From Gemmatimonadaceae bacterium (GTDB lineage Bacteria; Gemmatimonadota; Gemmatimonadetes; Gemmatimonadales; Gemmatimonadaceae), in contig DATNEW010000008.1 in the NCBI GenBank assembly GCA_035606695.1, positions 1 through 64,000 of the forward strand: DNA of 64,000 nt, written 5' to 3'. Below, piece by piece: positions 1-64,000 of this stretch. The translations under genes and the position numbers were made by a program. Below the pieces are notes generated by a model. That model was given only the letters and a program-made list of their open reading frames with translations. It made no database searches and was not told the DNA's origin. How positions within the stretch are numbered: position 1 is the first letter of the stretch; each line of letters starts with the position of its first letter.

Positions 1-8
1 TCGGGGCG

Positions 9-581
9 TTACGGCGGCTTAGGCGCTTGGGGGCGCGGCGCGGCGCGTTTCGATGAGCGTGCGGGGATGATCGTGTCCGTCGGACTGGGTTGAAGCACCG
101 TTCCGGAGAACGTCACGAGTGAATCGATGCGGGCGACGAACGTCGGGCCTGCACCGCTCACGCGCCTGAGTCCATCACGATTCACGAATGGGCCGCGCAG
201 CATGCGGTCGACCGCGATGCGTTTGGCCATCAGCGTCGAAACGCCGGGGAGTGAGTCGATTTGTGCTGCTGAGGCGGCGTCGAGGTCGAGTTTGCCGTTG
301 ATGTAGCCGGGGCGATCGAGCGCGCCGGCGCCGTGCGTCGGCGCGGCGTGTGCCGGCGTGGAATCGGCGGGTGACTTTGCACCGCCGCGGCGACCCTTGG
401 ACTTTGGTCGCGGGCCGCGTTGGGCGTGAGCCGATGAATCGGCCGCCTGCATTTGGTGCGCGAGCGCCGGCTGATCGCCGTGATCCGACGCCGTGGACGC
501 TCGCACGACGCGGACGCCGGCGCCGAGTACGCCGACGGCGCCAATGAAGAGCAGGGCTTTGTGGTCTGCACGCATCGTCAT
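9..581 (-). CDS. Helix-hairpin-helix (ComEA-like) membrane-anchored protein
   Basis: About 190 aa from ATG 581; the frame stays open to 656, but the ATG at 581 is followed directly by a good membrane segment (residues 8-25). Then comes a long low-complexity Pro/Ala/basic linker (about 35-95) and a ComEA-type double helix-hairpin-helix at about 97-157, with the two hairpin cores LPGV and VSGAG. ComEA proteins bind DNA without sequence specificity during uptake; here only the fold is supported. The basic linker also fits nucleic-acid contact. A Pro-rich tail ends the protein. It is divergent from the subtilase gene at 773 and stands alone, with no com genes in view, so a competence role is unproven. 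Confidence 0.72.
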   Translation of the reverse strand: MTMRADHKALLFIGAVGVLGAGVRVVRASTASDHGDQPALAHQMQAADSSAHAQRGPRPKSKGRRGGAKSPADSTPAHAAPTHGAGALDRPGYINGKLDLDAASAAQIDSLPGVSTLMAKRIAVDRMLRGPFVNRDGLRRVSGAGPTFVARIDSLVTFSGTVLQPSPTDTIIPARSSKRAAPRPQAPKPP

Positions 582-772
582 GGGGCGCAACCTATGGGCG
601 GACGAGCCGCCACCATCATCGTTCGATTGCGGCCGACATCGGATCGTCCCACGCACCCGCGGATTGTATGCAGCCGGGCGTAAGAATCGCGTAAGTCCGA
701 TGCGTCCCGCCGCGACGGCGCATTATCGTTCGAGGGAACGTCTTCCAACTCGGTTTTAACCCAGGATCCTGG

Positions 773-2440
773 ATGATGCCGCTGTCTCTCCGCATCGCGC
801 TCGTTTCGCTCGTGACCGCCGCGGCCTGCGGCGCTCCGGCCACCGTTGCTACGACGCCTGTTCCCGCTTCGCCGCCGGCGACGGCTACTGCAGCGACGCC
901 AATGCCCGCGGCGGGCGGTCAGCCCACACGCGTGCCGGCCGTGCACGTCAGCAGCCTGCCGCGGAATTGGCAGCTGCTCGATGAATCGATCGACGGCATT
1001 CCGGGCATCAGCTCGGAGCGCGCCATGCGTGAGTTGCTCGCCGGGCGGACGCCCAAGCGCACGGTGCTCGTGGCGGTCATCGACAACGGCATCGACACGG
1101 CGCATGTGGATCTGCGGCCGAACCTCTGGACCGATCCGCAGACGCACCTGCACGGTTGGGATTTCATCGGCGGCGCCAATGGCGGCGACGTGAACTTCGA
1201 TACCTTCGAGGTGACGCGTCAGTATGCGCGCTGCCACAACAAGCCGGCCGCGAGTGGCGCGCCGCCGATCACCGATGCGGCGGAGTGCAGAGCGATCGAC
1301 GCCGACTATGAGAAGCAGCGCGCCGACGTCGAAAGCAACGCCGCGAGTTATCGGCAGGTGAACGATCTCCTACAGCAGATTTTGCCGATTCTCGCCGAGG
1401 CGGCGCATGTGCCCGCCGACTCGCTCGATGCGGCGCGCGTGCGCGCGATCAATCCGGCGACCTCCGCGCAAGTCTCGCGCGCTCGACAAATTTTCCTGGA
1501 GCTCGATGCCGAGGGCGCGACGCCGGCGCAGATCAAGGAAGGGCTGACGTCGCTCGAGGGGCAGGTCAAGTACTCGCTCGATCCGTCGTACAATCCGCGG
1601 ACCATCGTCGGCGACAACTATTCGGACGTCACGCAGCACAACTACGGCAACGGCGACGTGATGGGCCCGAACGCGGGCCATGGCTCGCACGTGTCGGGAA
1701 TCATCGGCGCGGTGCGCGGCAATGGCATCGGCGTCGACGGCATCGCGCCGGCGGTGAAGTTCATGATGATCCGCACCGTGCCGGACGGCGACGAGCGCGA
1801 CAAGGACGTCGCGAACGCGATTCGGTATGCGGTCGATCACGGCGCGCAGATCATCAGTATGAGTTTTGGAAAGCCGTACTCGCCCTACAAGTCCGCGGTC
1901 GACGATGCGGTGCGCTACGCCGACGCGCATGGTGTGTTGATGGTACACGCCGCCGGCAACGACGGCGCGGACCTGGCGAAGGGACACAACTTCCCGACGC
2001 CGGTCTATCTCGACGGCGGGCGTCCGCAGAACTGGATCGAAGTCGGCGCGTCGTCGTGGAAGGGCGGCGATTCGCTCGCGGCCAACTTTTCGAACTACAG
2101 CGAGCGGCTCGTCGACGTGTTCGCGCCCGGCGTCGACATTCTCTCGACGGTGCCCGGCAACAAGTACGAGCGTGACAGCGGCACGAGCATGGCGGCGCCG
2201 GTCGTGAGCGGACTCGCGGCGCTGCTGATGGGCTACTACCCGAATCTCTCCGCGGCCGACGTCAAGAAGATCATTCTCGCGTCGGTGATGAAGCTCGACC
2301 AGACGGTCTATCAGCCGGATCCGAAGCAGATGACGCAACGCGTGTCGTTCAAATCGCTGTCGGTGACGGGCGGGATCGTCAACGCGTACAACGCGGTGCG
2401 CATGGCTGAAGCGATGAGCGGCGGACGGGTTCAGCCGTAG
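773..2440 (+). CDS. S8 family serine peptidase (subtilase), lipoprotein
   Basis: 555 aa. An N-terminal signal with a lipobox-like TAAAC ending at Cys19 suggests a lipid-anchored, exported protease. The catalytic triad is readable: Asp104 in VAVIDNGID, His303 in GHGSHVSG, Ser472 in SGTSMAAP. The Asp-His distance is about 199 residues, far more than the roughly 30 of subtilisin, so a helical-looking, charged insert of about 165 residues sits there (about 135-290). The oxyanion Asn lies in the HAAGNDG motif. No prodomain is obvious. ATG 773 and ATG 776 are adjacent possible starts. The next gene (M28 peptidase) is convergent with a 4-base gap, so two exported peptidases lie side by side. Confidence 0.92.
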   Translation: MMPLSLRIALVSLVTAAACGAPATVATTPVPASPPATATAATPMPAAGGQPTRVPAVHVSSLPRNWQLLDESIDGIPGISSERAMRELLAGRTPKRTVLVAVIDNGIDTAHVDLRPNLWTDPQTHLHGWDFIGGANGGDVNFDTFEVTRQYARCHNKPAASGAPPITDAAECRAIDADYEKQRADVESNAASYRQVNDLLQQILPILAEAAHVPADSLDAARVRAINPATSAQVSRARQIFLELDAEGATPAQIKEGLTSLEGQVKYSLDPSYNPRTIVGDNYSDVTQHNYGNGDVMGPNAGHGSHVSGIIGAVRGNGIGVDGIAPAVKFMMIRTVPDGDERDKDVANAIRYAVDHGAQIISMSFGKPYSPYKSAVDDAVRYADAHGVLMVHAAGNDGADLAKGHNFPTPVYLDGGRPQNWIEVGASSWKGGDSLAANFSNYSERLVDVFAPGVDILSTVPGNKYERDSGTSMAAPVVSGLAALLMGYYPNLSAADVKKIILASVMKLDQTVYQPDPKQMTQRVSFKSLSVTGGIVNAYNAVRMAEAMSGGRVQP

Positions 2441-2444
2441 TCGG

Positions 2445-3410
2445 CTACTTCACCAGCGTCACCGCCACGTCGCCGACGATTTGCAGGCTCTTCGCCGATA
2501 CCTTGTCGATCGTATCCTCCATCGTGTGGTGATAGCTCGGACTCGGCACATCGTTCGGGCCGGCGTTCGCGGGCAACGGGCCGTACTGGAAGTCGAGCAC
2601 GTCGATCACGTGCAGGCCCTTCGCGAGCAACGGAATGTGATCGTCGGTGATCGGCTGCATCACCTGCGCGCGGAAATAATTCTGATACCCCAAATCCGCC
2701 GCCGTCCGCCATACCCGGCTCACCACTTCGGGCGCCTTGTCGACCGAGTTCTGCTCTTGATAGATCTGTAAATCCGCGTCGCCGATCATGTCGAACAGGA
2801 CGCCGTACAGCGGCTTGTAGTCGGGCGACGGCAGATGATTGGCGAAGTACTGCGAGCCGAACAGCGCGTCGGGATAGTTGCCCGAGCTGTCGGGATCGAA
2901 CGCGCCCCAATCTTCGCCGTCGACGAACAGCAAGTCGACGCCGACGGACGGCGGCGTCTTCCTGAACACGTCACCCAGCGCGAGGAAAAGGCCGACGCCG
3001 GACGCCCCGTCGTTCGCGCCGAGGATTGGGCGGGCGCGATTGCCGAAATTCGGATCTTCGTCGGCGGTGGGGCGCGTGTCCCAGTGCGTGAGATACAACA
3101 CGCGCGACGTCGCCTTGGGATTGAAGCGCGCGAGCACGTTCTTCATCGCGAGCGTGGTCCCGTTCGCCGTGGTCTGCGTCCACGTCTGCACGATCACACT
3201 GTCGGTTCGCTTCTTCATCTCGGCCACGATCCAATCGCCCGCCTTGTCGTGCGCGGGTGTGCCCGGCGTGCGCGGACCGAACTGGAGATGCTCCTTGGTA
3301 TAGTTGAGCGCGGCCTGGCCGTCGAACGCCGTCTTGGGGCCGGCGTAACGGTCCTTGATCTTGTCGCACCCGGTGAGCGCGACGGCGGCGGCGCAGAGGA
3401 GGAGCAGCAT
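2445..3410 (-). CDS. M28 family metallopeptidase, lipoprotein (glutaminyl-cyclase-like)
   Basis: 321 aa from ATG 3410, chosen because it begins a lipoprotein signal with lipobox ALTGC (Cys15). The open frame runs to 3482, but that part is repeat-derived. It is a zinc aminopeptidase of the M28 fold: probable metal ligands are His109 (THWDTR), Asp134 (GANDGASG), the Glu pair at 166-167 (VDGEDWG), a later Asp in FDMIGDAD and His in YHHTMEDT. The THWDTR and VDGEDWG motifs resemble glutaminyl-peptide cyclotransferase-type members more than the broad aminopeptidases, so cyclase activity on N-terminal Gln is a possible alternative. It is probably periplasmic, tethered to a membrane. A hairpin repeat lies just upstream of its start. 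Confidence 0.88.
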   Translation of the reverse strand: MLLLLCAAAVALTGCDKIKDRYAGPKTAFDGQAALNYTKEHLQFGPRTPGTPAHDKAGDWIVAEMKKRTDSVIVQTWTQTTANGTTLAMKNVLARFNPKATSRVLYLTHWDTRPTADEDPNFGNRARPILGANDGASGVGLFLALGDVFRKTPPSVGVDLLFVDGEDWGAFDPDSSGNYPDALFGSQYFANHLPSPDYKPLYGVLFDMIGDADLQIYQEQNSVDKAPEVVSRVWRTAADLGYQNYFRAQVMQPITDDHIPLLAKGLHVIDVLDFQYGPLPANAGPNDVPSPSYHHTMEDTIDKVSAKSLQIVGDVAVTLVK

Positions 3411-3477
3411 TCGCACTGTCAAGTCTCTGGTAAGAATAAGGTTAATCCTAGCACGACGATGGACAACGGCGGAGGCT

Positions 3478-3571
3478 GTCATCCCGAGCGCAGCGCGGGA
3501 TCCAGCGTCACGACAGAAGGCTCTCTATCCGGACGCAAGATTCCTCGGTCGCTTCGCTCCCTCGGAATGAC
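3478..3571. repeat. Long-hairpin dispersed repeat, copy 1 (GTCATCC-ended)
   Basis: The ends are inverted: GTCATCCCGAG at 3478 and CTCGGAATGAC ending at 3571, with GATCC/GATTCC-type internal complementarity. A second partial right end (CCCTCGGAATGAC) follows at 3586-3598. It fills the gap between the M28 peptidase start and the stop of the SprA-like gene. The same family recurs at 42787, 46076, 48965 and 55592. Confidence 0.8.
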
Positions 3572-3601
3572 ACGAACAAAGCCGTCCCTCGGAATGACAT
3601 C

Positions 3602-6600
3602 TCACTTCCCCGTCCCAAACACCTGAAACTGCACCAGCGCGGTGAAAATCGTCTGCGCCGTTCGCGTATTCAAGTTCTTGTCGAACGTGATCACGTGCGA
3701 GGCCTGGAGCGTGAACGTGGCGTTGTCCATCGCGGCGACGTCGGCCGTGAAGTTGAACGCCTGCCGACCATTGTCCTGCAACCGCGCCTGCGTCGCGCCC
3801 ACCGAGTCGGCGATCGTCGTGATGTTGTGCGCCTGGCTGTAGTTCAGCCGCGTGCGCAGATCGCTCTTGAGGCCCAAGCCCAGGCTTTCCGGAACGTGGA
3901 ACGCGCGCCCCGCGTCGATGCTGATCTCGTTGCCGTGCGTGTGCGCCACGCTGCCCGGCAAGCTGTCGATTCGCTTCAGAATACTGTAACGTGCCCCCAA
4001 ACTCGGCGCCGCGCGGCCGCTCCACGCGATCGAGGCGCCGAGCGGAATCACGTCGGAATGCGTGCGGCGAATTTCCGGTGGCGTATCGCTGAACAACAAG
4101 CTCGGCAACGAGACCGTCGCCAGGCTGTGCGCGTAGCCCACGTTCGCGTCGAAGCTGGAGATGGACAGCGTCGGCACCGGCGGTCGATAACCCCAACGGA
4201 AGGTCTCGTCGGGAAACGTCGTCATCGAGCCGTCGACGTGCGCTTGCGTGGAATCCGGCCGCTCGATCCAGTTGAGCGTCGTCGTGCGCAGATAGCGGTT
4301 GACGAACGACGTGCCGAACGGCAGCTGCAGTGCATTGGACGCGGCGAGCGAACCCGTCTGCCCCGCCGTCGTCGCGTCTTCCCCATTCACACGGCGATAC
4401 GCGCCCGGGCCGGCGAGTCCGAACTGAAGTCCAAGCGGCGGCGCGGCGTTCGCGCCATCGAGCGCCGTCAACAGACTACGCGTGTACGACACATCGAGCG
4501 GCGCGAAGAGCTTCCCGACCCGCCGCGCCATACTCGCACTGTCCGCGCTGTAGGTGACGATCGCGCGCGCGACGTCGATCGTCGTGCCGATGCTCGACGT
4601 CTGCGCGGCGGTCAGCCGGCGCGGAATGGCGAGCAGATGCAGCATCGTCAACGAATCGTGCTCGGCGAGCACGCTGTCGACGCCGATCACGCCGGGAAGC
4701 GCCGAGAATGAACGCACGTTCGGGTCGCGCAGCATGCCGTACTGCGTTCCAAAATCAGCGCGCGGCCGGAACCACGCCGAGAACAACGGAGCAAATGAGA
4801 AATTCGTGAAGATGCTTCGCTCGCGCTCGAAGCCCGGCGCGACCTGGAGCGGACGTTGGCCGAGCGCGCCGAAGTCGACGAGCGTGTCGCGGTAGTCCCG
4901 GAAATCTCGAACCGACGAGGCTTCCCATCGCGCGGTGAGGGAAGTCGTGGGATGCAGCTCCAGCACACTCCCATTCCGCCACAACCGGCTCGATGCACGC
5001 GACTCGGCAGGCGCATCCGCGGCGTCGCTCGTCGGATTGAGGAACGAGACGCGTCGATCGTCGCCGCGCACGAGACTGCTGGTGAATCGCAGCTGCGTGG
5101 GATTCCACCGGAAATGTGTGCCGCGCAACGTGCTGATCGGACCGGCCTGGAGCGCCTGTGGCAATGCGCCGAGCGCGCCGGTCATCCACTCGGGAAGATC
5201 GGCCGTGCGCGCGCTGTCCGCGGTCACGAGGTAGTCGAGCGCGACGCTGAAGTTGTGCGAGGAGCCGTTCTGAAATTCCGTGCGATCGACGCCGGTGAGA
5301 TAGCTCGAGGTCAGATCGAGATTGTTGACCAGCGGCCCGAGCAGCGGCGTCCCGATGGGTTTCGTGCGGCGCATGGTGAGGCTGTACGTCGTGAGATCGT
5401 TGCGCGGCGTGCGCACGGGGCCAATGCCGCGACCCGAGATGTCGCTCTGCGAAAGAAAGAGTGGATCGCTGCCGAGCCCAATCCTCGTGACGGTCAACGG
5501 GAGCGAGAACCCTGCTCCACTCGGCAACAACTTCTCGAGCCGCACGGTTGCCGCGACGTCGGTGGTGCGCTGGCCGAGGAAGGTGGGTTGCTCCCCCATC
5601 TGGCGAAAGTTCGCATCTTGATTAGAAATATTATATCTAAGATCCAGCAGATCTCCAATGTTGCCGGCGAGCGAGATCTGTCCGGCCATTCCCGTGTTGT
5701 TCACCTGGTGGTCCAGGCGGATATCGTCCACCCACAGTTCCAGCGTGTCGCTCGGCGACAGCGTCTCCGAGTTGGCGACGCGCACGATGCCCACCGCCAG
5801 CTCCTGCACGGCGGCGAGATTCGGCGCCGCAACGGCCGGATCGGTCGTGAGCGCCATGTAGCCGTTGTCGCACGCCGCGAAAGTGTGCGCGCCCGCCGGC
5901 AGCGGCGACGCGGTAATGATCGCCGAGTCGACGCCGGTGCACGCGATCGACTGTGTCTTGCCCGACGTGAACGCGTTCTGAATCCGCCGCCGCAGATCGA
6001 TGAACCGATTGAAGTCGAGCACGAGATCCGTCCACGCCGCCTGCGTCTGTCCCGCGTTCATCGGCGCGCGAACCATGTAGAAGTTGTTCTCGTCGCGGCC
6101 GAGCTTGACGTACATCTGGAGCTCGCCGTTCTGGCCCCATCCGTTGCCGCGGCCGCGGCCCCACACGCGCATCTGGCGATACGTCATGTAATTCTGCGCG
6201 CCCGTTTGAAAACGCAGGAACGCCTCCGCGCGATGATACAGCGGCATGTTCCCCGCCTGAATGCGCATGGAGCTCTCATTGATCTGCGTCTGCGTGCTGG
6301 CGAACTGTGCGCCGCGCGTATCCGCCGAATTCACGACGCCCGGAGGCGGCTGATACACGAGCGCGGACGTCGAATCGTTCGTGCCGATGGTCGACGTCAC
6401 GACGAAGCCGCCGTGGTTTTGCACGCCGGCGATGCCCATGAGCGTTTGATTGCTGCGATTGAGCCACGGCGCGCCGGTGATACGAATGTCGGCGATCGGC
6501 AGCTGCGTTTGTTCCTCGGGTCCCTGCCCTTTCCCCGAGACGACCGTCAATCGCACCGCGCGAATGCGCCGGCGAACGACGTCGTTCAGCGAATCCGTCG

Positions 6601-9600
6601 GCGTCAGAAACGGCGTGCTGATGAGCGCCCAGCGCCGCGTGCGCGGCTGCGGCACGCCGTTCACGAACAACGTATCCGTGTACCGGCCGCCGAGCCGCTT
6701 CCAGTTCGTCGGGTCGCTCAAGTCGATCACGTAGCGAAGAATGCGTTCGCGCTCGCGCAACGCACTCGGGAAGTTCATCTCGTTGTCGAGATCGATGTCT
6801 TCTTCGTCGAGCCGGTTGTTGCCGACGGTGCAGTTGTTGGCCGGATCGCCGAGCGTGTAGATCGCGCCGGGGAGCGCGCGGCAGATCGGCAGTTTCTTCA
6901 CGATCTTCGGCGCGCCGTTGTCGATCACCGTGAGACTGTCCACGAGGTCGCCCGGCAGCCCCACGTCGTTCACGCCGGCGTTGAAGACGTGCGTCAGCGT
7001 ATCTCGCTCGGTGTCGAGCGTGTCGAAGCGGACGAGACGCTTGCCGGTGAACAGACTGTCCGTCGTCGCGCCGTTCCGCTGCACCGTTAGAGTTTTTGGA
7101 ACGAACGCCACGGTGTTCTCCGACACGTCGCCGAAGTCGAAGATGACCGTGCCGTTGCGCGTCAGCGTCGCCGGGTTGGTGTCGACGAGCGTCCAGAATT
7201 CGAGATGCTCACCGCGCGTGAGATCGATTCCCGACGGGCTGAGGGTGGCGCGAATCGAATGGAAGCGACGATTCGCCGTCGCACCGGGATCGGTCCACTG
7301 ATACCTGGATGCCGATGCGTTGAACCGGCCAACCGAATCGAGCGGCAAGAGCGTGAGCCACATCATCGGTTCGGGCGGAGGCGCGCCGGCGCCGGTGAAC
7401 ACCGCAAGCGGATCGATGTCGCCGAGTGTGAAGGTGATCCGCTTGCCGCTGCGGTTCTGCACGTTCGTCTGCCACACGAGCGTCGCGTCATTCGTCGGCT
7501 CGAAGAACGTTCCCCCGAAGCGCGCGCGCAATGCGTTGCCGTACGCGGGCAGGCTGCTGTTCTCCCACGCGTCGTCGGCGATCGGAATGCCGATGCCGCC
7601 GTCGGCGTCGAACGTCTCGACATACGCGCGCTGATCGCCAAGCCCGATGAACTGCGGACGGCTGCCCGCCAACTCGGCCTGCACCGAGAAGTGCGACGGC
7701 GCCTTCGTCGGCCCGAATGGAAAGCGGCTGGCGAAGTTGGTGAGCTGCGGAAGATCCCAACTGAATTGGCCGCTCACGCCGGCGGTCAAGGTCGAGTTTC
7801 CCTGAAAGCCGAGCGCCGGTCGTGTGAAGCCGGCGTTGCCTTGCGACTGATTGATCGCCGCGAAATTCAGAGTCCCGTGCGGCAGCGGCAGTTCGGCGAC
7901 AAACCCACCGAGCGTCGTCGGGGCGCCGGCGAACGTCGGGTTCTCTTCGTAGCTCACGTCGAGGTGGCGCGGGAGCTGGAACAACGTGTCGGGCCGCGTG
8001 AACTCGATGCGCCCGAGATCGTAGTCGATGCGATAGTCGAGATCGCGCACCATCGTGCGGCCGTCCATCACCAGCCGCTCGGAGCCCGGACGCATTTGCG
8101 TGGCGCCAAGCGTGATGGTGCCGCTCTCGTCGACGCCTTGCGCTTCGTACTCGACGTCGATCCGGTACGTCGTCGGAGGATGCTGCGGCGAATCGAGGTA
8201 GTCGACCGGCAACGTGTAGATCTGATCGTTCGTCGGATTGCCGGGAAAGACGAGCCCAGAGTTGCGCGCGCTGAACGGCTGCAGCGACGGAAAGACCAGG
8301 AAGTAATCCTTGATCACCTGCGCGGCGATGAGCGACTGCGCGTGGCGAATGTCCGGCGCGCCGATGCCAAGATCGAACGCGGGATCGCCAAGTCGCGGCC
8401 ACAGACGATTCTGATAATCGAACTCCGTGGGCGCCGTTGGCTGCGCGAGGCCGAACATCTGGAGGAACGTTGCGTCCGGTCCCGCGAGCGGATGTTCGAG
8501 CAAGCCACTGCCGGCGACGATGCGCAGCTTCACCGATTGCCGCACGACATCCTCGCCGCCGATGCGATACACCGAGCGAATCTCGTTGCGGAACGCAGGC
8601 GACGAGGGCCCAACGTTGGGATCGGTGACGAGATTCGCGAACTGGTCGCGGTTGATGACGCGCTGGAGGTCGGGCGTGCCGCCGGTCGTCGTCCACACGG
8701 TGTCGCGGCCGTTCAGGCGTACGTTGTACGCGACGACGAGCCGCTCGTTCGTTTCGTTGAGCGGACGCACCAGCGCGAACCAGAGCAGCGACTGGTCCAT
8801 GAAGTAGTCGACGCCTTCGCGCAGCAGATCGTACGTTTGCGTTCCCTGCGTTTCGGCGCCGTGGAGCTTGAACCGCGGCCCGTTGACGTCCTGCGGCTGC
8901 GCGCCGAACTGAAGCCGATACACCAGCACGCGCGATGGGCGGAGTGTATCGGGCAACTCCGCACGCAGTTGGCGGAGTTGTGATGAATTGAGAATATCGA
9001 TATTGGGATAGACGCCGCGGAACAGCGCGGGATCGACCGTCCAGAAGAAACGCAGCCGTTCGATCTGATAGTCGGCCGTCTCGTGCTGGTTGTGCTGCTG
9101 TGCGCTGCGCTGCGAGAAATCGTAGCGGCGATTTCGCGCGACGTTGCCTGTCTGCTTGGCGAAGATCGACTTCAGCTGCACGCGCCCGAGCTGCGCCGTG
9201 ATCTGCGCGCCGTAATTCCCACTGGGCAGCGACGACGTCAGAAATCGCGTGGAGGGCGGCACGAACGAGATGTTGCCGACGTCCACGCGGCGGAGCGTCG
9301 ACGACGAGTCGCCCTCGTAGTAGAGGGAGAGCGTTTGCGAGGCGTCGAACTCGCGCTCCTGATCGTAGTCGACGTTGACGTGCAGCAGGCCGATGCGTCC
9401 CGCCGCGGTGAGCGCGGCCGCCGGATCGCTGGGCCGAGTGAGGAAGCTGCCCTGGCAGGCCGCCTGCGTCGCGACCTGGAATGCCTCGAGGGACGTGCAG
9501 TTCAGGCGCTTGAAGCGTGTCGAGGTGACGCCGCCTCGCAGGTTGAAATGAAACTGGAGATCCGTGGCCGGCGGTGTCGTCGTCTTGGTGGTGTCGGTGT

Positions 9601-9841
9601 CGGCCGCGAGGCGTGGCAGACCGACACGCCGAACCCCGCCGGTGGAGTCCGGCACAACGACGCCCGCGGGGGTACTACGGGCGGCGCCGGCGGCAGCAGG
9701 CTTGGTTCGCGCATTAGAAACGCCGGAAACGCTGGAATCGCGGGAATCCGGCGGCGCCGCCTGCGCGTACGAATGCGCGGGGACGATCGCGGACGCGACG
9801 GCGAGCACGAGCGCAAAAACGAGGCGGTGGCTGGGTCGCAC
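3602..9841 (-). CDS. SprA-like giant outer-membrane protein (type IX secretion translocon family)
   Basis: About 2079 aa from GTG 9841, chosen because it starts a clean signal peptide (RPSHRLVF core, cleavage after HSYAQA); the frame stays open to 9907, which would overlap the divergent gene. The body is a chain of beta-rich segments with motifs seen in SprA: YRIDYDLGRIEF followed by DVSYEENPTF (about residues 600-640), WVDDIRL near 1400, and the segment TVRLEKLLPSGAGFSLPL near 1460. SprA in Bacteroidota is about 2400 aa and forms the outer-membrane channel of type IX secretion and gliding. This homologue is shorter, and no other secretion gene (SprE, PorV, GldK-N) lies in the window. Only 30 bases separate its start from that of the divergent lptF-like gene. 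Confidence 0.75.
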   Translation of the reverse strand: MRPSHRLVFALVLAVASAIVPAHSYAQAAPPDSRDSSVSGVSNARTKPAAAGAARSTPAGVVVPDSTGGVRRVGLPRLAADTDTTKTTTPPATDLQFHFNLRGGVTSTRFKRLNCTSLEAFQVATQAACQGSFLTRPSDPAAALTAAGRIGLLHVNVDYDQEREFDASQTLSLYYEGDSSSTLRRVDVGNISFVPPSTRFLTSSLPSGNYGAQITAQLGRVQLKSIFAKQTGNVARNRRYDFSQRSAQQHNQHETADYQIERLRFFWTVDPALFRGVYPNIDILNSSQLRQLRAELPDTLRPSRVLVYRLQFGAQPQDVNGPRFKLHGAETQGTQTYDLLREGVDYFMDQSLLWFALVRPLNETNERLVVAYNVRLNGRDTVWTTTGGTPDLQRVINRDQFANLVTDPNVGPSSPAFRNEIRSVYRIGGEDVVRQSVKLRIVAGSGLLEHPLAGPDATFLQMFGLAQPTAPTEFDYQNRLWPRLGDPAFDLGIGAPDIRHAQSLIAAQVIKDYFLVFPSLQPFSARNSGLVFPGNPTNDQIYTLPVDYLDSPQHPPTTYRIDVEYEAQGVDESGTITLGATQMRPGSERLVMDGRTMVRDLDYRIDYDLGRIEFTRPDTLFQLPRHLDVSYEENPTFAGAPTTLGGFVAELPLPHGTLNFAAINQSQGNAGFTRPALGFQGNSTLTAGVSGQFSWDLPQLTNFASRFPFGPTKAPSHFSVQAELAGSRPQFIGLGDQRAYVETFDADGGIGIPIADDAWENSSLPAYGNALRARFGGTFFEPTNDATLVWQTNVQNRSGKRITFTLGDIDPLAVFTGAGAPPPEPMMWLTLLPLDSVGRFNASASRYQWTDPGATANRRFHSIRATLSPSGIDLTRGEHLEFWTLVDTNPATLTRNGTVIFDFGDVSENTVAFVPKTLTVQRNGATTDSLFTGKRLVRFDTLDTERDTLTHVFNAGVNDVGLPGDLVDSLTVIDNGAPKIVKKLPICRALPGAIYTLGDPANNCTVGNNRLDEEDIDLDNEMNFPSALRERERILRYVIDLSDPTNWKRLGGRYTDTLFVNGVPQPRTRRWALISTPFLTPTDSLNDVVRRRIRAVRLTVVSGKGQGPEEQTQLPIADIRITGAPWLNRSNQTLMGIAGVQNHGGFVVTSTIGTNDSTSALVYQPPPGVVNSADTRGAQFASTQTQINESSMRIQAGNMPLYHRAEAFLRFQTGAQNYMTYRQMRVWGRGRGNGWGQNGELQMYVKLGRDENNFYMVRAPMNAGQTQAAWTDLVLDFNRFIDLRRRIQNAFTSGKTQSIACTGVDSAIITASPLPAGAHTFAACDNGYMALTTDPAVAAPNLAAVQELAVGIVRVANSETLSPSDTLELWVDDIRLDHQVNNTGMAGQISLAGNIGDLLDLRYNISNQDANFRQMGEQPTFLGQRTTDVAATVRLEKLLPSGAGFSLPLTVTRIGLGSDPLFLSQSDISGRGIGPVRTPRNDLTTYSLTMRRTKPIGTPLLGPLVNNLDLTSSYLTGVDRTEFQNGSSHNFSVALDYLVTADSARTADLPEWMTGALGALPQALQAGPISTLRGTHFRWNPTQLRFTSSLVRGDDRRVSFLNPTSDAADAPAESRASSRLWRNGSVLELHPTTSLTARWEASSVRDFRDYRDTLVDFGALGQRPLQVAPGFERERSIFTNFSFAPLFSAWFRPRADFGTQYGMLRDPNVRSFSALPGVIGVDSVLAEHDSLTMLHLLAIPRRLTAAQTSSIGTTIDVARAIVTYSADSASMARRVGKLFAPLDVSYTRSLLTALDGANAAPPLGLQFGLAGPGAYRRVNGEDATTAGQTGSLAASNALQLPFGTSFVNRYLRTTTLNWIERPDSTQAHVDGSMTTFPDETFRWGYRPPVPTLSISSFDANVGYAHSLATVSLPSLLFSDTPPEIRRTHSDVIPLGASIAWSGRAAPSLGARYSILKRIDSLPGSVAHTHGNEISIDAGRAFHVPESLGLGLKSDLRTRLNYSQAHNITTIADSVGATQARLQDNGRQAFNFTADVAAMDNATFTLQASHVITFDKNLNTRTAQTIFTALVQFQVFGTGK

Positions 9842-9871
9842 TAAATGCTTAAGGCGGGGTAATTTACACGC

Positions 9872-11647
9872 GTGAAGATAATCAATCGCTACGTCCTCAA
9901 GGAGCACGTTGGACCGTTCGTGTTCGCCTTGTCGGCGCTCACCTCATTGCTCCTGCTCCAGTACATCGCGCGCAAGTTCGGCGATCTGGTGGGTAAGGGA
10001 CTGTCGTGGCAGACGATCACTGAATTCTTCCTGCTATCCATTCCGTTCACGGTCGCGATGACGCTGCCGATGGCGGTGCTGGTCGCCGTGCTCTACGCGT
10101 TCAGCCGTCTGGCGTCCGAGAACGAGATCACGGCGATGAAAGCGGGTGGGGTATCGACGCGCGCCCTGCTCAAACCGGCGCTGATCGCCGCGACGCTGCT
10201 CGCGGTTTTCATGCTGTGGTTCAACGATCAGTTGTTGTCGCGCGCCAATCACGAGCTGGCAACGCTCCAGATTGCGATTTTACGGACGAAGCCGACGTTC
10301 GCGCTCAAGCCACAGGTCATCAACGCGGTGAAGGAAAGCCAGTTGTACCTGCGCGCCGATCGGATCGACCAGGATGAATCGGGCCGCATGGGCGGCGTGA
10401 CGATTTACGACGTGAGCGATCCGATGCGCCGCCGGTCGATTTACGCGGATTCCGGCACGCTTCGATTCGCTCCAAACAAGAAGGACCTCGTGCTGCACTT
10501 GTACAAGGGGATGATGATGACCGCCCCCTCGGCGCAACACGGACAGCTCGAGCGCATTTACTACAACCAGGACGAGCTCAAGGTTCGCGAAGTCGCGAAC
10601 TCTTTCCAGTCGATCAATGCCGATACCGCCTCCAAGGGCGAGCGGGAGATGACCGTCTGCGAGATGCAAGCGGAGCTCGAGTCGCGGCACGCGTCATTTC
10701 AGCGCGCGTATCACGACAGCCTCGTGGCTGCCTGGCAGATGGCGACGTCGAAGGGACGGAAGGCCGTTAAGCCGTCGGATCTGCACATTAAGAAAGCCGG
10801 CGGCATCGGTGCGCTGTATTGCACGTTTATCACGAGATACCTGAAAGTGCCGGCGGCGCAGGCGGCGGAAGTACCTCGGATGCCGGCGTTCGCGCGCACG
10901 ACCCGTCAGGATTCGACAAAGAAAGGTGCGGCAAAAACACCCGCGAAGCCGCAGGCCGGCAAGTCGGACTCGGTCTGGGCGCTCGTCAACGGAATCCTGA
11001 AGAAGATGGCGCGGGACAAGGTGCCGCCAGGCGCGTATCTACCGGAGACCGCGGCGAAGACCGTCGCGGTGCCGGCGAATCCGGCGCCGGCCGCCGCGCC
11101 TCCGCCCCTGCGCGTGGCGCCGGCGGCCGTGCCAACAGCGACCGTCGTTCCTCCGCCGGGCGCGCGGACGGCGCCGGTGTATCCCAGCGCAACCCTGCCA
11201 GGACCCGACGTGAGCTCGATCAACATCGAGCTGAGCGACGCGAAGCTTCGGCTCGAGGACGCGCGGCACTGGAGCAATCGCTACGGCGTCGAGATTCAGA
11301 AGAAGTTCTCGCTCGCGTTCGCGTGCATCGTGTTCGTGCTGGTCGGCGCGCCGATCGCGCTGCGTTTTCCGCGCGGCGGCGTCGGGCTCGTGATGGGCGT
11401 GGGCTTCTCCGTATTTGCGATCTATTATGTCGGTCTGATCGGCGGCGAATCGCTGGCGAACAACAACATCATCTCGCCGTTCTGGGCGATGTGGATCGAC
11501 AACATCGTGTTTCTCGTCGTGGGACTCGTGCTGATCTCGCGCATGGGTCACGAGCGAGGGACGTCGCGCGGCGGCGGCTTCGGTGAGTTCATGGACGCGA
11601 CGCGCGCGTGGTTCGCGCGCGTGCGCGGCGCGGAGGTGTCGGCGTGA
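9872..11647 (+). CDS. LptF/LptG family LPS-export permease, with long Pro/Ala-rich insert
   Basis: 591 aa, GTG start. The YjgP/YjgQ layout is clear: three N-terminal membrane helices (about 13-33, 50-80, 100-120), a periplasmic jellyroll-type region (about 130-260), and three C-terminal helices (about 475-560, including the segment VGLVMGVGFSVFAIYYVGL). In the Lpt machine two such permeases with the ATPase LptB extract lipopolysaccharide from the inner membrane. Family members are near 360 aa; here the excess is an insert at about 270-450 rich in Pro, Ala and Lys, likely periplasmic and disordered. It overlaps the next gene by four bases (GTGA), so the pair is co-translated. No lptB, lptA or lptC is in view. 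Confidence 0.9.
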   Translation: MKIINRYVLKEHVGPFVFALSALTSLLLLQYIARKFGDLVGKGLSWQTITEFFLLSIPFTVAMTLPMAVLVAVLYAFSRLASENEITAMKAGGVSTRALLKPALIAATLLAVFMLWFNDQLLSRANHELATLQIAILRTKPTFALKPQVINAVKESQLYLRADRIDQDESGRMGGVTIYDVSDPMRRRSIYADSGTLRFAPNKKDLVLHLYKGMMMTAPSAQHGQLERIYYNQDELKVREVANSFQSINADTASKGEREMTVCEMQAELESRHASFQRAYHDSLVAAWQMATSKGRKAVKPSDLHIKKAGGIGALYCTFITRYLKVPAAQAAEVPRMPAFARTTRQDSTKKGAAKTPAKPQAGKSDSVWALVNGILKKMARDKVPPGAYLPETAAKTVAVPANPAPAAAPPPLRVAPAAVPTATVVPPPGARTAPVYPSATLPGPDVSSINIELSDAKLRLEDARHWSNRYGVEIQKKFSLAFACIVFVLVGAPIALRFPRGGVGLVMGVGFSVFAIYYVGLIGGESLANNNIISPFWAMWIDNIVFLVVGLVLISRMGHERGTSRGGGFGEFMDATRAWFARVRGAEVSA

Positions 11648-12732
11648 GACACATCTTCCGGCCGCTCGACCGCTATGTGTTCGCGGAGTTCGTCAAGATC
11701 TTCGCGGTCACCGCACTTGGCTTTCCGATCCTCTTGATCGTCATCGACCTCACGGATCACGTGCAGGTGTATCTCGAGCGGCACATTCCGACCCGCGACA
11801 TCGCGCTGAGCTATCTGTTCTGGATTCCCGACTCGATGTTCATGGTGCTGCCGGCCGCGGTGTTGTTCGCGACGGTGTTCTCGATCGGCACGTTGACGCG
11901 GCATACGGAAGTCACGGCCGCGAAGGCGTCGGGGATAAGTTTTTATCGCCTCGTGATGCCGATCTTCTTCGGCGCGATGCTCGCCTTCGGGCTCGACCTG
12001 GGGCTCGGCAAGATCGTGCCGATGACGAACCAGCGCCGCAGCGAGCTGCTGCAGGAAGACAAGGCGCAGGTGGGCACGAGCCGCTTCAACTTCGCGTTCG
12101 CGGGCGAGTACGGCCGTGTGTACAAGGCGTTCGAGCTGCGCACCGACTCGGGGCAAATGCGGCAGCTCCAGATCGAGCGCAAAGGCAAGGGCGCCGACTA
12201 TCCGACGTATCTGTTGACCGCCGACACCGCGAAGTTCGACGCGAAAACCGGTCGCTGGACGCTGCGCAACGGCGAGATGAACATCATTTCGGATTCGGGG
12301 CCGAACCTCACGATCCAGTTCGCGTACGCGCGCGACAACCAGCTCACCGAGCGTCCGGCGGAGATGATGTCCAAGCCGCCCGATCCGCACGACATGACCT
12401 ACGCCGCGCTGACCCGGGCGATCGGCGCGCTCGAGCGATCGGGGGGTGACGCGAACCTGCTGCGCGTCGAGCGCGCCCTCAAGATCGCCATTCCCGCGAC
12501 CTGTCTGATCATCGCGCTTTTCGGCGCGCCACTTGCCACCAGCACGCAGCGCGGCGGCTCGGCATACGGCATTGCCGTGAGCCTTGCGACGACGATGATC
12601 TTTCTCCTGATGATTCAACTCACCCGTGCCATTGGCGGAAAGGGCGTGATCGCGCCCGACTACGCGGCCTGGATTCCCGGCGTCTTGTTCGGTTTCATGG
12701 GCCTCGTCCTCCTCGCACGCGTGCGGACTTGA
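11644..12732 (+). CDS. LptF/LptG family LPS-export permease (second subunit)
   Basis: 362 aa from GTG 11644, which overlaps the stop of the preceding permease gene; this start gives the family-standard N-terminus RPLDRYVFAEF. Three helices at the N-terminus, a periplasmic domain, then three at the C-terminus; length is normal for LptG/LptF. It contains the conserved-type ATPase-contact loop after helix 2 (TRHTEVTAAKASGIS), where the family meets LptB. With the upstream permease it forms the likely heterodimer. Which of the two is F or G cannot be decided by eye. The TTG start of the next gene overlaps this stop. Confidence 0.9.
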   Translation: MRHIFRPLDRYVFAEFVKIFAVTALGFPILLIVIDLTDHVQVYLERHIPTRDIALSYLFWIPDSMFMVLPAAVLFATVFSIGTLTRHTEVTAAKASGISFYRLVMPIFFGAMLAFGLDLGLGKIVPMTNQRRSELLQEDKAQVGTSRFNFAFAGEYGRVYKAFELRTDSGQMRQLQIERKGKGADYPTYLLTADTAKFDAKTGRWTLRNGEMNIISDSGPNLTIQFAYARDNQLTERPAEMMSKPPDPHDMTYAALTRAIGALERSGGDANLLRVERALKIAIPATCLIIALFGAPLATSTQRGGSAYGIAVSLATTMIFLLMIQLTRAIGGKGVIAPDYAAWIPGVLFGFMGLVLLARVRT

Positions 12733-13583
12733 GCGCACCGCTCGGCGCCGGTCCGGTATCGAGCCAGACCGACACCTATCCCGTCATCCAGCGGGGTTCG
12801 ATCCGCTTCTTCCGCCGCGTCACGCGCTTCTGGCGCGGACTGTTTCGCGACGTCGGCCTGCGCGCGTATTTCTTCCGCGACATTCTGCGCGGCTTCGGCG
12901 ATCCGGCGACGTACGTGCCCGAGACGATTCGCCAGATGCGAACGATCGGCGTCGACTCGGTGCCGTTGACTGTGATCGTGGCGGCGTTCATCGGCGGCGT
13001 CATCGCGCTCCAGACGCGGTATCAGCTTTTGCCGGGCGTCGAGAAGTCGATCATCGGTTTGGCGAGCCGGCTCATGGTGGTGCTCGAGCTTGGGCCGCTG
13101 CTCACGGGTCTCGTGCTGACGGGCCGTGTTGGTGGGCGCATGACCGCGGAAATCGGCACGATGCGCGTCACCGAGCAAATCGACGCGCTCGAGACGCTCG
13201 CCTACGATCCCGTCGCATTCCTCATCGTGCCCCGGCTCCTCGCCGCGCTCGTGATGCTGCCGACGCTCGTGGTGCTCGCCGACGCGACGGGACTCGTGAG
13301 CGCGTACCTCGTGTCGGTCAAGCTCACCGACGTGACGCCGCAGGATTTCATCATGGGCCTGCGATTGGGATTCGGCACATTTCAGGTTGTGTACAGTCTC
13401 CTGAAATCGCTCATGTTCGGCGCGGCGATCGCTTTGGTCTGCGCCTATGAAGGTTACATTACCGAGGCCGGTGCCGAGGGTGTCGGCCGGTCGACGGCGC
13501 GAGCGGTCGTCATCACGTCGATGACGATTCTGGTGCTCGACGCCCTGACGACCGGCGTGTTGGGACCTCTTCTCCAATCATGA
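12729..13583 (+). CDS. mlaE: MlaE-family ABC transporter permease
   Basis: 284 aa, TTG start overlapping the previous stop (TTGA). The N-terminal amphipathic stretch RQMRTIGVDSVPLTVIVAAF and the following helices with LELGPLLTGLVLTGRVGGR and EIGTMRVTEQIDAL are hallmarks of the MlaE/YrbE permease that moves phospholipids between membranes together with the MCE protein MlaD and the ATPase MlaF. The MCE gene follows with an ATGA overlap. The ATPase gene is not next door, so it must be supplied from elsewhere. Sitting directly behind two Lpt permeases, the gene joins two envelope lipid-traffic systems in one operon. Confidence 0.93.
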   Translation: MSAPLGAGPVSSQTDTYPVIQRGSIRFFRRVTRFWRGLFRDVGLRAYFFRDILRGFGDPATYVPETIRQMRTIGVDSVPLTVIVAAFIGGVIALQTRYQLLPGVEKSIIGLASRLMVVLELGPLLTGLVLTGRVGGRMTAEIGTMRVTEQIDALETLAYDPVAFLIVPRLLAALVMLPTLVVLADATGLVSAYLVSVKLTDVTPQDFIMGLRLGFGTFQVVYSLLKSLMFGAAIALVCAYEGYITEAGAEGVGRSTARAVVITSMTILVLDALTTGVLGPLLQS

Positions 13584-14476
13584 ACCGTCGCAACGAAGTT
13601 TCGGTCGGCATTCTCATAACGGTCGCGGTGGTCGTGCTCGTGCTCGGGACGCTGTGGCTGGCGCGCGGCGGTCTCAAGTCCGGTTATCCGCTTTACACGC
13701 GCTTTGCGTGGGGGCAGAACCTGAAGCAGGGGCAGCCCGTGCTGCTCGCCGGCGTGAGCATCGGCTACGTGGGCGACGTGAATCTTCGCCGCAACGGCTA
13801 CCTGGACGTGTTGCTGCGCATCGACGACCAGTACACGGTGCCGAAGGGATCGACGGCGATCGTGAAGCCCGTCGGCATCTTTGGCGACGTCGCGGTCGCG
13901 CTCAATCCGCCGGTGCCGCCGCCGCCTACGTCGTACTCGCCGGGCGATACGGTGCCTCCGGGTCCGCCGGCGGCCGACATCGGCGAGATCATGAATCGCG
14001 TGGACTCGATCGGCCAGAACGTGTCGGCGTTGACGCTCGCCTTGAAGCAGCAGGTCATCGAGGCGGGGACGCTCAAGGACATTCATCGCACCGTCGCGTC
14101 GGCGGCCGCGCTCTCGGCGCAACTGCAAGGCGTGATCGCCGAGCAGAATCGAAACATGACGGCGACGATGGGCTCGTTCCGCGACGCCGCCGGTCACTTG
14201 AGCCGCATGGTCGACTCGGCGCAGATCGAGGCGACGGTCGCGAACGTCCGCAAGACGAGCGAGAACGCGGCACGGCTCTCGGCCAACATCGATTCGACGA
14301 ACAACCAGCTGCGGCAGTTGTTGGCGAAGGCGCAGAACGGCAACGGCACCGTGGGCAAGCTGTTGTCGGATTCCCTGCTCTATACCGACATCCGGCACAC
14401 GGTCGCGAGTCTGGATTCATTGATCGCGGACTTCAAGGCGAATCCGCGGAAGTATATCAATCTGAAAATCTTTTGA
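13580..14476 (+). CDS. mlaD: MlaD family MCE-domain protein
   Basis: 298 aa. One N-terminal membrane helix (about 9-29, VGILITVAVVVLVLGTLW) is followed by a single MCE domain at about 38-120 (QNLKQGQPVLLAGVSIGYVG, VPKGSTAIVKPVGIFGD). The rest (about 135-280) is predicted as long helices with repeated Asn/Ser/Ala heptads, then a KLLSDSLLYTDI motif typical of the C-terminal part of MCE proteins. MCE hexamers form a periplasmic tunnel for phospholipids on the MlaE permease. The gene overlaps mlaE by four bases and is last in the operon; a terminator-like hairpin follows about 110 bases later. Confidence 0.92.
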   Translation: MNRRNEVSVGILITVAVVVLVLGTLWLARGGLKSGYPLYTRFAWGQNLKQGQPVLLAGVSIGYVGDVNLRRNGYLDVLLRIDDQYTVPKGSTAIVKPVGIFGDVAVALNPPVPPPPTSYSPGDTVPPGPPAADIGEIMNRVDSIGQNVSALTLALKQQVIEAGTLKDIHRTVASAAALSAQLQGVIAEQNRNMTATMGSFRDAAGHLSRMVDSAQIEATVANVRKTSENAARLSANIDSTNNQLRQLLAKAQNGNGTVGKLLSDSLLYTDIRHTVASLDSLIADFKANPRKYINLKIF

Positions 14477-14585
14477 GTCGCAAAGGGCAAGAGCAACTGC
14501 CAGTGCGCACGCGCACCAACGCGGTCAGGTCGCGGGCTCACGCGGACGACACCAGAACACCACAAAGATCTTAAATAAAACAAAA

Positions 14586-14636
14586 CCAAAGCCCCTGCGG
14601 ACGGAATTCCGCCTCCGTCTCGGGTCTCTGGTTTTT
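14586..14636 (+). terminator. Likely rho-independent terminator after the lpt-mla operon
   Basis: A stem GACGGA (14600-14605) pairs with TCCGTC (14614-14619). An outer, imperfect extension pairs CCAAAG-CCC with GGGTCTCTGG, and a run of five T follows at 14632-14636. It lies between mlaD and the convergent permease gene, the expected site for a terminator. Confidence 0.6.
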
Positions 14637-14664
14637 GTCCGCGCGAGCCCGCGAAGTGTCGGCG

Positions 14665-16101
14665 TTAGTCCGCGTGCGCACCCGCAGTTCCGCTTTCCAC
14701 AGCCACGCGAGCGCCAACTCCAGGCCCGCGCCGCCCGACGGTCAGGTAGTACACCGGAATCCCGGCGAGAATGATCCCGAACACGGCCAACGTCGGTCCG
14801 CGGCTGCTGTCATCGATCAACGCGTTCCCGAGCAGATAGAACGTCGCCAGCACGAAGAGAATCGGCGTGAACGGATAGAGCGGCGTACGAAACGTCGGCT
14901 TGTAATTCGGATCCTTTCGCACCCGAAAGACGAAGATCGACGCGACGCCGAGCGCGTAGAACGGTAGAATCGCCGTGACGAACGTATCCGCGAGCTGCTC
15001 GAACGTCCGCAGCAGCACGAAGATGATTCCCAGCACCGCCGTCAGCGCGATCGCCACGTACGGCGTTTGATATCGCTTGTGCACGCCGGCGATCTGCTTG
15101 AACAACAATCCATCGGCCGCCATCGCGAAAAACACGCGCGGGTTCGTGAGGATCGAACCGTTGAGCGTGCCGAGCGTCGAGAGCATCACCGTGATCGCGA
15201 CGAAGGTCACGCCGCCCGGCCCGACGAGTCGCAGCGCAACGTCGGCCGCGACGAGCTTCGAGTGCCGCACTTCGTCCACCGACATCACGCCGAGATAGGC
15301 GACATTCGCCAGGAGGTAGATGACGATCACCGCGAGCGTTCCCCAGATGAGCGCGCGCGGCAGATTGCGGCCGGGATCTTTCACTTCGCCGGAGATGAAC
15401 GCGAGATCCGCCCACCCGTCGTACGCCCACAACACTGAGACCAGCGCAAGCCCGAATGGCGCGATGCCGAAACTTCCCGGCGGCGCGGCCGGCGTGAAAT
15501 GTCCGCCCGTCTTCGGAATGCCGATCACGATCGCCGCGATCACGATGAACATCAGGCCGACGTATTTCGCGACCGCGGTCAGATTCTGGATGAGCGACCC
15601 CCAGCGAACGCCGACGTAATTGAGCGCCGCGATGACGGCGATCGCTCCCGCCGCGACATAGTGCACGTAATTGGAATACGGCGCCGTCGACGGATCGAAG
15701 CCGAGCACGCGCAGGAAATACTCGGCGAACGTCGTGGCGATCGCGCCGACCGCGGCCGCGCGAATGATCGCGAGCTCGGCCCATCCGAACAGAAACGCCG
15801 GCAGGCGCCCGAAGCCGTTGCGAATGAAGACGAAGATGCCGCCCGTATCCGGAAACGCGCCGGCGACTTCGGCGAGCGTGAGTGCACCGCACAGCGCGGT
15901 GACGCCGCCCGCGACCCAGACGCCAAACAACGGCAGCGGGCCCGGCAGACGGTTGGTGACACTGGCCGGCGTTCGGAAGATGCCCGAGCCGATCGTGATG
16001 CCGACCACGACGGCGATGGCGCTCCACAAGCCGAGCTGTCGTGGAAGCTCGTGTGTTTCGGATGAAGCAGACGCGGGTGCGGTCGACGAAGGAGCAGTCA
16101 T
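14665..16101 (-). CDS. APC-family amino acid permease
   Basis: 478 aa from ATG 16101. Twelve membrane helices can be traced. The first carries the family motif GITIGSGIFRTPA, the unwound substrate-binding loop of the APC superfamily. The conserved helix 6 region (LVSVLWAYDGWADLAFISGE) is intact. This arrangement is typical of basic or neutral amino-acid/proton symporters and exchangers of the LAT-like type; the substrate cannot be told. It stands alone between the lpt-mla terminator and a divergent copper protein gene. The C-terminus ends in a short charged cytoplasmic tail after the last helix. Confidence 0.9.
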   Translation of the reverse strand: MTAPSSTAPASASSETHELPRQLGLWSAIAVVVGITIGSGIFRTPASVTNRLPGPLPLFGVWVAGGVTALCGALTLAEVAGAFPDTGGIFVFIRNGFGRLPAFLFGWAELAIIRAAAVGAIATTFAEYFLRVLGFDPSTAPYSNYVHYVAAGAIAVIAALNYVGVRWGSLIQNLTAVAKYVGLMFIVIAAIVIGIPKTGGHFTPAAPPGSFGIAPFGLALVSVLWAYDGWADLAFISGEVKDPGRNLPRALIWGTLAVIVIYLLANVAYLGVMSVDEVRHSKLVAADVALRLVGPGGVTFVAITVMLSTLGTLNGSILTNPRVFFAMAADGLLFKQIAGVHKRYQTPYVAIALTAVLGIIFVLLRTFEQLADTFVTAILPFYALGVASIFVFRVRKDPNYKPTFRTPLYPFTPILFVLATFYLLGNALIDDSSRGPTLAVFGIILAGIPVYYLTVGRRGPGVGARVAVESGTAGAHAD

Positions 16102-16218
16102 TGGTCAATGGTACCGTTTCGATGCAGGCCCAGCCAGGAAACAAAAATACTCGACGAATCAATTGATCGCGTGCCTGGCATTTGCGCTATCCCCCTCCGT
16201 CTTCAAACAGGGGCTAAG

Positions 16219-16761
16219 ATGCCACGTAAGAGAACTCTAATAATCGTCGCGGTCGCTCCGTTCGCGCTCGCGGCGTGCGGCGACAAAACGAACGTCAATC
16301 TGGTCGCGCCGTCGGCGAACGCGGCGGTCAGCATCCTCGACCAGTGCGACTCGGCGACCTTCAATGCCACGCTCGGCGCCGGCGCCTGCACGCACGCGGG
16401 CTCGATGACGCTCGCCGCGTTCAACAGCGAGCTGAACGCCACCGGCCGCGTCGCGGCCTGGACCTTCGATCCAACGTCACTCACGCTTCGCACCGGCCAG
16501 GCGATCACCGCCACGAACTTGGGCGGCGAAGAACATACCTTTACGGAAGTCCAACAGTTCGGCGGCGGCATCGTTCCGGCCCTCAACGCCGCATCCGGGA
16601 ACAATGTCGTCGCGCCCGAGTGCTCCGAGACCACGGCGGCCGATCACATCAAGCCGGGCGCCTCGATGACGACCGACCCCGAGACCCAGATCGGCGTTCA
16701 CCGCTATCAATGTTGCATCCATCCGTGGATGCGCGAGGTCGTGACCGTCACCGGACCGTGA
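16219..16761 (+). CDS. Blue-copper (cupredoxin-like) lipoprotein
   Basis: 180 aa from ATG 16219. Signal with lipobox ALAAC, so a lipid-anchored periplasmic protein. A plastocyanin-like fold is supported by a His in GGEEHTF and the closing cluster YQCCIHPWM, which supplies the Cys, His and Met of a type 1 copper site (Cys-x-x-His-x-x-Met type spacing). Such proteins carry single electrons, here possibly to the oxidases encoded further on, but no link other than proximity is seen. The Cys in the ligand loop is doubled (CC), so which one binds copper is unclear. Confidence 0.75.
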   Translation: MPRKRTLIIVAVAPFALAACGDKTNVNLVAPSANAAVSILDQCDSATFNATLGAGACTHAGSMTLAAFNSELNATGRVAAWTFDPTSLTLRTGQAITATNLGGEEHTFTEVQQFGGGIVPALNAASGNNVVAPECSETTAADHIKPGASMTTDPETQIGVHRYQCCIHPWMREVVTVTGP

Positions 16762-16788
16762 TGGCGTTTTGATCGTGTGGCAAGCGCC

Positions 16789-17673
16789 ATGCACTTTACC
16801 GAGCGCATGAGGCGCACGATCGCTCGGTATTGCTTCGCTGCCCTCGGGTTGTCGAGCGGCTGTATGCTCGCCAACCCGAGCCGCGCGCACGTTGGCGGGC
16901 CGCCGGTTGATTTGAACGCGCAAAGCGTCGCGTTTACCAGCCGCACGGGGACGGAGCTTCGCGCCTGGTTCGCGCGCGGCCAGCGTGGTATGGGCGCGGT
17001 GCTGTTGCTGCACGGCGTCGGCGCGAATCGCACGAGCATGCTCGGCCGCGCGCGGTTCCTTCACGCGATGGGCTTCAGCGTCCTCGCGCCGGACTTTCAG
17101 GCGCATGGCGAGTCGCCGGGAGAACACGTCACCTTCGGCGTTCGCGAGAGTCTCGACGCGGCCGCATCATTAGATTTCTTGAAAACCGCCATGCCCGGCG
17201 AGCGCGTCGGAGTCATCGGCGTCTCGATGGGCGGCGCCGCCGCGTTGCTCGGCCCAGGGCCGCTCGACGCGAACGCGTTCGTGCTCGAGTCGGTGTATCC
17301 AACAATTCGCCAGGCGGTGAGCAATCGGCTCGGCACGTGGCTCGGGCCACTCGGCGGCGTCGCGCGATGGTTCACACCCGCCGTGATCCACTTCGTGAGC
17401 GAAGACATCGGCGTCACCGAAGCCGAGCTGCAGCCGATCGATCGCATCGCGAAGATTCACGCGCCGCTGCTGTTGATCTCCGGCACCGATGATCCGTACA
17501 CGCCGATCGTCGAGGCGGAGTCGTTGTACGCGCATGCACCGTCGCCCAAGACATATTGGCCGATCTTCGGCGCCGGCCATGAGGATTTTCATGCGTTCGA
17601 CCAGATCGACTACGAGCGCCGCGTCGGCAATTTTCTCGTGAGTCAGCTGAGAGCTGGCCTCGCCGTGCCGTGA
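16789..17673 (+). CDS. Alpha/beta hydrolase, probable lipoprotein
   Basis: 294 aa from ATG 16789; GTG 16777 and ATG 16807 are alternatives, the last giving the neatest signal (RRTIARYCFAALG then lipobox LSSGC). The hydrolase core has the oxyanion motif LLHGVGANR, the nucleophile elbow GVSMGG, Asp in SGTDDPYTP and His in GAGHEDFH. The closest general type is the BAAT/DLH-like or FrsA-like group of serine hydrolases; the substrate is unknown. A membrane-tethered esterase acting in the periplasm is the likely role. It overlaps the cyclopropane synthase start by four bases (GTGA), so the two are translated together, which hints at lipid work. Confidence 0.8.
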   Translation: MHFTERMRRTIARYCFAALGLSSGCMLANPSRAHVGGPPVDLNAQSVAFTSRTGTELRAWFARGQRGMGAVLLLHGVGANRTSMLGRARFLHAMGFSVLAPDFQAHGESPGEHVTFGVRESLDAAASLDFLKTAMPGERVGVIGVSMGGAAALLGPGPLDANAFVLESVYPTIRQAVSNRLGTWLGPLGGVARWFTPAVIHFVSEDIGVTEAELQPIDRIAKIHAPLLLISGTDDPYTPIVEAESLYAHAPSPKTYWPIFGAGHEDFHAFDQIDYERRVGNFLVSQLRAGLAVP

Positions 17674-19010
17674 GCGGCGGCGATCCGTTCGAGCACGCGC
17701 GGGCGATCATGCACGCGCTGTTCGGTCCGCCGAGCGCGCGCCGTTTCGACGTGGCGTACTGGGACGGAAGCGTCGAACGCGGCACCGGTGCTGCGAATTT
17801 CTCGCTGCGCGTTGCGAGACCCGGGGCGCTCCGCCGCATGCTGCTTCCGCCGAGTGAAGTCTCGATCGTCGAGGCGTATCTCTCCGGCGACATCGAAGTC
17901 GACGGCGATCTCGAGAGCGCCGTAACCCTCGGCGACGAGATCAACGCGCGACTCAAATCCGCGCGTGCGATATCGACCCTCGCGCGGCACTTGTTCGCCC
18001 TGCCGCGACACGACAGCGAATCGGACGTGCGAACGGCGCGTGCCGAGCATGTCGTGTCGGAGGCAGGCTCACGACACGACAAGCAGCGCGATCGCAGGGC
18101 GATCCAATACCACTACGACGTCGGCAACGACTTCTACGCGTTATGGCTCGACGAGCGAATGGTGTATTCCTGCGCATACTTCGCGTCGCCGTCAGCGACG
18201 CTCGAGGAGGCGCAGGTCGCGAAGCTGGATCTCGTATGCCGCAAGCTGCGGCTGCGGGCGGGAGAGCGACTGCTCGACGTCGGTTGCGGCTGGGGCGCGC
18301 TCGTCATGCATGCGGTTCGCCACTACGGCGTGAGCGCCGTCGGCATCACGCTGAGCGACGCGCAGGCCTCGCTCGCGCGACAGCGCATTGCCGATGCGGG
18401 ACTCTCCGAGCGCTGCCGCATCGAGCTCGTCGACTATCGCGACGTTCGCACGCTCGGCGAATTCGACAAGATCGCGAGCGTTGGGATGGTCGAGCACGTT
18501 GGCGTCGCCAAGCTGCCGGTCTACTTCGGCGTGCTTCACGAAGTGCTGAAGCCCGGCGGCCAGCTGCTCAACCACGGCATTGTCGGCGTGAACGCCGCGC
18601 ATCACATGGGATTGCGCGAACGCATCGAGCGGCGGCTGTGGCGCCGCGACGAGTTCATCGATCAATACGTATTTCCTGATGGCAAGCTCGGGCCGCTGCA
18701 CGCGGTGATCGCCGCCGCCGAAGGCGCGGGATTCGAGACGCGCGACGCCGAAAGTCTGCGCGAGCACTATACTTTGACGTTGCGCGAGTGGCTGCGCCGG
18801 TTGACGGCGCAACGCGAGCGTGCAATCGCGCTGGCGAGCGAGCGGACGTTTCGCACGTGGCGATTGTACATGACCGCATCGGCGAATGGATTCGCCACCG
18901 GACGGCTCAACGTCGTGCAAACGCTGCTCGCGAAGCCGGATGCCGAGGGCCGAGCACACGTGCCGATGACGCGGCGGGACCTGCTGGAATCGAGCACCGA
19001 CCGCCACTGA
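17670..19010 (+). CDS. cfa: Cyclopropane-fatty-acyl-phospholipid synthase family methyltransferase
   Basis: 446 aa, GTG start overlapping the preceding stop. The N-terminal domain (1-130) matches the lipid-facing part of Cfa. The SAM-binding core begins near residue 200 with LLDVGCGWGALVMHA and HYGVSAVGITLS. The conserved VGMVEHVG, FPDGKLGPLHAVI and C-terminal RTWRLYM segments of the family are all present. Cfa adds a methylene bridge across double bonds of membrane phospholipid acyl chains, a response to stress and stationary phase. Length is near the usual 380-430 aa. Co-transcribed with the upstream hydrolase; an outer-membrane protein gene follows after about 95 bases. Confidence 0.93.
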   Translation: MSGGDPFEHARAIMHALFGPPSARRFDVAYWDGSVERGTGAANFSLRVARPGALRRMLLPPSEVSIVEAYLSGDIEVDGDLESAVTLGDEINARLKSARAISTLARHLFALPRHDSESDVRTARAEHVVSEAGSRHDKQRDRRAIQYHYDVGNDFYALWLDERMVYSCAYFASPSATLEEAQVAKLDLVCRKLRLRAGERLLDVGCGWGALVMHAVRHYGVSAVGITLSDAQASLARQRIADAGLSERCRIELVDYRDVRTLGEFDKIASVGMVEHVGVAKLPVYFGVLHEVLKPGGQLLNHGIVGVNAAHHMGLRERIERRLWRRDEFIDQYVFPDGKLGPLHAVIAAAEGAGFETRDAESLREHYTLTLREWLRRLTAQRERAIALASERTFRTWRLYMTASANGFATGRLNVVQTLLAKPDAEGRAHVPMTRRDLLESSTDRH

Positions 19011-19105
19011 TCGAGCACGAAGTACAATGAACTATTCGGTACGCTGCGGTGTCACACCTCCAGCGCATCTTGCCGTCTGACCGAACCTGAAATCTCGAAC
19101 CACTG

Positions 19106-21574
19106 ATGCTTCGAGCACCTTTCGCCGCGATTATTGCGCTCCTCTTCGTCGCTCCGTTCGTTGGCGCGCAAGTCCGTGCGCCTCAGGCGCCAGTTGCGGG
19201 CCCGGGTGAAGTCCGCGGCCACCTCGTCGATTCCGTAACCGGCCAGCCCGTCACGACCGGCTCCGTCGCCGTTCGCCGAGTTGGTGATTCCACGTTCGTG
19301 AGCGGTGCGCTGCCGAAAGAAGACGGGTCCTTCCGCGTCGACGGCCTGCGTCCCGGCCGCTACACGCTGCGCGTGCGCGCGATCGGATTCGCGATGTTGA
19401 CGCGCAACGACATCGTGGTGACCGCCGAACGTCCCGTGGTCGAGCTCGGGACGGTTGCGCTCAACGTCGTCGCCGCAAAGCTCGAGGCCGCTCAGACTGT
19501 CGCCGAGCGTGAGGACGTGGTGCTCGCGCCCGATCGCACGAGCTACAGCGTGAAGAACATGCCGGCGGCGAGCGGCGGAACGGCCATCGACGTGCTGCGC
19601 AACATTCCACTCGTCGAAGTCGACGGATCGAACAACGTCAGTCTGCGCGGCAACGCGAACGTCGTCATTCAAATCAATGGTCGCTCGACGCCGCTCAAAG
19701 GCGACCAGCTCGGCGCGTTCCTGGCGCAGCTGCCGGCCGGAACGGTGAAGAACGTCGAGGTGGCGACGAATCCGTCGGCGAAGGACGATCCCGAGGGCAC
19801 GGCGGGCATCATCAACATCGTGCTCAATCAGGAGACGGAGCTTGGCCTGAGCGGCGGGATTTCGGCCGGCACCGCATCCACCGGCGCGGTGAACGCCAAC
19901 GGCAACATCGGCAAGCAGCAGGGCAAGCTCACGCTGTTCGGGTCGGGCAGCATCTACCAGGATCACCGCGCGACGTCGGGCACCATCTCCCGCACGAATC
20001 TCGTGATTCCGACGCCCGCGTTTACCGAGACACAGTTGGCTGGTCATCAGTCGCCGATCTCGGGCGGCGGTACGCTGCGCAGCGAGTACCGATTTACGGA
20101 CCGTACCTCGTTGTCGTTCGACAGTTATCTCTACGCCGGACAATTCGGCGGCAATTCGTCGTCGGCGTACACCGATTTCAATCCCGACCGCGACGTCATC
20201 GGCTCGTTCCTCCAGCTGCAGTCGCAAGTCTCGCGCAGCACGTCGATCGATCTCGACGCCACGTTCCGCCATTTCGCCGACAAGAATCAGCCGGTGTTCT
20301 CGACGGAGCTCGAGTACTCGAACACGCGCGCGACGTCGGACATCGATCTGTCGGGCACGGTGATGCAACCCGACGCGAGCACCCCGGCGTCGATTCCGAC
20401 GGAGCGCGATCACACGCTCGGCCACTATCCGTATCTCAACTGGAAGACGGATTACACCGCGCAATTCGGCGCGACCACCAAGCTGGAGACGGGCGTGAAG
20501 GTCACGCGCCGCACGACGTCGAACGACTTCGACGCGGCGAATCTCAATCCGGCGACCGGCGTCTTTACGCTCGTCCCTGAGCGCAGCACCGCGTTCGATT
20601 ATCACGAAGACATCGGCGCCGGGTATGCGCTGCTGTCCAACAAGTTCGACAACGTCCAGACACAGGCGGGCGTGCGTCTCGAGGACGCGGCGACGTATCT
20701 CGATCTGCGGTTGGCGGACGAGCAGTTCGACCGTCGTTACAACAGCGCGTATCCGAGCGCGATTGCGACATACAACTTCACGCCGCTCCGGCAGGTTCGT
20801 CTCAGCTATTCGCGGCGCGTGAGCCGGCCGAATCCGTATCAGCTCAGTCCTATCGAATACCGACAGGACACGCGCAACGTGTTCCGCGGCAACCCGGCGC
20901 TCCGTGCCGAGTACACCGACGCGCTCGAGGCGGGCTATCAGGAGTCGCGTTCGTGGGGATCGATTCAACTCAATCCCTATCTCCGCAGCACGTCGCACGC
21001 GGTGCGCAACATTCAGTTCGTCGATTCGACGGGCGTTTCCGTGAGCACGTATGACAACGTGGCAAGCACCCTGACGCTCGGCACGGATCTCAACATCAAC
21101 GCGCATCACGGCCCGCTGCAACTCGGCGGCGGCGCGAGTGTGTATCACTACTCGAGTGACGCCTCGAACCTGTCGGGCAATCTGTCAGCGCACGCCGTGG
21201 TGTGGTCGGCGCGCACGAATGCCACATGGAAATTCACGCCGAAAGCGGACGCACAGTTCTTCGCGTACTATCGCGCACCGTATGCGACGGAAGGTGGCTC
21301 GCAGCTCGCGAGCGTGTCGATGAATCTGGCGGGTCGGTACAAGCTGTGGGGCGATCAGGGCAACATCTCGCTCCGCGTCTCCGATCCGTTCAAGATGCAG
21401 AAGTACGGCTATCGCACGGCGAACGGCACGGTGGTCGAGTTCAGCGAGCGTTTCTTTGGATCGCGCGCGGTGTATCTGACGATCACGCGGAACTTCGGGC
21501 AGGCGATCAAGCTGCAGCCGAAGCAGAGCGATCCGGACGCGCAGGCGCAGACGGGGCCGCCGCCGGGAGAGTGA
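19106..21574 (+). CDS. Outer-membrane beta-barrel receptor with carboxypeptidase-regulatory-like domain
   Basis: 822 aa. Signal peptide to about residue 21 (FVGAQ). A beta-sandwich regulatory domain follows at about 30-110 (VRGHLVDSVTGQPV, LRPGRYTLRVRAIGF). Next comes a plug-like domain at about 140-240 (GGTAIDVLRNIPLVEVDG, NVVIQINGRSTPL, VEVATNPSAKDDPEGTAGII). The rest is barrel strands with alternating aromatic residues, ending QPKQSDPDA. This layout is that of the outer-membrane barrel family related to TonB-dependent transporters in the FCB group; ligand unknown. No clear TonB box is seen. No SusD-like partner lies nearby. Confidence 0.85.
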   Translation: MLRAPFAAIIALLFVAPFVGAQVRAPQAPVAGPGEVRGHLVDSVTGQPVTTGSVAVRRVGDSTFVSGALPKEDGSFRVDGLRPGRYTLRVRAIGFAMLTRNDIVVTAERPVVELGTVALNVVAAKLEAAQTVAEREDVVLAPDRTSYSVKNMPAASGGTAIDVLRNIPLVEVDGSNNVSLRGNANVVIQINGRSTPLKGDQLGAFLAQLPAGTVKNVEVATNPSAKDDPEGTAGIINIVLNQETELGLSGGISAGTASTGAVNANGNIGKQQGKLTLFGSGSIYQDHRATSGTISRTNLVIPTPAFTETQLAGHQSPISGGGTLRSEYRFTDRTSLSFDSYLYAGQFGGNSSSAYTDFNPDRDVIGSFLQLQSQVSRSTSIDLDATFRHFADKNQPVFSTELEYSNTRATSDIDLSGTVMQPDASTPASIPTERDHTLGHYPYLNWKTDYTAQFGATTKLETGVKVTRRTTSNDFDAANLNPATGVFTLVPERSTAFDYHEDIGAGYALLSNKFDNVQTQAGVRLEDAATYLDLRLADEQFDRRYNSAYPSAIATYNFTPLRQVRLSYSRRVSRPNPYQLSPIEYRQDTRNVFRGNPALRAEYTDALEAGYQESRSWGSIQLNPYLRSTSHAVRNIQFVDSTGVSVSTYDNVASTLTLGTDLNINAHHGPLQLGGGASVYHYSSDASNLSGNLSAHAVVWSARTNATWKFTPKADAQFFAYYRAPYATEGGSQLASVSMNLAGRYKLWGDQGNISLRVSDPFKMQKYGYRTANGTVVEFSERFFGSRAVYLTITRNFGQAIKLQPKQSDPDAQAQTGPPPGE

Positions 21575-21590
21575 GCTCGCGGCGAGGCGC

Positions 21591-22059
21591 CTACGTATCG
21601 CCGAATACGTCCGTGAAAAACGTCGGGAGGTCGAGCACGAACGCGTCGCTCGCCCCAGGCGGCGTCCGCGTCAATTCGTTGTCGCAGATGAGCGCACGCT
21701 CGTCACCGGGGCGCCAGCATTCGATGACGCGTGCGTCGCAGTCGACGATCCAGTATTCGGGAACGGCGGTGCGCGCGAAGTAGCGCCGTTTCTTCACACG
21801 GTCGGTTCGAGCTGAAGACGTCAGGTGCGACCGCCGAATTCTGATCGAGCTCGATGGCGGCTGGCGCGGTGAGCGTATCTCCGCCGCGTTGCCGGCGAAC
21901 ATATGGCCCGAGCCGGAGCACGAGCTCCTCGACGGCATACTGATGCACAGGCCGGGGCGCCGGCGGCACCAGCAACTCGCCGTCGATGACTTCGTAGCGC
22001 GGCCAATGCGACGGATTCTTGGCGTTGAGCTCGCGGGCCTCGGCAGCGGTCCACATCAT
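21591..22059 (-). pseudogene. Broken Uma2-family (DUF820) endonuclease gene
   Basis: Reading from 22059, the frame gives a normal Uma2 N-terminus (PRYEVIDGELLVPPAP, then the metal-binding APDVF). At about 21820 the sense moves to another frame, which gives the normal C-terminal half (TDRVKKRRYFARTAVPEYW then VFVLDLPTFF-like end). Compared with the intact relative at 49180, about 30 residues between the PD motif and the SSARADR motif are missing, including the expected E-x-K-type strand. The gene therefore carries an internal deletion with a frame change and can hardly be active. The last codons stop at 21591, next to the barrel gene's stop. Confidence 0.8.
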
Positions 22060-22181
22060 TTCGTCACGGTTTGCGCTCGGGTGGCACCGCCGGCAGGAAA
22101 CTGGTTGCCGATTAGCCTGCCGAGGACATAGTGTGTTCCAGTCACTCGCACGCCGGAAATGACATCACATCACCTGTCATC

Positions 22182-22907
22182 GTGAAGACGCCCGTCGCCG
22201 ATACTGCCCTCGAGGATATCGTCTCCGCCATCGTTCCAGCCTTCGCGCCGGCGCGAATCCTCTTGTTCGGAAGCCGAGCGCGCGGCGAGCAGCACGACGA
22301 CAGCGACTACGATATCATGGTCCTGTTCGACGATGAGAGCCCGCGCGCGGAGGCAGAGATTCATGGTCTCGTATCGCGAGCGAGCCGCCCGGTAGACGTG
22401 ATCGCGACGACGGTCGACCGCTTCGAGCGCCGTCGCACGGATGTCGGAACGCTCGAATTCGTCGTAGCGCGTGAAGGACAGATTCTGTACGAGCGTCAGT
22501 CTTCGCCGCCTCCGCGCGTCGTGCGCGAGCGGCCGGCGATACCGGAGTCGTTCGGTGAGTGGGTCGAGCGCGCCGAGAGCGATTACCTGATGATGAACAG
22601 GGGCGTTGGTGACGCGAGGACCGCCGACGCCACCGCGTTTCACGCACACCAGTGTGTCGAGAAGTACCTGAAGGCAAATCTCGTCCTTCGTGGCGTTGCT
22701 CCGCCGCGCACGCACGTCTTGGCTAAGCTCCTCGAATTGAGCGTGGCATCGATTCGAGCCGACGCGCGCACCAGCGACGCGTGCGCCTTACTCGATCGAC
22801 TCTGGCCGTTGTCGCGATACCCCAAGGAACGCCGACCGACGACCGAAGAAGTCGCCGCGGCGGTTGAGGCGGCGACGCTCGTGCGCGCCGCGCTCACCCT
22901 TTCGTAG
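22182..22907 (+). CDS. MNT nucleotidyltransferase-HEPN fusion protein
   Basis: 241 aa from GTG 22182; an in-frame GTG at 22131 is an alternative. The N-terminal domain (about 10-100) is a minimal nucleotidyltransferase with the motif LFGSRARGEQHDDSDYDIMV. The C-terminal domain (about 125-235) is a HEPN domain with AFHAHQCVEKYLKANLVL. In MntA/HepT pairs these are two proteins forming a toxin-antitoxin system in which the MNT antitoxin AMPylates the HEPN RNase. Here both sit in one chain. The canonical HEPN RNase motif R-x4-6-H is not obvious, so the fusion may be inactive as a toxin or have another role. It lies in a patch of small accessory genes. Confidence 0.82.
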   Translation: MKTPVADTALEDIVSAIVPAFAPARILLFGSRARGEQHDDSDYDIMVLFDDESPRAEAEIHGLVSRASRPVDVIATTVDRFERRRTDVGTLEFVVAREGQILYERQSSPPPRVVRERPAIPESFGEWVERAESDYLMMNRGVGDARTADATAFHAHQCVEKYLKANLVLRGVAPPRTHVLAKLLELSVASIRADARTSDACALLDRLWPLSRYPKERRPTTEEVAAAVEAATLVRAALTLS

Positions 22908-22939
22908 AAACAGCGCCGCCCCCGCACTACATTGGACCC

Positions 22940-23329
22940 ATGACCGACCCCACGCCCTCCGCCGACGCCGTGAGCGTCAGCGCGATTCTCGCGCAGCGCA
23001 GCCGGCAAGACCGCGCCGAACTGCTCGAGGATCTCGTGATGCTGCTCATCGGCGTCATGCCGGGCGTCGAAGTCAAACGCGCCCTGCTCACGCGAAAGGT
23101 CCAATCGGTCCGCGTCCCCTTCGGCGAGCTCGCCTACGTCCTCGAGCGCGCGCGCGGCACGTCGTTCGAGGCCCGCCGCCAACAGGTCGTTCGCAACGTC
23201 GTCATTCGAAACGAACCCATCGACGTCGACGTCTTCATCAGTGAACTGAGCGCGGCCCTCGATGCCGAGGCACGCCGCACCGAACGCGGACGGCAGGCGC
23301 TGGATTCGTGGATGCGTTCGAATACCTGA
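22940..23329 (+). CDS. Conserved-looking protein of unknown function
   Basis: 129 aa, not recognised. ATG start 33 bases after the MNT-HEPN stop. It is mostly helical and charged: QRSRQDRAELLEDLVMLLIG, then a short beta-like part (VKRALLTRKVQSVRVPFGEL), then a helix with DAEARRTERGRQAL. No Cys, no membrane segment, no signal. Codon use is like its neighbours. The YbjQ-like gene follows 30 bases later on the same strand, so the two are probably co-transcribed; that is the only clue to a role. Confidence 0.55.
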   Translation: MTDPTPSADAVSVSAILAQRSRQDRAELLEDLVMLLIGVMPGVEVKRALLTRKVQSVRVPFGELAYVLERARGTSFEARRQQVVRNVVIRNEPIDVDVFISELSAALDAEARRTERGRQALDSWMRSNT

Positions 23330-23358
23330 ATGTAACATCTTGAACACGGAGCCGGATC

Positions 23359-24192
23359 ATGCCCGAGTATACGCCGGGGTCCACCGCCAACCTGCCGCCG
23401 GGCGCCGCCGCTCGCTTGCGCGGCATGCGCGGCGACGGAGAGCGCCCGAAGTTCTTCACGAGCGACCTGTCGGTCGACGAGTTCCTGCTCGTCGAGGACG
23501 CGGGATTCCAGCCCTTGGGCCTCGTCCTCGGCTCTTCGATCTACCACGTCGGCTTTCAGTGGCAGAAGTGGAGCGTCAGCCAGGAGCTCCCGGTGCTGAC
23601 GCACGCGATGTACGAAGCGCGCGAGCTCGCCATGACGAGAATGGAGGAGGAAGCGGATCTCCTCGGCGCCGACGGCATCGTCGGCGTGCGTCTCATCTTC
23701 TCGAAGTATTCGATCGACGCCGACGTCCTCGAGTTCCAGGCGATTGGCACGGCGGTTCGTCATGCCAAGAAGGGCGGAAGCTACCGCACCAAAGACAATC
23801 GGCCGTTCACGTCCGACTTGAGCGGGCAGGATTTGTGGAAGCTCGTACGCGGCGGCTATCGCCCGGTGTCGCTGGCGATGGGCGCCTGCGTGTATCACAT
23901 CGCGCACCTCGGATTCATGCAGGCGCTCAAGCAGGTGGGCCGCAATCAGGAGATGACGACGTACACCGAAGCGACGTACGCCGCGCGCGAGCTCGCGCTC
24001 GAGCGCATGCAGGCGGAGGCGATGGCGCGGGGCGGTGTTGGAATCGTCGCGGCGCGCGTCGAGGAATCAAATTGGGGGTGGGGCGCGAACGCGATCGAGT
24101 TCTTCGCGGTTGGCACGGCGGTCGCGCCAGTCGAGAGCTCTGACGGCGCCTCGGTCGGCGAGGTTCAGCGTGTCGTTTCGTTCGACGGCTGA
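23359..24192 (+). CDS. Protein with two tandem YbjQ-type (heavy-metal-binding-like) domains
   Basis: 277 aa, ATG start. Two copies of the same fold are readable: copy 1 at about 30-135 (KFFTSDLSVDEFLLVEDAGF, LGADGIVGVRL, LEFQAIGTAV) and copy 2 at about 150-260 (FTSDLSGQDLWKLVRGGY, GIVAARVEES, IEFFAVGTAV). YbjQ (DUF74) proteins form beta-barrel oligomers and are often labelled heavy-metal binding, without firm function. The duplication inside one chain is the point of interest. Its 3' end overlaps the convergent membrane-protein gene by 28 bases. Confidence 0.75.
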   Translation: MPEYTPGSTANLPPGAAARLRGMRGDGERPKFFTSDLSVDEFLLVEDAGFQPLGLVLGSSIYHVGFQWQKWSVSQELPVLTHAMYEARELAMTRMEEEADLLGADGIVGVRLIFSKYSIDADVLEFQAIGTAVRHAKKGGSYRTKDNRPFTSDLSGQDLWKLVRGGYRPVSLAMGACVYHIAHLGFMQALKQVGRNQEMTTYTEATYAARELALERMQAEAMARGGVGIVAARVEESNWGWGANAIEFFAVGTAVAPVESSDGASVGEVQRVVSFDG

Positions 24193-24578
24193 CCTGGCTG
24201 TCGCTTGAGGCGAGCTTCGGCGCTCGATCGCAGCAGCTCGAACTGATGCTGTAACCGCCGAAGCTCTTCGTCGGACAGATCTTCCATGTCGACCAGCTCG
24301 TTGCGCGCGCTTCTCACCGCGCGAATCAGCTCATCGAGCTTGAGCTGCGTCACCTGCGCGTCGCGATTCTGCGTGTGCTGGATGAGAAAGACCATCAGGA
24401 ACGTGATGATGGTCGTTCCGGTGTTGATCGTCAGTTGCCATCCGTCGGAATAGTGGAAGAGTGGCCCGCTGACGGCCCATAGCAGAACGACCAGCATCGC
24501 CGCGACGAAGGCCCACGACGAGCCGACGGCGTGCGACGTGGCGACGGCGAAACGGCGGAATCCCGGTTGTTTCTGCAC
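24165..24578 (-). CDS. Low-affinity iron permease-like small membrane protein
   Basis: 137 aa from GTG 24578; the frame is open to 24656, but that would overlap the gene before it. Two membrane helices at about 18-40 (WAFVAAMLVVLLWAVSGPLF) and 48-65 (TIITFLMVFLIQHTQNRD). The second is the signature of the low-affinity iron permease family, whose bacterial members are short. A C-terminal coiled segment follows (LKLDELIRAVRSARNELVDM). Despite the family name, iron transport by these two-helix proteins is not established. It is the last gene of the leftward marR operon, 28 bases after the small basic protein. Confidence 0.75.
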   Translation of the reverse strand: MQKQPGFRRFAVATSHAVGSSWAFVAAMLVVLLWAVSGPLFHYSDGWQLTINTGTTIITFLMVFLIQHTQNRDAQVTQLKLDELIRAVRSARNELVDMEDLSDEELRRLQHQFELLRSSAEARLKRQPGQPSNETTR

Positions 24579-24606
24579 GATGCCACGCCGCGTTGAAGTG
24601 TGTGTC

Positions 24607-24876
24607 TTACGCGTTGCCCTCGCGGCGACGCGTCGCCCAGCCCTTCTTTGCCGCACGGCTCCGCTCGGCGTGCGTCATGCTGCCGGCGCTCGTGTCACGC
24701 TTCCCGCGTCCCGAGCCGCCGGGCTTGTTGCCGCCGCCGGTCTCCTTGTTGACCGTCGCCCACGCACGCCGCTCTGCTTCGTGCTTGCCGACGCCGCGCT
24801 TTTCGTAGCCTTCCTCGATGTGATCTTCCATCCGCTTCTGCTTGTCGGTGTATTTCGATTTATCGCCGCGAGCCAC
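24607..24876 (-). CDS. Small basic hydrophilic protein (often annotated plasmid stabilization protein)
   Basis: 89 aa, highly charged and glycine-rich: DKSKYTDKQKRMEDHIEEGY, then AWATVNKETGGGNKPGGSG and a basic tail AAKKGWATRRREG. Small proteins of this type with the AWATVNKETGGG motif are frequent in soil bacteria and are usually labelled plasmid stabilization proteins without evidence. The composition resembles stress-related hydrophilic or KGG-type proteins. Its start overlaps the end of the marR gene by 17 bases, so it is translationally linked to the regulator. Confidence 0.7.
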   Translation of the reverse strand: MARGDKSKYTDKQKRMEDHIEEGYEKRGVGKHEAERRAWATVNKETGGGNKPGGSGRGKRDTSAGSMTHAERSRAAKKGWATRRREGNA

Positions 24877-25423
24877 GAGGTCTCCTCGTTGATGACGCCT
24901 TGCCAGCCCGCAAGCGACGGGCCGCTTCCGGTTCGAACAGCGGGGCGTTCGACGCGTCGGCCGGAACGCGCATCACCGACAGCAACGCGCCGATTCCGCG
25001 GATGAGTGCGTCCATTTCCGCCGGCCGCATCGTGTCGAGTCCGCGCAGCATGCGCGCGATGGGCGGCTCGGGCGCTCGCCGGGCCACGGAGCGGCCTTTC
25101 GGCGTCAGCGTCACGCACACGCGCCGGCCATCGTCGGCCGAGCGGGTGCGTGTGACGAGGCCGGCGTCCTCGAGGCGGCGGGCGAGCAGCGACACGGTGC
25201 TCTGCTGCGTGAGCGCGCGCGCCGCGAGCTCGTTGATCGTGAGCTCGCGCTCGCGCTCCAGCTGCCGCAGCACGAAGAGCTGCGCGTTCGTGACGCCCGA
25301 TCCCTGCTCGACGGCGCGCGCCGATTCACCGAGCACGTTGACGAGACGCCGAATACAATCAACCGCGCGAGCCGTTCGGTTGCGAGCCGAGCCGTCCGCA
25401 CGGTTTGCTGCTCGTGGAGTCAT
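24860..25423 (-). CDS. MarR-family transcriptional regulator
   Basis: 187 aa from ATG 25423; the longer frame to 25489 lacks family similarity and would cover the promoter. A winged helix is clear: ELTINELAARALTQQSTVSL (recognition helix region) followed by the wing RSADDGRRVCVTLTPKG with the conserved DxR-type turn. The N-terminal dimerisation helix holds a Cys at position 23 and the wing another Cys, which leaves redox sensing open, as in OhrR-type members; this is only a possibility. It is the first gene of a leftward operon, divergent from a six-gene oxidation operon. A 22-base palindrome with a TATAAT in each arm lies in the shared promoter region, the expected operator. Confidence 0.9.
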   Translation of the reverse strand: MTPRAANRADGSARNRTARAVDCIRRLVNVLGESARAVEQGSGVTNAQLFVLRQLERERELTINELAARALTQQSTVSLLARRLEDAGLVTRTRSADDGRRVCVTLTPKGRSVARRAPEPPIARMLRGLDTMRPAEMDALIRGIGALLSVMRVPADASNAPLFEPEAARRLRAGKASSTRRPRGSRR

Positions 25424-25489
25424 GATTGGCGAGCGATGTGGTCTCCTGCGTACCGATTGCGCCGCATGCAGGAATCGTGCAGCGCACAA

Positions 25490-25528
25490 ATTATATTGAC
25501 GTCACTATAATCGGTACGCTTCTTGTAG
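25490..25528. promoter_or_regulatory. Palindromic operator/divergent promoter, copy 1
   Basis: ATTATATTGAC at 25490-25500 and GTCACTATAAT at 25501-25511 form a 22-base palindrome with one mismatch per arm. Each arm ends in a TATAAT -10-like box, one reading right (25506-25511) and one reading left (complement of 25490-25495), matching the divergent genes on both sides. A further 17 bases (25512-25528) are also conserved in copy 2 at 35390. Total identity over 25494-25528 is 34 of 35. It is a likely MarR binding site; no shared -35 is seen. Confidence 0.72.
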
Positions 25529-25574
25529 GCCATCGGCGCACCACGTGGGCGCGGTTGCGCGCCTGGAGGAGCGT

Positions 25575-27329
25575 ATGGCCGATACCGTCGCCGATCTGCT
25601 CGTCGAACGCCTCATTGCCTGGGGCGTGGATACCATCTTTGGACTGCCGGGTGACGGCATCGACGGGTTGTTCGAGGCCATGCGAACGCGCGAAAAGGCG
25701 ATTCGCTTCGTCCAGGTACGCCACGAGGAGGCGGCGGCGTTCGCCGCATGCGGCTACGCCAAGTACACCGGACGACTCGGCGTCTGCATGGCGACGTCGG
25801 GACCGGGCGGCATTCACCTGCTCAACGGGCTGTACGACGCCAAGTGCGACGGCCAACCTGTCCTGGCGATTACCGGCCACACGTTTCACGACCTGATCGG
25901 CATGCAGTACCAGCAGGATGTCGATCTCGACAAGCTGTTCATGGACGTCGCGGCGTTCAATCAGCGCGTGATGGGTCCGGCGCATGTCCACAACGTCGTC
26001 GACGAAGCGATCAAGACCGCGCTGTCACGCCGCACGGTCTCGCACATCACCGTGCCCAAAGACATTCAGAAGTGGACCGTGGAGGATGGACACCGGTCTG
26101 GCGCGAACATCACGAAGCACAGCGCCGATCTGTACGCCGCCGTGCACTCCGTGCCGCCGCAGGAGATCCTGCGGCGCGCCGCCGACATCATCAACGACGG
26201 AAAGAAGGTTGCGATCCTCACCGGACGCGGCTGCCTCGGCGCACGCGATGAGGTGCTGCAGCTCGCGGAGAAAGTGCAGGGGCCGATCATCAAGCCGCTG
26301 CTCGGCAAAGCCGTCGTGCCCGACGACAGCGAATACACGACCGGCGGCGTTGGGCTGCTCGGCACGGCACCGTCGCAGGAAGCGCTCGCGGAGTGCGACA
26401 CGCTGCTCATCGCCGGCAGCGGCTTTCCCTACATGGAGTTCTATCCCAAACCGGGAAAAGCAAAGGGCATTCAGATCGACGTCGATCCGGCGCGCATCGG
26501 GCTGCGCTTCAACGTCGACGTCGGACTCGTCGGCGACTGCCGCACCGTGCTGCGCGCGCTGCTGCCGTTGATCGAAAAGAAGAAAAAGCACGACTTCCTC
26601 AAGGACGCGCAGGAGCGGATGAAGGATTGGCGCGGCCTGATGAAGAAGCGCGGCACGCGCGACGACATGCCGATGAAGCCGCAAGTCGTCACCTATCATC
26701 TCAACAAGCTGCTCGACGACGACGCCATCGTCTCGTCGGACAGCGGCACGATCGCGACGTGGAGCGCGCGCTACATCGACATGCGCGGCACGATGCAGTT
26801 CTCGCTCTCCGGCTCGCTGGCGACGATGGCGAACGGCCTGCCCTACAGCATCGGCGCGGCGATCGCGTACCCGAAGCGACAGGTGGTGTGCATCGTCGGC
26901 GACGGCGGATTCACGATGCTCATGGGCGAGATCGCGACGCTCGTGAAATACGACTTGAACGTCAAGGTCATCATCATCAAGAACAACGTCCTCGGCATGA
27001 TCAAGTGGGAGCAGATGGTGCTCGAGGGCAATCCGCAGTTCGGCGTCGAGCTCCAGCCGATCGACTTCGAGGCGTACGCGAAGGCCTGTGGCGCCGGCGG
27101 TTTCACCGTCGAGAAGCCAAAGGACGTTGAGAAAGTTCTAAAGGCGGCGCTGGCGCATCGCGGTCCGGCGGTGGTGCAGGCGGTGGTCGATCCGAACGAG
27201 CCGCCGATGCCCGGGAAGATCTCGACGAAGCAGGCGCTGCATTTCGCCGAAGCGCTCGCGCGCGGCGAGAAGGATCGCTGGGACATCATCAAGACGGTGG
27301 TCGAAGACAAAGTACGCGAGGTCATTTGA
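25575..27329 (+). CDS. Thiamine-diphosphate-dependent enzyme, pyruvate oxidase/dehydrogenase (quinone)-like
   Basis: 584 aa from ATG 25575. Three ThDP-enzyme domains: the pyrimidine-binding domain (1-175) with the activating Glu in VRHEEAAAFAACGYAK, the central domain (about 195-330), and the PP domain with GDGGFTMLMGEIATL leading to KNN about 28 residues on (about 441-471). The ending PNEPPMPGKISTKQALHFAEALAR resembles the membrane-binding tail region of PoxB, which turns pyruvate into acetate and CO2 and feeds electrons to quinone. Acetolactate synthase or another 2-oxoacid decarboxylase remains possible. First gene of the operon behind operator copy 1; the next gene overlaps its stop. Confidence 0.82.
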   Translation: MADTVADLLVERLIAWGVDTIFGLPGDGIDGLFEAMRTREKAIRFVQVRHEEAAAFAACGYAKYTGRLGVCMATSGPGGIHLLNGLYDAKCDGQPVLAITGHTFHDLIGMQYQQDVDLDKLFMDVAAFNQRVMGPAHVHNVVDEAIKTALSRRTVSHITVPKDIQKWTVEDGHRSGANITKHSADLYAAVHSVPPQEILRRAADIINDGKKVAILTGRGCLGARDEVLQLAEKVQGPIIKPLLGKAVVPDDSEYTTGGVGLLGTAPSQEALAECDTLLIAGSGFPYMEFYPKPGKAKGIQIDVDPARIGLRFNVDVGLVGDCRTVLRALLPLIEKKKKHDFLKDAQERMKDWRGLMKKRGTRDDMPMKPQVVTYHLNKLLDDDAIVSSDSGTIATWSARYIDMRGTMQFSLSGSLATMANGLPYSIGAAIAYPKRQVVCIVGDGGFTMLMGEIATLVKYDLNVKVIIIKNNVLGMIKWEQMVLEGNPQFGVELQPIDFEAYAKACGAGGFTVEKPKDVEKVLKAALAHRGPAVVQAVVDPNEPPMPGKISTKQALHFAEALARGEKDRWDIIKTVVEDKVREVI

Positions 27330-28444
27330 CCGTGGGCGCCACGCAGTCGTATAGCGTGCCGCTCGACGATCTCACGGTCCGCGCGTATCGCGTGCCGACG
27401 GACACACCGAACGAGTCGGACGGCACGTTCGTCTGGAACGGAACGACGCTGGTCGTCGTGCACGCCGCCGCGGGTGGCGCGACGGGGCTGGGCTACACGT
27501 ACGCGAACGTCGCGACGGCGACGCTCATCCGCGATTCGTTCGCGAGCCTCGTACGGGGCATGGACGTACTGTCGATCGGCCGCATCTGGAGGACGCTCGT
27601 CGAGAGCGTACGGAATGTCGGACGCACGGGCATCGCATCGATGGCGATTTCCGCGGTCGATACCGCGCTGTGGGATCTCAAGGCGAGGCTTCTGAGCCTG
27701 CCGCTCGTTTCGCTGCTCGGCGCCACGCGTGAGTCGGCGCCGGTCTACGGCAGCGGAGGCTTCACATCGTACACTGTTCGCCAGCTCTGCGATCAGCTCG
27801 CGGGGTGGGTGGAATCCGGCATTCCGCGCGTGAAGATGAAGATCGGCCGCGACGCGCGCGCCGACGTCGAACGCGTCGCGGCCGCTCGGGCGGCGATCGG
27901 CGACGGCGCCGAGTTGTTCGTCGATGCGAACGGCGCGTACGAGCGGAAGCAGGCGTTGGCGCAAGCGGAGCGATTCGCCGAGCAGCGCGTGACCTGGTTC
28001 GAGGAGCCCGTGTACCACCGCGACCTGCGCGGCCTGCGATTCGTTCGCGAGCACGCGCCGCCGGGAATGGAAATCTCGGTCGGCGAATACGGATACGCGC
28101 CGGACACCTTCGCGTCGATCGTGCGCTCCGGTGCGACCGACGTGTTGCAGGCCGACGCGTCGCGATGCGAAGGCATTACGGGCCTCATCGTTGTCGACGG
28201 ATTCTGCGACGCCACGGCGACGCCGCTGTCGACGCACTGCGCACCGTCGCTCCACGCACACGTGGCGTGCGCGGCGAAGCGGGTGCGACACGTCGAATAC
28301 TTTCACGACCACGCGCGCATCGAGCAGATGCTCTTCGACGGTGTGCTCACGCCGCGCGACGGCGCGCTGCACCCCGATCTCGGCCGTCATGGCCTCGGAC
28401 TCGAGCTCAAACAGGCGGACGCGCTCAAGTACGAGGTCGCATGA
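27326..28444 (+). CDS. Enolase-superfamily enzyme (mandelate racemase/muconate lactonizing group)
   Basis: 372 aa with a TTG start overlapping the previous stop; GTG 27332 is the alternative. N-terminal capping domain, then the barrel with PRVKMKIGRD (the Lys-x-Lys base), metal ligands in FVDANGAY, WFEEPVYHRD and VGEYGYAP, then LQADASRCEGIT and STHCAPSLHAH, where the His of the mandelate-racemase subgroup sits. Such enzymes abstract the alpha proton of a sugar acid, usually as dehydratases or racemases. Given the glucoamylase and dehydrogenases in the same operon, an aldonic acid dehydratase is a fair guess; the substrate is not shown. Confidence 0.88.
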   Translation: MTVGATQSYSVPLDDLTVRAYRVPTDTPNESDGTFVWNGTTLVVVHAAAGGATGLGYTYANVATATLIRDSFASLVRGMDVLSIGRIWRTLVESVRNVGRTGIASMAISAVDTALWDLKARLLSLPLVSLLGATRESAPVYGSGGFTSYTVRQLCDQLAGWVESGIPRVKMKIGRDARADVERVAAARAAIGDGAELFVDANGAYERKQALAQAERFAEQRVTWFEEPVYHRDLRGLRFVREHAPPGMEISVGEYGYAPDTFASIVRSGATDVLQADASRCEGITGLIVVDGFCDATATPLSTHCAPSLHAHVACAAKRVRHVEYFHDHARIEQMLFDGVLTPRDGALHPDLGRHGLGLELKQADALKYEVA

Positions 28445-31422
28445 CCCGCATTCCGCAGATGCCGGTCTCCCGGCGGACCGGCAAGGGCCAGCAAGCGCCG
28501 CCGCCAACGCCGCCGCGCCCCGACGCGGTGAGCGGACGCGACCTGCACATCGACGTGCCGGCGCTCGAGAAGTGGCTGCGCTCGGACGTGCGCGGCGAAG
28601 TTCGCTTCAACGACGGCGATCGCGCGCTGTATTCGACCGACGCGTCGAACTATCGGCAGCTTCCGGTGGGTGTCGTGGTTCCGCGCAGCGCGGACGACGT
28701 TGTCGCCACCGTCGCGGCATGCCGCGCGTTCGGCGCGCCGATCATGTCGCGCGGCGGGGCGACCGATCTCGCCGGCGCGACCTGCAATGCCGCCGTGGTC
28801 ATGGACCTGAGCAAGTACATGAACCGCGTGTTGGAGATCAACTGGGACGAGAAGTGGGCGCGCGTCGAACCCGGGACGGTCCTCGACGATTTACGCCATC
28901 GCGCCGAAGAGCGGTCGCTCACGTTCGGTCCCGATCCGGCGACGCACGCGCGCAACACGCTCGGCGGAATGATCGGCAACAATTCGTGCGGCATGCATGC
29001 GCAGATGGCGGGGAAAGTCGAGGAGAATACGCTCTCGCTCGACGTGTTGACGTACGACGGCGAGCGCATGCGCGTCGGTCCCACGTCGGAGGACGAGCTC
29101 GAGTCGATCATCGGCGCGGGTGGCGTGCGCGGCGAGATCTACTCGCGCCTCAAGGTGATTCGCGACACGTACGGCGATCAGATTCGCGCGAAGTTTCCGA
29201 AGATTCCGCGACTCGTGTCCGGGTACGCGCTGCACCAGCTGCTTCCCGAGCACGGATTCAACGTCGCGCGCGCGCTCGTCGGCACCGAGAGCACGTGTGT
29301 CACGGTGCTCGAAGCAAAGCTTCGTCTCGTCCATAGCCCGCGCGTCCGGACGCTGGTCGTCGTCGCCTACGACGACATCTTCACCGCCGGTGACCACGTC
29401 GCGTTCTGCAACGAGTTCAAGCCGATCGCGCTGGAAGGCATCGACGCCAGCATGTTCAAATACATGCACGACAAGGGTATGTCGACGTCTGGACGCAAGC
29501 TCTTCCCGAACGGCGGCGCCTGGCTCGTCGTGGAATTCGGCGGCGACACGAAAGCGGAGGCCGCGGAGTCGGCGCACAAGCTCATGTCGGGCCTCGAGGG
29601 GAAGGTCGACTCCTCACGCGTCAAGTTGTTCGAGGACGTCAAGCAGGAACACCTCATCTGGCACATTCGCGAAGCCGGGTTGGGCTCGACGTCAAAGATC
29701 CCTCATGATCCGGACTTCTATCCCGGATGGGAGGACTCGGCGGTCGGCCCCGAGGACGTCGGCAACTATCTGAGAGATCTTCAGAAGCTCTTCGATCGCT
29801 ACGGCTACACGGCCTCGCTCTACGGGCATTTCGGGCAGGGCTGCGTGCACTGCAGTATCGACTTCGATCTGTACACGCCCGACGGCATCACACGCTGGAC
29901 GCGCTTTCTCAACGAGGCGGCGCATCTCGTCACGTCGTACGGCGGATCGCTGTCGGGCGAGCACGGTGATGGACAGGCGCGCGGAAGCCTGTTGCCGATC
30001 ATGTTCGGCGACGAGCTCGTTCAGGCATTCAGAGAATTCAAGGCCGCGTGGGATCCGCGCGGCATGATGAATCCCGGCAAAGTGGTCGATGCGTACCCCG
30101 TCGATCGCAACCTGCGTTGGGGACCGCACTACCACCCGTGGGATCCGGCGACGCACTTCGCGTTCACTGAAGATCGCGGAAGCTTCGCGTACGCCGCGAA
30201 CCGTTGCGTCGGCACGGGGAAATGCCGCAAGCACGACAGCGGAACGATGTGCCCCAGCTACATGGTCACGCGTGAAGAAAAGCATTCGACGCGCGGCCGC
30301 TCGCGTCTGCTGTTCGAGATGCTCGAAGGCAATCCGCTGGGAGACGGATGGCGCGACGAATCCGTGAAGGACGCGCTCGATCTCTGTCTCGCGTGCAAGG
30401 CGTGCCGCGGGGAGTGCCCGGTCAACGTCGACATGGCGACGTACAAGGCAGAGTTTCTGTCGCACTATTACGATGGACACCGTCGTCCGCTGTCCGCCTA
30501 CGCATTTGGCTTGATGCATCGCTGGGCGCGGCTCGCCGCACACGCGCCGCGATTCGCGAACTTCTTCACGCAGACCCCCGGGCTGCGCTCGCTCGCGAAA
30601 GCCGCGGTGTCGATCGCGCCCGAGCGGCGAATTCCGCCATTCGCGCGACGCACCTTCCGACATTGGTTCAAGCATCGCAAGACGCCGAACCCGAGCAGCA
30701 CTCCCGTCGTGCTGTGGGTCGACACGTGGAACAACTATTTCCTGCCGGATACGGCGCGGGCCGCGGTACAGGTACTCGAGGCCGCTGGGTTTCAGGTCGT
30801 CGTTCCACAACGTCCGCTGTGTTGCGGACGACCCTTGTACGACTACGGCATGCTTGGCACCGCGAAGAAGCTGCTGCGAGAGACGCTCGATGCGCTCGGG
30901 CCGCATCTGCGCGCGGGAACGTCCGTGGTTGGCCTCGAACCAAGCTGCGTCTCCGTGTTTCGAGACGAGCTGACGAACATCCTGCCGAACGATGACGACG
31001 CGAAGCGACTGCACGATCAGTCGTTCATGCTCGGAGAGTTCCTCGCGGAACATCTCGACCACCTGAAGTTGCCGCCGATGCATCGCAAAGCGGTCGTGCA
31101 CGGTCATTGTCACGCGAAATCGATTCTGAAATTCGACAGCCAATCCGAAGTGCTGAAAGCGGCAGGCCTCGAATTCACCGTGCTCGACTCCGGCTGTTGC
31201 GGCATGGCCGGCGCGTTCGGCTATGAGAAGGGGGAGCACTACGACGTGTCGGTCGCCTGCGGCGAACGCGTGCTTCTTCCCGCCGTTCGCCAGAGTGCGC
31301 GCGACGCGCTGATACTCGCCGACGGCTTTAGCTGCCGAGAACAGATCGTTCAGACGACGGGCGTGCGCGCGTTGCACCTCGCCGACGCGTTGAAGATGTC
31401 GCTGGATCAGAGGTCAGTATGA
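28441..31422 (+). CDS. FAD-linked and Fe-S-containing 2-hydroxyacid dehydrogenase (YdiJ/GlcD-GlpC fusion type)
   Basis: 993 aa from ATG 28441 (ATGA overlap); upstream open frame is a shadow of the previous gene. The PCMH-type FAD domain is at about 70-240 (VPRSADDVVATVAACRAFGA, NTLGGMIGNNSCGMHAQ), then the FAD oxidase C-terminal domain to about 550 (SGEHGDGQARG). Next is a double 4Fe-4S region (CVGTGKCRKHDSGTMC near 588; CLACKACRGECPVN near 650), and last two CCG domains (LCCGRPLYDYG near 793, SGCCGMAGAFGYEK near 918). This is the build of large D-lactate or D-2-hydroxyglutarate dehydrogenases that pass electrons to the respiratory chain. Length matches YdiJ (about 1018). Confidence 0.92.
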   Translation: MTRIPQMPVSRRTGKGQQAPPPTPPRPDAVSGRDLHIDVPALEKWLRSDVRGEVRFNDGDRALYSTDASNYRQLPVGVVVPRSADDVVATVAACRAFGAPIMSRGGATDLAGATCNAAVVMDLSKYMNRVLEINWDEKWARVEPGTVLDDLRHRAEERSLTFGPDPATHARNTLGGMIGNNSCGMHAQMAGKVEENTLSLDVLTYDGERMRVGPTSEDELESIIGAGGVRGEIYSRLKVIRDTYGDQIRAKFPKIPRLVSGYALHQLLPEHGFNVARALVGTESTCVTVLEAKLRLVHSPRVRTLVVVAYDDIFTAGDHVAFCNEFKPIALEGIDASMFKYMHDKGMSTSGRKLFPNGGAWLVVEFGGDTKAEAAESAHKLMSGLEGKVDSSRVKLFEDVKQEHLIWHIREAGLGSTSKIPHDPDFYPGWEDSAVGPEDVGNYLRDLQKLFDRYGYTASLYGHFGQGCVHCSIDFDLYTPDGITRWTRFLNEAAHLVTSYGGSLSGEHGDGQARGSLLPIMFGDELVQAFREFKAAWDPRGMMNPGKVVDAYPVDRNLRWGPHYHPWDPATHFAFTEDRGSFAYAANRCVGTGKCRKHDSGTMCPSYMVTREEKHSTRGRSRLLFEMLEGNPLGDGWRDESVKDALDLCLACKACRGECPVNVDMATYKAEFLSHYYDGHRRPLSAYAFGLMHRWARLAAHAPRFANFFTQTPGLRSLAKAAVSIAPERRIPPFARRTFRHWFKHRKTPNPSSTPVVLWVDTWNNYFLPDTARAAVQVLEAAGFQVVVPQRPLCCGRPLYDYGMLGTAKKLLRETLDALGPHLRAGTSVVGLEPSCVSVFRDELTNILPNDDDAKRLHDQSFMLGEFLAEHLDHLKLPPMHRKAVVHGHCHAKSILKFDSQSEVLKAAGLEFTVLDSGCCGMAGAFGYEKGEHYDVSVACGERVLLPAVRQSARDALILADGFSCREQIVQTTGVRALHLADALKMSLDQRSV

Positions 31423-32414
31423 GCGAAGTTGTCGTCGTCACCGGCGCCTCGGCCGGGCTGGGTCGCGCCATCGTTCAGCGATTCGCCCGGGACGGCAGCG
31501 CGATCGGTTTGATCGCGCGCGGCCGCGAACGCCTCGAGAGCGCGAAGGCCGAAGTGGAGGCACTCGGCGGCCGCGCGATCGTGCTCCCGCTCGACGTCGC
31601 GGACGCCGGTGCCGTCGAAGACGCCGCCGCGACGGTCGAGCGCGAGCTTGGGCCGATCGACGTCTGGATCAACAACGCGATGGTCTCGGTCTACTCGCCG
31701 ATCAAGGAGATGAGCGCCGACGAATTCCGTCGCGTGACCGAAGTGACGTATCTCGGTTACGTGCATGGAACGCTCGCCGCGCTCAAGCGAATGCTGTCGC
31801 GTGACCGCGGCGTCATCATCCAGGTGGGATCCGCACTCGCGCATCGGAGCATACCTCTGCAATCGGCGTACTGCGCGGCAAAGCACGCGGTCATGGGATT
31901 TCACGAATCGTTATTGAGCGAACTGATACACGACCGCAGTCGCGTGCGGGCGACGATGGTGCAGATGCCGGCGATGAATACGCCGCAGTTCGATTGGGCG
32001 AAGAGCCGGCTGCCGCACAAGACGCAGCCGGTGCCGCCGATCTTTCAGCCCGAAGTCGGCGCCGATGCCGTGCATCACTGCGTTCGTCACGATGTTGGAC
32101 GCGAGTTTCTGGTCGCGTGGCCAACCGTGAAGGCGGTGCTCGGCGAGAAAGTGGTGCCGGGATACATCGACGAAAAGCTCGGGCACGAGGGGTATCAGGG
32201 CGAGCAGACGAGCGAGCCGGCGAATCCCGAACGAGCCGACAATCTCTGGCAGCCGGCCCCCGGAGATTTTGCGGCCCACGGACGGTTCGACGATCGCGCG
32301 CGCGATGCGAGCGTCGAGCTCTGGGTCGCGAAGCGGAAGCCATGGTTGATGCTCGGCGGTGCCCTCGCGCTCGGCGCGACACTCGGTGGCGTGTTCACGC
32401 GAGATCGCCGGTAA
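31419..32414 (+). CDS. SDR-family oxidoreductase with C-terminal membrane tail
   Basis: 331 aa, ATG overlapping the previous stop. Rossmann motif TGASAGLGRA at the N-terminus, NNAMVSVYSP after strand 4, catalytic Ser in QVGSALAHRS and Tyr151/Lys155 in YCAAKHA. The glycine pattern and the Arg just after strand 2 (ARGRERL) favour NADP. The length (SDRs are about 250 aa) is explained by an added C-terminal part (260-331) ending in a hydrophobic stretch WLMLGGALALGATLGGVF, a likely membrane anchor. Its TAA shares an A with the ATG of the glucoamylase gene. Confidence 0.9.
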   Translation: MSEVVVVTGASAGLGRAIVQRFARDGSAIGLIARGRERLESAKAEVEALGGRAIVLPLDVADAGAVEDAAATVERELGPIDVWINNAMVSVYSPIKEMSADEFRRVTEVTYLGYVHGTLAALKRMLSRDRGVIIQVGSALAHRSIPLQSAYCAAKHAVMGFHESLLSELIHDRSRVRATMVQMPAMNTPQFDWAKSRLPHKTQPVPPIFQPEVGADAVHHCVRHDVGREFLVAWPTVKAVLGEKVVPGYIDEKLGHEGYQGEQTSEPANPERADNLWQPAPGDFAAHGRFDDRARDASVELWVAKRKPWLMLGGALALGATLGGVFTRDRR

Positions 32415-34831
32415 TGGCTGCACACGGTGGCGCCCCAGGAGGGCCGGGGGTCGAGCCACGCTGGACGTCGAGCGCGAAGTCGGGCGTCGGGACCGCGATC
32501 GGCGCGCGAAGTATGGTGTGGTTCACGATGGCACACGGCATCGTGAACGAGGTGTACTATCCGCGCGTCGATCAAGCGAACGTCCGCGACATGCAGATGA
32601 TCGTGACGGCCGATCCAGACTTTTTCGCCGAAGAGAAGCGGGACACGCGGCATACCGTCGAGATGATCGAGACTGGAGTGCCCGCGTTTCGAGTGACGAA
32701 CAGCTGCAATCGTGACCGGTTCCGCATACGAAAGACTCTTCTCACGGATCCCGACCGCGATGTGCTGCTCCAGTCAACCACGTTCGACGCGTTGAGCGGT
32801 TCCAATCGAGACTACCGTCTCTTCGTGCTCCTCGCGCCTCACCTCGACAACCAGGGATACGGAAACACCGGATGGGTCGGCGACTATAACGGCTGGCCGA
32901 TGTTGTTTGCTCGGCGCGGAGATTCCGTGTTGGCGCTGGCGTGCTCCGCAACGTTCGCGTCGATGAGTTGCGGCTTCGTCGGCGTCAACGATGGATGGCA
33001 ACAGCTGTCACGCGACCGTCGGCTTACGGCGTGCTACGACGACGCGTGCAATGGCAATGTCGCGCTCACTGGTGAGATCGAGTTGCCCGACGCGAGTGAG
33101 GCGTTCGTGCTGGCGTTGGCGTTTGGCCGGACACCGGACGAGGCTGCACACGCGGCGCGTGCTTCGCTGCTTACCGAGTTCGACGCGACGTGCAAGGCGT
33201 TCATCGACGGATGGAGGTCTTATCATGCGCGATCGCGCCGCCTGTCCGCGACGGATGACACGACCGTCGAATGCAAACTCAGCGTCGCCGTGCTTCAGAC
33301 GCATGAAGACAAGGTGCGGCGCGGCGCCTTCATTGCCAGTCTCTCGATCCCCTGGGGAAACGAGCGCGGCGACCACGATCTTGGCGGATACCACGTGGTG
33401 TGGGCGCGCGATCTCGTCGAGATCGCCGGCGGCCTGTTGGCGGCGGGATACCTCTCGCCCGCGCATCACGCGTTGCACTACCTGATGACGACACAGAACG
33501 CCGACGGCCACTGGCCGCAGAACATGTGGCTCGACGGACGCGCGTACTGGAGCGGCAACCAGCTCGACGAAACCGGATTCCCAATTCTGCTCGCCGATCA
33601 ACTCCGCCGTCATCGCGCGCTCGGCGACCTCGATCCCTGGCCGATGGTGCGAAGCGCCGCGGCCTATCTCGCTCGCACTGGGCCGGTCACACCGGAGGAC
33701 CGCTGGGAGGAAGACGGCGGATACTCGACGTTCACGCTGGCAGTGGAGATCGCCGCGCTGCTCGTTGCCGCCGATTTCGCCGACCGGCATCGCGATGCGA
33801 CGGCTGCAAACTATCTTCGGCAAACGGCCGACATGTGGAATGCGTCGCTCGAGCGTTGGACGTATGTCCGCGGCACCCCGCTCGCGACGGGGGCCGGCGT
33901 CGACGGCTACTACGTGCGAATCGCGCCGGGCGATCTTGGCGACGGCGATTCAACGATCGCCGTGAAGAATCAGCCGCCGTCGCGCAGCGAGATCGTCTAC
34001 AGCGAGATGGTGAGCCCCGATGCGCTGGCGCTCGTCCGCTTCGGGCTCCGCGCTCCGGATGATGAGAAAATTCTAAATACCATCGGCGTCATCGATTGGT
34101 TGCTGTGCACGACCACGCCCAACGGGCCCGTGTGGCACCGGTACAACGACGATGGGTACGGCGAACATGAAGACGGCTCCGCCTTCGACGGAACGGGCAT
34201 CGGCCGAGGGTGGCCGCTGCTCGCCGGCGAGCGCGGCCACTACGAGGTTGCGGCTGGACGACCGAACAACGCCCAGCTGTTGCTCGACGCCGTGCGCCGC
34301 CAAAGCGGTCGCGGCGGGTTGATTCCGGAGCAAGTCTGGGACGCCGCGGACATTCCCGAACGGTCGTTGTTTTGCGGATGCCCGAGCGGATCGGCGATGC
34401 CACTGGCGTGGGCGCACGCCGAATTCCTCAAGCTGGCGCGCTCGCTTCGCGACGAGCGTGTGTTCGACACACCGCCGCAGACCGTGCGGCGATATGCCGG
34501 TGCACGACGAGAATGTCGTACGTCGCAATGGCGTTTCAACAACAAGGTCCGCGCGATTCCGGCCGGCAACACGTTGCGCATCGAAGCACTCGCGCCGTTT
34601 GTCGCGCATTGGAGCTGCGACGAATGGCGGACTGTCGAGGACACCGATTCCGTCGATTCAACGCTGGGTATCTGGTTCGTGGATCTGCCGACCGCGGACG
34701 CGTCGGCGGGCGGCCGCGTCCTGTTCACGTTTTTCTGGCCCCAAGCCGGGCGTTGGGAGGGTGAGGATTTCGCCGTACATCTGGATGCGGCGCGGCACCC
34801 GGCCAGGGCTTCGCGATCGGAAGGAGGCTGA
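32414..34831 (+). CDS. Glycoside hydrolase family 15 (glucoamylase-like)
   Basis: 805 aa from ATG 32414 (TAATG overlap). N-terminal beta-sandwich (about 15-270, with MVWFTMAHGIVNEVYYPR typical of bacterial glucoamylase/glucodextranase) followed by the alpha/alpha barrel. Predicted catalytic acid Glu386 in GNQLDETGFP and base Glu639 in LIPEQVWDAAD. The inverting family releases glucose from the ends of starch, glycogen or dextran-like chains. No signal peptide is seen, so a cytoplasmic enzyme acting on stored glucan or on imported chains is likely. In an operon with redox enzymes, it would feed glucose into oxidation. Confidence 0.92.
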   Translation: MAAHGGAPGGPGVEPRWTSSAKSGVGTAIGARSMVWFTMAHGIVNEVYYPRVDQANVRDMQMIVTADPDFFAEEKRDTRHTVEMIETGVPAFRVTNSCNRDRFRIRKTLLTDPDRDVLLQSTTFDALSGSNRDYRLFVLLAPHLDNQGYGNTGWVGDYNGWPMLFARRGDSVLALACSATFASMSCGFVGVNDGWQQLSRDRRLTACYDDACNGNVALTGEIELPDASEAFVLALAFGRTPDEAAHAARASLLTEFDATCKAFIDGWRSYHARSRRLSATDDTTVECKLSVAVLQTHEDKVRRGAFIASLSIPWGNERGDHDLGGYHVVWARDLVEIAGGLLAAGYLSPAHHALHYLMTTQNADGHWPQNMWLDGRAYWSGNQLDETGFPILLADQLRRHRALGDLDPWPMVRSAAAYLARTGPVTPEDRWEEDGGYSTFTLAVEIAALLVAADFADRHRDATAANYLRQTADMWNASLERWTYVRGTPLATGAGVDGYYVRIAPGDLGDGDSTIAVKNQPPSRSEIVYSEMVSPDALALVRFGLRAPDDEKILNTIGVIDWLLCTTTPNGPVWHRYNDDGYGEHEDGSAFDGTGIGRGWPLLAGERGHYEVAAGRPNNAQLLLDAVRRQSGRGGLIPEQVWDAADIPERSLFCGCPSGSAMPLAWAHAEFLKLARSLRDERVFDTPPQTVRRYAGARRECRTSQWRFNNKVRAIPAGNTLRIEALAPFVAHWSCDEWRTVEDTDSVDSTLGIWFVDLPTADASAGGRVLFTFFWPQAGRWEGEDFAVHLDAARHPARASRSEGG

Positions 34832-34832
34832 C

Positions 34833-35390
34833 GTGACACACCTGACGACCGAACGACGTTGGATCATCGGCTTGTCGGCACTGGGCGCGGCAAACATGAC
34901 CGCTGGCGCGCTGAAGCAGTTTGGCGTCATTCGGCGACTCCCCGATCTGCCCGTCAAGGGTTTCGACTCGAACGCGGTCATGTCGAGCGGGCCCGCGTTC
35001 GTCTTTGGAATTCCTGATACACCGCTCGCCATCACCGGGCTGGTGGCGAACATTCCTCTCGCTCTCGCCGGCGGCGAAGATCGTGCGCGAACCCGGCCGT
35101 GGATTCCACTGAGCATTGCGGCGAAGAGCGTCGTCGAAGTGAGCGTGGCTGCCTGGTTCCTGTGGCAGATGCGGTATCGCCTTCATACCTGGTGCGCATA
35201 CTGCATCGCGGGCGCGTTCATCACCGCCGCGATCGCCGTTCTCAATCTCCGCGAATCGCGCGAGGCGCTGCCGACGCGGCGCGCGCGCGGCATTGGCATT
35301 GGCGCGGCCACGGCCATCGCGGTCGGAACGCTATTCGCGATGCACACATTGGACGAGCGGCGCAGAGCAAGGCGTCGACGTCGGAAGTAA
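34833..35390 (+). CDS. Vitamin K epoxide reductase (VKOR)-like membrane protein
   Basis: 185 aa from GTG 34833, preceded by a strong ribosome site AAGGAGG at 34821-34827. Four membrane helices are likely (about 8-26, 55-80, 92-115, 120-140). The family-type segment SSGPAFVFGIPDTPLAITGL and the redox pair WCAYC (HTWCAYCIAGAFITA) point to VKOR, which reoxidises DsbA-like proteins with quinone. The second, loop Cys pair of VKOR is not visible, so activity is uncertain. It is the last gene before the second operator; its stop codon touches operator copy 2. Confidence 0.6.
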   Translation: MTHLTTERRWIIGLSALGAANMTAGALKQFGVIRRLPDLPVKGFDSNAVMSSGPAFVFGIPDTPLAITGLVANIPLALAGGEDRARTRPWIPLSIAAKSVVEVSVAAWFLWQMRYRLHTWCAYCIAGAFITAAIAVLNLRESREALPTRRARGIGIGAATAIAVGTLFAMHTLDERRRARRRRRK

Positions 35391-35428
35391 ATGTATTGAC
35401 GTCACTATAATCGGTACGGTTCTTGTAG
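35390..35428 (+). promoter_or_regulatory. Palindromic operator/promoter, copy 2, in front of the oxidase operon
   Basis: 35394-35428 repeats 25494-25528 with one change in 35 bases (G for C at 35418). The palindrome centre GAC/GTC is kept; the right arm has TATAAT at 35406-35411, while the left arm is degraded (8 of 11 paired), so the leftward -10 seen in copy 1 is absent, as expected where no divergent gene exists. It lies 64 bases before the subunit I start and directly after the VKOR-like stop. Confidence 0.72.
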
Positions 35429-35491
35429 ACCGGTACGTCTCGTTGCGGCGGCGCGTATCCACTCCGGTACGCACCGGCGGGGAGAACCATT

Positions 35492-37390
35492 GTGACTTCG
35501 ATAGCCGACCAAATCAGTCAGGGCGATCCCACGCTCGAGCGGCGTCTGACCGACTTGTGGGAGACGCCGCACAACTGGCTCGCGTGGTTGTCCACGGTCG
35601 ACCACAAGAAGCTCGGCAAGCGATACATCTACACCGCGTTCCTCTTCTTCTTCCTCGGCGGCGTCGAGGCCGCGATCATCCGGCTGCAGCTCGCGCGTCC
35701 CGACAACCACCTGCTTTCGCCCGACGCGTACAATCAGCTCATGACCATGCACGGCGTGACGATGATGTTCCTGTTCGTCCAACCCGTGCTGTCCGGCTTC
35801 AGCTTTTATCTGACGCCGCTCATGATCGGCGCGCGCGAGCTCGCGTTTCCGCGCCTGAACGCGTTCAGCTATTACGTGTTTCTGCTCGCCGGCGTTTTCA
35901 TGTACGCCAGCTTTTTCATCGGCCAGGCGCCGAACGCCGGCTGGTTCAACTACACGCCGCTGGCGAGCATCCAGTACAACACCGGCTTCAACATCGACTT
36001 CTACTGTCTCGGCCTGATCTTTCTCGGGATCGCGACGACCGTCGGTGCGGCGAACTCGATCGTCACCATCCTCAAGCTCCGCGCGCCCGGCATGTCGATC
36101 GACCGCATGCCGCTCTTCATGTGGAGCTCGCTCACGATGTCCGCGGCGGTGATCTTCTGTATGCCGCCGCTCACCGCCGCGCTCGGCTTTCTCGAGCTCG
36201 AGCGCCGCTGGCATTTCGTGTTCTTTGATCCCTCGCACGGCGGCAGTCCGCTGCTGTGGCAGCATCTGTTCTGGGTATTCGGCCATCCCTGGGTGTACAT
36301 CGTCTTTCTTCCGGCGACGGGCATGCTGTCGATGGTGATCCCCACGTTTTGCCGGCGGCCGATGGTGGGCCACACGTTCATGGCGCTCGCCACGGTCGTG
36401 ACCGGCTTGATCGGTTTCGGCGTGTGGGTGCACCACATGTTCGCCACCGGACTGCCGCAGCTCTCGATGAGCTTCTTCGGCGCCGCGAGCATGACCGTCT
36501 CGATACCGAGCGCGGTCACGATCTTCGGATGGCTCGCCACGATGTGGTACGGACGCGTGGTGCTCTCGACGCCGATGTTGTTCGCCCTGGCGTTCATCTT
36601 CCAGTTCGTCATCGGCGGCATCAGCGGCGTGATGACCGCGGCCGTGCCGTTCGACTGGCAGGTCACGGACACGTACTTCGTCGTCGCGCACATCCACTAT
36701 GTGCTCGCCGGCGGCACGTTGTTCGGCGTGATGGCCGGGCTCTACTACTGGGTGCCGAAGATGTTCGGCTTCATGATGGGAGAGCGTCTCGGCAAGATCA
36801 GCTTCTGGTTGATGTTCATCGGATTCAACGTCGCGTTCTTCCCGATGCACATCAGCGGCTTGATGGGCATGCCGCGGCGCGTCTACACGTACAGCGGCTC
36901 GAGCGGCTTCGGCACGATGAATCTGTTGTCGACGATTGGCGCATACGTTCTTGCGCTTGGCCTCCTGCTCACGCTGTGGAATTTTCTTCGCGGCCGAGTC
37001 GCGGGAGAGGCAGCGGGCGACAATCCGTGGGGCGCCGGATCGCTCGAGTGGCTCGCCACGTCGCCGCCGGAGCATTTCAACTTTGCTCATATCCCGGTCG
37101 TTCATTCACGTGACCCGCTGTGGGACGGCGGCTACACGCCGGGGCCGTCATACGACAACGCGCGACTGACACCGCGCACGTCGACGCTCGACGCCACGCT
37201 CGAGGAGCCCGTCGAGATGCCGAACGACAGCGTCTGGAGCATCGTCATGCCGCTCACGCTGCTGCTCGCGTTCGCGGCGCTGCTCGTGCGGTCGTACGCG
37301 TGGTCGGCTATCGGCGTCGCCGCGAGCCTCTTCTGCATGGCACGCTGGATGTGGCCGAGCTCGGAGAAAGTGCTGGAGACCGAAGTATGA
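35492..37390 (+). CDS. ctaD: Cytochrome c oxidase subunit I, variant proton channels
   Basis: 632 aa, GTG start. Heme-copper oxidase core with 12 helices and two extra C-terminal ones. Ligands present: His in MHGVTMMF, CuB His265 with the cross-link Tyr269 in GHPWVY, the HH pair in VWVHHMF, and heme His pair in VAHIHYVLAGG. Three proton-channel positions differ from A1-type enzymes: the Glu of GHPEVY is Trp267, the K-channel Lys is Thr343 (SIPSAVTIFGW), and the D-channel entrance Asp in GAPDMAFPRLN is Glu116 (GARELAFPRLN). The active-site Tyr argues for oxygen reduction rather than NO reduction. First gene of a long operon with subunits III and II, CtaG, CtaA, CtaB and a PQQ dehydrogenase. 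Confidence 0.93.
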   Translation: MTSIADQISQGDPTLERRLTDLWETPHNWLAWLSTVDHKKLGKRYIYTAFLFFFLGGVEAAIIRLQLARPDNHLLSPDAYNQLMTMHGVTMMFLFVQPVLSGFSFYLTPLMIGARELAFPRLNAFSYYVFLLAGVFMYASFFIGQAPNAGWFNYTPLASIQYNTGFNIDFYCLGLIFLGIATTVGAANSIVTILKLRAPGMSIDRMPLFMWSSLTMSAAVIFCMPPLTAALGFLELERRWHFVFFDPSHGGSPLLWQHLFWVFGHPWVYIVFLPATGMLSMVIPTFCRRPMVGHTFMALATVVTGLIGFGVWVHHMFATGLPQLSMSFFGAASMTVSIPSAVTIFGWLATMWYGRVVLSTPMLFALAFIFQFVIGGISGVMTAAVPFDWQVTDTYFVVAHIHYVLAGGTLFGVMAGLYYWVPKMFGFMMGERLGKISFWLMFIGFNVAFFPMHISGLMGMPRRVYTYSGSSGFGTMNLLSTIGAYVLALGLLLTLWNFLRGRVAGEAAGDNPWGAGSLEWLATSPPEHFNFAHIPVVHSRDPLWDGGYTPGPSYDNARLTPRTSTLDATLEEPVEMPNDSVWSIVMPLTLLLAFAALLVRSYAWSAIGVAASLFCMARWMWPSSEKVLETEV

Positions 37391-38004
37391 GCTCCGCCGC
37401 GATCGAGATGCGCGACGACCATCTCCTGCCGGCGCCAAGCAACCCGAAGGAGCAGGTCGGCTGGTGGGGAATGGTCATCTTCCTGTTGAACGAGGGTGCG
37501 CTCTTCGCCTCGCTCATCGCCAGCTACTTCTATCTCGGGCTCGAAAACAAGTTCTGGCCGCCGGCGGGAACGCCCAAGCCCGAGCTCGAGCTTCCGCTCA
37601 TCATGACGGCCGTGCTGCTCTCGAGCAGCGTGACGTGCTTTCTCGCCGAACAGGCACACAAGCGCGGCTCGGCGATCAAATACCGCCTCGGCACGCTCGT
37701 CACGATGCTGCTCGGCGTTGTGTTTCTGCTCATTCAAGCCCGTGAATATCACGAGAAGTTGAAGCATGCCGGTCCGACCGAGCATGCGTACGAGTCGATC
37801 TTCTTCACGATCACGGGCCTCCACGGCATCCACGTGGCGTTCGGCGTGCTCTTTCTCGGCTGGGCGCTGCTCCGTGAATGGCGCGGCACCGCGCCGCCGC
37901 GCTATCCGCTCGCGATCAAGAACGCGTCGATCTACTGGCACTTCGTCGACGGCGTGTGGCTCGTGATTCTCACGTCGTTGTACTTGTCGCCGCGTTGGTA
38001 CTAG
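37387..38004 (+). CDS. ctaE: Cytochrome c oxidase subunit III
   Basis: 205 aa from ATG 37387 (overlaps the subunit I stop). Five membrane helices, the short form found in many bacterial caa3 and bo-type oxidases. Conserved parts: GWWGMVIFLLNEGALFASL (first helix with the acidic residue), REYHEKL, FFTITGLHGIHVAFG and the closing YWHFVDGVWLVI. Subunit III stabilises subunit I and the D-channel entry. An eight-base gap with a strong ribosome site follows before the next gene. Confidence 0.93.
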   Translation: MSSAAIEMRDDHLLPAPSNPKEQVGWWGMVIFLLNEGALFASLIASYFYLGLENKFWPPAGTPKPELELPLIMTAVLLSSSVTCFLAEQAHKRGSAIKYRLGTLVTMLLGVVFLLIQAREYHEKLKHAGPTEHAYESIFFTITGLHGIHVAFGVLFLGWALLREWRGTAPPRYPLAIKNASIYWHFVDGVWLVILTSLYLSPRWY

Positions 38005-38012
38005 GAGGAGCG

Positions 38013-38438
38013 ATGACGGCACCTTCGACGACACATGAGGAAGGCGTTCGGCAGTTGCCGGTCGGGCTCAAGCGTCTGTGGGTTGGTGTGCTCGCGGCGC
38101 CGTGCGCGTGGGTACTGATGGAGATCGTTGGCTATTACCTCGCGGCGCGAAGCTGCGAGCCCGGGACGGCGGGCGTGCCACTGCTCGGCACGGCGAACCC
38201 GCGTGTGACTCAGGTGATCATTGCCGTCGTCGCGATCGTCGTCAGCCTGATCGGTCTCGTAACGGCGATCGGCAGCTGGCGCGCCCTTCCGCAACCTGGT
38301 CGCGAGCCACCGTCGGAGCTCGGGCGCGCGCAATTCATGGCATTCGTCGGTGTGCTGACGAGCGTGTTGTTCTTGGGCGGCATCGTGATGTTCGGCATTC
38401 CGCCGTTCTTCGTCAACGCGTGCAGCCAGGCACGATGA
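38013..38438 (+). CDS. Small membrane protein of the oxidase operon, unknown
   Basis: 141 aa from ATG 38013 with AGGAGG at 38003-38008. Three membrane helices (about 23-45, 65-90, 112-132: GVLTSVLFLGGIVMFGIPPF). Not recognised; it does not look like the usual subunit IV. The end overlaps the ctaG start (ATGATG). Its fixed place between subunit III and CtaG suggests an accessory or assembly role in the oxidase. Confidence 0.7.
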   Translation: MTAPSTTHEEGVRQLPVGLKRLWVGVLAAPCAWVLMEIVGYYLAARSCEPGTAGVPLLGTANPRVTQVIIAVVAIVVSLIGLVTAIGSWRALPQPGREPPSELGRAQFMAFVGVLTSVLFLGGIVMFGIPPFFVNACSQAR

Positions 38439-39565
38439 TGATCGCGCTGATGCTCCTCGCCGCGACTTGCTGTTACGCGATCGGGGTGCGCGCCGCGTGG
38501 CGCCGCGCGGGCGTCGGACGTTCGATCAGCGCGCGTCAAGCGGCGATGTTCGGCATCGGCATCATTGTCACCGCCGTCGCACTCCTGTCGCCACTCGACG
38601 CAATGGCGGACGATCTCTTCTCGGCGCACATGACGCAGCATGTGTTGTTGGCGGCCGTCGTCCCTCCTTTTTTGGTTTTCGGTGCACCGTTCACCGCGTT
38701 CATCTGGGCGTTGCCCGCGGGTCGGAGGCGGCGCGTAGTTGCGTGGCTGCATCGTCGGCGCGCCTTGCGCGCGGCGTGGCTCGCCATCACCGCGCCGGCG
38801 ATCGGCTGGTTCATTCATCTCATCGCGATGTGGACGTGGCATGCGCCATCGCTGTATCAGCTGGCGTTGCGCAGCGAATGGATCCATGCCGCCGAGCACG
38901 CGAGCTTCGTCGGCACGGCGATGTTGGTCTGGTGGCCGATCGCGCATCCTCGTACCGCGCGTCGCACCGCATATGCACTCGGCATCGGGACACTGTTTCT
39001 CACCGCCATGCAAACCGGCGTGCTCGGTGCACTGATCACGTTGTCGCATCATCTGCTGTATCCGGCGCAGGGGGCGGGCGCCGCACGGTGGGGCCTGACG
39101 GCGATGGAAGATCAAACGCTCGCCGGGCTGATCATGTGGGTGCCGGGCGGCTTGATCTATGTGGCCGCGATGAGCGTGCTGTTCGTGAAATGGCTCGAGC
39201 CGCGAAGAGTTGTGTCACGCGTCGCGCTCGCGGCGGTTGTCGTGACGGCGAGTTGTGCGCAGCCGGCGCGGAGCGTCGTTCCCGGCGGCGACGTGACGCG
39301 CGGCAAGCAGGCTGTCGAGGCCATGGGCTGCGGCGCCTGTCATACGATCGCCGGCGTCGGCCCCGCGCACGGCGAGGTTGGGCCGCCGCTCACGGGCATC
39401 GCGCGGCGATCGCTCATCGCCGGCGCGCTGCCGAACACGCCCGAGAACATGATGCGGTGGATCGAGGATCCGCCGTCCATCGAACCAAACACCGCGATGC
39501 CGAACCTTGGCGTCACGCCACAATCGGCCCGCGACATCACGGCCTATCTGTACACGCTGCGGTAG
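38435..39565 (+). CDS. ctaG: CtaG-type oxidase assembly protein fused to a cytochrome c domain
   Basis: 376 aa from ATG 38435. Residues 1-270 are a caa3-type CtaG with seven membrane helices and the His-rich faces SAHMTQHVLLAAVVPP, FIHLIAMWTWHAPSLYQ, EWIHAAEHASF and LSHHLLYPAQ, thought to handle copper for the CuB site. After the last helix, from about 290, a class I cytochrome c follows, with heme motif CGACH, a PPLTG turn and Met in PNTAMPNLG. Such a fusion puts a periplasmic heme on the assembly factor, either for electron transfer to the oxidase or as a merged subunit. Between the small membrane protein and the PQQ dehydrogenase. Confidence 0.88.
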   Translation: MMIALMLLAATCCYAIGVRAAWRRAGVGRSISARQAAMFGIGIIVTAVALLSPLDAMADDLFSAHMTQHVLLAAVVPPFLVFGAPFTAFIWALPAGRRRRVVAWLHRRRALRAAWLAITAPAIGWFIHLIAMWTWHAPSLYQLALRSEWIHAAEHASFVGTAMLVWWPIAHPRTARRTAYALGIGTLFLTAMQTGVLGALITLSHHLLYPAQGAGAARWGLTAMEDQTLAGLIMWVPGGLIYVAAMSVLFVKWLEPRRVVSRVALAAVVVTASCAQPARSVVPGGDVTRGKQAVEAMGCGACHTIAGVGPAHGEVGPPLTGIARRSLIAGALPNTPENMMRWIEDPPSIEPNTAMPNLGVTPQSARDITAYLYTLR

Positions 39566-39586
39566 ACGATCAATGAGGATTCTCTC

Positions 39587-41470
39587 ATGAGGCGGCAATG
39601 TGAATTGATGGCGATGACTTGCGTGCTCGTTGGCGCGAGCTTCATCGCCACCGCGTGCCGGAACGCGCGCGCCGGCGAGGCCGATACCGCGCAGCGCACG
39701 GGAACGCACGACACGACGCTCACGAGTGCACCGAACGCACCCGCGAACGCGGTCGCCCTGCCGCCAGGCAACGATAACGCGCAGGGCTCCGGCGAATGGA
39801 CGATGCCGGGCCGCGATTTTGGCGGCAGCCGCTACAGTCCGCTCACCGACATCAACGTCTCGAACGTCAAGAACCTGAAAGTCGCGACGACGTTCTCGAC
39901 CAGCGTGCTGCACGGCCACGAGGGGCAACCGCTCGTGATCGGCAGCACGATGTACGTCGTCACACCGTTTCCAAATCTCTTATACTCGATCGATCTCACG
40001 AAACCGGGCGGTGCGCTCAACTGGGTCTATGCGCCGAACCCCGATCCGCGTTCGGTCGGCATCGCCTGCTGCGACATCATCAACCGCGGCGCCGTGTACG
40101 CGGACGGCAAGATCATTTACAACACGCTCGACGCGCAGACGGTCGCCGTCGACGCGAAGAGCGGCAAGGAAGTGTGGCGCACGCGCGTCGGCGACATCAG
40201 CATCGGCGAGACGATGACCGGTGCGCCGCTCGTCGTGAAGAACGCCGTCATCGTCGGCGACGCGGGCGCGGAGCTCGGCGTGCGCGGATACGCCGAGGCG
40301 CTCGATCTCGGCACGGGCAAGCCGCTGTGGAAGGCGTACAACACCGGCTCCGACGCGGATGCGCTCATCGGCGCCGAGTTCAAGCCGTTTTACGCGAAGG
40401 ATCGCGGCAAGGATCTCGGAATCACGACGTGGCCGAAAGATCAGTGGAAGCTCGGCGGCGGGACGGTGTGGGGATGGATCAGCTACGATCCCGAGCTGAA
40501 TCTCCTCTTCTACGCGACGGCGAATCCCGGCGTGTGGAATCCCGATCTGCGCCCGGGCGACAACAAGTGGTCCATCACGCTGTGGGCACGCGATCCCGCG
40601 ACCGGCCACGCGAAGTGGGCCTATCAGTTCGTCGCGCACGACGCGTGGGATTACGACGAGATCATGGAGAACATTCCCGTCGACATGCCGGTGAACGGGC
40701 AGATGCGAAAGCTGCTCATCCATCCGGGGCGCGACGGGTTTGTCTACACGTTCGATCGTGCGACCGGCGAGATCCTCAACGCCAACATGTATCAGCCGAC
40801 GAACTGGGCGAAGGGCATCGACCTCAAGACCGGCGCGCCGATCGAAGTGCCGGAGAAGCGCACGCACGAAGGCGTCGTCACGAAGGATATTTGTCCATCA
40901 TCGACGGGCGCGAAGGATCAACAGCCGTCCGCGTTCTCGCCGCGCACCGGGCTGCTCTACGTCCCCGCACACAACGTGTGCATGGACTACGAGGGTGTCG
41001 AAGCGAACTACATCGCGGGCACGCCGTACCTCGGCGCGAGCGTGAAGATGTTTCCGGGGCCCGGCGGCTATCGCGGCGATCTCGTGGCGTGGGATCCGGT
41101 GCACGGCCGAGCGACGTGCGATGTGAAGGAGGATCTTCCGCTGTGGAGCGGTGTGCTTGCGACCGCGGGCGACGTCGTGTTCTACGGCACGATGGACGGA
41201 TGGTTCAAGGCGATCGACGCGCGCAGCTGCGCGCCGCTGTGGCAGTTCAAGACGGGATCGGGCATCGTCGGCAATCCGATCGCCTATCGCGGTCCCGACG
41301 GGAAGGAATACGTCGCCGTGTATTCGGGGATCGGCGGCTGGATGGGCGCCGTCGCGTTCCCCGACATCTCGCTCGACGATCCCTACACCGCACTCGGCGT
41401 CGCGGGCGCGGTGCCGGATCTCAAGAAGAAGTCGGGGATGGGAGGGACGTTGTATGTCTTTTCGTTTTAA
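39587..41470 (+). CDS. xoxF: PQQ-dependent alcohol dehydrogenase, lanthanide (XoxF) type
   Basis: 627 aa. Eight-bladed quinoprotein with W-motifs. Active-site features: vicinal Cys161-Cys162 (GIACCDIINRG), Glu229 (GAELGVRGY), Asn313 (TANPGVWNP), catalytic Asp355 and, two residues on, Asp357 (HDAWDYDE). The second Asp marks lanthanide-using XoxF/ExaF-type enzymes; calcium MxaF has Ala there. The N-terminus ends in a lipobox-like IATAC at Cys24, unusual for these soluble periplasmic enzymes, so it may be membrane-anchored. Substrate is methanol or another primary alcohol. The xoxJ-like gene overlaps its stop by 17 bases and a cytochrome c follows, the usual xoxFJG set, here inside an oxidase operon. 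Confidence 0.88.
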   Translation: MRRQCELMAMTCVLVGASFIATACRNARAGEADTAQRTGTHDTTLTSAPNAPANAVALPPGNDNAQGSGEWTMPGRDFGGSRYSPLTDINVSNVKNLKVATTFSTSVLHGHEGQPLVIGSTMYVVTPFPNLLYSIDLTKPGGALNWVYAPNPDPRSVGIACCDIINRGAVYADGKIIYNTLDAQTVAVDAKSGKEVWRTRVGDISIGETMTGAPLVVKNAVIVGDAGAELGVRGYAEALDLGTGKPLWKAYNTGSDADALIGAEFKPFYAKDRGKDLGITTWPKDQWKLGGGTVWGWISYDPELNLLFYATANPGVWNPDLRPGDNKWSITLWARDPATGHAKWAYQFVAHDAWDYDEIMENIPVDMPVNGQMRKLLIHPGRDGFVYTFDRATGEILNANMYQPTNWAKGIDLKTGAPIEVPEKRTHEGVVTKDICPSSTGAKDQQPSAFSPRTGLLYVPAHNVCMDYEGVEANYIAGTPYLGASVKMFPGPGGYRGDLVAWDPVHGRATCDVKEDLPLWSGVLATAGDVVFYGTMDGWFKAIDARSCAPLWQFKTGSGIVGNPIAYRGPDGKEYVAVYSGIGGWMGAVAFPDISLDDPYTALGVAGAVPDLKKKSGMGGTLYVFSF

Positions 41471-42314
41471 GCGTTGGGGTTCGCGCTGGGGGCTGGGCGC
41501 TGGGCGATGGGCGGTTTTGATCGTGATGATGGCGGGTTTCACGAGCAGTGCCCATCGCCCATCGCCCACCGCCCAGCGCGAAGCGCTCCGCGTCTGCTCC
41601 GACCCCAACAACCTCCCCTTCTCCGACAGCCTGCAGCACGGCTTCGAGAATCGGATCGCGTCGATGCTCGCGAGCGACATGCACGCGCGCCTCGAGTACA
41701 CGTGGTGGCCGCAGCGACGCGGGTTCGTTCGGAACACGCTCAAGGCGGGTGATTGCGATGTCGTGATCGGTGTGCCGTCGGGGTACGACATGGTCGCCGC
41801 AACGGCTCCGTACTATCAGTCGACGTACGTGTTCGTGACGCGCGCCGACGCCGGACTGAGCCCGAAATCGTTCGACGACCGTTCGCTGCGTCACGCGCGC
41901 ATCGGCATCCACATGATGGGCGACGATTATGCGAACTCGCCCGCGGCCGTGGCGCTCATGCACCGCGGACTCGGCGCGAACATCCACGGCTACATGATCT
42001 ACGGCAACTACAACGAGCCCAGTCCGCCGAGCCGGCTGCTCGATGCCGTGGTGAGGAAAGACGTCGACGTGGCGATCGCGTGGGGACCGCTCGCCGGCTA
42101 TTACGCGCGGCACAGCGCGGTGCCGCTGGTCGTCACGCCGGTGTCTCCGCGAATCGACACGCCGTTCCTGCCGTTCGTGTACAGCATCTCGATGGGCGTG
42201 CGGCGCGGCGACACCACGCGGAAGGCCTTTCTCGATTCCGAGATCGTGCGACGCCATGACGACATCCGGCGCGTGCTCGGCGAGTACGGCGTGCCGCTGG
42301 TTGGAGGGTCATGA
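41454..42314 (+). CDS. xoxJ: XoxJ/MoxJ-like periplasmic binding protein
   Basis: 286 aa from ATG 41454, overlapping the xoxF end. After the N-terminus comes a solute-binding-protein fold beginning LRVCSDPNNLPFSD, a standard opening of quinoprotein-associated binding proteins, then GDCDVVIGVPSGYDMVAATAPYYQSTYV (read in parts) and DVAIAWGPLAGYYA. XoxJ is thought to help XoxF mature or load its cofactor. The signal peptide is odd: its core VLIVMMAGF lies between two inverted arrays of a 7-base repeat, which code for RWGLGAGRWA before it and HRPSPTAQR after it. Confidence 0.85.
   Translation: MSFRFKRWGSRWGLGAGRWAVLIVMMAGFTSSAHRPSPTAQREALRVCSDPNNLPFSDSLQHGFENRIASMLASDMHARLEYTWWPQRRGFVRNTLKAGDCDVVIGVPSGYDMVAATAPYYQSTYVFVTRADAGLSPKSFDDRSLRHARIGIHMMGDDYANSPAAVALMHRGLGANIHGYMIYGNYNEPSPPSRLLDAVVRKDVDVAIAWGPLAGYYARHSAVPLVVTPVSPRIDTPFLPFVYSISMGVRRGDTTRKAFLDSEIVRRHDDIRRVLGEYGVPLVGGS
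41491..41578. repeat. Inverted pair of 7-mer (TGGGCGN) arrays inside the xoxJ 5' end
   Basis: 41491-41514 reads as TGGGCG-type 7-mers (GCTGGGCGCTGGGCGATGGG); 41550-41578 holds the complementary form (CCCATCGCCCATCGCCCACC). The two can pair as a long hairpin. The same unit recurs at 44686-44712 and 63532-63559. Confidence 0.8.
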
Positions 42315-42318
42315 GTAA

Positions 42319-42771
42319 ATGCGTATTCAAATATTGATATTGACCGCGGCCGTGGGCGCGATCGCGGTCGCCGGGTGTCAGAACGAATCGAATACGCAAG
42401 CCGCCGCCGGAGCGCCGCCCGCGAACGCGTACTTCATTGGACCGCAGCCCGGGCCGGACCGCGCGCTGATCCCGGTCAAGAATCCGTACGCCGGCGACAC
42501 GCGTGTGCTCGCGGACGGTCGCCGTCTCTTCAATTGGTACAATTGCTCCGGCTGCCACGGCGATCACGCCGGCGGCGGCATGGGTCCGAGCCTGCGTGAT
42601 TCCGCGTGGTACTACGGTGGCGACGAAGCGTCGATCTTCGCGTCGATCGCCGAAGGGCGGCAGCACGGCATGCCGTCGTGGGGCTCGAAGCTGCCGTCGG
42701 ATGATATCTGGAAGATCGTGACGTACATCAAGTCGCTGAGGACGCCCGATGAGCCAGATCCTCCGCGGTAG
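42319..42771 (+). CDS. Cytochrome c lipoprotein (XoxG-position electron acceptor)
   Basis: 150 aa, ATG start 4 bases after xoxJ. Lipobox AVAGC, then a class I cytochrome c with heme motif CSGCH at about 76-80 and the likely Met ligand in HGMPSWG near 118, ending in the IWKIVTYIKSL helix. Its place right behind the dehydrogenase pair is that of XoxG/cytochrome cL, so it probably carries electrons from the PQQ enzyme to the CuA/heme of the oxidase encoded around it. The fold is short and general, so direct XoxG identity is inferred from context, not from sequence. Confidence 0.82.
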   Translation: MRIQILILTAAVGAIAVAGCQNESNTQAAAGAPPANAYFIGPQPGPDRALIPVKNPYAGDTRVLADGRRLFNWYNCSGCHGDHAGGGMGPSLRDSAWYYGGDEASIFASIAEGRQHGMPSWGSKLPSDDIWKIVTYIKSLRTPDEPDPPR

Positions 42772-42786
42772 CGGCGCGTTGCGCGT

Positions 42787-42932
42787 GTCATCCCGAGCGA
42801 CCCTGACCCTGAGCGTAGCGAAGGGGAAGGGGAGTCGAGGGACTCCCGTCCCGACGGAGGAGCCATATGCAGCGCACCGCTGAGAAGAGGGTCCGTCGAC
42901 TCCGGCGCTGCGCGCCTCCGCTCGGGATGACG
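42787..42932. repeat. Long-hairpin dispersed repeat, copy 2, reaching into coxB
   Basis: GTCATCCCGAG at 42787-42797 and CTCGGGATGACG ending at 42932 are inverted ends; the middle carries internal inverted segments (GAGTCGAGGGACTC). The right end contains the ATG (42927) that appears to start subunit II, so the element forms the 5' end of that gene. Confidence 0.8.
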
Positions 42933-43889
42933 ATCGTCACCAGCTGCAACACCCCGCTCTCGATCTTCTCCACCGCCAGCGACTCCGCCGAGCGCGTCTC
43001 GAAGCTCGCGTGGTTCATGATCATTCTGTCAGCGATCATCTTCGCCGGCGTCATGCTCACGATGGTCGCCGCGATGCTGCGCAATCGCCGTCGCAACTCC
43101 GTCGACGTCGACCTGAGCGATCCCGGCACCGGCTGGATCATCTGGGGCGGCGCCGTGATGCCCGGCATCGTCCTGCTCGCGATCTTCGTCGTGTCGCTCG
43201 CCGCCATGGGCCGCTTTCCCGAAAAAAATCCCGTGGTCACGATTCACGTCACCGGCCGGCAGTGGTGGTGGCAGCTCGACTACGAGTTCCCCGAGATGCC
43301 GCAGCACTTCCGCACCGCGAACGAGATCCACATTCCGGTCGGCCGCCCGGTACGAATCATCCTCACCAGCGGCGACGTGATTCACAGTTTCTGGGTGCCG
43401 CAACTTCAGGGGAAGCTCGACGTCATCCCCGGCGACACGAACGATCTTCGGCTCGTCGCGCGTCGCGCCGGCACGTACGCCGGAGCGTGCGCGGAGTACT
43501 GCGGCACGCAGCACACGCACATGGGGCTCACGGTCATCGCCGAGGATTCGACGACGTTCCGGCGATGGGCCGCCGCCCAGTTGGCGGACGGCGCCACTCC
43601 ACGCGACTCGGTCACCGCCGCGGGGCAGAAACTGTTCGTTACCGGACCGTGCGCGCTCTGCCACACCGTGCGCGGCACCCCGGCGCTCGCGCAGGTGGCT
43701 CCCGACCTGACTCACTTCGGCAGCCGGTCCACCATTGCGGCCGGAACCTTGCCTAACACGCTCGGCAACCTCGAGGGGTGGATCGCCAACGCGCAGTCGC
43801 TCAAGCCCGGCACCAAGATGCCGACGCTCAGCGCGTTCACGGGCCCGCAGCTGCGCGCCGTGGCGGCCTACGTCTCGAGCCTCAAGTGA
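42927..43889 (+). CDS. ctaC: Cytochrome c oxidase subunit II with fused cytochrome c (caa3 type)
   Basis: 320 aa from ATG 42927; an in-frame ATG at 42867 lies wholly in a repeat. Two helices (about 30-60 and 72-95), then the cupredoxin domain with WQWWWQLDYEF-like aromatic patch (QWWWQLDYEFPEM). The CuA site is His in GDVIHSFW and the cluster CAEYCGTQHTHM. From about 225 a cytochrome c follows with CALCH and Met in GTKMPTLS. This is the caa3 layout. The expected lipoprotein signal before Cys7 (TIVTSC) is missing: only a few repeat-derived residues precede it, so export depends on the first helix or the start is wrong. Confidence 0.9.
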   Translation: MTIVTSCNTPLSIFSTASDSAERVSKLAWFMIILSAIIFAGVMLTMVAAMLRNRRRNSVDVDLSDPGTGWIIWGGAVMPGIVLLAIFVVSLAAMGRFPEKNPVVTIHVTGRQWWWQLDYEFPEMPQHFRTANEIHIPVGRPVRIILTSGDVIHSFWVPQLQGKLDVIPGDTNDLRLVARRAGTYAGACAEYCGTQHTHMGLTVIAEDSTTFRRWAAAQLADGATPRDSVTAAGQKLFVTGPCALCHTVRGTPALAQVAPDLTHFGSRSTIAAGTLPNTLGNLEGWIANAQSLKPGTKMPTLSAFTGPQLRAVAAYVSSLK

Positions 43890-43914
43890 ATCGCGAACGA
43901 TGGAGGAGGGCGTG

Positions 43915-44682
43915 ATGCGGAGAGTCATCGCGTGGTCTCAGGCCGCGACGTTCCTGGTCGCTCTGGCCGCATGCAAAAACTCTAACAACGAGAAAGGGTC
44001 GCTCGACACGACGAACGCCAAGTCGCCGCGCGTCGTCGCCGCGGCAGGCTGCGACGCGCTGCCGAGCGCCACGGACCTCGGCAAGTATCTGAAGGCGGCG
44101 CCGGATTCGGGCGAAGCCGGCGGCCTGTTCCACGGCCGCGCCGAGTGGGGCGCGCTCGTGAATCGCAGCGGGCAGATTTGCGCGGTCGTCCCGCCGAGCG
44201 ATTCGACGGGCGGCTACTGGCCCGGCAGTCGCGCGATCTCGATGGCGAAGGCGTTCACCGCGAACGGCTTCAGCACCGACACGGCCGCAATGTCTACCGC
44301 GCGCTTGTACACGTTCACGCAACCCGGCCATTCGCTCTGGGGCGTGAGCCAGCCCGCGCCGTTCAATCCGCAGTGCCTCGATCCCAACAACGACATCAAG
44401 ATCTGCGGCGGCGCGATCGCGTTCGGCGGCGGCGTGCCGCTCTACAAGAATGGCCGGATCGTCGGCGGGCTCGGAATCAGCGGCGATACGCCGTGCGCGG
44501 ATCACGAGATCGCGAAACGCGTTCGGCATTTCGCGGGACTCGACCCGGCGAAGGGACCGGCGGTGGACGACATTCAATACTCGAAGACGGACCGTCCGTC
44601 GATCTACACGCACCCGCTTTGCCCGAACACGTGGCGAAACGGGCAGAAGATCGGAGATGAGCCGGCGGCGGTGGGATACTGA
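43915..44682 (+). CDS. GlcG/HbpS-family heme-binding-like lipoprotein
   Basis: 255 aa from ATG 43915, with a strong GGAGGAGGG just upstream; ATG 43900 and GTG 43912 are less likely. Lipobox ALAAC. The domain (about 75-215) has the GlcG/HbpS pattern: AISMAKAFTANGFSTDT, then GGAIAFGGGVPLYKNGRIVG and GGLGISGDTPCADHEIA. Such proteins bind heme or corrinoid-related ligands and often accompany PQQ alcohol dehydrogenases and alcohol oxidation genes. Ending TWRNGQKIGD. It is unlikely to be an oxidase subunit; it may scavenge or hold heme in the periplasm. Confidence 0.78.
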   Translation: MRRVIAWSQAATFLVALAACKNSNNEKGSLDTTNAKSPRVVAAAGCDALPSATDLGKYLKAAPDSGEAGGLFHGRAEWGALVNRSGQICAVVPPSDSTGGYWPGSRAISMAKAFTANGFSTDTAAMSTARLYTFTQPGHSLWGVSQPAPFNPQCLDPNNDIKICGGAIAFGGGVPLYKNGRIVGGLGISGDTPCADHEIAKRVRHFAGLDPAKGPAVDDIQYSKTDRPSIYTHPLCPNTWRNGQKIGDEPAAVGY

Positions 44683-44685
44683 GCG

Positions 44686-44712
44686 TTGGGCGATGGGCGC
44701 TGGGCGGTGGGC
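44686..44712. repeat. 7-mer (TGGGCGN) tandem array between operon genes
   Basis: Four units TTGGGCG ATGGGCG CTGGGCG GTGGGC start three bases after the heme-binding-protein stop. A partial complement (TTTCAGCCCACT) lies near 44770, before the next gene. Confidence 0.8.
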
Positions 44713-44782
44713 CTGAAAGGGCGGCGGTCGCAGTTCTCGCGTCTCTCGCCTAGTTTTCATCTCGTATTTCAGCCCACTCCCA

Positions 44783-45085
44783 ATGCCTCACTCCCTCGCT
44801 GACGCGATTTTCTGGATCGCCGTCGCGTGTTGTACGGTCGCCCAGTTGGCGATCATTCGTTCCGTCGTCGCCTCGCGCACGTTCGCCGAGGGCTCATCGC
44901 AGCCGACCTCGTCCGCGACCGCATCGCCGCGCGTCGTCGAGATCGCGTGGGCGGTGTTGCCCGGCATCGCGCTCGCCGTCGTGCTCGTGTTCACATGGTC
45001 GGCGATTCACGCCCCCGCATCGCCCGCATCGCCCGCATCACCGGAATCACCGGCATCGGCTGTCGCGGCCACGCTCGCGCCGTGA
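44783..45085 (+). CDS. Small two-helix membrane protein, oxidase operon
   Basis: 100 aa, ATG start. Two membrane helices: DAIFWIAVACCTVAQLAII (about 8-27) and EIAWAVLPGIALAVVLVFTW (about 53-72). The second resembles the TM hairpin of oxidase subunit II (AWAVLP), so it may be a stand-alone remnant or extra small subunit. The C-terminal tail is built from a 9-base repeat coding for ASP units (PASPASPASPESPAS). It overlaps the heme A synthase start by four bases. Confidence 0.65.
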   Translation: MPHSLADAIFWIAVACCTVAQLAIIRSVVASRTFAEGSSQPTSSATASPRVVEIAWAVLPGIALAVVLVFTWSAIHAPASPASPASPESPASAVAATLAP

Positions 45086-46281
45086 ACAATACCCGTCGTC
45101 TATCGATCGCGGCGCTCGTCGTCGCGTGCACGCATCTCGTGTTCGGCGCCATCGTCCGTATCTCGGGCTCGGGGCTGGGCTGCGGGGAAAACTGGCCCAA
45201 GTGCTACGGCTATTGGATTCCGCCGTTCAGCCGCCCCGATCTCATCGTTGAAGTAAGCCACCGCTACCTCGCGTCGATTCTCACATTGACGGTGCTGTCG
45301 CTCGCGTTCGTCGCGGTGCGCAATCGCGCCGAAACCGGCGGACGCGGCGGCCCCATGCGCTCGGCGCTCGGCGCCGTCGCCGCCGTGTTCGCCGCCGCGA
45401 TTCTCGGTGGCGTCACTGTCAAAATGGGCAACGCGCCGTGGGCAACCGTCGCGCACTGGCTCGTGGCGATGACGCTTCTCGCCATGGTCGCGATGACGGC
45501 GATCCGCAGCGGCACGCTCGGTGGCGCGAGCGCGCGCGTGCAACGCGGAACGTCACGCGCCGCGCGCTCGGCATTCGCCGCCGCGGTAATGGCGATCTTC
45601 GCGGTGGCGATGGGCGGTCTCACCGCGAAAATGCCCGGCGCCTCCGTCGGGTGCACGACGGTTCCGCTGTGTGGTCCGAATCCGAGCGTCGCGCGCTCGA
45701 GCATCGACATTCAGATGTTGCATCGCACGATCGCGGTGCTGTTGGTGCTCCACTTGATCGGCGTCGTGACGATGATGCGCAAGCGGCGCGCGTCGGAAGC
45801 GCCTGTCGTGGTGCGCGCGGCGCACATCGCGCTCGGCATGGTGCTGCTGCAGCTCGTCGTCGCATCCGCGATGATTCTCGGACACCTTCCGCCAGTCTTG
45901 CGGTCGTTGCACGAAGCGACCGGCGTTGGCATTTGGCTCAGCTGCTTCGTGCTGGCGTATTTGGCGCGGATCGCGGCGCGTACCGTGCCGGAAACAGCGG
46001 GCGGCACAAGCGCGCCCGTTCGTCATTCCGAGCCCGTTCGTCATTCGGAGCCCGTTCGTCATTCCGAGCCCGTTCGTCATTCCGAGCGAAGCGAGGAATC
46101 TGGCATCACGGTAGAGAGGCCAGTCACTCTGACGGCGACGCAAGATCCCTCGGTCCCTTCGCTCTCTCGGGATGACGCGAGCGCCGCGTCGCTCCTTCAG
46201 GACGTCAAACCACTCTCGCCGCTGCCTCCGCCACCACCCACCATGGCCGTCATCGTCGCGCGCGGAGCCGACCTGCTGTGA
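45082..46281 (+). CDS. ctaA: Heme A synthase (COX15/CtaA), with repeat-made C-terminal extension
   Basis: 399 aa from GTG 45082. Eight helices with family marks: HLVFGAIVRISGSGLGCGEN at the start, EVSHRYLASI, the second-half LHRTIAVLLVLHLIG and LRSLHEATGVG. It oxidises the C8 methyl of heme O to the formyl of heme A. From about residue 310 the coding sequence runs into a repeat that gives four copies of PVRHSE and then the translated hairpin repeat (SERSEESG, SRDDASAA). About 85 extra residues result, beyond the last helix and probably in the cytoplasm. Confidence 0.92.
   Translation: MNNTRRLSIAALVVACTHLVFGAIVRISGSGLGCGENWPKCYGYWIPPFSRPDLIVEVSHRYLASILTLTVLSLAFVAVRNRAETGGRGGPMRSALGAVAAVFAAAILGGVTVKMGNAPWATVAHWLVAMTLLAMVAMTAIRSGTLGGASARVQRGTSRAARSAFAAAVMAIFAVAMGGLTAKMPGASVGCTTVPLCGPNPSVARSSIDIQMLHRTIAVLLVLHLIGVVTMMRKRRASEAPVVVRAAHIALGMVLLQLVVASAMILGHLPPVLRSLHEATGVGIWLSCFVLAYLARIAARTVPETAGGTSAPVRHSEPVRHSEPVRHSEPVRHSERSEESGITVERPVTLTATQDPSVPSLSRDDASAASLLQDVKPLSPLPPPPPTMAVIVARGADLL
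46015..46176. repeat. 18-base tandem repeat x4 and hairpin repeat copy 3 inside ctaA
   Basis: 46015-46086 is four near-identical 18-mers (CCCGTTCGTCATTCCGAG). The last unit opens the long-hairpin element that runs from GTCATTCCGAG (46076) to CTCGGGATGAC (46176). All of it is in frame with ctaA. The 18-mer seems to be an amplified left end of the hairpin repeat. Confidence 0.85.
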
Positions 46282-47198
46282 GCGAAGCGGTGATCGCCTC
46301 TCGCTCGAAGTCGTTCGCGCGCGACCTCGTCGCGCTGACGAAGCCGCGCATCATCTCGCTGCTGCTCGTCACGACGATCGCGCCGATGTACGTCGCGGGA
46401 CATCCGAGCTGGTCGCTCGTGCTCGCCGTATTTGTCGGCGGCTATCTCATGGCCGGCGGCGCGAACGCGGTGAACATGTACATGGACCGCGACATCGACG
46501 ATCGCATGTCGCGCACGCGGCTGCGTCCCATCCCGAGTGGACGCATGCAGCCGCGCGAGGTGCTCGCGTTCGGCGTGCTGCTCTCGACCGGAGCAACGTA
46601 TCTGTTCGCCGCCGCGGCGAACGTGCTCACGGCCGCGCTCGCGCTGGCGGGATTCTACTTCTACGTCTTCGTCTACACGCGGTGGCTCAAGCGCAGTACG
46701 CCGCAGAACATCGTGATCGGCGGCGCGGCAGGCGCATTCCCGCCGCTCGTCGGCTGGGCGGCGGTGACGAATCACATCGATCTGCTCGCCGTCTACCTCT
46801 TCCTCGTCATTTTCTACTGGACGCCGCCGCACTTCTGGGCGCTCGCGCTGCTCAAGCAGAAAGACTACGGGCGCGCCGGCGTGCCCATGGCGCCGCTTGT
46901 CTGGGGCGAGCGTGAAACGAAGCGGCAGATGTTGTGGTATACGCTCATTCTCATTCCCCTCACCGTGCTACCGGTCGCGTTCCGCGCGCTCGGCCCGATT
47001 TACCTCGTGAGCGCGCTCGTGCTCGGAGGATTGTTCGTGAGAGACGTGGTGGCGGTCATTCGCGCCACCGAGTGGAACAAGCCCGCGTGGCGGCTCTACA
47101 AGTTCTCTCTTCTCTATCTGGCGTTGCTGTTCGCGGCGATGGTCGTGGACCGCCTGGGTCCTTCGTTTGACTTCACCGTCGCTCTCCCGCTCCGATAA
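46278..47198 (+). CDS. ctaB: Protoheme IX farnesyltransferase (heme O synthase)
   Basis: 306 aa, GTG start overlapping ctaA by four bases. UbiA-fold prenyltransferase with NAVNMYMDRDIDDRMSRTR (first Asp-rich site) and the conserved TRLRPIPSGR, then YTRWLKRSTPQNIVIGGAAG and VYLFLVIFYWTPPHFWALAL. It makes heme O from protoheme and farnesyl diphosphate, the substrate of CtaA. Nine helices. The ABC transporter gene starts inside its last codons. Confidence 0.95.
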   Translation: MSEAVIASRSKSFARDLVALTKPRIISLLLVTTIAPMYVAGHPSWSLVLAVFVGGYLMAGGANAVNMYMDRDIDDRMSRTRLRPIPSGRMQPREVLAFGVLLSTGATYLFAAAANVLTAALALAGFYFYVFVYTRWLKRSTPQNIVIGGAAGAFPPLVGWAAVTNHIDLLAVYLFLVIFYWTPPHFWALALLKQKDYGRAGVPMAPLVWGERETKRQMLWYTLILIPLTVLPVAFRALGPIYLVSALVLGGLFVRDVVAVIRATEWNKPAWRLYKFSLLYLALLFAAMVVDRLGPSFDFTVALPLR

Positions 47199-48960
47199 GC
47201 GCTCGCGCCGCCTCGGTTCTCCCAAGCCGCTCGGCAGACTTCTTCCGCGACTGAAGCCGTACAGCGGCCGACTCGTCGTGGCCGCGATCTGCCTGCTCGT
47301 CGCCGCGGCCGTCGGCCTCGCGTTTCCGCAGATCGTGCGGCATCTGCTCGACGCGGCATTCCAGAATCATGATCGCGCGCTGCTCGATCGCATCGCGCTC
47401 GGTCTCGTCGCGCTTTTCGCGCTCCAGGGCCTGATGAATTTCGTCCAGGTCTATCTGCTCACGTCGACGACGGAGCGCGTGATCGCCGCGCTGCGCGAGG
47501 ATGCGTTCGCGCATCTCGTGCGATTGTCCCCGGGCTTCTTTACCGAGCGCCGCACGGGCGAGCTCACGAGCCGGCTCTCGGCGGATCTCGCCGTGCTGCA
47601 ATCGTTGATGAGCACGTGGATCTCGGAGATGTCGCGACAGGGATTGTTCCTGATCGGCGGCCTCGTGATGCTCTCGCTCACGCATCCGCGCCTCACGACG
47701 ACGACGCTCGCCGTCGTGCCCATCGTCGTCACCGCGGCATTCTACTTCGGCCGGCGCCTGCGCCGCGCGAGCACCGGCGTGCAGGATCGTGTGGCCGAGG
47801 CGATGGCGCATGCCGATGAGGCGTTCTCGCAGATTCGCACGGTGCAGAGTTTTCGCCGCGAGGCGGAGGAGACGCGCCGCTACCGCGATCAGCTGGCGGA
47901 CGTCGTCACGGCGGCGGTGAATCGCGCGAAGATTCGCGCGATGTTCTTCGGCATCGTCGGATTCGTTGCGTTCGCCGGTGTCGTTGCCGTGCTGTGGGAA
48001 GGCGGCCAGCTCGTGCTCGACGGTGCGCTGACGCCTGGCGCCCTGGTCTCGTTCCTACTCTATGCGATCACGGTCGCGGCCGCGGTGGGGTCGCTCGCCT
48101 CGCTTTTCGGCAGCTACCAGGAAGCCTTGGGTGCCGCCTCACGCGTGTTCGAGTTGCTCGACGTCCATGCGGAGGTGGCGGAGCCGGCGCATCCGGCGGC
48201 GTTGGTCAAGCCGGTGCGCGGCGCCGTGGCATTGGAGAGCGTGAGTTTTCGCTATTCATCCGACGCGCCGGAAGTATTGATCGACGTGACGCTGCGCATC
48301 GCGCCGGGCGAGGTGGTGGCCCTCGTCGGGCCGTCCGGCGCCGGGAAGACGACCGTCGCGTCGCTCCTGCCGCGCTTCTGGGACGTGACGGGCGGCCGCA
48401 TCACGCTTGATGGAATTGATATTAGGAAATTGGCATTCGCCGACCTCCGCGGCGCGATCGGCATGGTGCCGCAGGAGCCCGCGCTGTTCAGCGGCACCAT
48501 TCGCGAGAACATCGCGTATGCGCGCCCTGGCGAAGCCGGGCCGATGCCCTCGGAAGCGGAGATCGTCGCCGCGGCGCGCGGGGCGCACGCCTGGGAGTTC
48601 ATCGAGCGTTTGCCGGAAGGGCTCGACACGCGCGTTGGCGAGCGCGGCGTAAAGTTGTCCGGCGGCCAACGGCAGCGCCTCGCGATCGCGCGCGTGTTTC
48701 TCAAGAACCCCGCGGTCGTGGTACTCGACGAGGCGACGTCGAGCCTCGACACCGAGAGCGAGCGGGCGGTGGAGTCGGCCATGGAAGATCTCTTACGCGG
48801 CCGCTCGACGTTGATCATCGCGCATCGCTTGAGCACCGTGCGGCGCGCCGATCGCGTCGTCGTGCTCGAGCGTGGGCGCGTGGTCGAAGCGGGGACGCAT
48901 GCGGAGCTCATCGCGCGCGGCGGGTTGTTCTCGCGACTGGCGACGGCGGATTTGGTGTGA
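47167..48960 (+). CDS. ABC transporter, fused permease and ATPase (MsbA/lipid-exporter type)
   Basis: 597 aa with a TTG start at 47167, inside the ctaB 3' end (32-base overlap); no better start is seen before the first helix. Six helices (about 35-320), then the ATPase with Walker A GPSGAGKTT, Q-loop MVPQEPALFSG, signature LSGGQRQRLAIARV, Walker B VVVLDEATSSLD and the switch His in IIAHRLSTV. Homodimeric exporters of this type move lipids, peptides or heme-related molecules. Lying at the end of an oxidase operon, it could act like CydDC-type exporters in cytochrome maturation, but the fold is closer to MsbA; substrate open. Confidence 0.9.
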   Translation: MTSPSLSRSDKRSRRLGSPKPLGRLLPRLKPYSGRLVVAAICLLVAAAVGLAFPQIVRHLLDAAFQNHDRALLDRIALGLVALFALQGLMNFVQVYLLTSTTERVIAALREDAFAHLVRLSPGFFTERRTGELTSRLSADLAVLQSLMSTWISEMSRQGLFLIGGLVMLSLTHPRLTTTTLAVVPIVVTAAFYFGRRLRRASTGVQDRVAEAMAHADEAFSQIRTVQSFRREAEETRRYRDQLADVVTAAVNRAKIRAMFFGIVGFVAFAGVVAVLWEGGQLVLDGALTPGALVSFLLYAITVAAAVGSLASLFGSYQEALGAASRVFELLDVHAEVAEPAHPAALVKPVRGAVALESVSFRYSSDAPEVLIDVTLRIAPGEVVALVGPSGAGKTTVASLLPRFWDVTGGRITLDGIDIRKLAFADLRGAIGMVPQEPALFSGTIRENIAYARPGEAGPMPSEAEIVAAARGAHAWEFIERLPEGLDTRVGERGVKLSGGQRQRLAIARVFLKNPAVVVLDEATSSLDTESERAVESAMEDLLRGRSTLIIAHRLSTVRRADRVVVLERGRVVEAGTHAELIARGGLFSRLATADLV

Positions 48961-48964
48961 GTTT

Positions 48965-49057
48965 GTCATCCCGAGGAGCGAAGCGGCGAGGGATCTAGCG
49001 TTCGCGATAGAGGGCTCTCCTTCCGGATGTTGGATCCCTCGCTCCGTTCGGGATGAC
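48965..49057. repeat. Long-hairpin dispersed repeat, copy 4
   Basis: GTCATCCCGAG at 48965-48975 and TTCGGGATGAC ending at 49057, with inner GGGATC/GATCCC complementarity. It lies just after the ABC transporter stop and may end the long operon's transcript. 49058-49179 shows nothing else. Confidence 0.8.
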
Positions 49058-49179
49058 GACGAATTCGCCGCAGGACATCAAATCGCCACGTACGCGATGG
49101 ATTGATGCTTCGTCCGCCGAGCGCATGCGATACTCTCCCGCATGCAGCCTTGCATAACTCGGCGCCGAGGACGTAGCGT

Positions 49180-49743
49180 ATGCACATGCCAATGGTCAAG
49201 CGACAGTGGACGGTCGCCGATCTCGAGGATTTGCCGGACGACGGCAACCGGTACGAGGTCATCGACGGCGAGTTGTTCGTGACGCCCGCGCCAGCATGGA
49301 AGCATCAGCGCGCGATTGCCGCACTCTACTCTCTCGTCGCCGAGTACCTCCGGAGCGGGCGAGTCGGCGAGGTTCTGTTCGCTCCCGTGGACATCATCTT
49401 TTCGCCGACGCGCGGCGTTCAACCAGACCTCCTTGTCGTCCCGGTGGTCGACGGTCCTCGCCCTCAAAAGTTCGCCGACGTCGGACGCCTTCTTCTCGCG
49501 GTCGAGGTGCTCTCCCCCTCATCGGCCCGCGCGGATCGCGTGGCGAAGCGCACGTTGTACCGAGACGAAGGCGTGCCCGAGTACTGGCTCGTCGATTTGG
49601 ATGCGCGAACCGTCGAGCGGTCTACGCCGTCCGAGCCGCGCGTGGAAGTCGTGACGGACGTCCTCGAGTGGCGTCCCGACGGTGCGGCGACGGCGTTTCG
49701 GGTCGATCTCGCCGAGTACTTCGCGAGCGTACTTGGCGACTGA
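49180..49743 (+). CDS. Uma2 family endonuclease (DUF820), intact
   Basis: 187 aa, ATG start (second ATG at 49186). Restriction-endonuclease-like fold: RYEVIDGELFVTPAPAWKHQ, the metal site PDLLVVPVVD, then LAVEVLSPSSARADR and VPEYWLVDLDARTVE. The E-V and PD residues of the PD-(D/E)xK core are present. Uma2 proteins are common, multicopy and without a firm role. The broken relative at 21591-22059 shows the family comes and goes in this genome. It stands alone upstream of a toxin-antitoxin pair. Confidence 0.88.
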   Translation: MHMPMVKRQWTVADLEDLPDDGNRYEVIDGELFVTPAPAWKHQRAIAALYSLVAEYLRSGRVGEVLFAPVDIIFSPTRGVQPDLLVVPVVDGPRPQKFADVGRLLLAVEVLSPSSARADRVAKRTLYRDEGVPEYWLVDLDARTVERSTPSEPRVEVVTDVLEWRPDGAATAFRVDLAEYFASVLGD

Positions 49744-49790
49744 CCGCCGCCCGCCGGGCTGATGCACCGCGCATGGCATCGCATTATTCT

Positions 49791-49824
49791 GGACATAATT
49801 TCCGACCAGTTATAAATTATGTCC
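49791..49824. promoter_or_regulatory. Operator palindrome overlapping the antitoxin start
   Basis: GGACATAATTT (49791-49801) and AAATTATGTCC (49814-49824) are perfect inverted repeats of 11 bases around a 12-base AT-rich spacer. The right arm contains ATG 49819 and touches ATG 49825. Such palindromes are typical antitoxin autoregulation sites; the position would also block translation or transcription start. Confidence 0.75.
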
Positions 49825-50043
49825 ATGAAGCGAATCGCCGCCGCAAAGTTCAAGGAGCAATGCCTGGCCATCCTCGATCACCTCGAGGACGACGGTATCG
49901 TGGTGACCAAACACGGCCGCCCGGTCGCACGCGTGCTGCCCTTTCGCGACGAGCCCGGCGCGCTCATCGGCTCGCTGCGCGGCCGCGTGACGGTGAAAGG
50001 CGACATCCGCAGTACCGGCGTGGCTTGGGACGCGAGTGATTAA
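49819..50043 (+). CDS. Phd/YefM-type antitoxin
   Basis: 74 aa from ATG 49819, or 72 aa from ATG 49825, which follows the operator palindrome directly and gives the more usual N-terminus MKRIAAAKFKEQ. The N-terminal DNA-binding fold reads AAKFKEQCLAILDHLEDDGI and VVTKHGRPVARVLP, the standard Phd pattern. The C-terminal tail (GSLRGRVTVKGDI) should wrap the toxin. Stop and the toxin start overlap by 8 bases. Confidence 0.88.
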   Translation: MSMKRIAAAKFKEQCLAILDHLEDDGIVVTKHGRPVARVLPFRDEPGALIGSLRGRVTVKGDIRSTGVAWDASD

Positions 50044-50395
50044 CCTCGACACGCACGTGCTCATCTTCGCTCTCGCCGGCGAGCTGACCCCCAAGGAACG
50101 CCGCCTGCTCACCTCGCAGCCGTGGAGCATTTCAGGCGTCGTTTTCTGGGAAATCGCCAAGCTCGTCCAACTCGGCCGTGTAGACCTGGACGTGACGCAC
50201 CGTGATGTCGTCGGTGTCCTCTCGAGCATCCACGTCTGGCCGATCGACCTTGCTGTGGCCGTTCAGTCGACCCAGTTGGACTTCAATGCCGACCCCGCCG
50301 ACGAATTGATCGCTGCGACGAGCGTCGTGCACGACGTCCCGCTGCTCACCCGCGACCGCCGAATCCTCCGGTCGAAAATGGTCCCGCTCGCGTAA
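50036..50395 (+). CDS. vapC: PIN-domain toxin (VapC-like)
   Basis: 119 aa, overlapping the antitoxin by 8 bases. PIN-domain acidic residues are in place: LDTHVLIFAL at the N-terminus, WEIAKLVQLGR in the middle (Glu), DPADELIAATSV and TRDRRIL near the end. VapC toxins cut tRNA or rRNA when free of antitoxin. The pairing of a Phd-type antitoxin with a PIN toxin is common in soil bacteria. No SPbeta-like or phage genes nearby. Confidence 0.9.
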   Translation: MINLDTHVLIFALAGELTPKERRLLTSQPWSISGVVFWEIAKLVQLGRVDLDVTHRDVVGVLSSIHVWPIDLAVAVQSTQLDFNADPADELIAATSVVHDVPLLTRDRRILRSKMVPLA

Positions 50396-50509
50396 GGCCC
50401 CTCGCTACCTCGCGGACCGGATGGGCGTGCGGATACCACGGGCCACAACTTCCCGTCCCCCGCGTCTCGCACCATCATTAGGGATCCGAACCACACTCGA
50501 GATCTCACT

Positions 50510-52318
50510 GTGAATCCTCGTTACATGCTGCCCGCGGCGCTGCTGTTCGCGGGCTCGACCTCTCTCTTGCCCACTCGGCAAACACAGCAGAAACAGACCT
50601 GCCCCGCCGTGACCGGCGCCAAGATGCCGCTCACGTACAAGGGCGGCCCCACCGTGCCCGACATCACCCCGTGCGACCTGATGACGCGGCTCTACATCTA
50701 CGCCGCCGACTCCATGCGCGGACGCGAAGCCGGCACCCCTGACGCCATCAGGGCGACCGCGTACATCGAGCACGAAGTCAAACGGCTCGGCCTCAAGCCC
50801 GCCGGCGATCACGGCACCTACTTCCAGTACATGCCCGTCACCGCTCGACAGCTGAGCGCGGCGTCGAGCATCACCGTCGGCGGAAAGACGTTCCATCCGA
50901 ACAAGGACTTCGCCGCCAATGCGGGCGCCGACGCAAAGGTGTCCGGCGACGTGATCTTCGGCGGCACGCTTGGCGACACGGCGAACGCGCTGTCCGCTGA
51001 TGCGGTGAAGGGCAAGATCGTCGTCATGGTCGCGGGCGCCGGCGGCGGGCGTGGAGGCTTTGGCCGGGGCGGCGGCGCGAACAATCCGCTCGCGGAAGCA
51101 GCCGCGATCGTGACGGTCTCGTCGACGCCGTCACTGCCCAAGGCGCGCGTTCAGTATACTCTAAACGACACGGTGCAGAACGAAGGACGCGCCGCGTACG
51201 CGGCCGCGAATCCCTCGGCGAATCAGGGCGGTCGCGGAGGACGTGGCGGCCGCGGCGGATTCGGCGGCGGCGCATTGAACGTCACGGTGACCCCAGCCGT
51301 CGCGCAGGCGCTGCTCGGCAAGCCGGTGAGCCGCGCGACGAAGGGCGACACGGGCGGCTCGGCAACCATCAACGTGAAAGTCGAAACGGTGGCCGCGGAG
51401 ACGCGCAACGTCGTCGGCATCATTCCCGGCACCGATCCCGTCTTGAAGAATGAGTATGTCGTGATCGGCGCGCACGCGGATCACATCGGCTATTCGAGCG
51501 GCGGCAACATCGTCGAGCATGACTCGCTCAAGGCGTACAACATGATCGCGCGCGTCGAAGGTGCGGATTCACGCGGTGCCGCACCGCCGACGCCAGAGCA
51601 GTGGGCGCGCATCAACGCGCTCAAGGATTCGCTGCGCAAGATCTATCCGGCGCGGAAGGATTCGATCAGCAACGGCGCCGACGACGACGGCTCGGGCTCC
51701 GTCTCGATTCTCGAGATCGCCGAGGCGTTCGCGAAAGGGCCGATCAAGCCGAAGCGTTCGCTGATCTTCATCTGGCAGATGGGCGAAGAGAAAGGCTTGT
51801 GGGGCTCGCAGTGGTTCACGAACCATCCCACGGTTCCCCGCGACTCGATCGTCGCCGACCTCAATCTCGACATGGTTGGCCGCGGCGCGCCCACGGACAT
51901 CACCGGCCGCGACAAGGAAAACCACGAGCTGAGCGGCGCCACGAACTATCTGCAGCTCGTCGGCTCGAGGCGGTTGTCGACGGAGCTCGGCGACATTGCC
52001 GAGTCGGTGAATATGTCGGAGCCGACGCCGTTCAAGTTCGATTATTCAATGGATGCAAACGGCCACCCGCAGAACATCTACTGCCGGTCGGATCACGCAA
52101 ACTACGCGCGGTACGGCATTCCGGTGATCTTCTTCACGACGGGCGGCCACGCGGACTACCACCAGGTGACCGACGAGCCGGAATACATCCAGTACACGCA
52201 CATGGCCGCCGTCGACAAGCTGGTATATGACATCGCGGTCAAGGTGGCGGACCTGGATCATCGCGTCGTCGTCGACAAGACGAAGCCCGACAGTCCGTTC
52301 GCGCGCTGCCAGCAGTAG
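50510..52318 (+). CDS. M28 family peptidase with PA domain, exported
   Basis: 602 aa, GTG start, signal peptide 1-20 (AALLFAGSTSLLP). A protease-associated domain sits in the first half (about 110-310), interrupted by two Gly/Arg-rich low-complexity runs (GRGGFGRGGG and GGRGGRGGRGGFGGG). The M28 zinc site follows: His in IGAHADHIGY, Asp in NGADDDGSGS, Glu pair in MGEEKGLWG, Asp in LNLDMVG and His in GGHADYHQV. This is an aminopeptidase-type enzyme of the periplasm or cell surface. A second M28 gene lies at 2445. The 3' end forms a hairpin shared with the convergent gene. Confidence 0.92.
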   Translation: MNPRYMLPAALLFAGSTSLLPTRQTQQKQTCPAVTGAKMPLTYKGGPTVPDITPCDLMTRLYIYAADSMRGREAGTPDAIRATAYIEHEVKRLGLKPAGDHGTYFQYMPVTARQLSAASSITVGGKTFHPNKDFAANAGADAKVSGDVIFGGTLGDTANALSADAVKGKIVVMVAGAGGGRGGFGRGGGANNPLAEAAAIVTVSSTPSLPKARVQYTLNDTVQNEGRAAYAAANPSANQGGRGGRGGRGGFGGGALNVTVTPAVAQALLGKPVSRATKGDTGGSATINVKVETVAAETRNVVGIIPGTDPVLKNEYVVIGAHADHIGYSSGGNIVEHDSLKAYNMIARVEGADSRGAAPPTPEQWARINALKDSLRKIYPARKDSISNGADDDGSGSVSILEIAEAFAKGPIKPKRSLIFIWQMGEEKGLWGSQWFTNHPTVPRDSIVADLNLDMVGRGAPTDITGRDKENHELSGATNYLQLVGSRRLSTELGDIAESVNMSEPTPFKFDYSMDANGHPQNIYCRSDHANYARYGIPVIFFTTGGHADYHQVTDEPEYIQYTHMAAVDKLVYDIAVKVADLDHRVVVDKTKPDSPFARCQQ

Positions 52319-52328
52319 CGACCGCGCT

Positions 52329-52371
52329 CGATCTGCCGATCAGAGTTTATTGAAGCTTGATCGGCAGATCG
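52329..52371. terminator. Perfect 14-base inverted repeat between convergent genes
   Basis: CGATCTGCCGATCA (52329-52342) pairs with TGATCGGCAGATCG (52358-52371). The loop holds the stop codon of the leftward gene (52347-52349), so the right arm is coding for its last residues. No T-run follows, so it may be a bidirectional stop or 3'-end protecting hairpin rather than a classical terminator. Confidence 0.55.
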
Positions 52372-53204
52372 ATGCGGGCGGTGCCGTTCGCCGCGATGTT
52401 CACGGACTGCGTCACCGGCTTGGCCATCCCTTCGTGCCACAGGTTGACCGTGTACGTGCCGGGCGGCAGCGAATCGATCTTGAAGCTGCCGTCGTCTTCG
52501 GTCACGTCGAAATACGGATGATCGAACACCGCGATGTAGGCGTGCGTCCACGGATGCTGAACGCAACGCACCTCGACGATGCCCGGCGATTTCGCGAGCC
52601 GCTCGCTCGCGACGACCTGCCCCTCGTTGAAGAACGGCATGGCGGTCAGGGTGTCGTGCGTTCCCAACGGCGTGAACACCAGCTTGTGCAGCAGCTTGTC
52701 GTCGTTGAAGACGTTGACCGTCGTGCCGACGACCACGCCCTGCACTCGCGGATCCAGCGCGCACTTCTCACTCGACAATTCCGCGCGTTTGTCGATGGGA
52801 AACGGTTTGCCGGTGGTGATGTTGGCGATCCACACGACCACGCCGCCGAGACCACCCGTTTTCGCCGATGTCGTTACCGGGCTTTCGGCGGTCGTGCCAC
52901 AGATTTTCTGATCGATATCGATCGCCACCGGCGCGGGCGCCGCGCCGTCAAGCTTGATCGTGCCCGCGAGAGATCCGCTCGAGGTGACCGGCCCAGGCTT
53001 GTACGACCCGCCGCCGAGATCGACGGTCCCCGCCGCGGAGTCGTCGGTCTTCTGAACGACCGCCGTCGTGCGACTGCCACTCTTCTGGGTTCGCGCGGCA
53101 TCCTTTCCGCAGGCGACAAGGCAGGAACAAGCGAGCACAACGGCGGCGATGCGCCGCGATTTGAATTCGGTCACGATTCTGGCAATAGGGTTCAAGCGAC
53201 TCAC
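52347..53204 (-). CDS. Cupredoxin-like lipoprotein with regulatory beta-sandwich, altered copper site
   Basis: 285 aa. Signal with lipobox CLVAC near residue 32. The middle (about 75-245) is cupredoxin-like: VNVFNDDKLLHKLVF gives the first His, VRCVQHPWTHAYIAVFDHP gives Cys and His. The axial Met of the usual C-x2-HPWM motif is Thr here. A carboxypeptidase-regulatory-like sandwich closes the protein (DDGSFKIDSLPPGTYTVNLW). Proteins of this build are often labelled methylamine utilization protein; no such pathway is present. It is convergent with the M28 peptidase gene. Confidence 0.75.
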   Translation of the reverse strand: MSRLNPIARIVTEFKSRRIAAVVLACSCLVACGKDAARTQKSGSRTTAVVQKTDDSAAGTVDLGGGSYKPGPVTSSGSLAGTIKLDGAAPAPVAIDIDQKICGTTAESPVTTSAKTGGLGGVVVWIANITTGKPFPIDKRAELSSEKCALDPRVQGVVVGTTVNVFNDDKLLHKLVFTPLGTHDTLTAMPFFNEGQVVASERLAKSPGIVEVRCVQHPWTHAYIAVFDHPYFDVTEDDGSFKIDSLPPGTYTVNLWHEGMAKPVTQSVNIAANGTARIDLPIKLQ

Positions 53205-53263
53205 GCCGCCAAAGGGGGCAAACGACGCGCCATCTACGAAGGCCTCTCGGATTATTTGCGGCG

Positions 53264-54226
53264 TTGACCTGGATCACCGTGATCACGGCGCTGGGCGGCT
53301 GCGGCGGAACGACGCCAGCCACCATGACCGCCGCGCCTCGTGTCGCCGTGTCGTGGGGATTCACCGCGCCGTGGGATGCGAGGAGCGACAGCAGCGTCGC
53401 GGCGCACGGCAAGTCGCTCGACGTGGTCGTGAGTGGCTGGATACAGCTCGATAGCCTAACCGGTCAGCCCGCTCAACTCTACCGGGACAATACGCCGCGC
53501 GCGGCCACTGCGGGACGGTTTGCGTTGGTCACCAGTTATGGGGGGACCAGGTTTCATCCGGAGATGATTCGCCGCCTGGCGGCCGATCCTGGCGCGTTGG
53601 CGTTTACGGCGTCGCGCACGGCCAGCCTGCTCTCGAGTGGGGGCTACGAGGGTGTCGTGCTCGACCTCGAGGATCAGTCGCGCGACGACGTTCCTCGTAC
53701 GATTCGCGTGGTCCGCGCGATCGTCGACAGCGTGCATCGACGCGGCGTGCGCGTCGTCGCGCTCGCGATTCCGGCCGCCGACACCGCCGCGTATCCGACG
53801 GCGTCGCTCGCGGCAGTGGCCGATTTGCTCGTCGTCATGCTCTACGACGAGCATTGGTCGACGTCGGCGCCGGGACCGATCGCCACACCCCTTTGGGTTC
53901 GCCGCACGCTCGGCGCGCGCATCGCGGCCGCGGGGGCGTCACAAATCGTTGCGGCGCTGCCGCTCTACGGGTATCTGTGGCGGCCGAATCAGCCGGGCCA
54001 GCCGATCAGCTTCGAGGATGCGCGCCACGCCGCGGCGCAAGCGAACGTCGAGCTGGTGCACGATCCGTCATCGGGCTCGATGCACGCGGTGAAACCGAAC
54101 GATTGGGAACTGTGGGTGACGGATGCTGAGCTCCTGCGAACGCTGATCGGCGAAGTTACGACGCTTGGCGCGACGCGCGTGGCCTATTGGCGGCTCGGGC
54201 TCGAGGATCCGGGGATTTGGAGGTGA
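53264..54226 (+). CDS. GH18-like (chitinase fold) lipoprotein, active site partly changed
   Basis: 320 aa, TTG start at 53264. Short signal with lipobox ALGGC. The barrel resembles GH18/YaaH-type proteins: RVAVSWGFTAPWD, the active strand GYEGVVLDLEDQSRDD, LVVMLYDEHW and IVAALPLYGYLWRP. The canonical D-G-x-D-x-D-x-E reads E-G-V-V-L-D-L-E, so the last Asp and the catalytic Glu are kept while the earlier acids are lost. Binding or hydrolysis of N-acetyl-glucosamine-containing chains (peptidoglycan, spore-like cortex) is possible; function unsettled. The 13-mer arrays follow its stop. Confidence 0.7.
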   Translation: MTWITVITALGGCGGTTPATMTAAPRVAVSWGFTAPWDARSDSSVAAHGKSLDVVVSGWIQLDSLTGQPAQLYRDNTPRAATAGRFALVTSYGGTRFHPEMIRRLAADPGALAFTASRTASLLSSGGYEGVVLDLEDQSRDDVPRTIRVVRAIVDSVHRRGVRVVALAIPAADTAAYPTASLAAVADLLVVMLYDEHWSTSAPGPIATPLWVRRTLGARIAAAGASQIVAALPLYGYLWRPNQPGQPISFEDARHAAAQANVELVHDPSSGSMHAVKPNDWELWVTDAELLRTLIGEVTTLGATRVAYWRLGLEDPGIWR

Positions 54227-54243
54227 GGTCAAGAGCTAGAACG

Positions 54244-54380
54244 GCGATTGGAGAAAGCGAGTGGAAAGATCGAATGGAACAGGCGATTGGAAAATGCGAA
54301 TGGAAAAGGCGTCGCTCCTTCCATTCGCCGTTTCCATTCGCTCTCTCCAGTCGACTGTTCCATTCGCAGTCTCCAGTCGA
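54244..54380. repeat. Two inverted arrays of 13-base repeats
   Basis: Left arm 54244-54308: five units of 13 (GCGATTGGAGAAA, GCGAGTGGAAAGA, TCGAATGGAACAG, GCGATTGGAAAAT, GCGAATGGAAAAG). Right arm 54316-54380: five units in the opposite sense (TCCTTCCATTCGC, CGTTTCCATTCGC, TCTCTCCAGTCGA, CTGTTCCATTCGC, AGTCTCCAGTCGA). A 7-base spacer separates them. The whole can fold into one hairpin with about 65-base arms. It fills the gap between two convergent genes. Confidence 0.9.
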
Positions 54381-54390
54381 TCTTCTGCCG

Positions 54391-55572
54391 TTAAACGATC
54401 ATCAACTCTTTCTGATACTCCCGGGGCGTCACTACCGCCTCACCAGGCGTGATGTACACGTTGACTTCGGTCCGCATGCCGATCTTGCCCGGGATGTAAA
54501 TCCCCGGCTCGATCGAGAACGCCACCCCCGGCACGAGCAACCGCTCCTCACGCGTCTCGAGATTGTCGAGATGCGGCCCGGATCCGTGCAGCTCGCGCGA
54601 GTCGATCGAATGCCCGGTACGATGCGTGAAGTTCTCGCCGAATCCGCGCGAATCGATCACCTGGCGCGCCGCGTCGTCCACGTCGGCGCCCTTGATCGCG
54701 ACGCCGGCCTTGGCCTTCTGCAGCACGAGCGCGATCGCCGCGTCGCGGGCGTCTTTCACGGCATTCCAGATCTCTAATGCGTCCGCGGACGGCTTTCCGA
54801 GCGACGCCATCCAGGTCTGGTCGGCCCACACGCCGCCATCCGCCTCGCGCGCCCAGAGGTCGATCAGCAGAATCTCGCCGGGCTTGATCACTTTCGGCGC
54901 GTCGGCCGACGGCTCGTAGTGCGGATTCGCCGCGTTCGCGCCGACGGACACATTCGGCCCGTGATCTGTCGTCAACCCATGCTTCTTGAAGTTGTCGAGG
55001 ATCCAGCCCATCAACTCGTGCTCGGCCAACGGTTCCTTCCCCCGCGCGCGCTCGCCGGCGAGCTCCATCGCGTCCTTTGCCACCGACGCGATGATCTCCG
55101 CCGATCGCAGGTGCGACGCGATGTTCTCGGCGTTCCATGTCGCGTAGAAGCGCGACACCAGCTCGCCCGACGACACGACCGTCGCTCCGGCCTCGCGCAC
55201 CATCTCGATCACGCCCGCCGGCACGCGATCGAGATACGGCACGGCATCACCCGCCGAGTATTCCATGGCGACGCGCTTGCCTTTGATGTGCTTCGCGAGC
55301 AGCGATTCGAGACTCTTCCACGACGCGTAGATCTCGCGCGTCCAGTCCGTCGGCCAATGTTTCCACTGCGTTTGTTCGATGGCATGCGTGATGGCGACGG
55401 GCTTGCCGCGCGTCGGCACCCAGGCAAATACGCGTCGCGTCGTCATGCCGTCGAGCCGCATGAGTCCACTGGCGATCGGATTCAGACCGCGAAAATCGTA
55501 CAGCAGCCAACCGTCGACGCCGGCGGCGGCGAGTGCGCGCTGGACGTCGGCGAGCGATTCAGGAGAGAGCAT
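54391..55572 (-). CDS. M24 family metallopeptidase (Xaa-Pro aminopeptidase-like)
   Basis: 393 aa. N-terminal creatinase-like domain (1-145, opening with VDGWLLYDFRGLNPIASGL), then the pita-bread domain. Metal ligands: Asp in LLIDLWARE, Asp in GGVWADQTW, His in HRTGHSID, Glu in FSIEPGIYIPG and Glu in GMRTEVNVYI. Removal of residues before proline from peptides is the family role; prolidase is the alternative. No signal peptide, so cytoplasmic. The gene's stop is 10 bases from the inverted 13-mer arrays and its start is about 20 bases from a hairpin repeat. Confidence 0.9.
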   Translation of the reverse strand: MLSPESLADVQRALAAAGVDGWLLYDFRGLNPIASGLMRLDGMTTRRVFAWVPTRGKPVAITHAIEQTQWKHWPTDWTREIYASWKSLESLLAKHIKGKRVAMEYSAGDAVPYLDRVPAGVIEMVREAGATVVSSGELVSRFYATWNAENIASHLRSAEIIASVAKDAMELAGERARGKEPLAEHELMGWILDNFKKHGLTTDHGPNVSVGANAANPHYEPSADAPKVIKPGEILLIDLWAREADGGVWADQTWMASLGKPSADALEIWNAVKDARDAAIALVLQKAKAGVAIKGADVDDAARQVIDSRGFGENFTHRTGHSIDSRELHGSGPHLDNLETREERLLVPGVAFSIEPGIYIPGKIGMRTEVNVYITPGEAVVTPREYQKELMIV

Positions 55573-55591
55573 GTCAGTTCTATGAAGTTGG

Positions 55592-55720
55592 TGTCATCCT
55601 GAGACCGAGCGAAGCGAGGACGAAGCGAGGGCGAAGCGAGGGCGAAGGACCCCTTTGTCGCCGAGGACTGCGCACCGCAGCGATAGGGGCCTTCGCTACG
55701 CTTCGCGTGCTCAGGATGAC
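55592..55720. repeat. Long-hairpin dispersed repeat, copy 5, with inner 11-mers
   Basis: GTCATCCTGAG at 55592-55602 and CTCAGGATGAC at 55710-55720 form the ends. Inside, 55611-55647 carries three to four 11-base units (GAAGCGAGGAC / GAAGCGAGGGC). The right end supplies the stop codon of the leftward gene at 55711. Confidence 0.85.
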
Positions 55721-56361
55721 GTGTTTGTGAGACCCGCCGTCCGATCGAACGACCGCCAGTCGGCGCGCCACTCGTCGGTTCCTTCGCCGCGCCCATTGCA
55801 CCGCACGTGCTCCACGGCGCCGATGCTGCCGATCAACAACAGCAGCAGCTCGCGCAGCGACGATTCATAGTACGTGCACCCGATGCTCCCCGGCGCCGTG
55901 CCGAGCGTGATCGACCGCGGCACGTCGAGGAGCAGAAACGTGCCGACACGCCGCACGTTGCCGTTGAGATACCGACCCGCGATCTTCCGCGCGTGCCGGA
56001 ACGCGAGAGGACGCGCCATCGCCGACGGCAAGAGCCGCATCATCTTGCGCGTCACCGGCGAAATCGTGCGATACGACTGTTTGGCGAGATACCGCCCGGC
56101 GGCGCGAAACACCGCCTCGGCGTCGGGACGGCGGCCGATCAACTTCGCCAGCGCGATCGCCTCGTCCTGGCCGGTACGATGTCCCCGTTTCGCCGCTTCC
56201 GTGTGCCGCTTGATCTGCGCGTAGATCGTGTCACTCAACCCCAACCGCTTGTTGCGCAGCTCGTCGACGAACTCCGCCTCGAACTGGTCGTTCGGCGTAT
56301 CGACGTTGCGGACGGCCTCGAGGAGGCTGAGCGGGACGAGGGCGTCTACGGTGGCAAGCAT
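55711..56361 (-). CDS. Unknown protein, possibly V4R/TRAPP-like fold
   Basis: 216 aa, not recognised with confidence. Helical N-terminal half (VDALVPLSLLEAVRNVDTPN, EFVDELRNKRLGLSDTIY), then RYLAKQSYRTISPVTRKMMR and a beta-rich C-terminal part GTFLLLDVPRSITLGTAPGS ending LRELLLLLIGSIGAVEHVRC. The end pattern (a helix, then a C-x3-G type turn and a final EWRADW strand) resembles small-molecule-binding 4-vinyl-reductase-like domains, only weakly. The last residues GLTNTSS and the stop come from the hairpin repeat, so the true C-terminus may have been changed. Confidence 0.6.
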   Translation of the reverse strand: MLATVDALVPLSLLEAVRNVDTPNDQFEAEFVDELRNKRLGLSDTIYAQIKRHTEAAKRGHRTGQDEAIALAKLIGRRPDAEAVFRAAGRYLAKQSYRTISPVTRKMMRLLPSAMARPLAFRHARKIAGRYLNGNVRRVGTFLLLDVPRSITLGTAPGSIGCTYYESSLRELLLLLIGSIGAVEHVRCNGRGEGTDEWRADWRSFDRTAGLTNTSS

Positions 56362-56436
56362 GTGCGTCGATAGAAGGGCGGATTGCGAAGCTAGCCGGGC
56401 CAGAGAGGCCGTTCAAGCCATAAAGCTTTCAATGTC

Positions 56437-57216
56437 ATGCTGCTGCGCACTCTGATCGGCGCGGCACTCGCCGCCATCATCGCCATCGCCGCGCGGCGGA
56501 CGCGTTCGCTGACGCCTGACGGCGCGCTCGCGGCCGTCGTGACCGGAACGCTCGCCGCCGCCGCGGGTTGGGCGTGGGCCATTCTGCTGATCGTGTATTT
56601 CGTCTCATCGACCGCGTTGTCCCACCTTGGCCGCCGCGAGAAGGAGCAGCGAACCGCCAAGGTAGTCGCCAAAGGAGGTGAGCGCGATGCATTGCAAGTA
56701 TTCGCGAACGGCGCGGTATTCATCGCCGGCGCGCTCCTCACCATCATCGAGCCCAACACTCGCTGGCTCGCACTCGGCATCGGCGCACTCGCGGCCTCGG
56801 CCGCGGATACGTGGGCGACGGAGATTGGAACGCTCTACGGTGGCGGGCCGCGCTCGATCGTCACGTTTCGTCCCGTCGCTGCCGGTATGTCGGGCGGCGT
56901 GACGGCGATCGGCTTGATCGCTTCCGCCGCGGGCGCCGGGTTCATCGCGATTCTCGCTCGCGTCTTCGGCGCGCACGGTGACGCGATCGCCATCGCCGCC
57001 GGCGGATTCGTCGGGGCGCTCGTCGATTCACTGCTCGGCGCGCTCATCCAGACGCGTCGTTGGTGCCCCGCGTGCGCACAGCTCACCGAACGCATCATTC
57101 ACGATTGTGGAACGCCGACCACGGCGCGCGGCGGCGTACGATGGCTGACGAACGATGCCGTGAATTTGCTCAGCGGAGTCGCCGGCGGACTTCTGGCTGC
57201 TTGGATGGCACGATAG
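56437..57216 (+). CDS. DUF92 family membrane protein (phytyl-phosphate-kinase-like)
   Basis: 259 aa, ATG start. Six to seven helices; family motifs SLTPDGALAAVVTGT near the start and GALAASAADTWATEIG in the middle, then PVAAGMSGGVTAIG and a C-terminal DSLLGALIQ. In plants a relative (VTE6) phosphorylates phytyl phosphate; the bacterial role is open. A pair of cysteines (CPACAQL) and a basic loop follow the penultimate helix. It stands 9 bases before the geranylgeranyl-reductase-like gene, which also suits isoprenoid or lipid-alcohol chemistry. Confidence 0.85.
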   Translation: MLLRTLIGAALAAIIAIAARRTRSLTPDGALAAVVTGTLAAAAGWAWAILLIVYFVSSTALSHLGRREKEQRTAKVVAKGGERDALQVFANGAVFIAGALLTIIEPNTRWLALGIGALAASAADTWATEIGTLYGGGPRSIVTFRPVAAGMSGGVTAIGLIASAAGAGFIAILARVFGAHGDAIAIAAGGFVGALVDSLLGALIQTRRWCPACAQLTERIIHDCGTPTTARGGVRWLTNDAVNLLSGVAGGLLAAWMAR

Positions 57217-57225
57217 AGTACGAGA

Positions 57226-58509
57226 ATGCACGATGCAGAAGTGCTCGTCGTCGGCGCGGGACCGGCTGGCTCATCCGTGGCGTTTGCGCTGGCGCGCGCC
57301 GGCGTCGATGTGCTCATGGTCGATCGCGCGACATTTCCACGGCCAAAGCCGTGTGCCGAGTCGCTGAGCCCCGAAGCGTCGCGCATTCTGGCGAATATGG
57401 ACGCCCTCGGCGAGATCGAGGCGTCAGGCGCCGCGAAGCTCTCCGGGATCCGCGTCCACGCGCCGAACGGTTCGGTGATCGCCGGCGATTTTGTCGGTGC
57501 GCACGGATACAAAGGCAGCACGCCGTATGGTCTGTCCGTGCGCCGCGAAGTTCTCGATGCGGTGCTTCTCGATCGCGCGCGGCGCGCCGGTGCGCGCGTG
57601 ATGGAACGCGTTCGCGTCACCGACGTCATTCGCGATGACACGAACGCCGCGGCCGGCGTCAACGTTCTCGTCGCGGGCGAGGCACGCGAGCTGCGCGCGC
57701 GACTCATCGTTGGCGCGGACGGATTGCGTTCGATCGTCGCGCGCCGCCTTGGACTCGCGCATTCATACCGATGGCCGCGGCGCATCGCGCTCGTCACGCA
57801 CTATCGCGGCGTGTCGGAGGTCGGGGACCTGGGCGAGATGCACGTCTCACGTGACGGGTTCGTCGGCATCGCCGACGTTGGAAACGGTCTGACGACCGTC
57901 GCGCTGGTGGTGCCCGCGTCTCGCGGGCGCGAGATTTCGGCCGATCGGGCGGCGTTCCTGGAGCAGTGGCTTCGTTCGCGTGCGTCGGTCGGTCCTCGAT
58001 TCGCGAACGCGAAGCGCGCAACGCCGATCGTCGCCACGGGACCATTCGCGGCGCACGCACGGCGCGCGTGGTCCTCAGGGGCGGCACTCATCGGCGATGC
58101 AGCGGATTTCTTCGATCCATTTACCGGTCAGGGGATTTATTCGGCGCTGCGCGGCGGCGAGATGCTGGCGCCAAGGCTCTGCGCGGCACTCAAGGCTCCG
58201 ACAGCCTCTCTCGCCGATCGCGAGCTTGCCGCGTACGACAAGTCGCGCCGGCGCGAGATGGCCGGCAAATGGTTCGTCGAGCGAGTCGTCGGTGCCGTGG
58301 TCGCTCGGCCGTCGCTCATCAACCGCGCCGCGCGCAATCTCGCGGCGCGAAAGGATCTCGCCGATTTGCTCATCGGCGTCACCGGAGACTTTGTCCCCGC
58401 CCGAGAGGTAGTGAGACTGTCATACTTGTGGAAAGTGTTCGGACCAACGTCGCGAACTGTCCCAGTCGTCCCGTCGCGAAACGGACGGGTCGCCGAGGCC
58501 GCAAGATGA
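57226..58509 (+). CDS. FAD-dependent oxidoreductase, geranylgeranyl reductase family
   Basis: 427 aa, ATG start. The FAD-binding start VLVVGAGPAGSSVAFALARA is at the N-terminus, followed by FPRPKPCAESLSPEA, a mark of this family. The second nucleotide motif is the GDAADFFDPFTGQGIYSALR segment. The family saturates isoprenoid chains or hydroxylates or halogenates aromatic rings in natural-product clusters. Given the ketosynthase, methyltransferase and flavin reductase that follow, a tailoring enzyme of a lipid or polyketide product fits better than chlorophyll work; no photosynthesis genes are seen. Confidence 0.87.
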   Translation: MHDAEVLVVGAGPAGSSVAFALARAGVDVLMVDRATFPRPKPCAESLSPEASRILANMDALGEIEASGAAKLSGIRVHAPNGSVIAGDFVGAHGYKGSTPYGLSVRREVLDAVLLDRARRAGARVMERVRVTDVIRDDTNAAAGVNVLVAGEARELRARLIVGADGLRSIVARRLGLAHSYRWPRRIALVTHYRGVSEVGDLGEMHVSRDGFVGIADVGNGLTTVALVVPASRGREISADRAAFLEQWLRSRASVGPRFANAKRATPIVATGPFAAHARRAWSSGAALIGDAADFFDPFTGQGIYSALRGGEMLAPRLCAALKAPTASLADRELAAYDKSRRREMAGKWFVERVVGAVVARPSLINRAARNLAARKDLADLLIGVTGDFVPAREVVRLSYLWKVFGPTSRTVPVVPSRNGRVAEAAR

Positions 58510-58985
58510 TCGACGCCGAGACCTTTCGCGCGGTCCTCGGGCGGTTCGCGTCGGGTGTCACCATCCTCACGGCGCGCGACGACGCCGGCCTGGATCACGG
58601 CATGACCGCCAGCGCCGTTTGCTCGTTGAGCCTCGACCCGACGCTCGTGCTGGTGTGCATCGATCACGACGCGTCGATGCACCCGCTGATGCTCGAGCAT
58701 CCCAGTTTTGGTATTAACATACTGTCATCAGACCAGGAAGCATACTCCCGGCGCTTCGCCGCCGAAGAGGACGATCGGTTCGAGGGAATCGCATTCCACC
58801 GCGGTCACAACGGTGTCGTGCTCCTCGAGGACGCGCTCGCCCACATGGAGTGCCACGTCGTACGGCACCACGACGCCGGCGACCACACGATATTCATCGC
58901 CGAGGTCGACCGCGCCGAGCCCGCGGCGGCGGACGGGCGGCCGCTGCTGTATTACCGCGGCGGTTACGCGCAGCTGGAGCGCTGA
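58506..58985 (+). CDS. Flavin reductase family protein
   Basis: 159 aa from ATG 58506 (ATGA overlap). FMN-binding split-barrel: LGRFASGVTILTARD at the N-terminus, MTASAVCSLSLDPTLVLVCI, PSFGINILSSDQEAYSRRFA and FIAEVDRAEPA. These enzymes reduce free flavin with NAD(P)H for a partner monooxygenase, or work as stand-alone flavoproteins. Directly behind the FAD oxidoreductase, it probably supplies reduced flavin to it. Confidence 0.9.
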   Translation: MIDAETFRAVLGRFASGVTILTARDDAGLDHGMTASAVCSLSLDPTLVLVCIDHDASMHPLMLEHPSFGINILSSDQEAYSRRFAAEEDDRFEGIAFHRGHNGVVLLEDALAHMECHVVRHHDAGDHTIFIAEVDRAEPAAADGRPLLYYRGGYAQLER

Positions 58986-58991
58986 GCAGCG

Positions 58992-59687
58992 GTGCTGACC
59001 CCCGCACGGCGGCGCGGCTTCGAGATTCTCGACGACCCGAACGTGCCCACGGATGTGCGCCGCCGTTCAATCGGCGACGTCACGCGCAGCAACCGCCTGC
59101 TCGGGGGACTGCGCGCCGCGGTTCGTGAAGTGCTCGAGATTCTCGATTCGCTCCCGGATCGCGGCGCGGTGACGATGCTCGACATCGGCGCGGGCCTCGC
59201 CGACATTCCAGCCGCGGTTCGCTCGGCCGCGCGAGATCGCGGCATCACGCTGACCACCGTCGGCGTCGACGAAGCGTTTTCGCTCCTCGGCGCGGCAAGC
59301 GACCGGCTCGACCTTCCCGTGTGCGCCGACGCACTCGCGCTGCCGTTTCGCGATGGATCGATCGACGTCGTCATCTGTTCGCAGGTCTTGCATCACTTCG
59401 ACGATGCCGGCGCGGTCGCGCTGATTCGCGAGATGAACCGCGTCGCGCGCCACGCCGCGATCGTCGCCGATTTGCGGCGGAGCTGGATCGCGGCGGCGGG
59501 CTTCTGGCTCGTCTCGTTCCCCCTGCGCTTTCATCGCGTTACCCGACACGACGGCGTCGTCTCCGTGCTGCGCGGTTTCACCGCCGAGGATCTCACGCGT
59601 CTCGTGCGCGCGGCCACGGGTAACACGCCGCGCGTGCGGCGGCGTCTTGGATTTCGACTCATCGCGCGCTGGGCGCCGACGACATGA
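58992..59687 (+). CDS. SAM-dependent methyltransferase (class I)
   Basis: 231 aa, GTG start. The Rossmann-fold begins near 55 with VTMLDIGAGLADIPAA, acidic loop TVGVDEAF, then DVVICSQVLHHFDDAGAV and a hydrophobic segment WIAAAGFWLVSFPLRF typical of type 11/UbiE-like methyltransferases that act on lipid-like substrates. The stop overlaps the next start by four bases. Probable O- or C-methylation of the cluster's product. Confidence 0.87.
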   Translation: MLTPARRRGFEILDDPNVPTDVRRRSIGDVTRSNRLLGGLRAAVREVLEILDSLPDRGAVTMLDIGAGLADIPAAVRSAARDRGITLTTVGVDEAFSLLGAASDRLDLPVCADALALPFRDGSIDVVICSQVLHHFDDAGAVALIREMNRVARHAAIVADLRRSWIAAAGFWLVSFPLRFHRVTRHDGVVSVLRGFTAEDLTRLVRAATGNTPRVRRRLGFRLIARWAPTT

Positions 59688-60217
59688 CCGCACCATTGGA
59701 TCTTGGTCCCATGCCGACCGATCGCCGCATGACGACGATCGACGAGCATCTCGTGCGTGCTCCGCTGCCCGTGATCTTCCGCATCGCGGCGGACGTGGAG
59801 CATTGGCCTGACCACCTCCCGCATTATCGATTCGTGCGATTCCACGACCGCCGCGGCGACGGCGGCGGCACTGTCGAGATGTCGGCGAATCGCCCGTTCG
59901 GTCCGCTACGCTGGCCGACCTGGTGGACGTCGGTCATGAGCGTGACGACGCCCGGCGGAACGCAGCCGGCCTCGATTCGATTTCGGCACATCCACGGCAT
60001 TACGACCGGCATGGACGTCGAATGGAGCTTCCACGAACGCGGTCCATCCGAAACGCTCGTGCGCATCGTACACGTTTGGAACGGACCGGGGTGGCCGCTG
60101 ATAAGTCTATTGGCGGCGCGTGCCGTCATCGGACCGATTTTCGTACACGGAATCGCGTCGCGCACCCTTGCAGGTCTGGCGCACGCCGCCGAACGTACGA
60201 CAGGTCATGTCTCTTGA
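59684..60217 (+). CDS. SRPBCC (START-like) family protein, cyclase-like
   Basis: 177 aa. The helix-grip fold reads TTIDEHLVRAPLPVIFRIAA, then VEHWPDHLPHYRFVRFHD, a beta-rich middle and the long C-terminal helix (FVHGIASRTLAGLAHAAERT). Proteins of this type bind hydrophobic molecules and, beside a ketosynthase, are often aromatase/cyclases. No catalytic residue can be assigned by eye. Confidence 0.8.
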   Translation: MTAPLDLGPMPTDRRMTTIDEHLVRAPLPVIFRIAADVEHWPDHLPHYRFVRFHDRRGDGGGTVEMSANRPFGPLRWPTWWTSVMSVTTPGGTQPASIRFRHIHGITTGMDVEWSFHERGPSETLVRIVHVWNGPGWPLISLLAARAVIGPIFVHGIASRTLAGLAHAAERTTGHVS

Positions 60218-60229
60218 AGCGGAGTAGCG

Positions 60230-61471
60230 GTGGCTGAGCGTCGGCGGGTAGCGATCACGGGGATCGGGGTAGTCACTCCGATCGGCATCTCGCATCCCGC
60301 CATGTGGGAAGGGCTGCATCGCAGGCGTTCGGCCGTGCGGCCGATTTCGCGTTTCGACGCGTCGATTTATCGAAGTCAAATCGCGGCGGAAATCGATTTT
60401 CATACCTCGGACTTCATCGAAGAACGTCGTGCCAAGCGGCTCGATCGCTTCGGGCAGTTCACCGTGGCCTCGGCGCGGCTCGCGATCGAAGACGCGGGAC
60501 TGAATCTCGGCGCCGAGGATCGCGAGCGTGTCGGTTCGACGATGGGCACGGCGCTGGGCGGTGTCGGCTTCGCCGAAGAGCAGCTCCGCGTCTTCCTCCG
60601 CGAAGGGATCAAGAACGTCGCCGTGACGCTGGCGACGAACGTCTTCGGCGGCGCCGCGAGCTGCAACGTCGCCATCGAGTTCGGTGTGCAGGGACCAAAC
60701 TGCACGAACGCGATGAGCTGCGCGTCCGGCACCATGGCGATCGGCGAAGGCTTTCGCCAGATCAGAGATGGATACGCCGACGTCATGCTCTCCGGCGGCG
60801 CCGAAGCGCCTCTCAGCCAGGTATGCTTCGGCGCATTCGCGATCATTCGAGCGATGTCCACGCGCAACGACGAGCCGGACCGCGCGTCGCGTCCGTTCGA
60901 TCGTACGCGCGACGGCTTCGTGATGGGTGAAGGGGCATCTGTGCTCGTGCTCGAGGAGCTCGGCCGCGCGAAAGCGCGCGGTGCGCATATCTACGGCGAA
61001 ATCGTGGGATACGCGTACGGCAACGACGCGCATCACATGACCGCGCCGCGGCCCGACGGGTCCCAGGCCGCGCGGGCCATGCGCGGTGCGCTCAAGGATG
61101 CGGGTGTCGCGCCGCACGAAATCGGCTACGTGAACGCGCACGGCTCGAGCACGCCGCTCAACGATCCCACCGAGACGCGCGCGATTCGGTCCGTGTTCGG
61201 CGATCACGCCTCCAAGCTCCAGGTGAGCAGCACCAAGGCCTACTACGGCCACGCCCTCGGCGCCTCGGGGGCGATCGAGACCGCGATCTGCGCGCTATCG
61301 CTCGAGAACGAGTGGCTGCCGCCCACGCTCAACCTCGAGAATCCCGACGACGGCTGCGATCTCGACTACATTCCCGGCAGCGGCCGAACCGCCCGCGTGG
61401 ACTACATGATGAACAACTCGTTCGGTTTCGGTGGGATCAACGCCGCGTTAGTGTTGAAGCGCGCCGATTGA
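60230..61471 (+). CDS. Beta-ketoacyl-ACP synthase II (FabF-like)
   Basis: 413 aa, GTG start. Thiolase fold with a complete Cys-His-His site: Cys164 in AMSCASGTM, His304 in VNAHGSSTPLNDPTET, His341 in YYGHALGASGAIE. It extends acyl chains on ACP. The gene is not next to acpP or fabG, and the companions (FAD reductase, flavin reductase, methyltransferase, SRPBCC) suggest a special product rather than bulk fatty acid synthesis; a second chain-length factor is not seen. Ends 91 bases before the aquaporin gene. Confidence 0.9.
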   Translation: MAERRRVAITGIGVVTPIGISHPAMWEGLHRRRSAVRPISRFDASIYRSQIAAEIDFHTSDFIEERRAKRLDRFGQFTVASARLAIEDAGLNLGAEDRERVGSTMGTALGGVGFAEEQLRVFLREGIKNVAVTLATNVFGGAASCNVAIEFGVQGPNCTNAMSCASGTMAIGEGFRQIRDGYADVMLSGGAEAPLSQVCFGAFAIIRAMSTRNDEPDRASRPFDRTRDGFVMGEGASVLVLEELGRAKARGAHIYGEIVGYAYGNDAHHMTAPRPDGSQAARAMRGALKDAGVAPHEIGYVNAHGSSTPLNDPTETRAIRSVFGDHASKLQVSSTKAYYGHALGASGAIETAICALSLENEWLPPTLNLENPDDGCDLDYIPGSGRTARVDYMMNNSFGFGGINAALVLKRAD

Positions 61472-61472
61472 C

Positions 61473-61504
61473 CTCGTGAGGTTGTGAGGTCGTGAGGTCG
61501 TTGG
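61473..61504. repeat. 8-base tandem repeat array
   Basis: Four units CTCGTGAG, GTTGTGAG, GTCGTGAG, GTCGTTGG directly after the ketosynthase stop. 61505-61561 shows nothing else. Confidence 0.75.
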
Positions 61505-61561
61505 TCGGCGCTGGACGTTCGCAGTCGTGTCGGACATCCCAAACCCCAGCCCCGATCAACA

Positions 61562-62278
61562 ATGAAAGACGCCTGGCGTCACTTCACGGCCGAGTTCATT
61601 GGCACGTTCGCGCTCGTCTTCGTGGGCGGCGGCGCGATCATCACGAGCCCGTTGATCTCGATGCAGGCCGTCGTGATCAACATCGCCCTCGCTCACGGGT
61701 TGATTCTCGCCATCATGGTCACGGCCACGATGCGCATCTCCGGACATCTGAATCCCGCCGTCACCGCGGGCTTCCTCGTCACGCGGCGTATCGAGCCGAT
61801 GATGGCGGTCGTCTACTGGATCGCGCAATTCTCGGGCGCCATTCTCGCGGCGTACGCGCTCAAGGGGCTCTTTCCCGCCGTCATCGCGACCAACACGCGC
61901 CTGGGCGGCCAGAACATCTCGGCGGACGTGTCGCTGATTCAGGCGATCGTGCTCGAGTTCATCGCGACGTTCTTCCTGGTGTTCGTCGTGTTCGGCACGG
62001 CGGTCGATCCGCGCGCGCCGAAGGTTGGCGGCTTCGCGATCGGCCTCACCGTCGCCGCCGACATTCTGGCGATCGGCCCGCTGACGGGCGGCTCGATGAA
62101 CCCGGCGCGGTCCTTCGGCCCCGCCGTCGTGACCCGCATTTTCGAAGGCCAGAGCGCCTATTGGATCGGTCCAATCCTCGGCGGCATCGCGGCGGCGCTG
62201 ATCTACGACCGCTTGTTCCTGCCGCGCGAGCCCGAGCCGGTGGATCACGGCGCCGTTCGGCCAGAGCAAAACGCGTAG
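61562..62278 (+). CDS. MIP family channel (aquaporin type)
   Basis: 238 aa, ATG start. Six helices and two half helices with NPA boxes: HLNPAVTAGFL and GSMNPARSFGP. The first half has EFIGTFALVFVGGGAI. The residue after the second NPA is Arg, the filter Arg. Water versus glycerol preference is not decided by eye, but the length and missing glycerol-facilitator Asp after the second NPA (NPARS instead of NPARD) favour water. Confidence 0.92.
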   Translation: MKDAWRHFTAEFIGTFALVFVGGGAIITSPLISMQAVVINIALAHGLILAIMVTATMRISGHLNPAVTAGFLVTRRIEPMMAVVYWIAQFSGAILAAYALKGLFPAVIATNTRLGGQNISADVSLIQAIVLEFIATFFLVFVVFGTAVDPRAPKVGGFAIGLTVAADILAIGPLTGGSMNPARSFGPAVVTRIFEGQSAYWIGPILGGIAAALIYDRLFLPREPEPVDHGAVRPEQNA

Positions 62279-62303
62279 GGGCATTCGTCCGTATGATGTA
62301 GTC

Positions 62304-62972
62304 GTGCCCGAACCGTTACCGCCGCCGTCGCTGTCGCGTGCTCGCGAACAGAAGATCAGCGAGCTGTCGCAGCATTTCGCGAATGACGATCTGTCGCTCG
62401 AGGATCTCGAGCGGCGGATCGAGCGCGTCTACAAAGCGATCTCGGTCGCCGAGCTGGACGCGATCACGGCGGACTTGACGTCGGTCGCCGGCGTGCCGAA
62501 CGGCGGAGCGGCGCTCGCGCCGGCGGACCGAATCGCGCACGTTGCTCGTGATGCGAATTTGATCGTGGCGCCGTCCCCGGCGATCGAGGCGCCGCGCGGG
62601 CGATTGCTGTCGATCATGAGCTCGCATCGCCGCGTCGGCCGTTGGACGGTGCCACGCGATCTCCACGTCTTTGCGTTGTGGAGCGATTCGCGCCTCGATC
62701 TCACGACGGCGGTGCTGCCCGTCGGCGGCGTGGTAAACATCGAGATCACGTCGATCATGGCGTCATTTCGCGTGATCGTGTCACCGGACATGCACGTCAT
62801 CAACGACATGCACGCCTTCATGTCCGACATGCGGAACAGCGCGGACGCAATGGTGCCCGGCACGGTTGCGTCCGCGCGCACGCCAGTCATTCGACTGACC
62901 GGCACGGCGTTCATGTCCGACTTCAAGGTGAAGGTGCGGCGGCGCGAAGAGCCGCTGCCCGACGACGATTGA
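62304..62972 (+). CDS. DUF1707 / LiaF-like C-terminal domain protein
   Basis: 222 aa, GTG start. N-terminal DUF1707 (about 10-60): REQKISELSQHFANDDLSLE then LERRIERVYKAISVAELDAI. After a linker, a C-terminal beta-sheet domain (about 105-215) like the cell-wall-active antibiotics response domain (LiaF): FALWSDSRLDLTTAVLPVGG, VVNIEITSIMASFRVIVS and FMSDFKVKVRRREEP. The role is unknown; such proteins are thought to sense envelope stress. No membrane helix is seen, so it is probably cytoplasmic or peripheral. Confidence 0.8.
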   Translation: MPEPLPPPSLSRAREQKISELSQHFANDDLSLEDLERRIERVYKAISVAELDAITADLTSVAGVPNGGAALAPADRIAHVARDANLIVAPSPAIEAPRGRLLSIMSSHRRVGRWTVPRDLHVFALWSDSRLDLTTAVLPVGGVVNIEITSIMASFRVIVSPDMHVINDMHAFMSDMRNSADAMVPGTVASARTPVIRLTGTAFMSDFKVKVRRREEPLPDDD

Positions 62973-62983
62973 TTGGATTGTCG

Positions 62984-63526
62984 TTACGGCCCGACGCGCA
63001 TGTACTCGGCGTCGTAGCGTTCGATCGATTCGTTGATGACGCGCATCGCGAACTCGCTCTTCTCCCATCCCAGGATCTGCACGCGCTTGCCTTCGAGATC
63101 CTTGTAGGTGGAAAAGAAGTACTCGACTTCCTTCAGCAGATGCTGTGGAATGTCGGCGATGTCGAAGAATTCCTCGTAGTACGGATCCCTGAGCGCCACG
63201 GCGAGAATCTTGTCGTCGGGCTCACCGCGATCGAGCATGCGCAGCACGCCGAGCGGACGGACGTCGATCAGACATCCTGAAAACGTCTGCTCTTTCACGA
63301 GGACGAGCACGTCGAGCGGATCGCCGTCTTCGTGCAGCGTGCGCGGAATGAGTCCGTAGTCGCCCGGATAGTGGACCGCCGAGTACAGCACTCGGTCCAG
63401 CTTCATGATGCCGGTTTTCTTGTCGAGCTCGTACTTGTTGCGGCTGCCGAAGGGAATCTCGATGACGGCCGTGATCTCCTCCGGCGGATGGGGACCTGGA
63501 GGGAGGTCGTGCCAGTAGTGGATCAT
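62984..63526 (-). CDS. ppa: Inorganic pyrophosphatase, family I
   Basis: 180 aa from ATG 63526. Conserved sites: EIPFGSRNKYELDKKTG, the Asp cluster in LHEDGDPLDVLVLV, and KILAVALRDPYYEE. Hydrolyses pyrophosphate from biosynthesis. The C-terminus carries the extra family-type segment EGKRVQILGWEKSEFAMRVI. The 7-mer array sits just upstream of its start, and the aldo/keto reductase stop is 4 bases inside its start. Confidence 0.95.
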   Translation of the reverse strand: MIHYWHDLPPGPHPPEEITAVIEIPFGSRNKYELDKKTGIMKLDRVLYSAVHYPGDYGLIPRTLHEDGDPLDVLVLVKEQTFSGCLIDVRPLGVLRMLDRGEPDDKILAVALRDPYYEEFFDIADIPQHLLKEVEYFFSTYKDLEGKRVQILGWEKSEFAMRVINESIERYDAEYMRVGP

Positions 63527-64000
63527 GCGCGATGGGCGATGGGCGCTGGGCGCTGGGCGTCATCGCGCGACATCGTGCCCTTGTACGACATCGGCTCTTC
63601 GCCGATGCCAAAGTTCGTCTCGTTCAATTCGTCGACGCGCTCCATCTGCTCGCGCGTGAGGTCGGGCTTGTCGCTCACCCCGGCGAACTCCGCGAGCTGC
63701 TCGTCGTCGTACACGTTCGGCAGCGCCGTCACCACGCGCGGCTCGGCGAGCAGCCACTTGAGCGCCGCCTGGCCGAGCGTCATGTCGCGCGTCAAGAAGT
63801 CGAGCGTCTTGACTTTGCGCACGCCGTTGATCAACCACGAGCGTGGCCGATGCCGGCGATGATCGTTCTCGGGGAAGACCGTGTCTTCGGTGTATTTCCC
63901 TTCCAGCATGCCCGATGCATGGGTCACGCGAATGTTGAAGCAGCAATTTGGCGCGTGCTCTTTGGCGGCGTTCAACATGCCGGTGCCTGGATGCTGTTCG
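63523..64000 (-). CDS. Aldo/keto reductase, 5' part cut by the window edge
   Basis: About 158 aa of the C-terminal half are visible; the frame is open past 64000. Barrel end features: CCFNIRVTHASGMLEGKYTE, MTLGQAALKWLLAEPRVVTA (typical helix before the last strand) and LPNVYDDEQLAEFAGVSD. NADPH-dependent reduction of carbonyl compounds. The last residues (DDAQRPAPIAHRA) are translated from the 7-mer repeat array, and the stop lies inside the pyrophosphatase start. Confidence 0.8.
   Translation of the reverse strand, partial: EQHPGTGMLNAAKEHAPNCCFNIRVTHASGMLEGKYTEDTVFPENDHRRHRPRSWLINGVRKVKTLDFLTRDMTLGQAALKWLLAEPRVVTALPNVYDDEQLAEFAGVSDKPDLTREQMERVDELNETNFGIGEEPMSYKGTMSRDDAQRPAPIAHRA
63532..63559. 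repeat. 7-mer (ATGGGCG/CTGGGCG) tandem array at the pyrophosphatase start
   Basis: ATGGGCG x2 then CTGGGCG x2, exactly four units, between the pyrophosphatase ATG and the upstream reductase, whose last codons it supplies. Same unit as 41491 and 44686. Confidence 0.85.

Follow-up and report, generated by a model that had tools for sequence, protein, structure and literature searches.

Structure of the array

The 64,000-nt stretch of Gemmatimonadaceae DNA analysed here (the window) carries two arrays of a 13-bp repeat that face each other in an intergenic gap between two protein genes, and the locus raises the question of what kind of element this is and how it came to lie there. The left arm (54244..54308, + strand) is composed of five purine-rich units, GCGANTGGAAANN, which start at 54244, 54257, 54270, 54283 and 54296. 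The right arm (54316..54380, − strand) is composed of five inverted units, pyrimidine-rich on the + strand, with starts at 54316, 54329, 54342, 54355 and 54368. Between the arms lies a 7-base spacer without strand, GCGTCGC (54309..54315), whose GCG...CGC turn is also central at other loci of the 13-bp family. The period of both arms is exactly 13, with substitutions only. The unit coordinates thus bear out the layout given in the first-pass annotation, i.e., five units per arm inverted around a 7-base spacer. No ORF was found between the arms. A search with a two-unit pattern (up to three mismatches) gave eight matches in the window, all of them at 54244–54380, while shuffled sequences are expected to give 0.13.

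The RNA of the array is predicted to fold into a single long interrupted hairpin from either strand, as had been proposed, with −78.5 kcal/mol (z −8.9) for the + strand and −72.6 kcal/mol (z −8.4) for the − strand. An Rfam scan of the window returned no rRNA and no known RNA family at gathering score, and no terminator with a T tract (a short GC-rich stem followed by a T run) was recognised at 53900–54700. The neighbouring genes provide context only. The upstream one (53264..54226, + strand) is GH18-like, its Glyco_hydro_18 score of 27.4 bits narrowly missing the Pfam cut-off of 29.6; the convergent one (54391..55572, − strand) codes for an M24 metallopeptidase and has orthologues in five congeners.

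Dispersal of the 13-bp unit in the source genome

With the array as a blastn query, 23 matching places were found in the 5.9 Mb source genome, which belongs to a soil bacterium, and a three-unit sequence model identified 16 loci, on contigs C1, C8 (the window), C9, C13, C16, C19 (two), C23, C27, C28, C31, C34, C36, C40, C44 and C49. Since 15 loci exist besides the window, the array is not unique noise. Outside this genome, the three-unit model had no match in 117 other Gemmatimonadaceae genomes, the plain two-unit pattern had none in 394 other genomes of the phylum, and the unit was absent from viruses (IMG/VR, by pattern) and from plasmids (by blastn). The pattern scan of genome contigs gave two outside matches. 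The end of a Silvanigrella MAG contig (L040:690-785), which is AT-rich, carries at least six tandem copies of GCGAACGGAAACA, near-identical to the 13-bp unit, which could be a case of misbinning or transfer. In a Gemmatimonadetes MAG (L041:1432-1610), about five TTTCCGTTCGCAG units come immediately after an unrelated hairpin with 55-nt arms.

Conservation inside the unit is uneven. C2 is present in 111/111, G3 and G8 each in 109/111, and A4 in 107/111 cases; the consensus at position 5 reaches just 59%, and positions 12–13 are almost free. The unit accordingly has a near-invariant CGA..GGA core, with free positions at fixed spacing, and its consensus contains GG at most, with no run of three G. 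The GGAAA arm leads in every two-armed copy read. The 12 copies examined for gene context lie near the genome background of gaps: seven are between codirectional genes, aguB-aguA and two RND genes among them, four between convergent and one between divergent genes, and specificity for convergent genes was therefore rejected.

The two arms had also been suggested to share unit variants through copying between them, and this proved unsupported. Units from the two arms of one locus are identical at 9.55 of 13 positions, those from different loci at 9.58 and those within one arm at 9.98; mirror-position pairs matched no better than shuffled ones (p 0.20; 0.29 if G-U pairs count). The loci share no conserved order of units (p 0.86 when counted from the centre and 0.34 when counted from the ends), and so there is no sign that whole elements were copied. 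In sum, the units show no trace of copying between the arms or of a recent copying event involving the whole element. The copies on C49 and C19 contain alternating or repeated units that look like local duplication.

Orthologous sites in congeneric genomes

At the site of the window array, the genes are separated by 31 bp in G001 and by about 17 bp in G004. In G002 the same site is occupied by an 89-bp hairpin, TGTCATCCTGAGCG, present in three to four copies, and in G005 by another repeat, of 300 bp; both are unrelated to the 13-bp unit. A hairpin repeat related to that of G002, TGTCATCCCGAGCG, has copies at 3477 and 42786 in the window. The aguB-aguA gap measures 30 bp in G002 and 16 bp in G004, and in G003 it is filled with a fold-back array of a different unit with an 8-bp period. 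Between rplT and pheS, a canonical terminator common to all congeners is intact in the source genome. The 13-bp array is placed after it and is thus not the terminator of that locus; at this point G002 runs from the T run into GCCCAC with no insert. As the orthologous sites are empty or otherwise filled, the 13-bp arrays are most simply read as gains in the source lineage. Inspection by eye of the flanks at the orthologous sites revealed no target-site duplication, and the ends are not sharp.

Fold-back arrays with other units

Sampled DNA was also scanned for palindromes in an unbiased way, and this revealed fold-back arrays built of other units, of 7, 8, 10, 11, 14 and 15 bp, which are common in Gemmatimonadaceae. 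Their density is high in a Gemmatirosa-like genome, where 600 kb of sample contained about 58 periodic hairpins, and they are also present in the source genome and three congeners; none were found in the 120-kb sample of G004, in 200 kb of G026 or in shuffled sequence. Of the 38 fold-back clusters sampled from the Gemmatirosa-like genome, 36 have the G-rich (purine-rich) arm first. In the window itself, a second fold-back array (41471–41591) has a 7-bp unit, GGGCGCT/GGGCGAT, with similar arrays at C31:131398 and C1:167537. A long non-periodic inverted repeat (14486–14698; arms of 62 nt, loop of 89) also lies between convergent genes.

Association with PF05635 genes

In the copy on contig C40, six and five units of the 13-bp family, about 530 bp apart, flank a gene for a 150-aa PF05635/TIGR02436 four-helix-bundle protein (71.3 and 69.8 bits, respectively). 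All seven PF05635 genes in the Gemmatimonadaceae DNA examined, one of them decayed, lie between inverted short-tandem arms. Apart from the C40 gene, the Gemmatirosa-like chromosome has three, with arms built of 7-bp GAGCGTG, of 8-bp GCTGCGTG and of a unit of roughly 14 bp. G005 has one, G002 has the decayed copy (GTTTTCC-type arms), and another is carried by a Gemmatirosa plasmid (arms of the GGGCAGGA type). As it was the arms that led to the C40 gene, only the other six are independent test cases. Units that enclose genes also form gene-free arrays in the Gemmatirosa-like genome, as does the unit of the Gemmatirosa plasmid copy, and G002 has gene-free hairpins of a GTTTTCC-similar unit away from its decayed gene.

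For a comparison with other genes, inverted-flank scores were used. The seven PF05635 genes scored 35–62, whereas the median for 825 short control genes was 16 and 24 of them reached 35 (Fisher, 5 × 10−11, an approximate value because the control ORFs come from a heuristic caller). The test loses strength when confined to the repeat-dense Gemmatirosa (4/4 against 23/178; approximate p 4 × 10−4). The highest score among the controls, 71, belongs to a gene for replication initiator protein A (PF10134, 63.4 bits) with arms of a 14-bp type (L194:8965-9801, equal to about 528965-529801 on C2 of G020). Among PF05635 genes on plasmids from four phyla, 14 of 23 exceeded the 95th percentile of cross-locus pairs (Mann–Whitney, 1.3 × 10−7, likewise approximate, as these mostly cyanobacterial loci are phylogenetically clustered). 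Their arm units include GGGAACA, GGGTGTA, GAGGACG, GGTTCAA and GGAGCAG; the remaining nine genes have no significant inverted arms, and several of them resemble established members of operons.

A search of phages found no PF05635 gene, and the C40 protein had no confirmed relative among viral contigs. The only solved relative found was XCC0516 (PDB 2gsc; E-value, 8 × 10−6), whose locus tag points to Xanthomonas campestris; its presumed source is thus the genus in which paired heptamer arrays have been described. To our knowledge, PF05635 proteins are small helical bundles with no known nuclease activity, and we are aware of no settled role for PF05635/S23 proteins, of which this one has a solved structure.

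Comparison with known repeat systems

REPINs are palindromes scattered through genomes; they are non-autonomous and presumably depend on a single protein family, the RAYTs, which are IS200-like tyrosine transposases. The 13-bp family resembles them as a dispersed hairpin family with a putative single serving protein family, but the gene found in association with it belongs to PF05635, and the 13-bp copies are tandem arrays, which REPINs are not. The intervening sequences (IVSs) of 23S rRNA, e.g., that of Coxiella burnetii, consist of an inverted-repeat stem that may carry an S23/IVP ORF and have been termed selfish elements (PMC4990558). The window array has the same kind of stable inverted-repeat stem, with the z-scores given above, and an S23/IVP (PF05635) ORF is present in the C40 copy and missing from the window copy. 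Unlike the rRNA IVSs, the fold-back copies are intergenic and dispersed outside rRNA, and their stem is built from short tandem units.

According to the literature, arrays of comparable design exist, so that the statement of the first-pass annotation that no known element has this design was too strong. In Xanthomonas, GGGAATC forms paired inverted arrays, and Rehm et al. 2015 (PMC4692102) give 70–75 such convergent pairs for each genome; arrays of GGGGA(T/C)T in Nostoc were described along with them. These heptamer arrays are found mostly between codirectional genes, with few between divergent ones, and were discussed as G-quadruplexes, with no ORF linked to them (PMC4692102). The 13-bp arrays are likewise tandem, intergenic and dispersed and form inverted pairs, but their unit has 13 bp and GG only, as opposed to 7 bp and a tract of at least three G. 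In plasmids, blastn returned no GGGAATC arrays of the Xanthomonas type, a result that its low-complexity filter deprives of weight. In the Nostoc trnL intron, the P6b stem consists of complementary 7-nt tandem repeats that vary in number (PMC4476775). It shares with the window array a fold-back stem of complementary tandem repeats, yet it lies inside a group I intron, contains no ORF and belongs to no dispersed family. Fold-back heptamer arrays of Xanthomonas are thus already known, whereas a search of open-access papers found none that links PF05635 genes to short-tandem fold-back arrays.

Origin and possible function of the arrays

On balance we favour the reading that the array belongs to a dispersed family of IVS-like fold-back elements as one of its ORF-less copies, and that a PF05635 protein probably took part in its spread or maintenance. 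Its position had been taken to suit a bidirectional transcript end between convergent genes, and the arrays could in principle be bidirectional terminators or 3′-end hairpins, never mobile and kept for ending or protecting mRNAs. The stability of the window hairpin from both strands agrees with this, as does the leading purine-rich arm, seen in every 13-bp copy with two arms that was read and in 36/38 Gemmatirosa-like clusters, which would give the RNA of both strands a pyrimidine-rich 3′ arm; in G020, moreover, convergent gaps are moderately enriched among those with arrays (16/49 against 69/359 in the background). However, 7 of the 12 copies examined, those at aguB-aguA and the two RND genes included, separate codirectional genes and only 4 convergent ones, the window lacks a terminator-like T tract, and the pheS copy has an intact terminator upstream. 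The unit is also confined to one species, and this explanation does not predict the PF05635 association. We consider it unlikely, and transcript ending between convergent genes would be a side effect at best.

Somewhat less likely still, the arrays might be neutral, with replication slippage and occasional template switching having generated the repeats in situ and the PF05635 genes being incidental cargo. The slightly greater similarity of units within an arm than across arms (9.98 against 9.55), the apparent local duplications on C49 and C19, and the over-representation of heptamers in many genomes (cited in PMC4692102) fit such an origin. It does not account for one 13-bp unit at 16 separate loci, for the strongly uneven conservation inside the unit and the fixed order of the arms, or for PF05635 genes between such arms far in excess of control genes. 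The near-invariant CGA..GGA core with free positions at fixed spacing would also suit tandem binding sites of a chromosomal DNA-binding protein, nucleoid or regulatory. Binding sites, however, need neither the inverted layout nor the hairpin, and the unit is restricted to one species, with congeners filling the same gaps with unrelated units; we regard this explanation as very improbable.

The IVS-like fold-back element would consist of two inverted arms of short tandem units, 13 bp in the source species and 7–15 bp with other sequences elsewhere, with the purine/G-rich arm first, and some copies would enclose a PF05635 gene (23S rRNA IVP/S23/TIGR02436). The protein would bind the repeat hairpin, as RNA or DNA, and, by analogy with RAYTs and REP/REPINs, would help both ORF-bearing and ORF-less copies to spread or persist; that the element is mobilised is likewise our inference. 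The inserted hairpin would be tolerated in intergenic gaps. In a secondary role, comparable to that of 23S rRNA intervening sequences, it may serve as an RNA processing or 3′-end structure; such a local RNA effect is plausible because of the hairpin and the polarity of the arms.

The C40 gene hints that hairpin repeats widespread in bacteria belong to a poorly understood kind of element. As a tentative extension, which we hold with more doubt than confidence, many intergenic arrays of bacteria with short tandem units of 7–15 bp in inverted pairs, among them those of Gemmatimonadota, the cyanobacterial heptamers and the Xanthomonas GGGAATC arrays, may form one mobile fold-back class, with PF05635 as cognate proteins, a paralogue for each unit, and 23S rRNA IVSs as a special case located in rRNA. 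If the arrays and PF05635 are halves of one element, both acquire a testable function, and the question of where ribosomal intervening sequences come from can be approached. Caution would in that case also be advisable before IVP genes at CRISPR loci are counted as CRISPR components, since several PF05635 genes sit amid cas genes with repeat arms around them; the IVP family has been named in a CRISPR-related figure (PMC10910872). In three cyanobacterial plasmids (L228, L236 and L238), PF05635 genes lie between cas genes (cas6/cas4, cas10/cmr3), and inverted arms of a 7-bp type around them are clear in L228 and L238.
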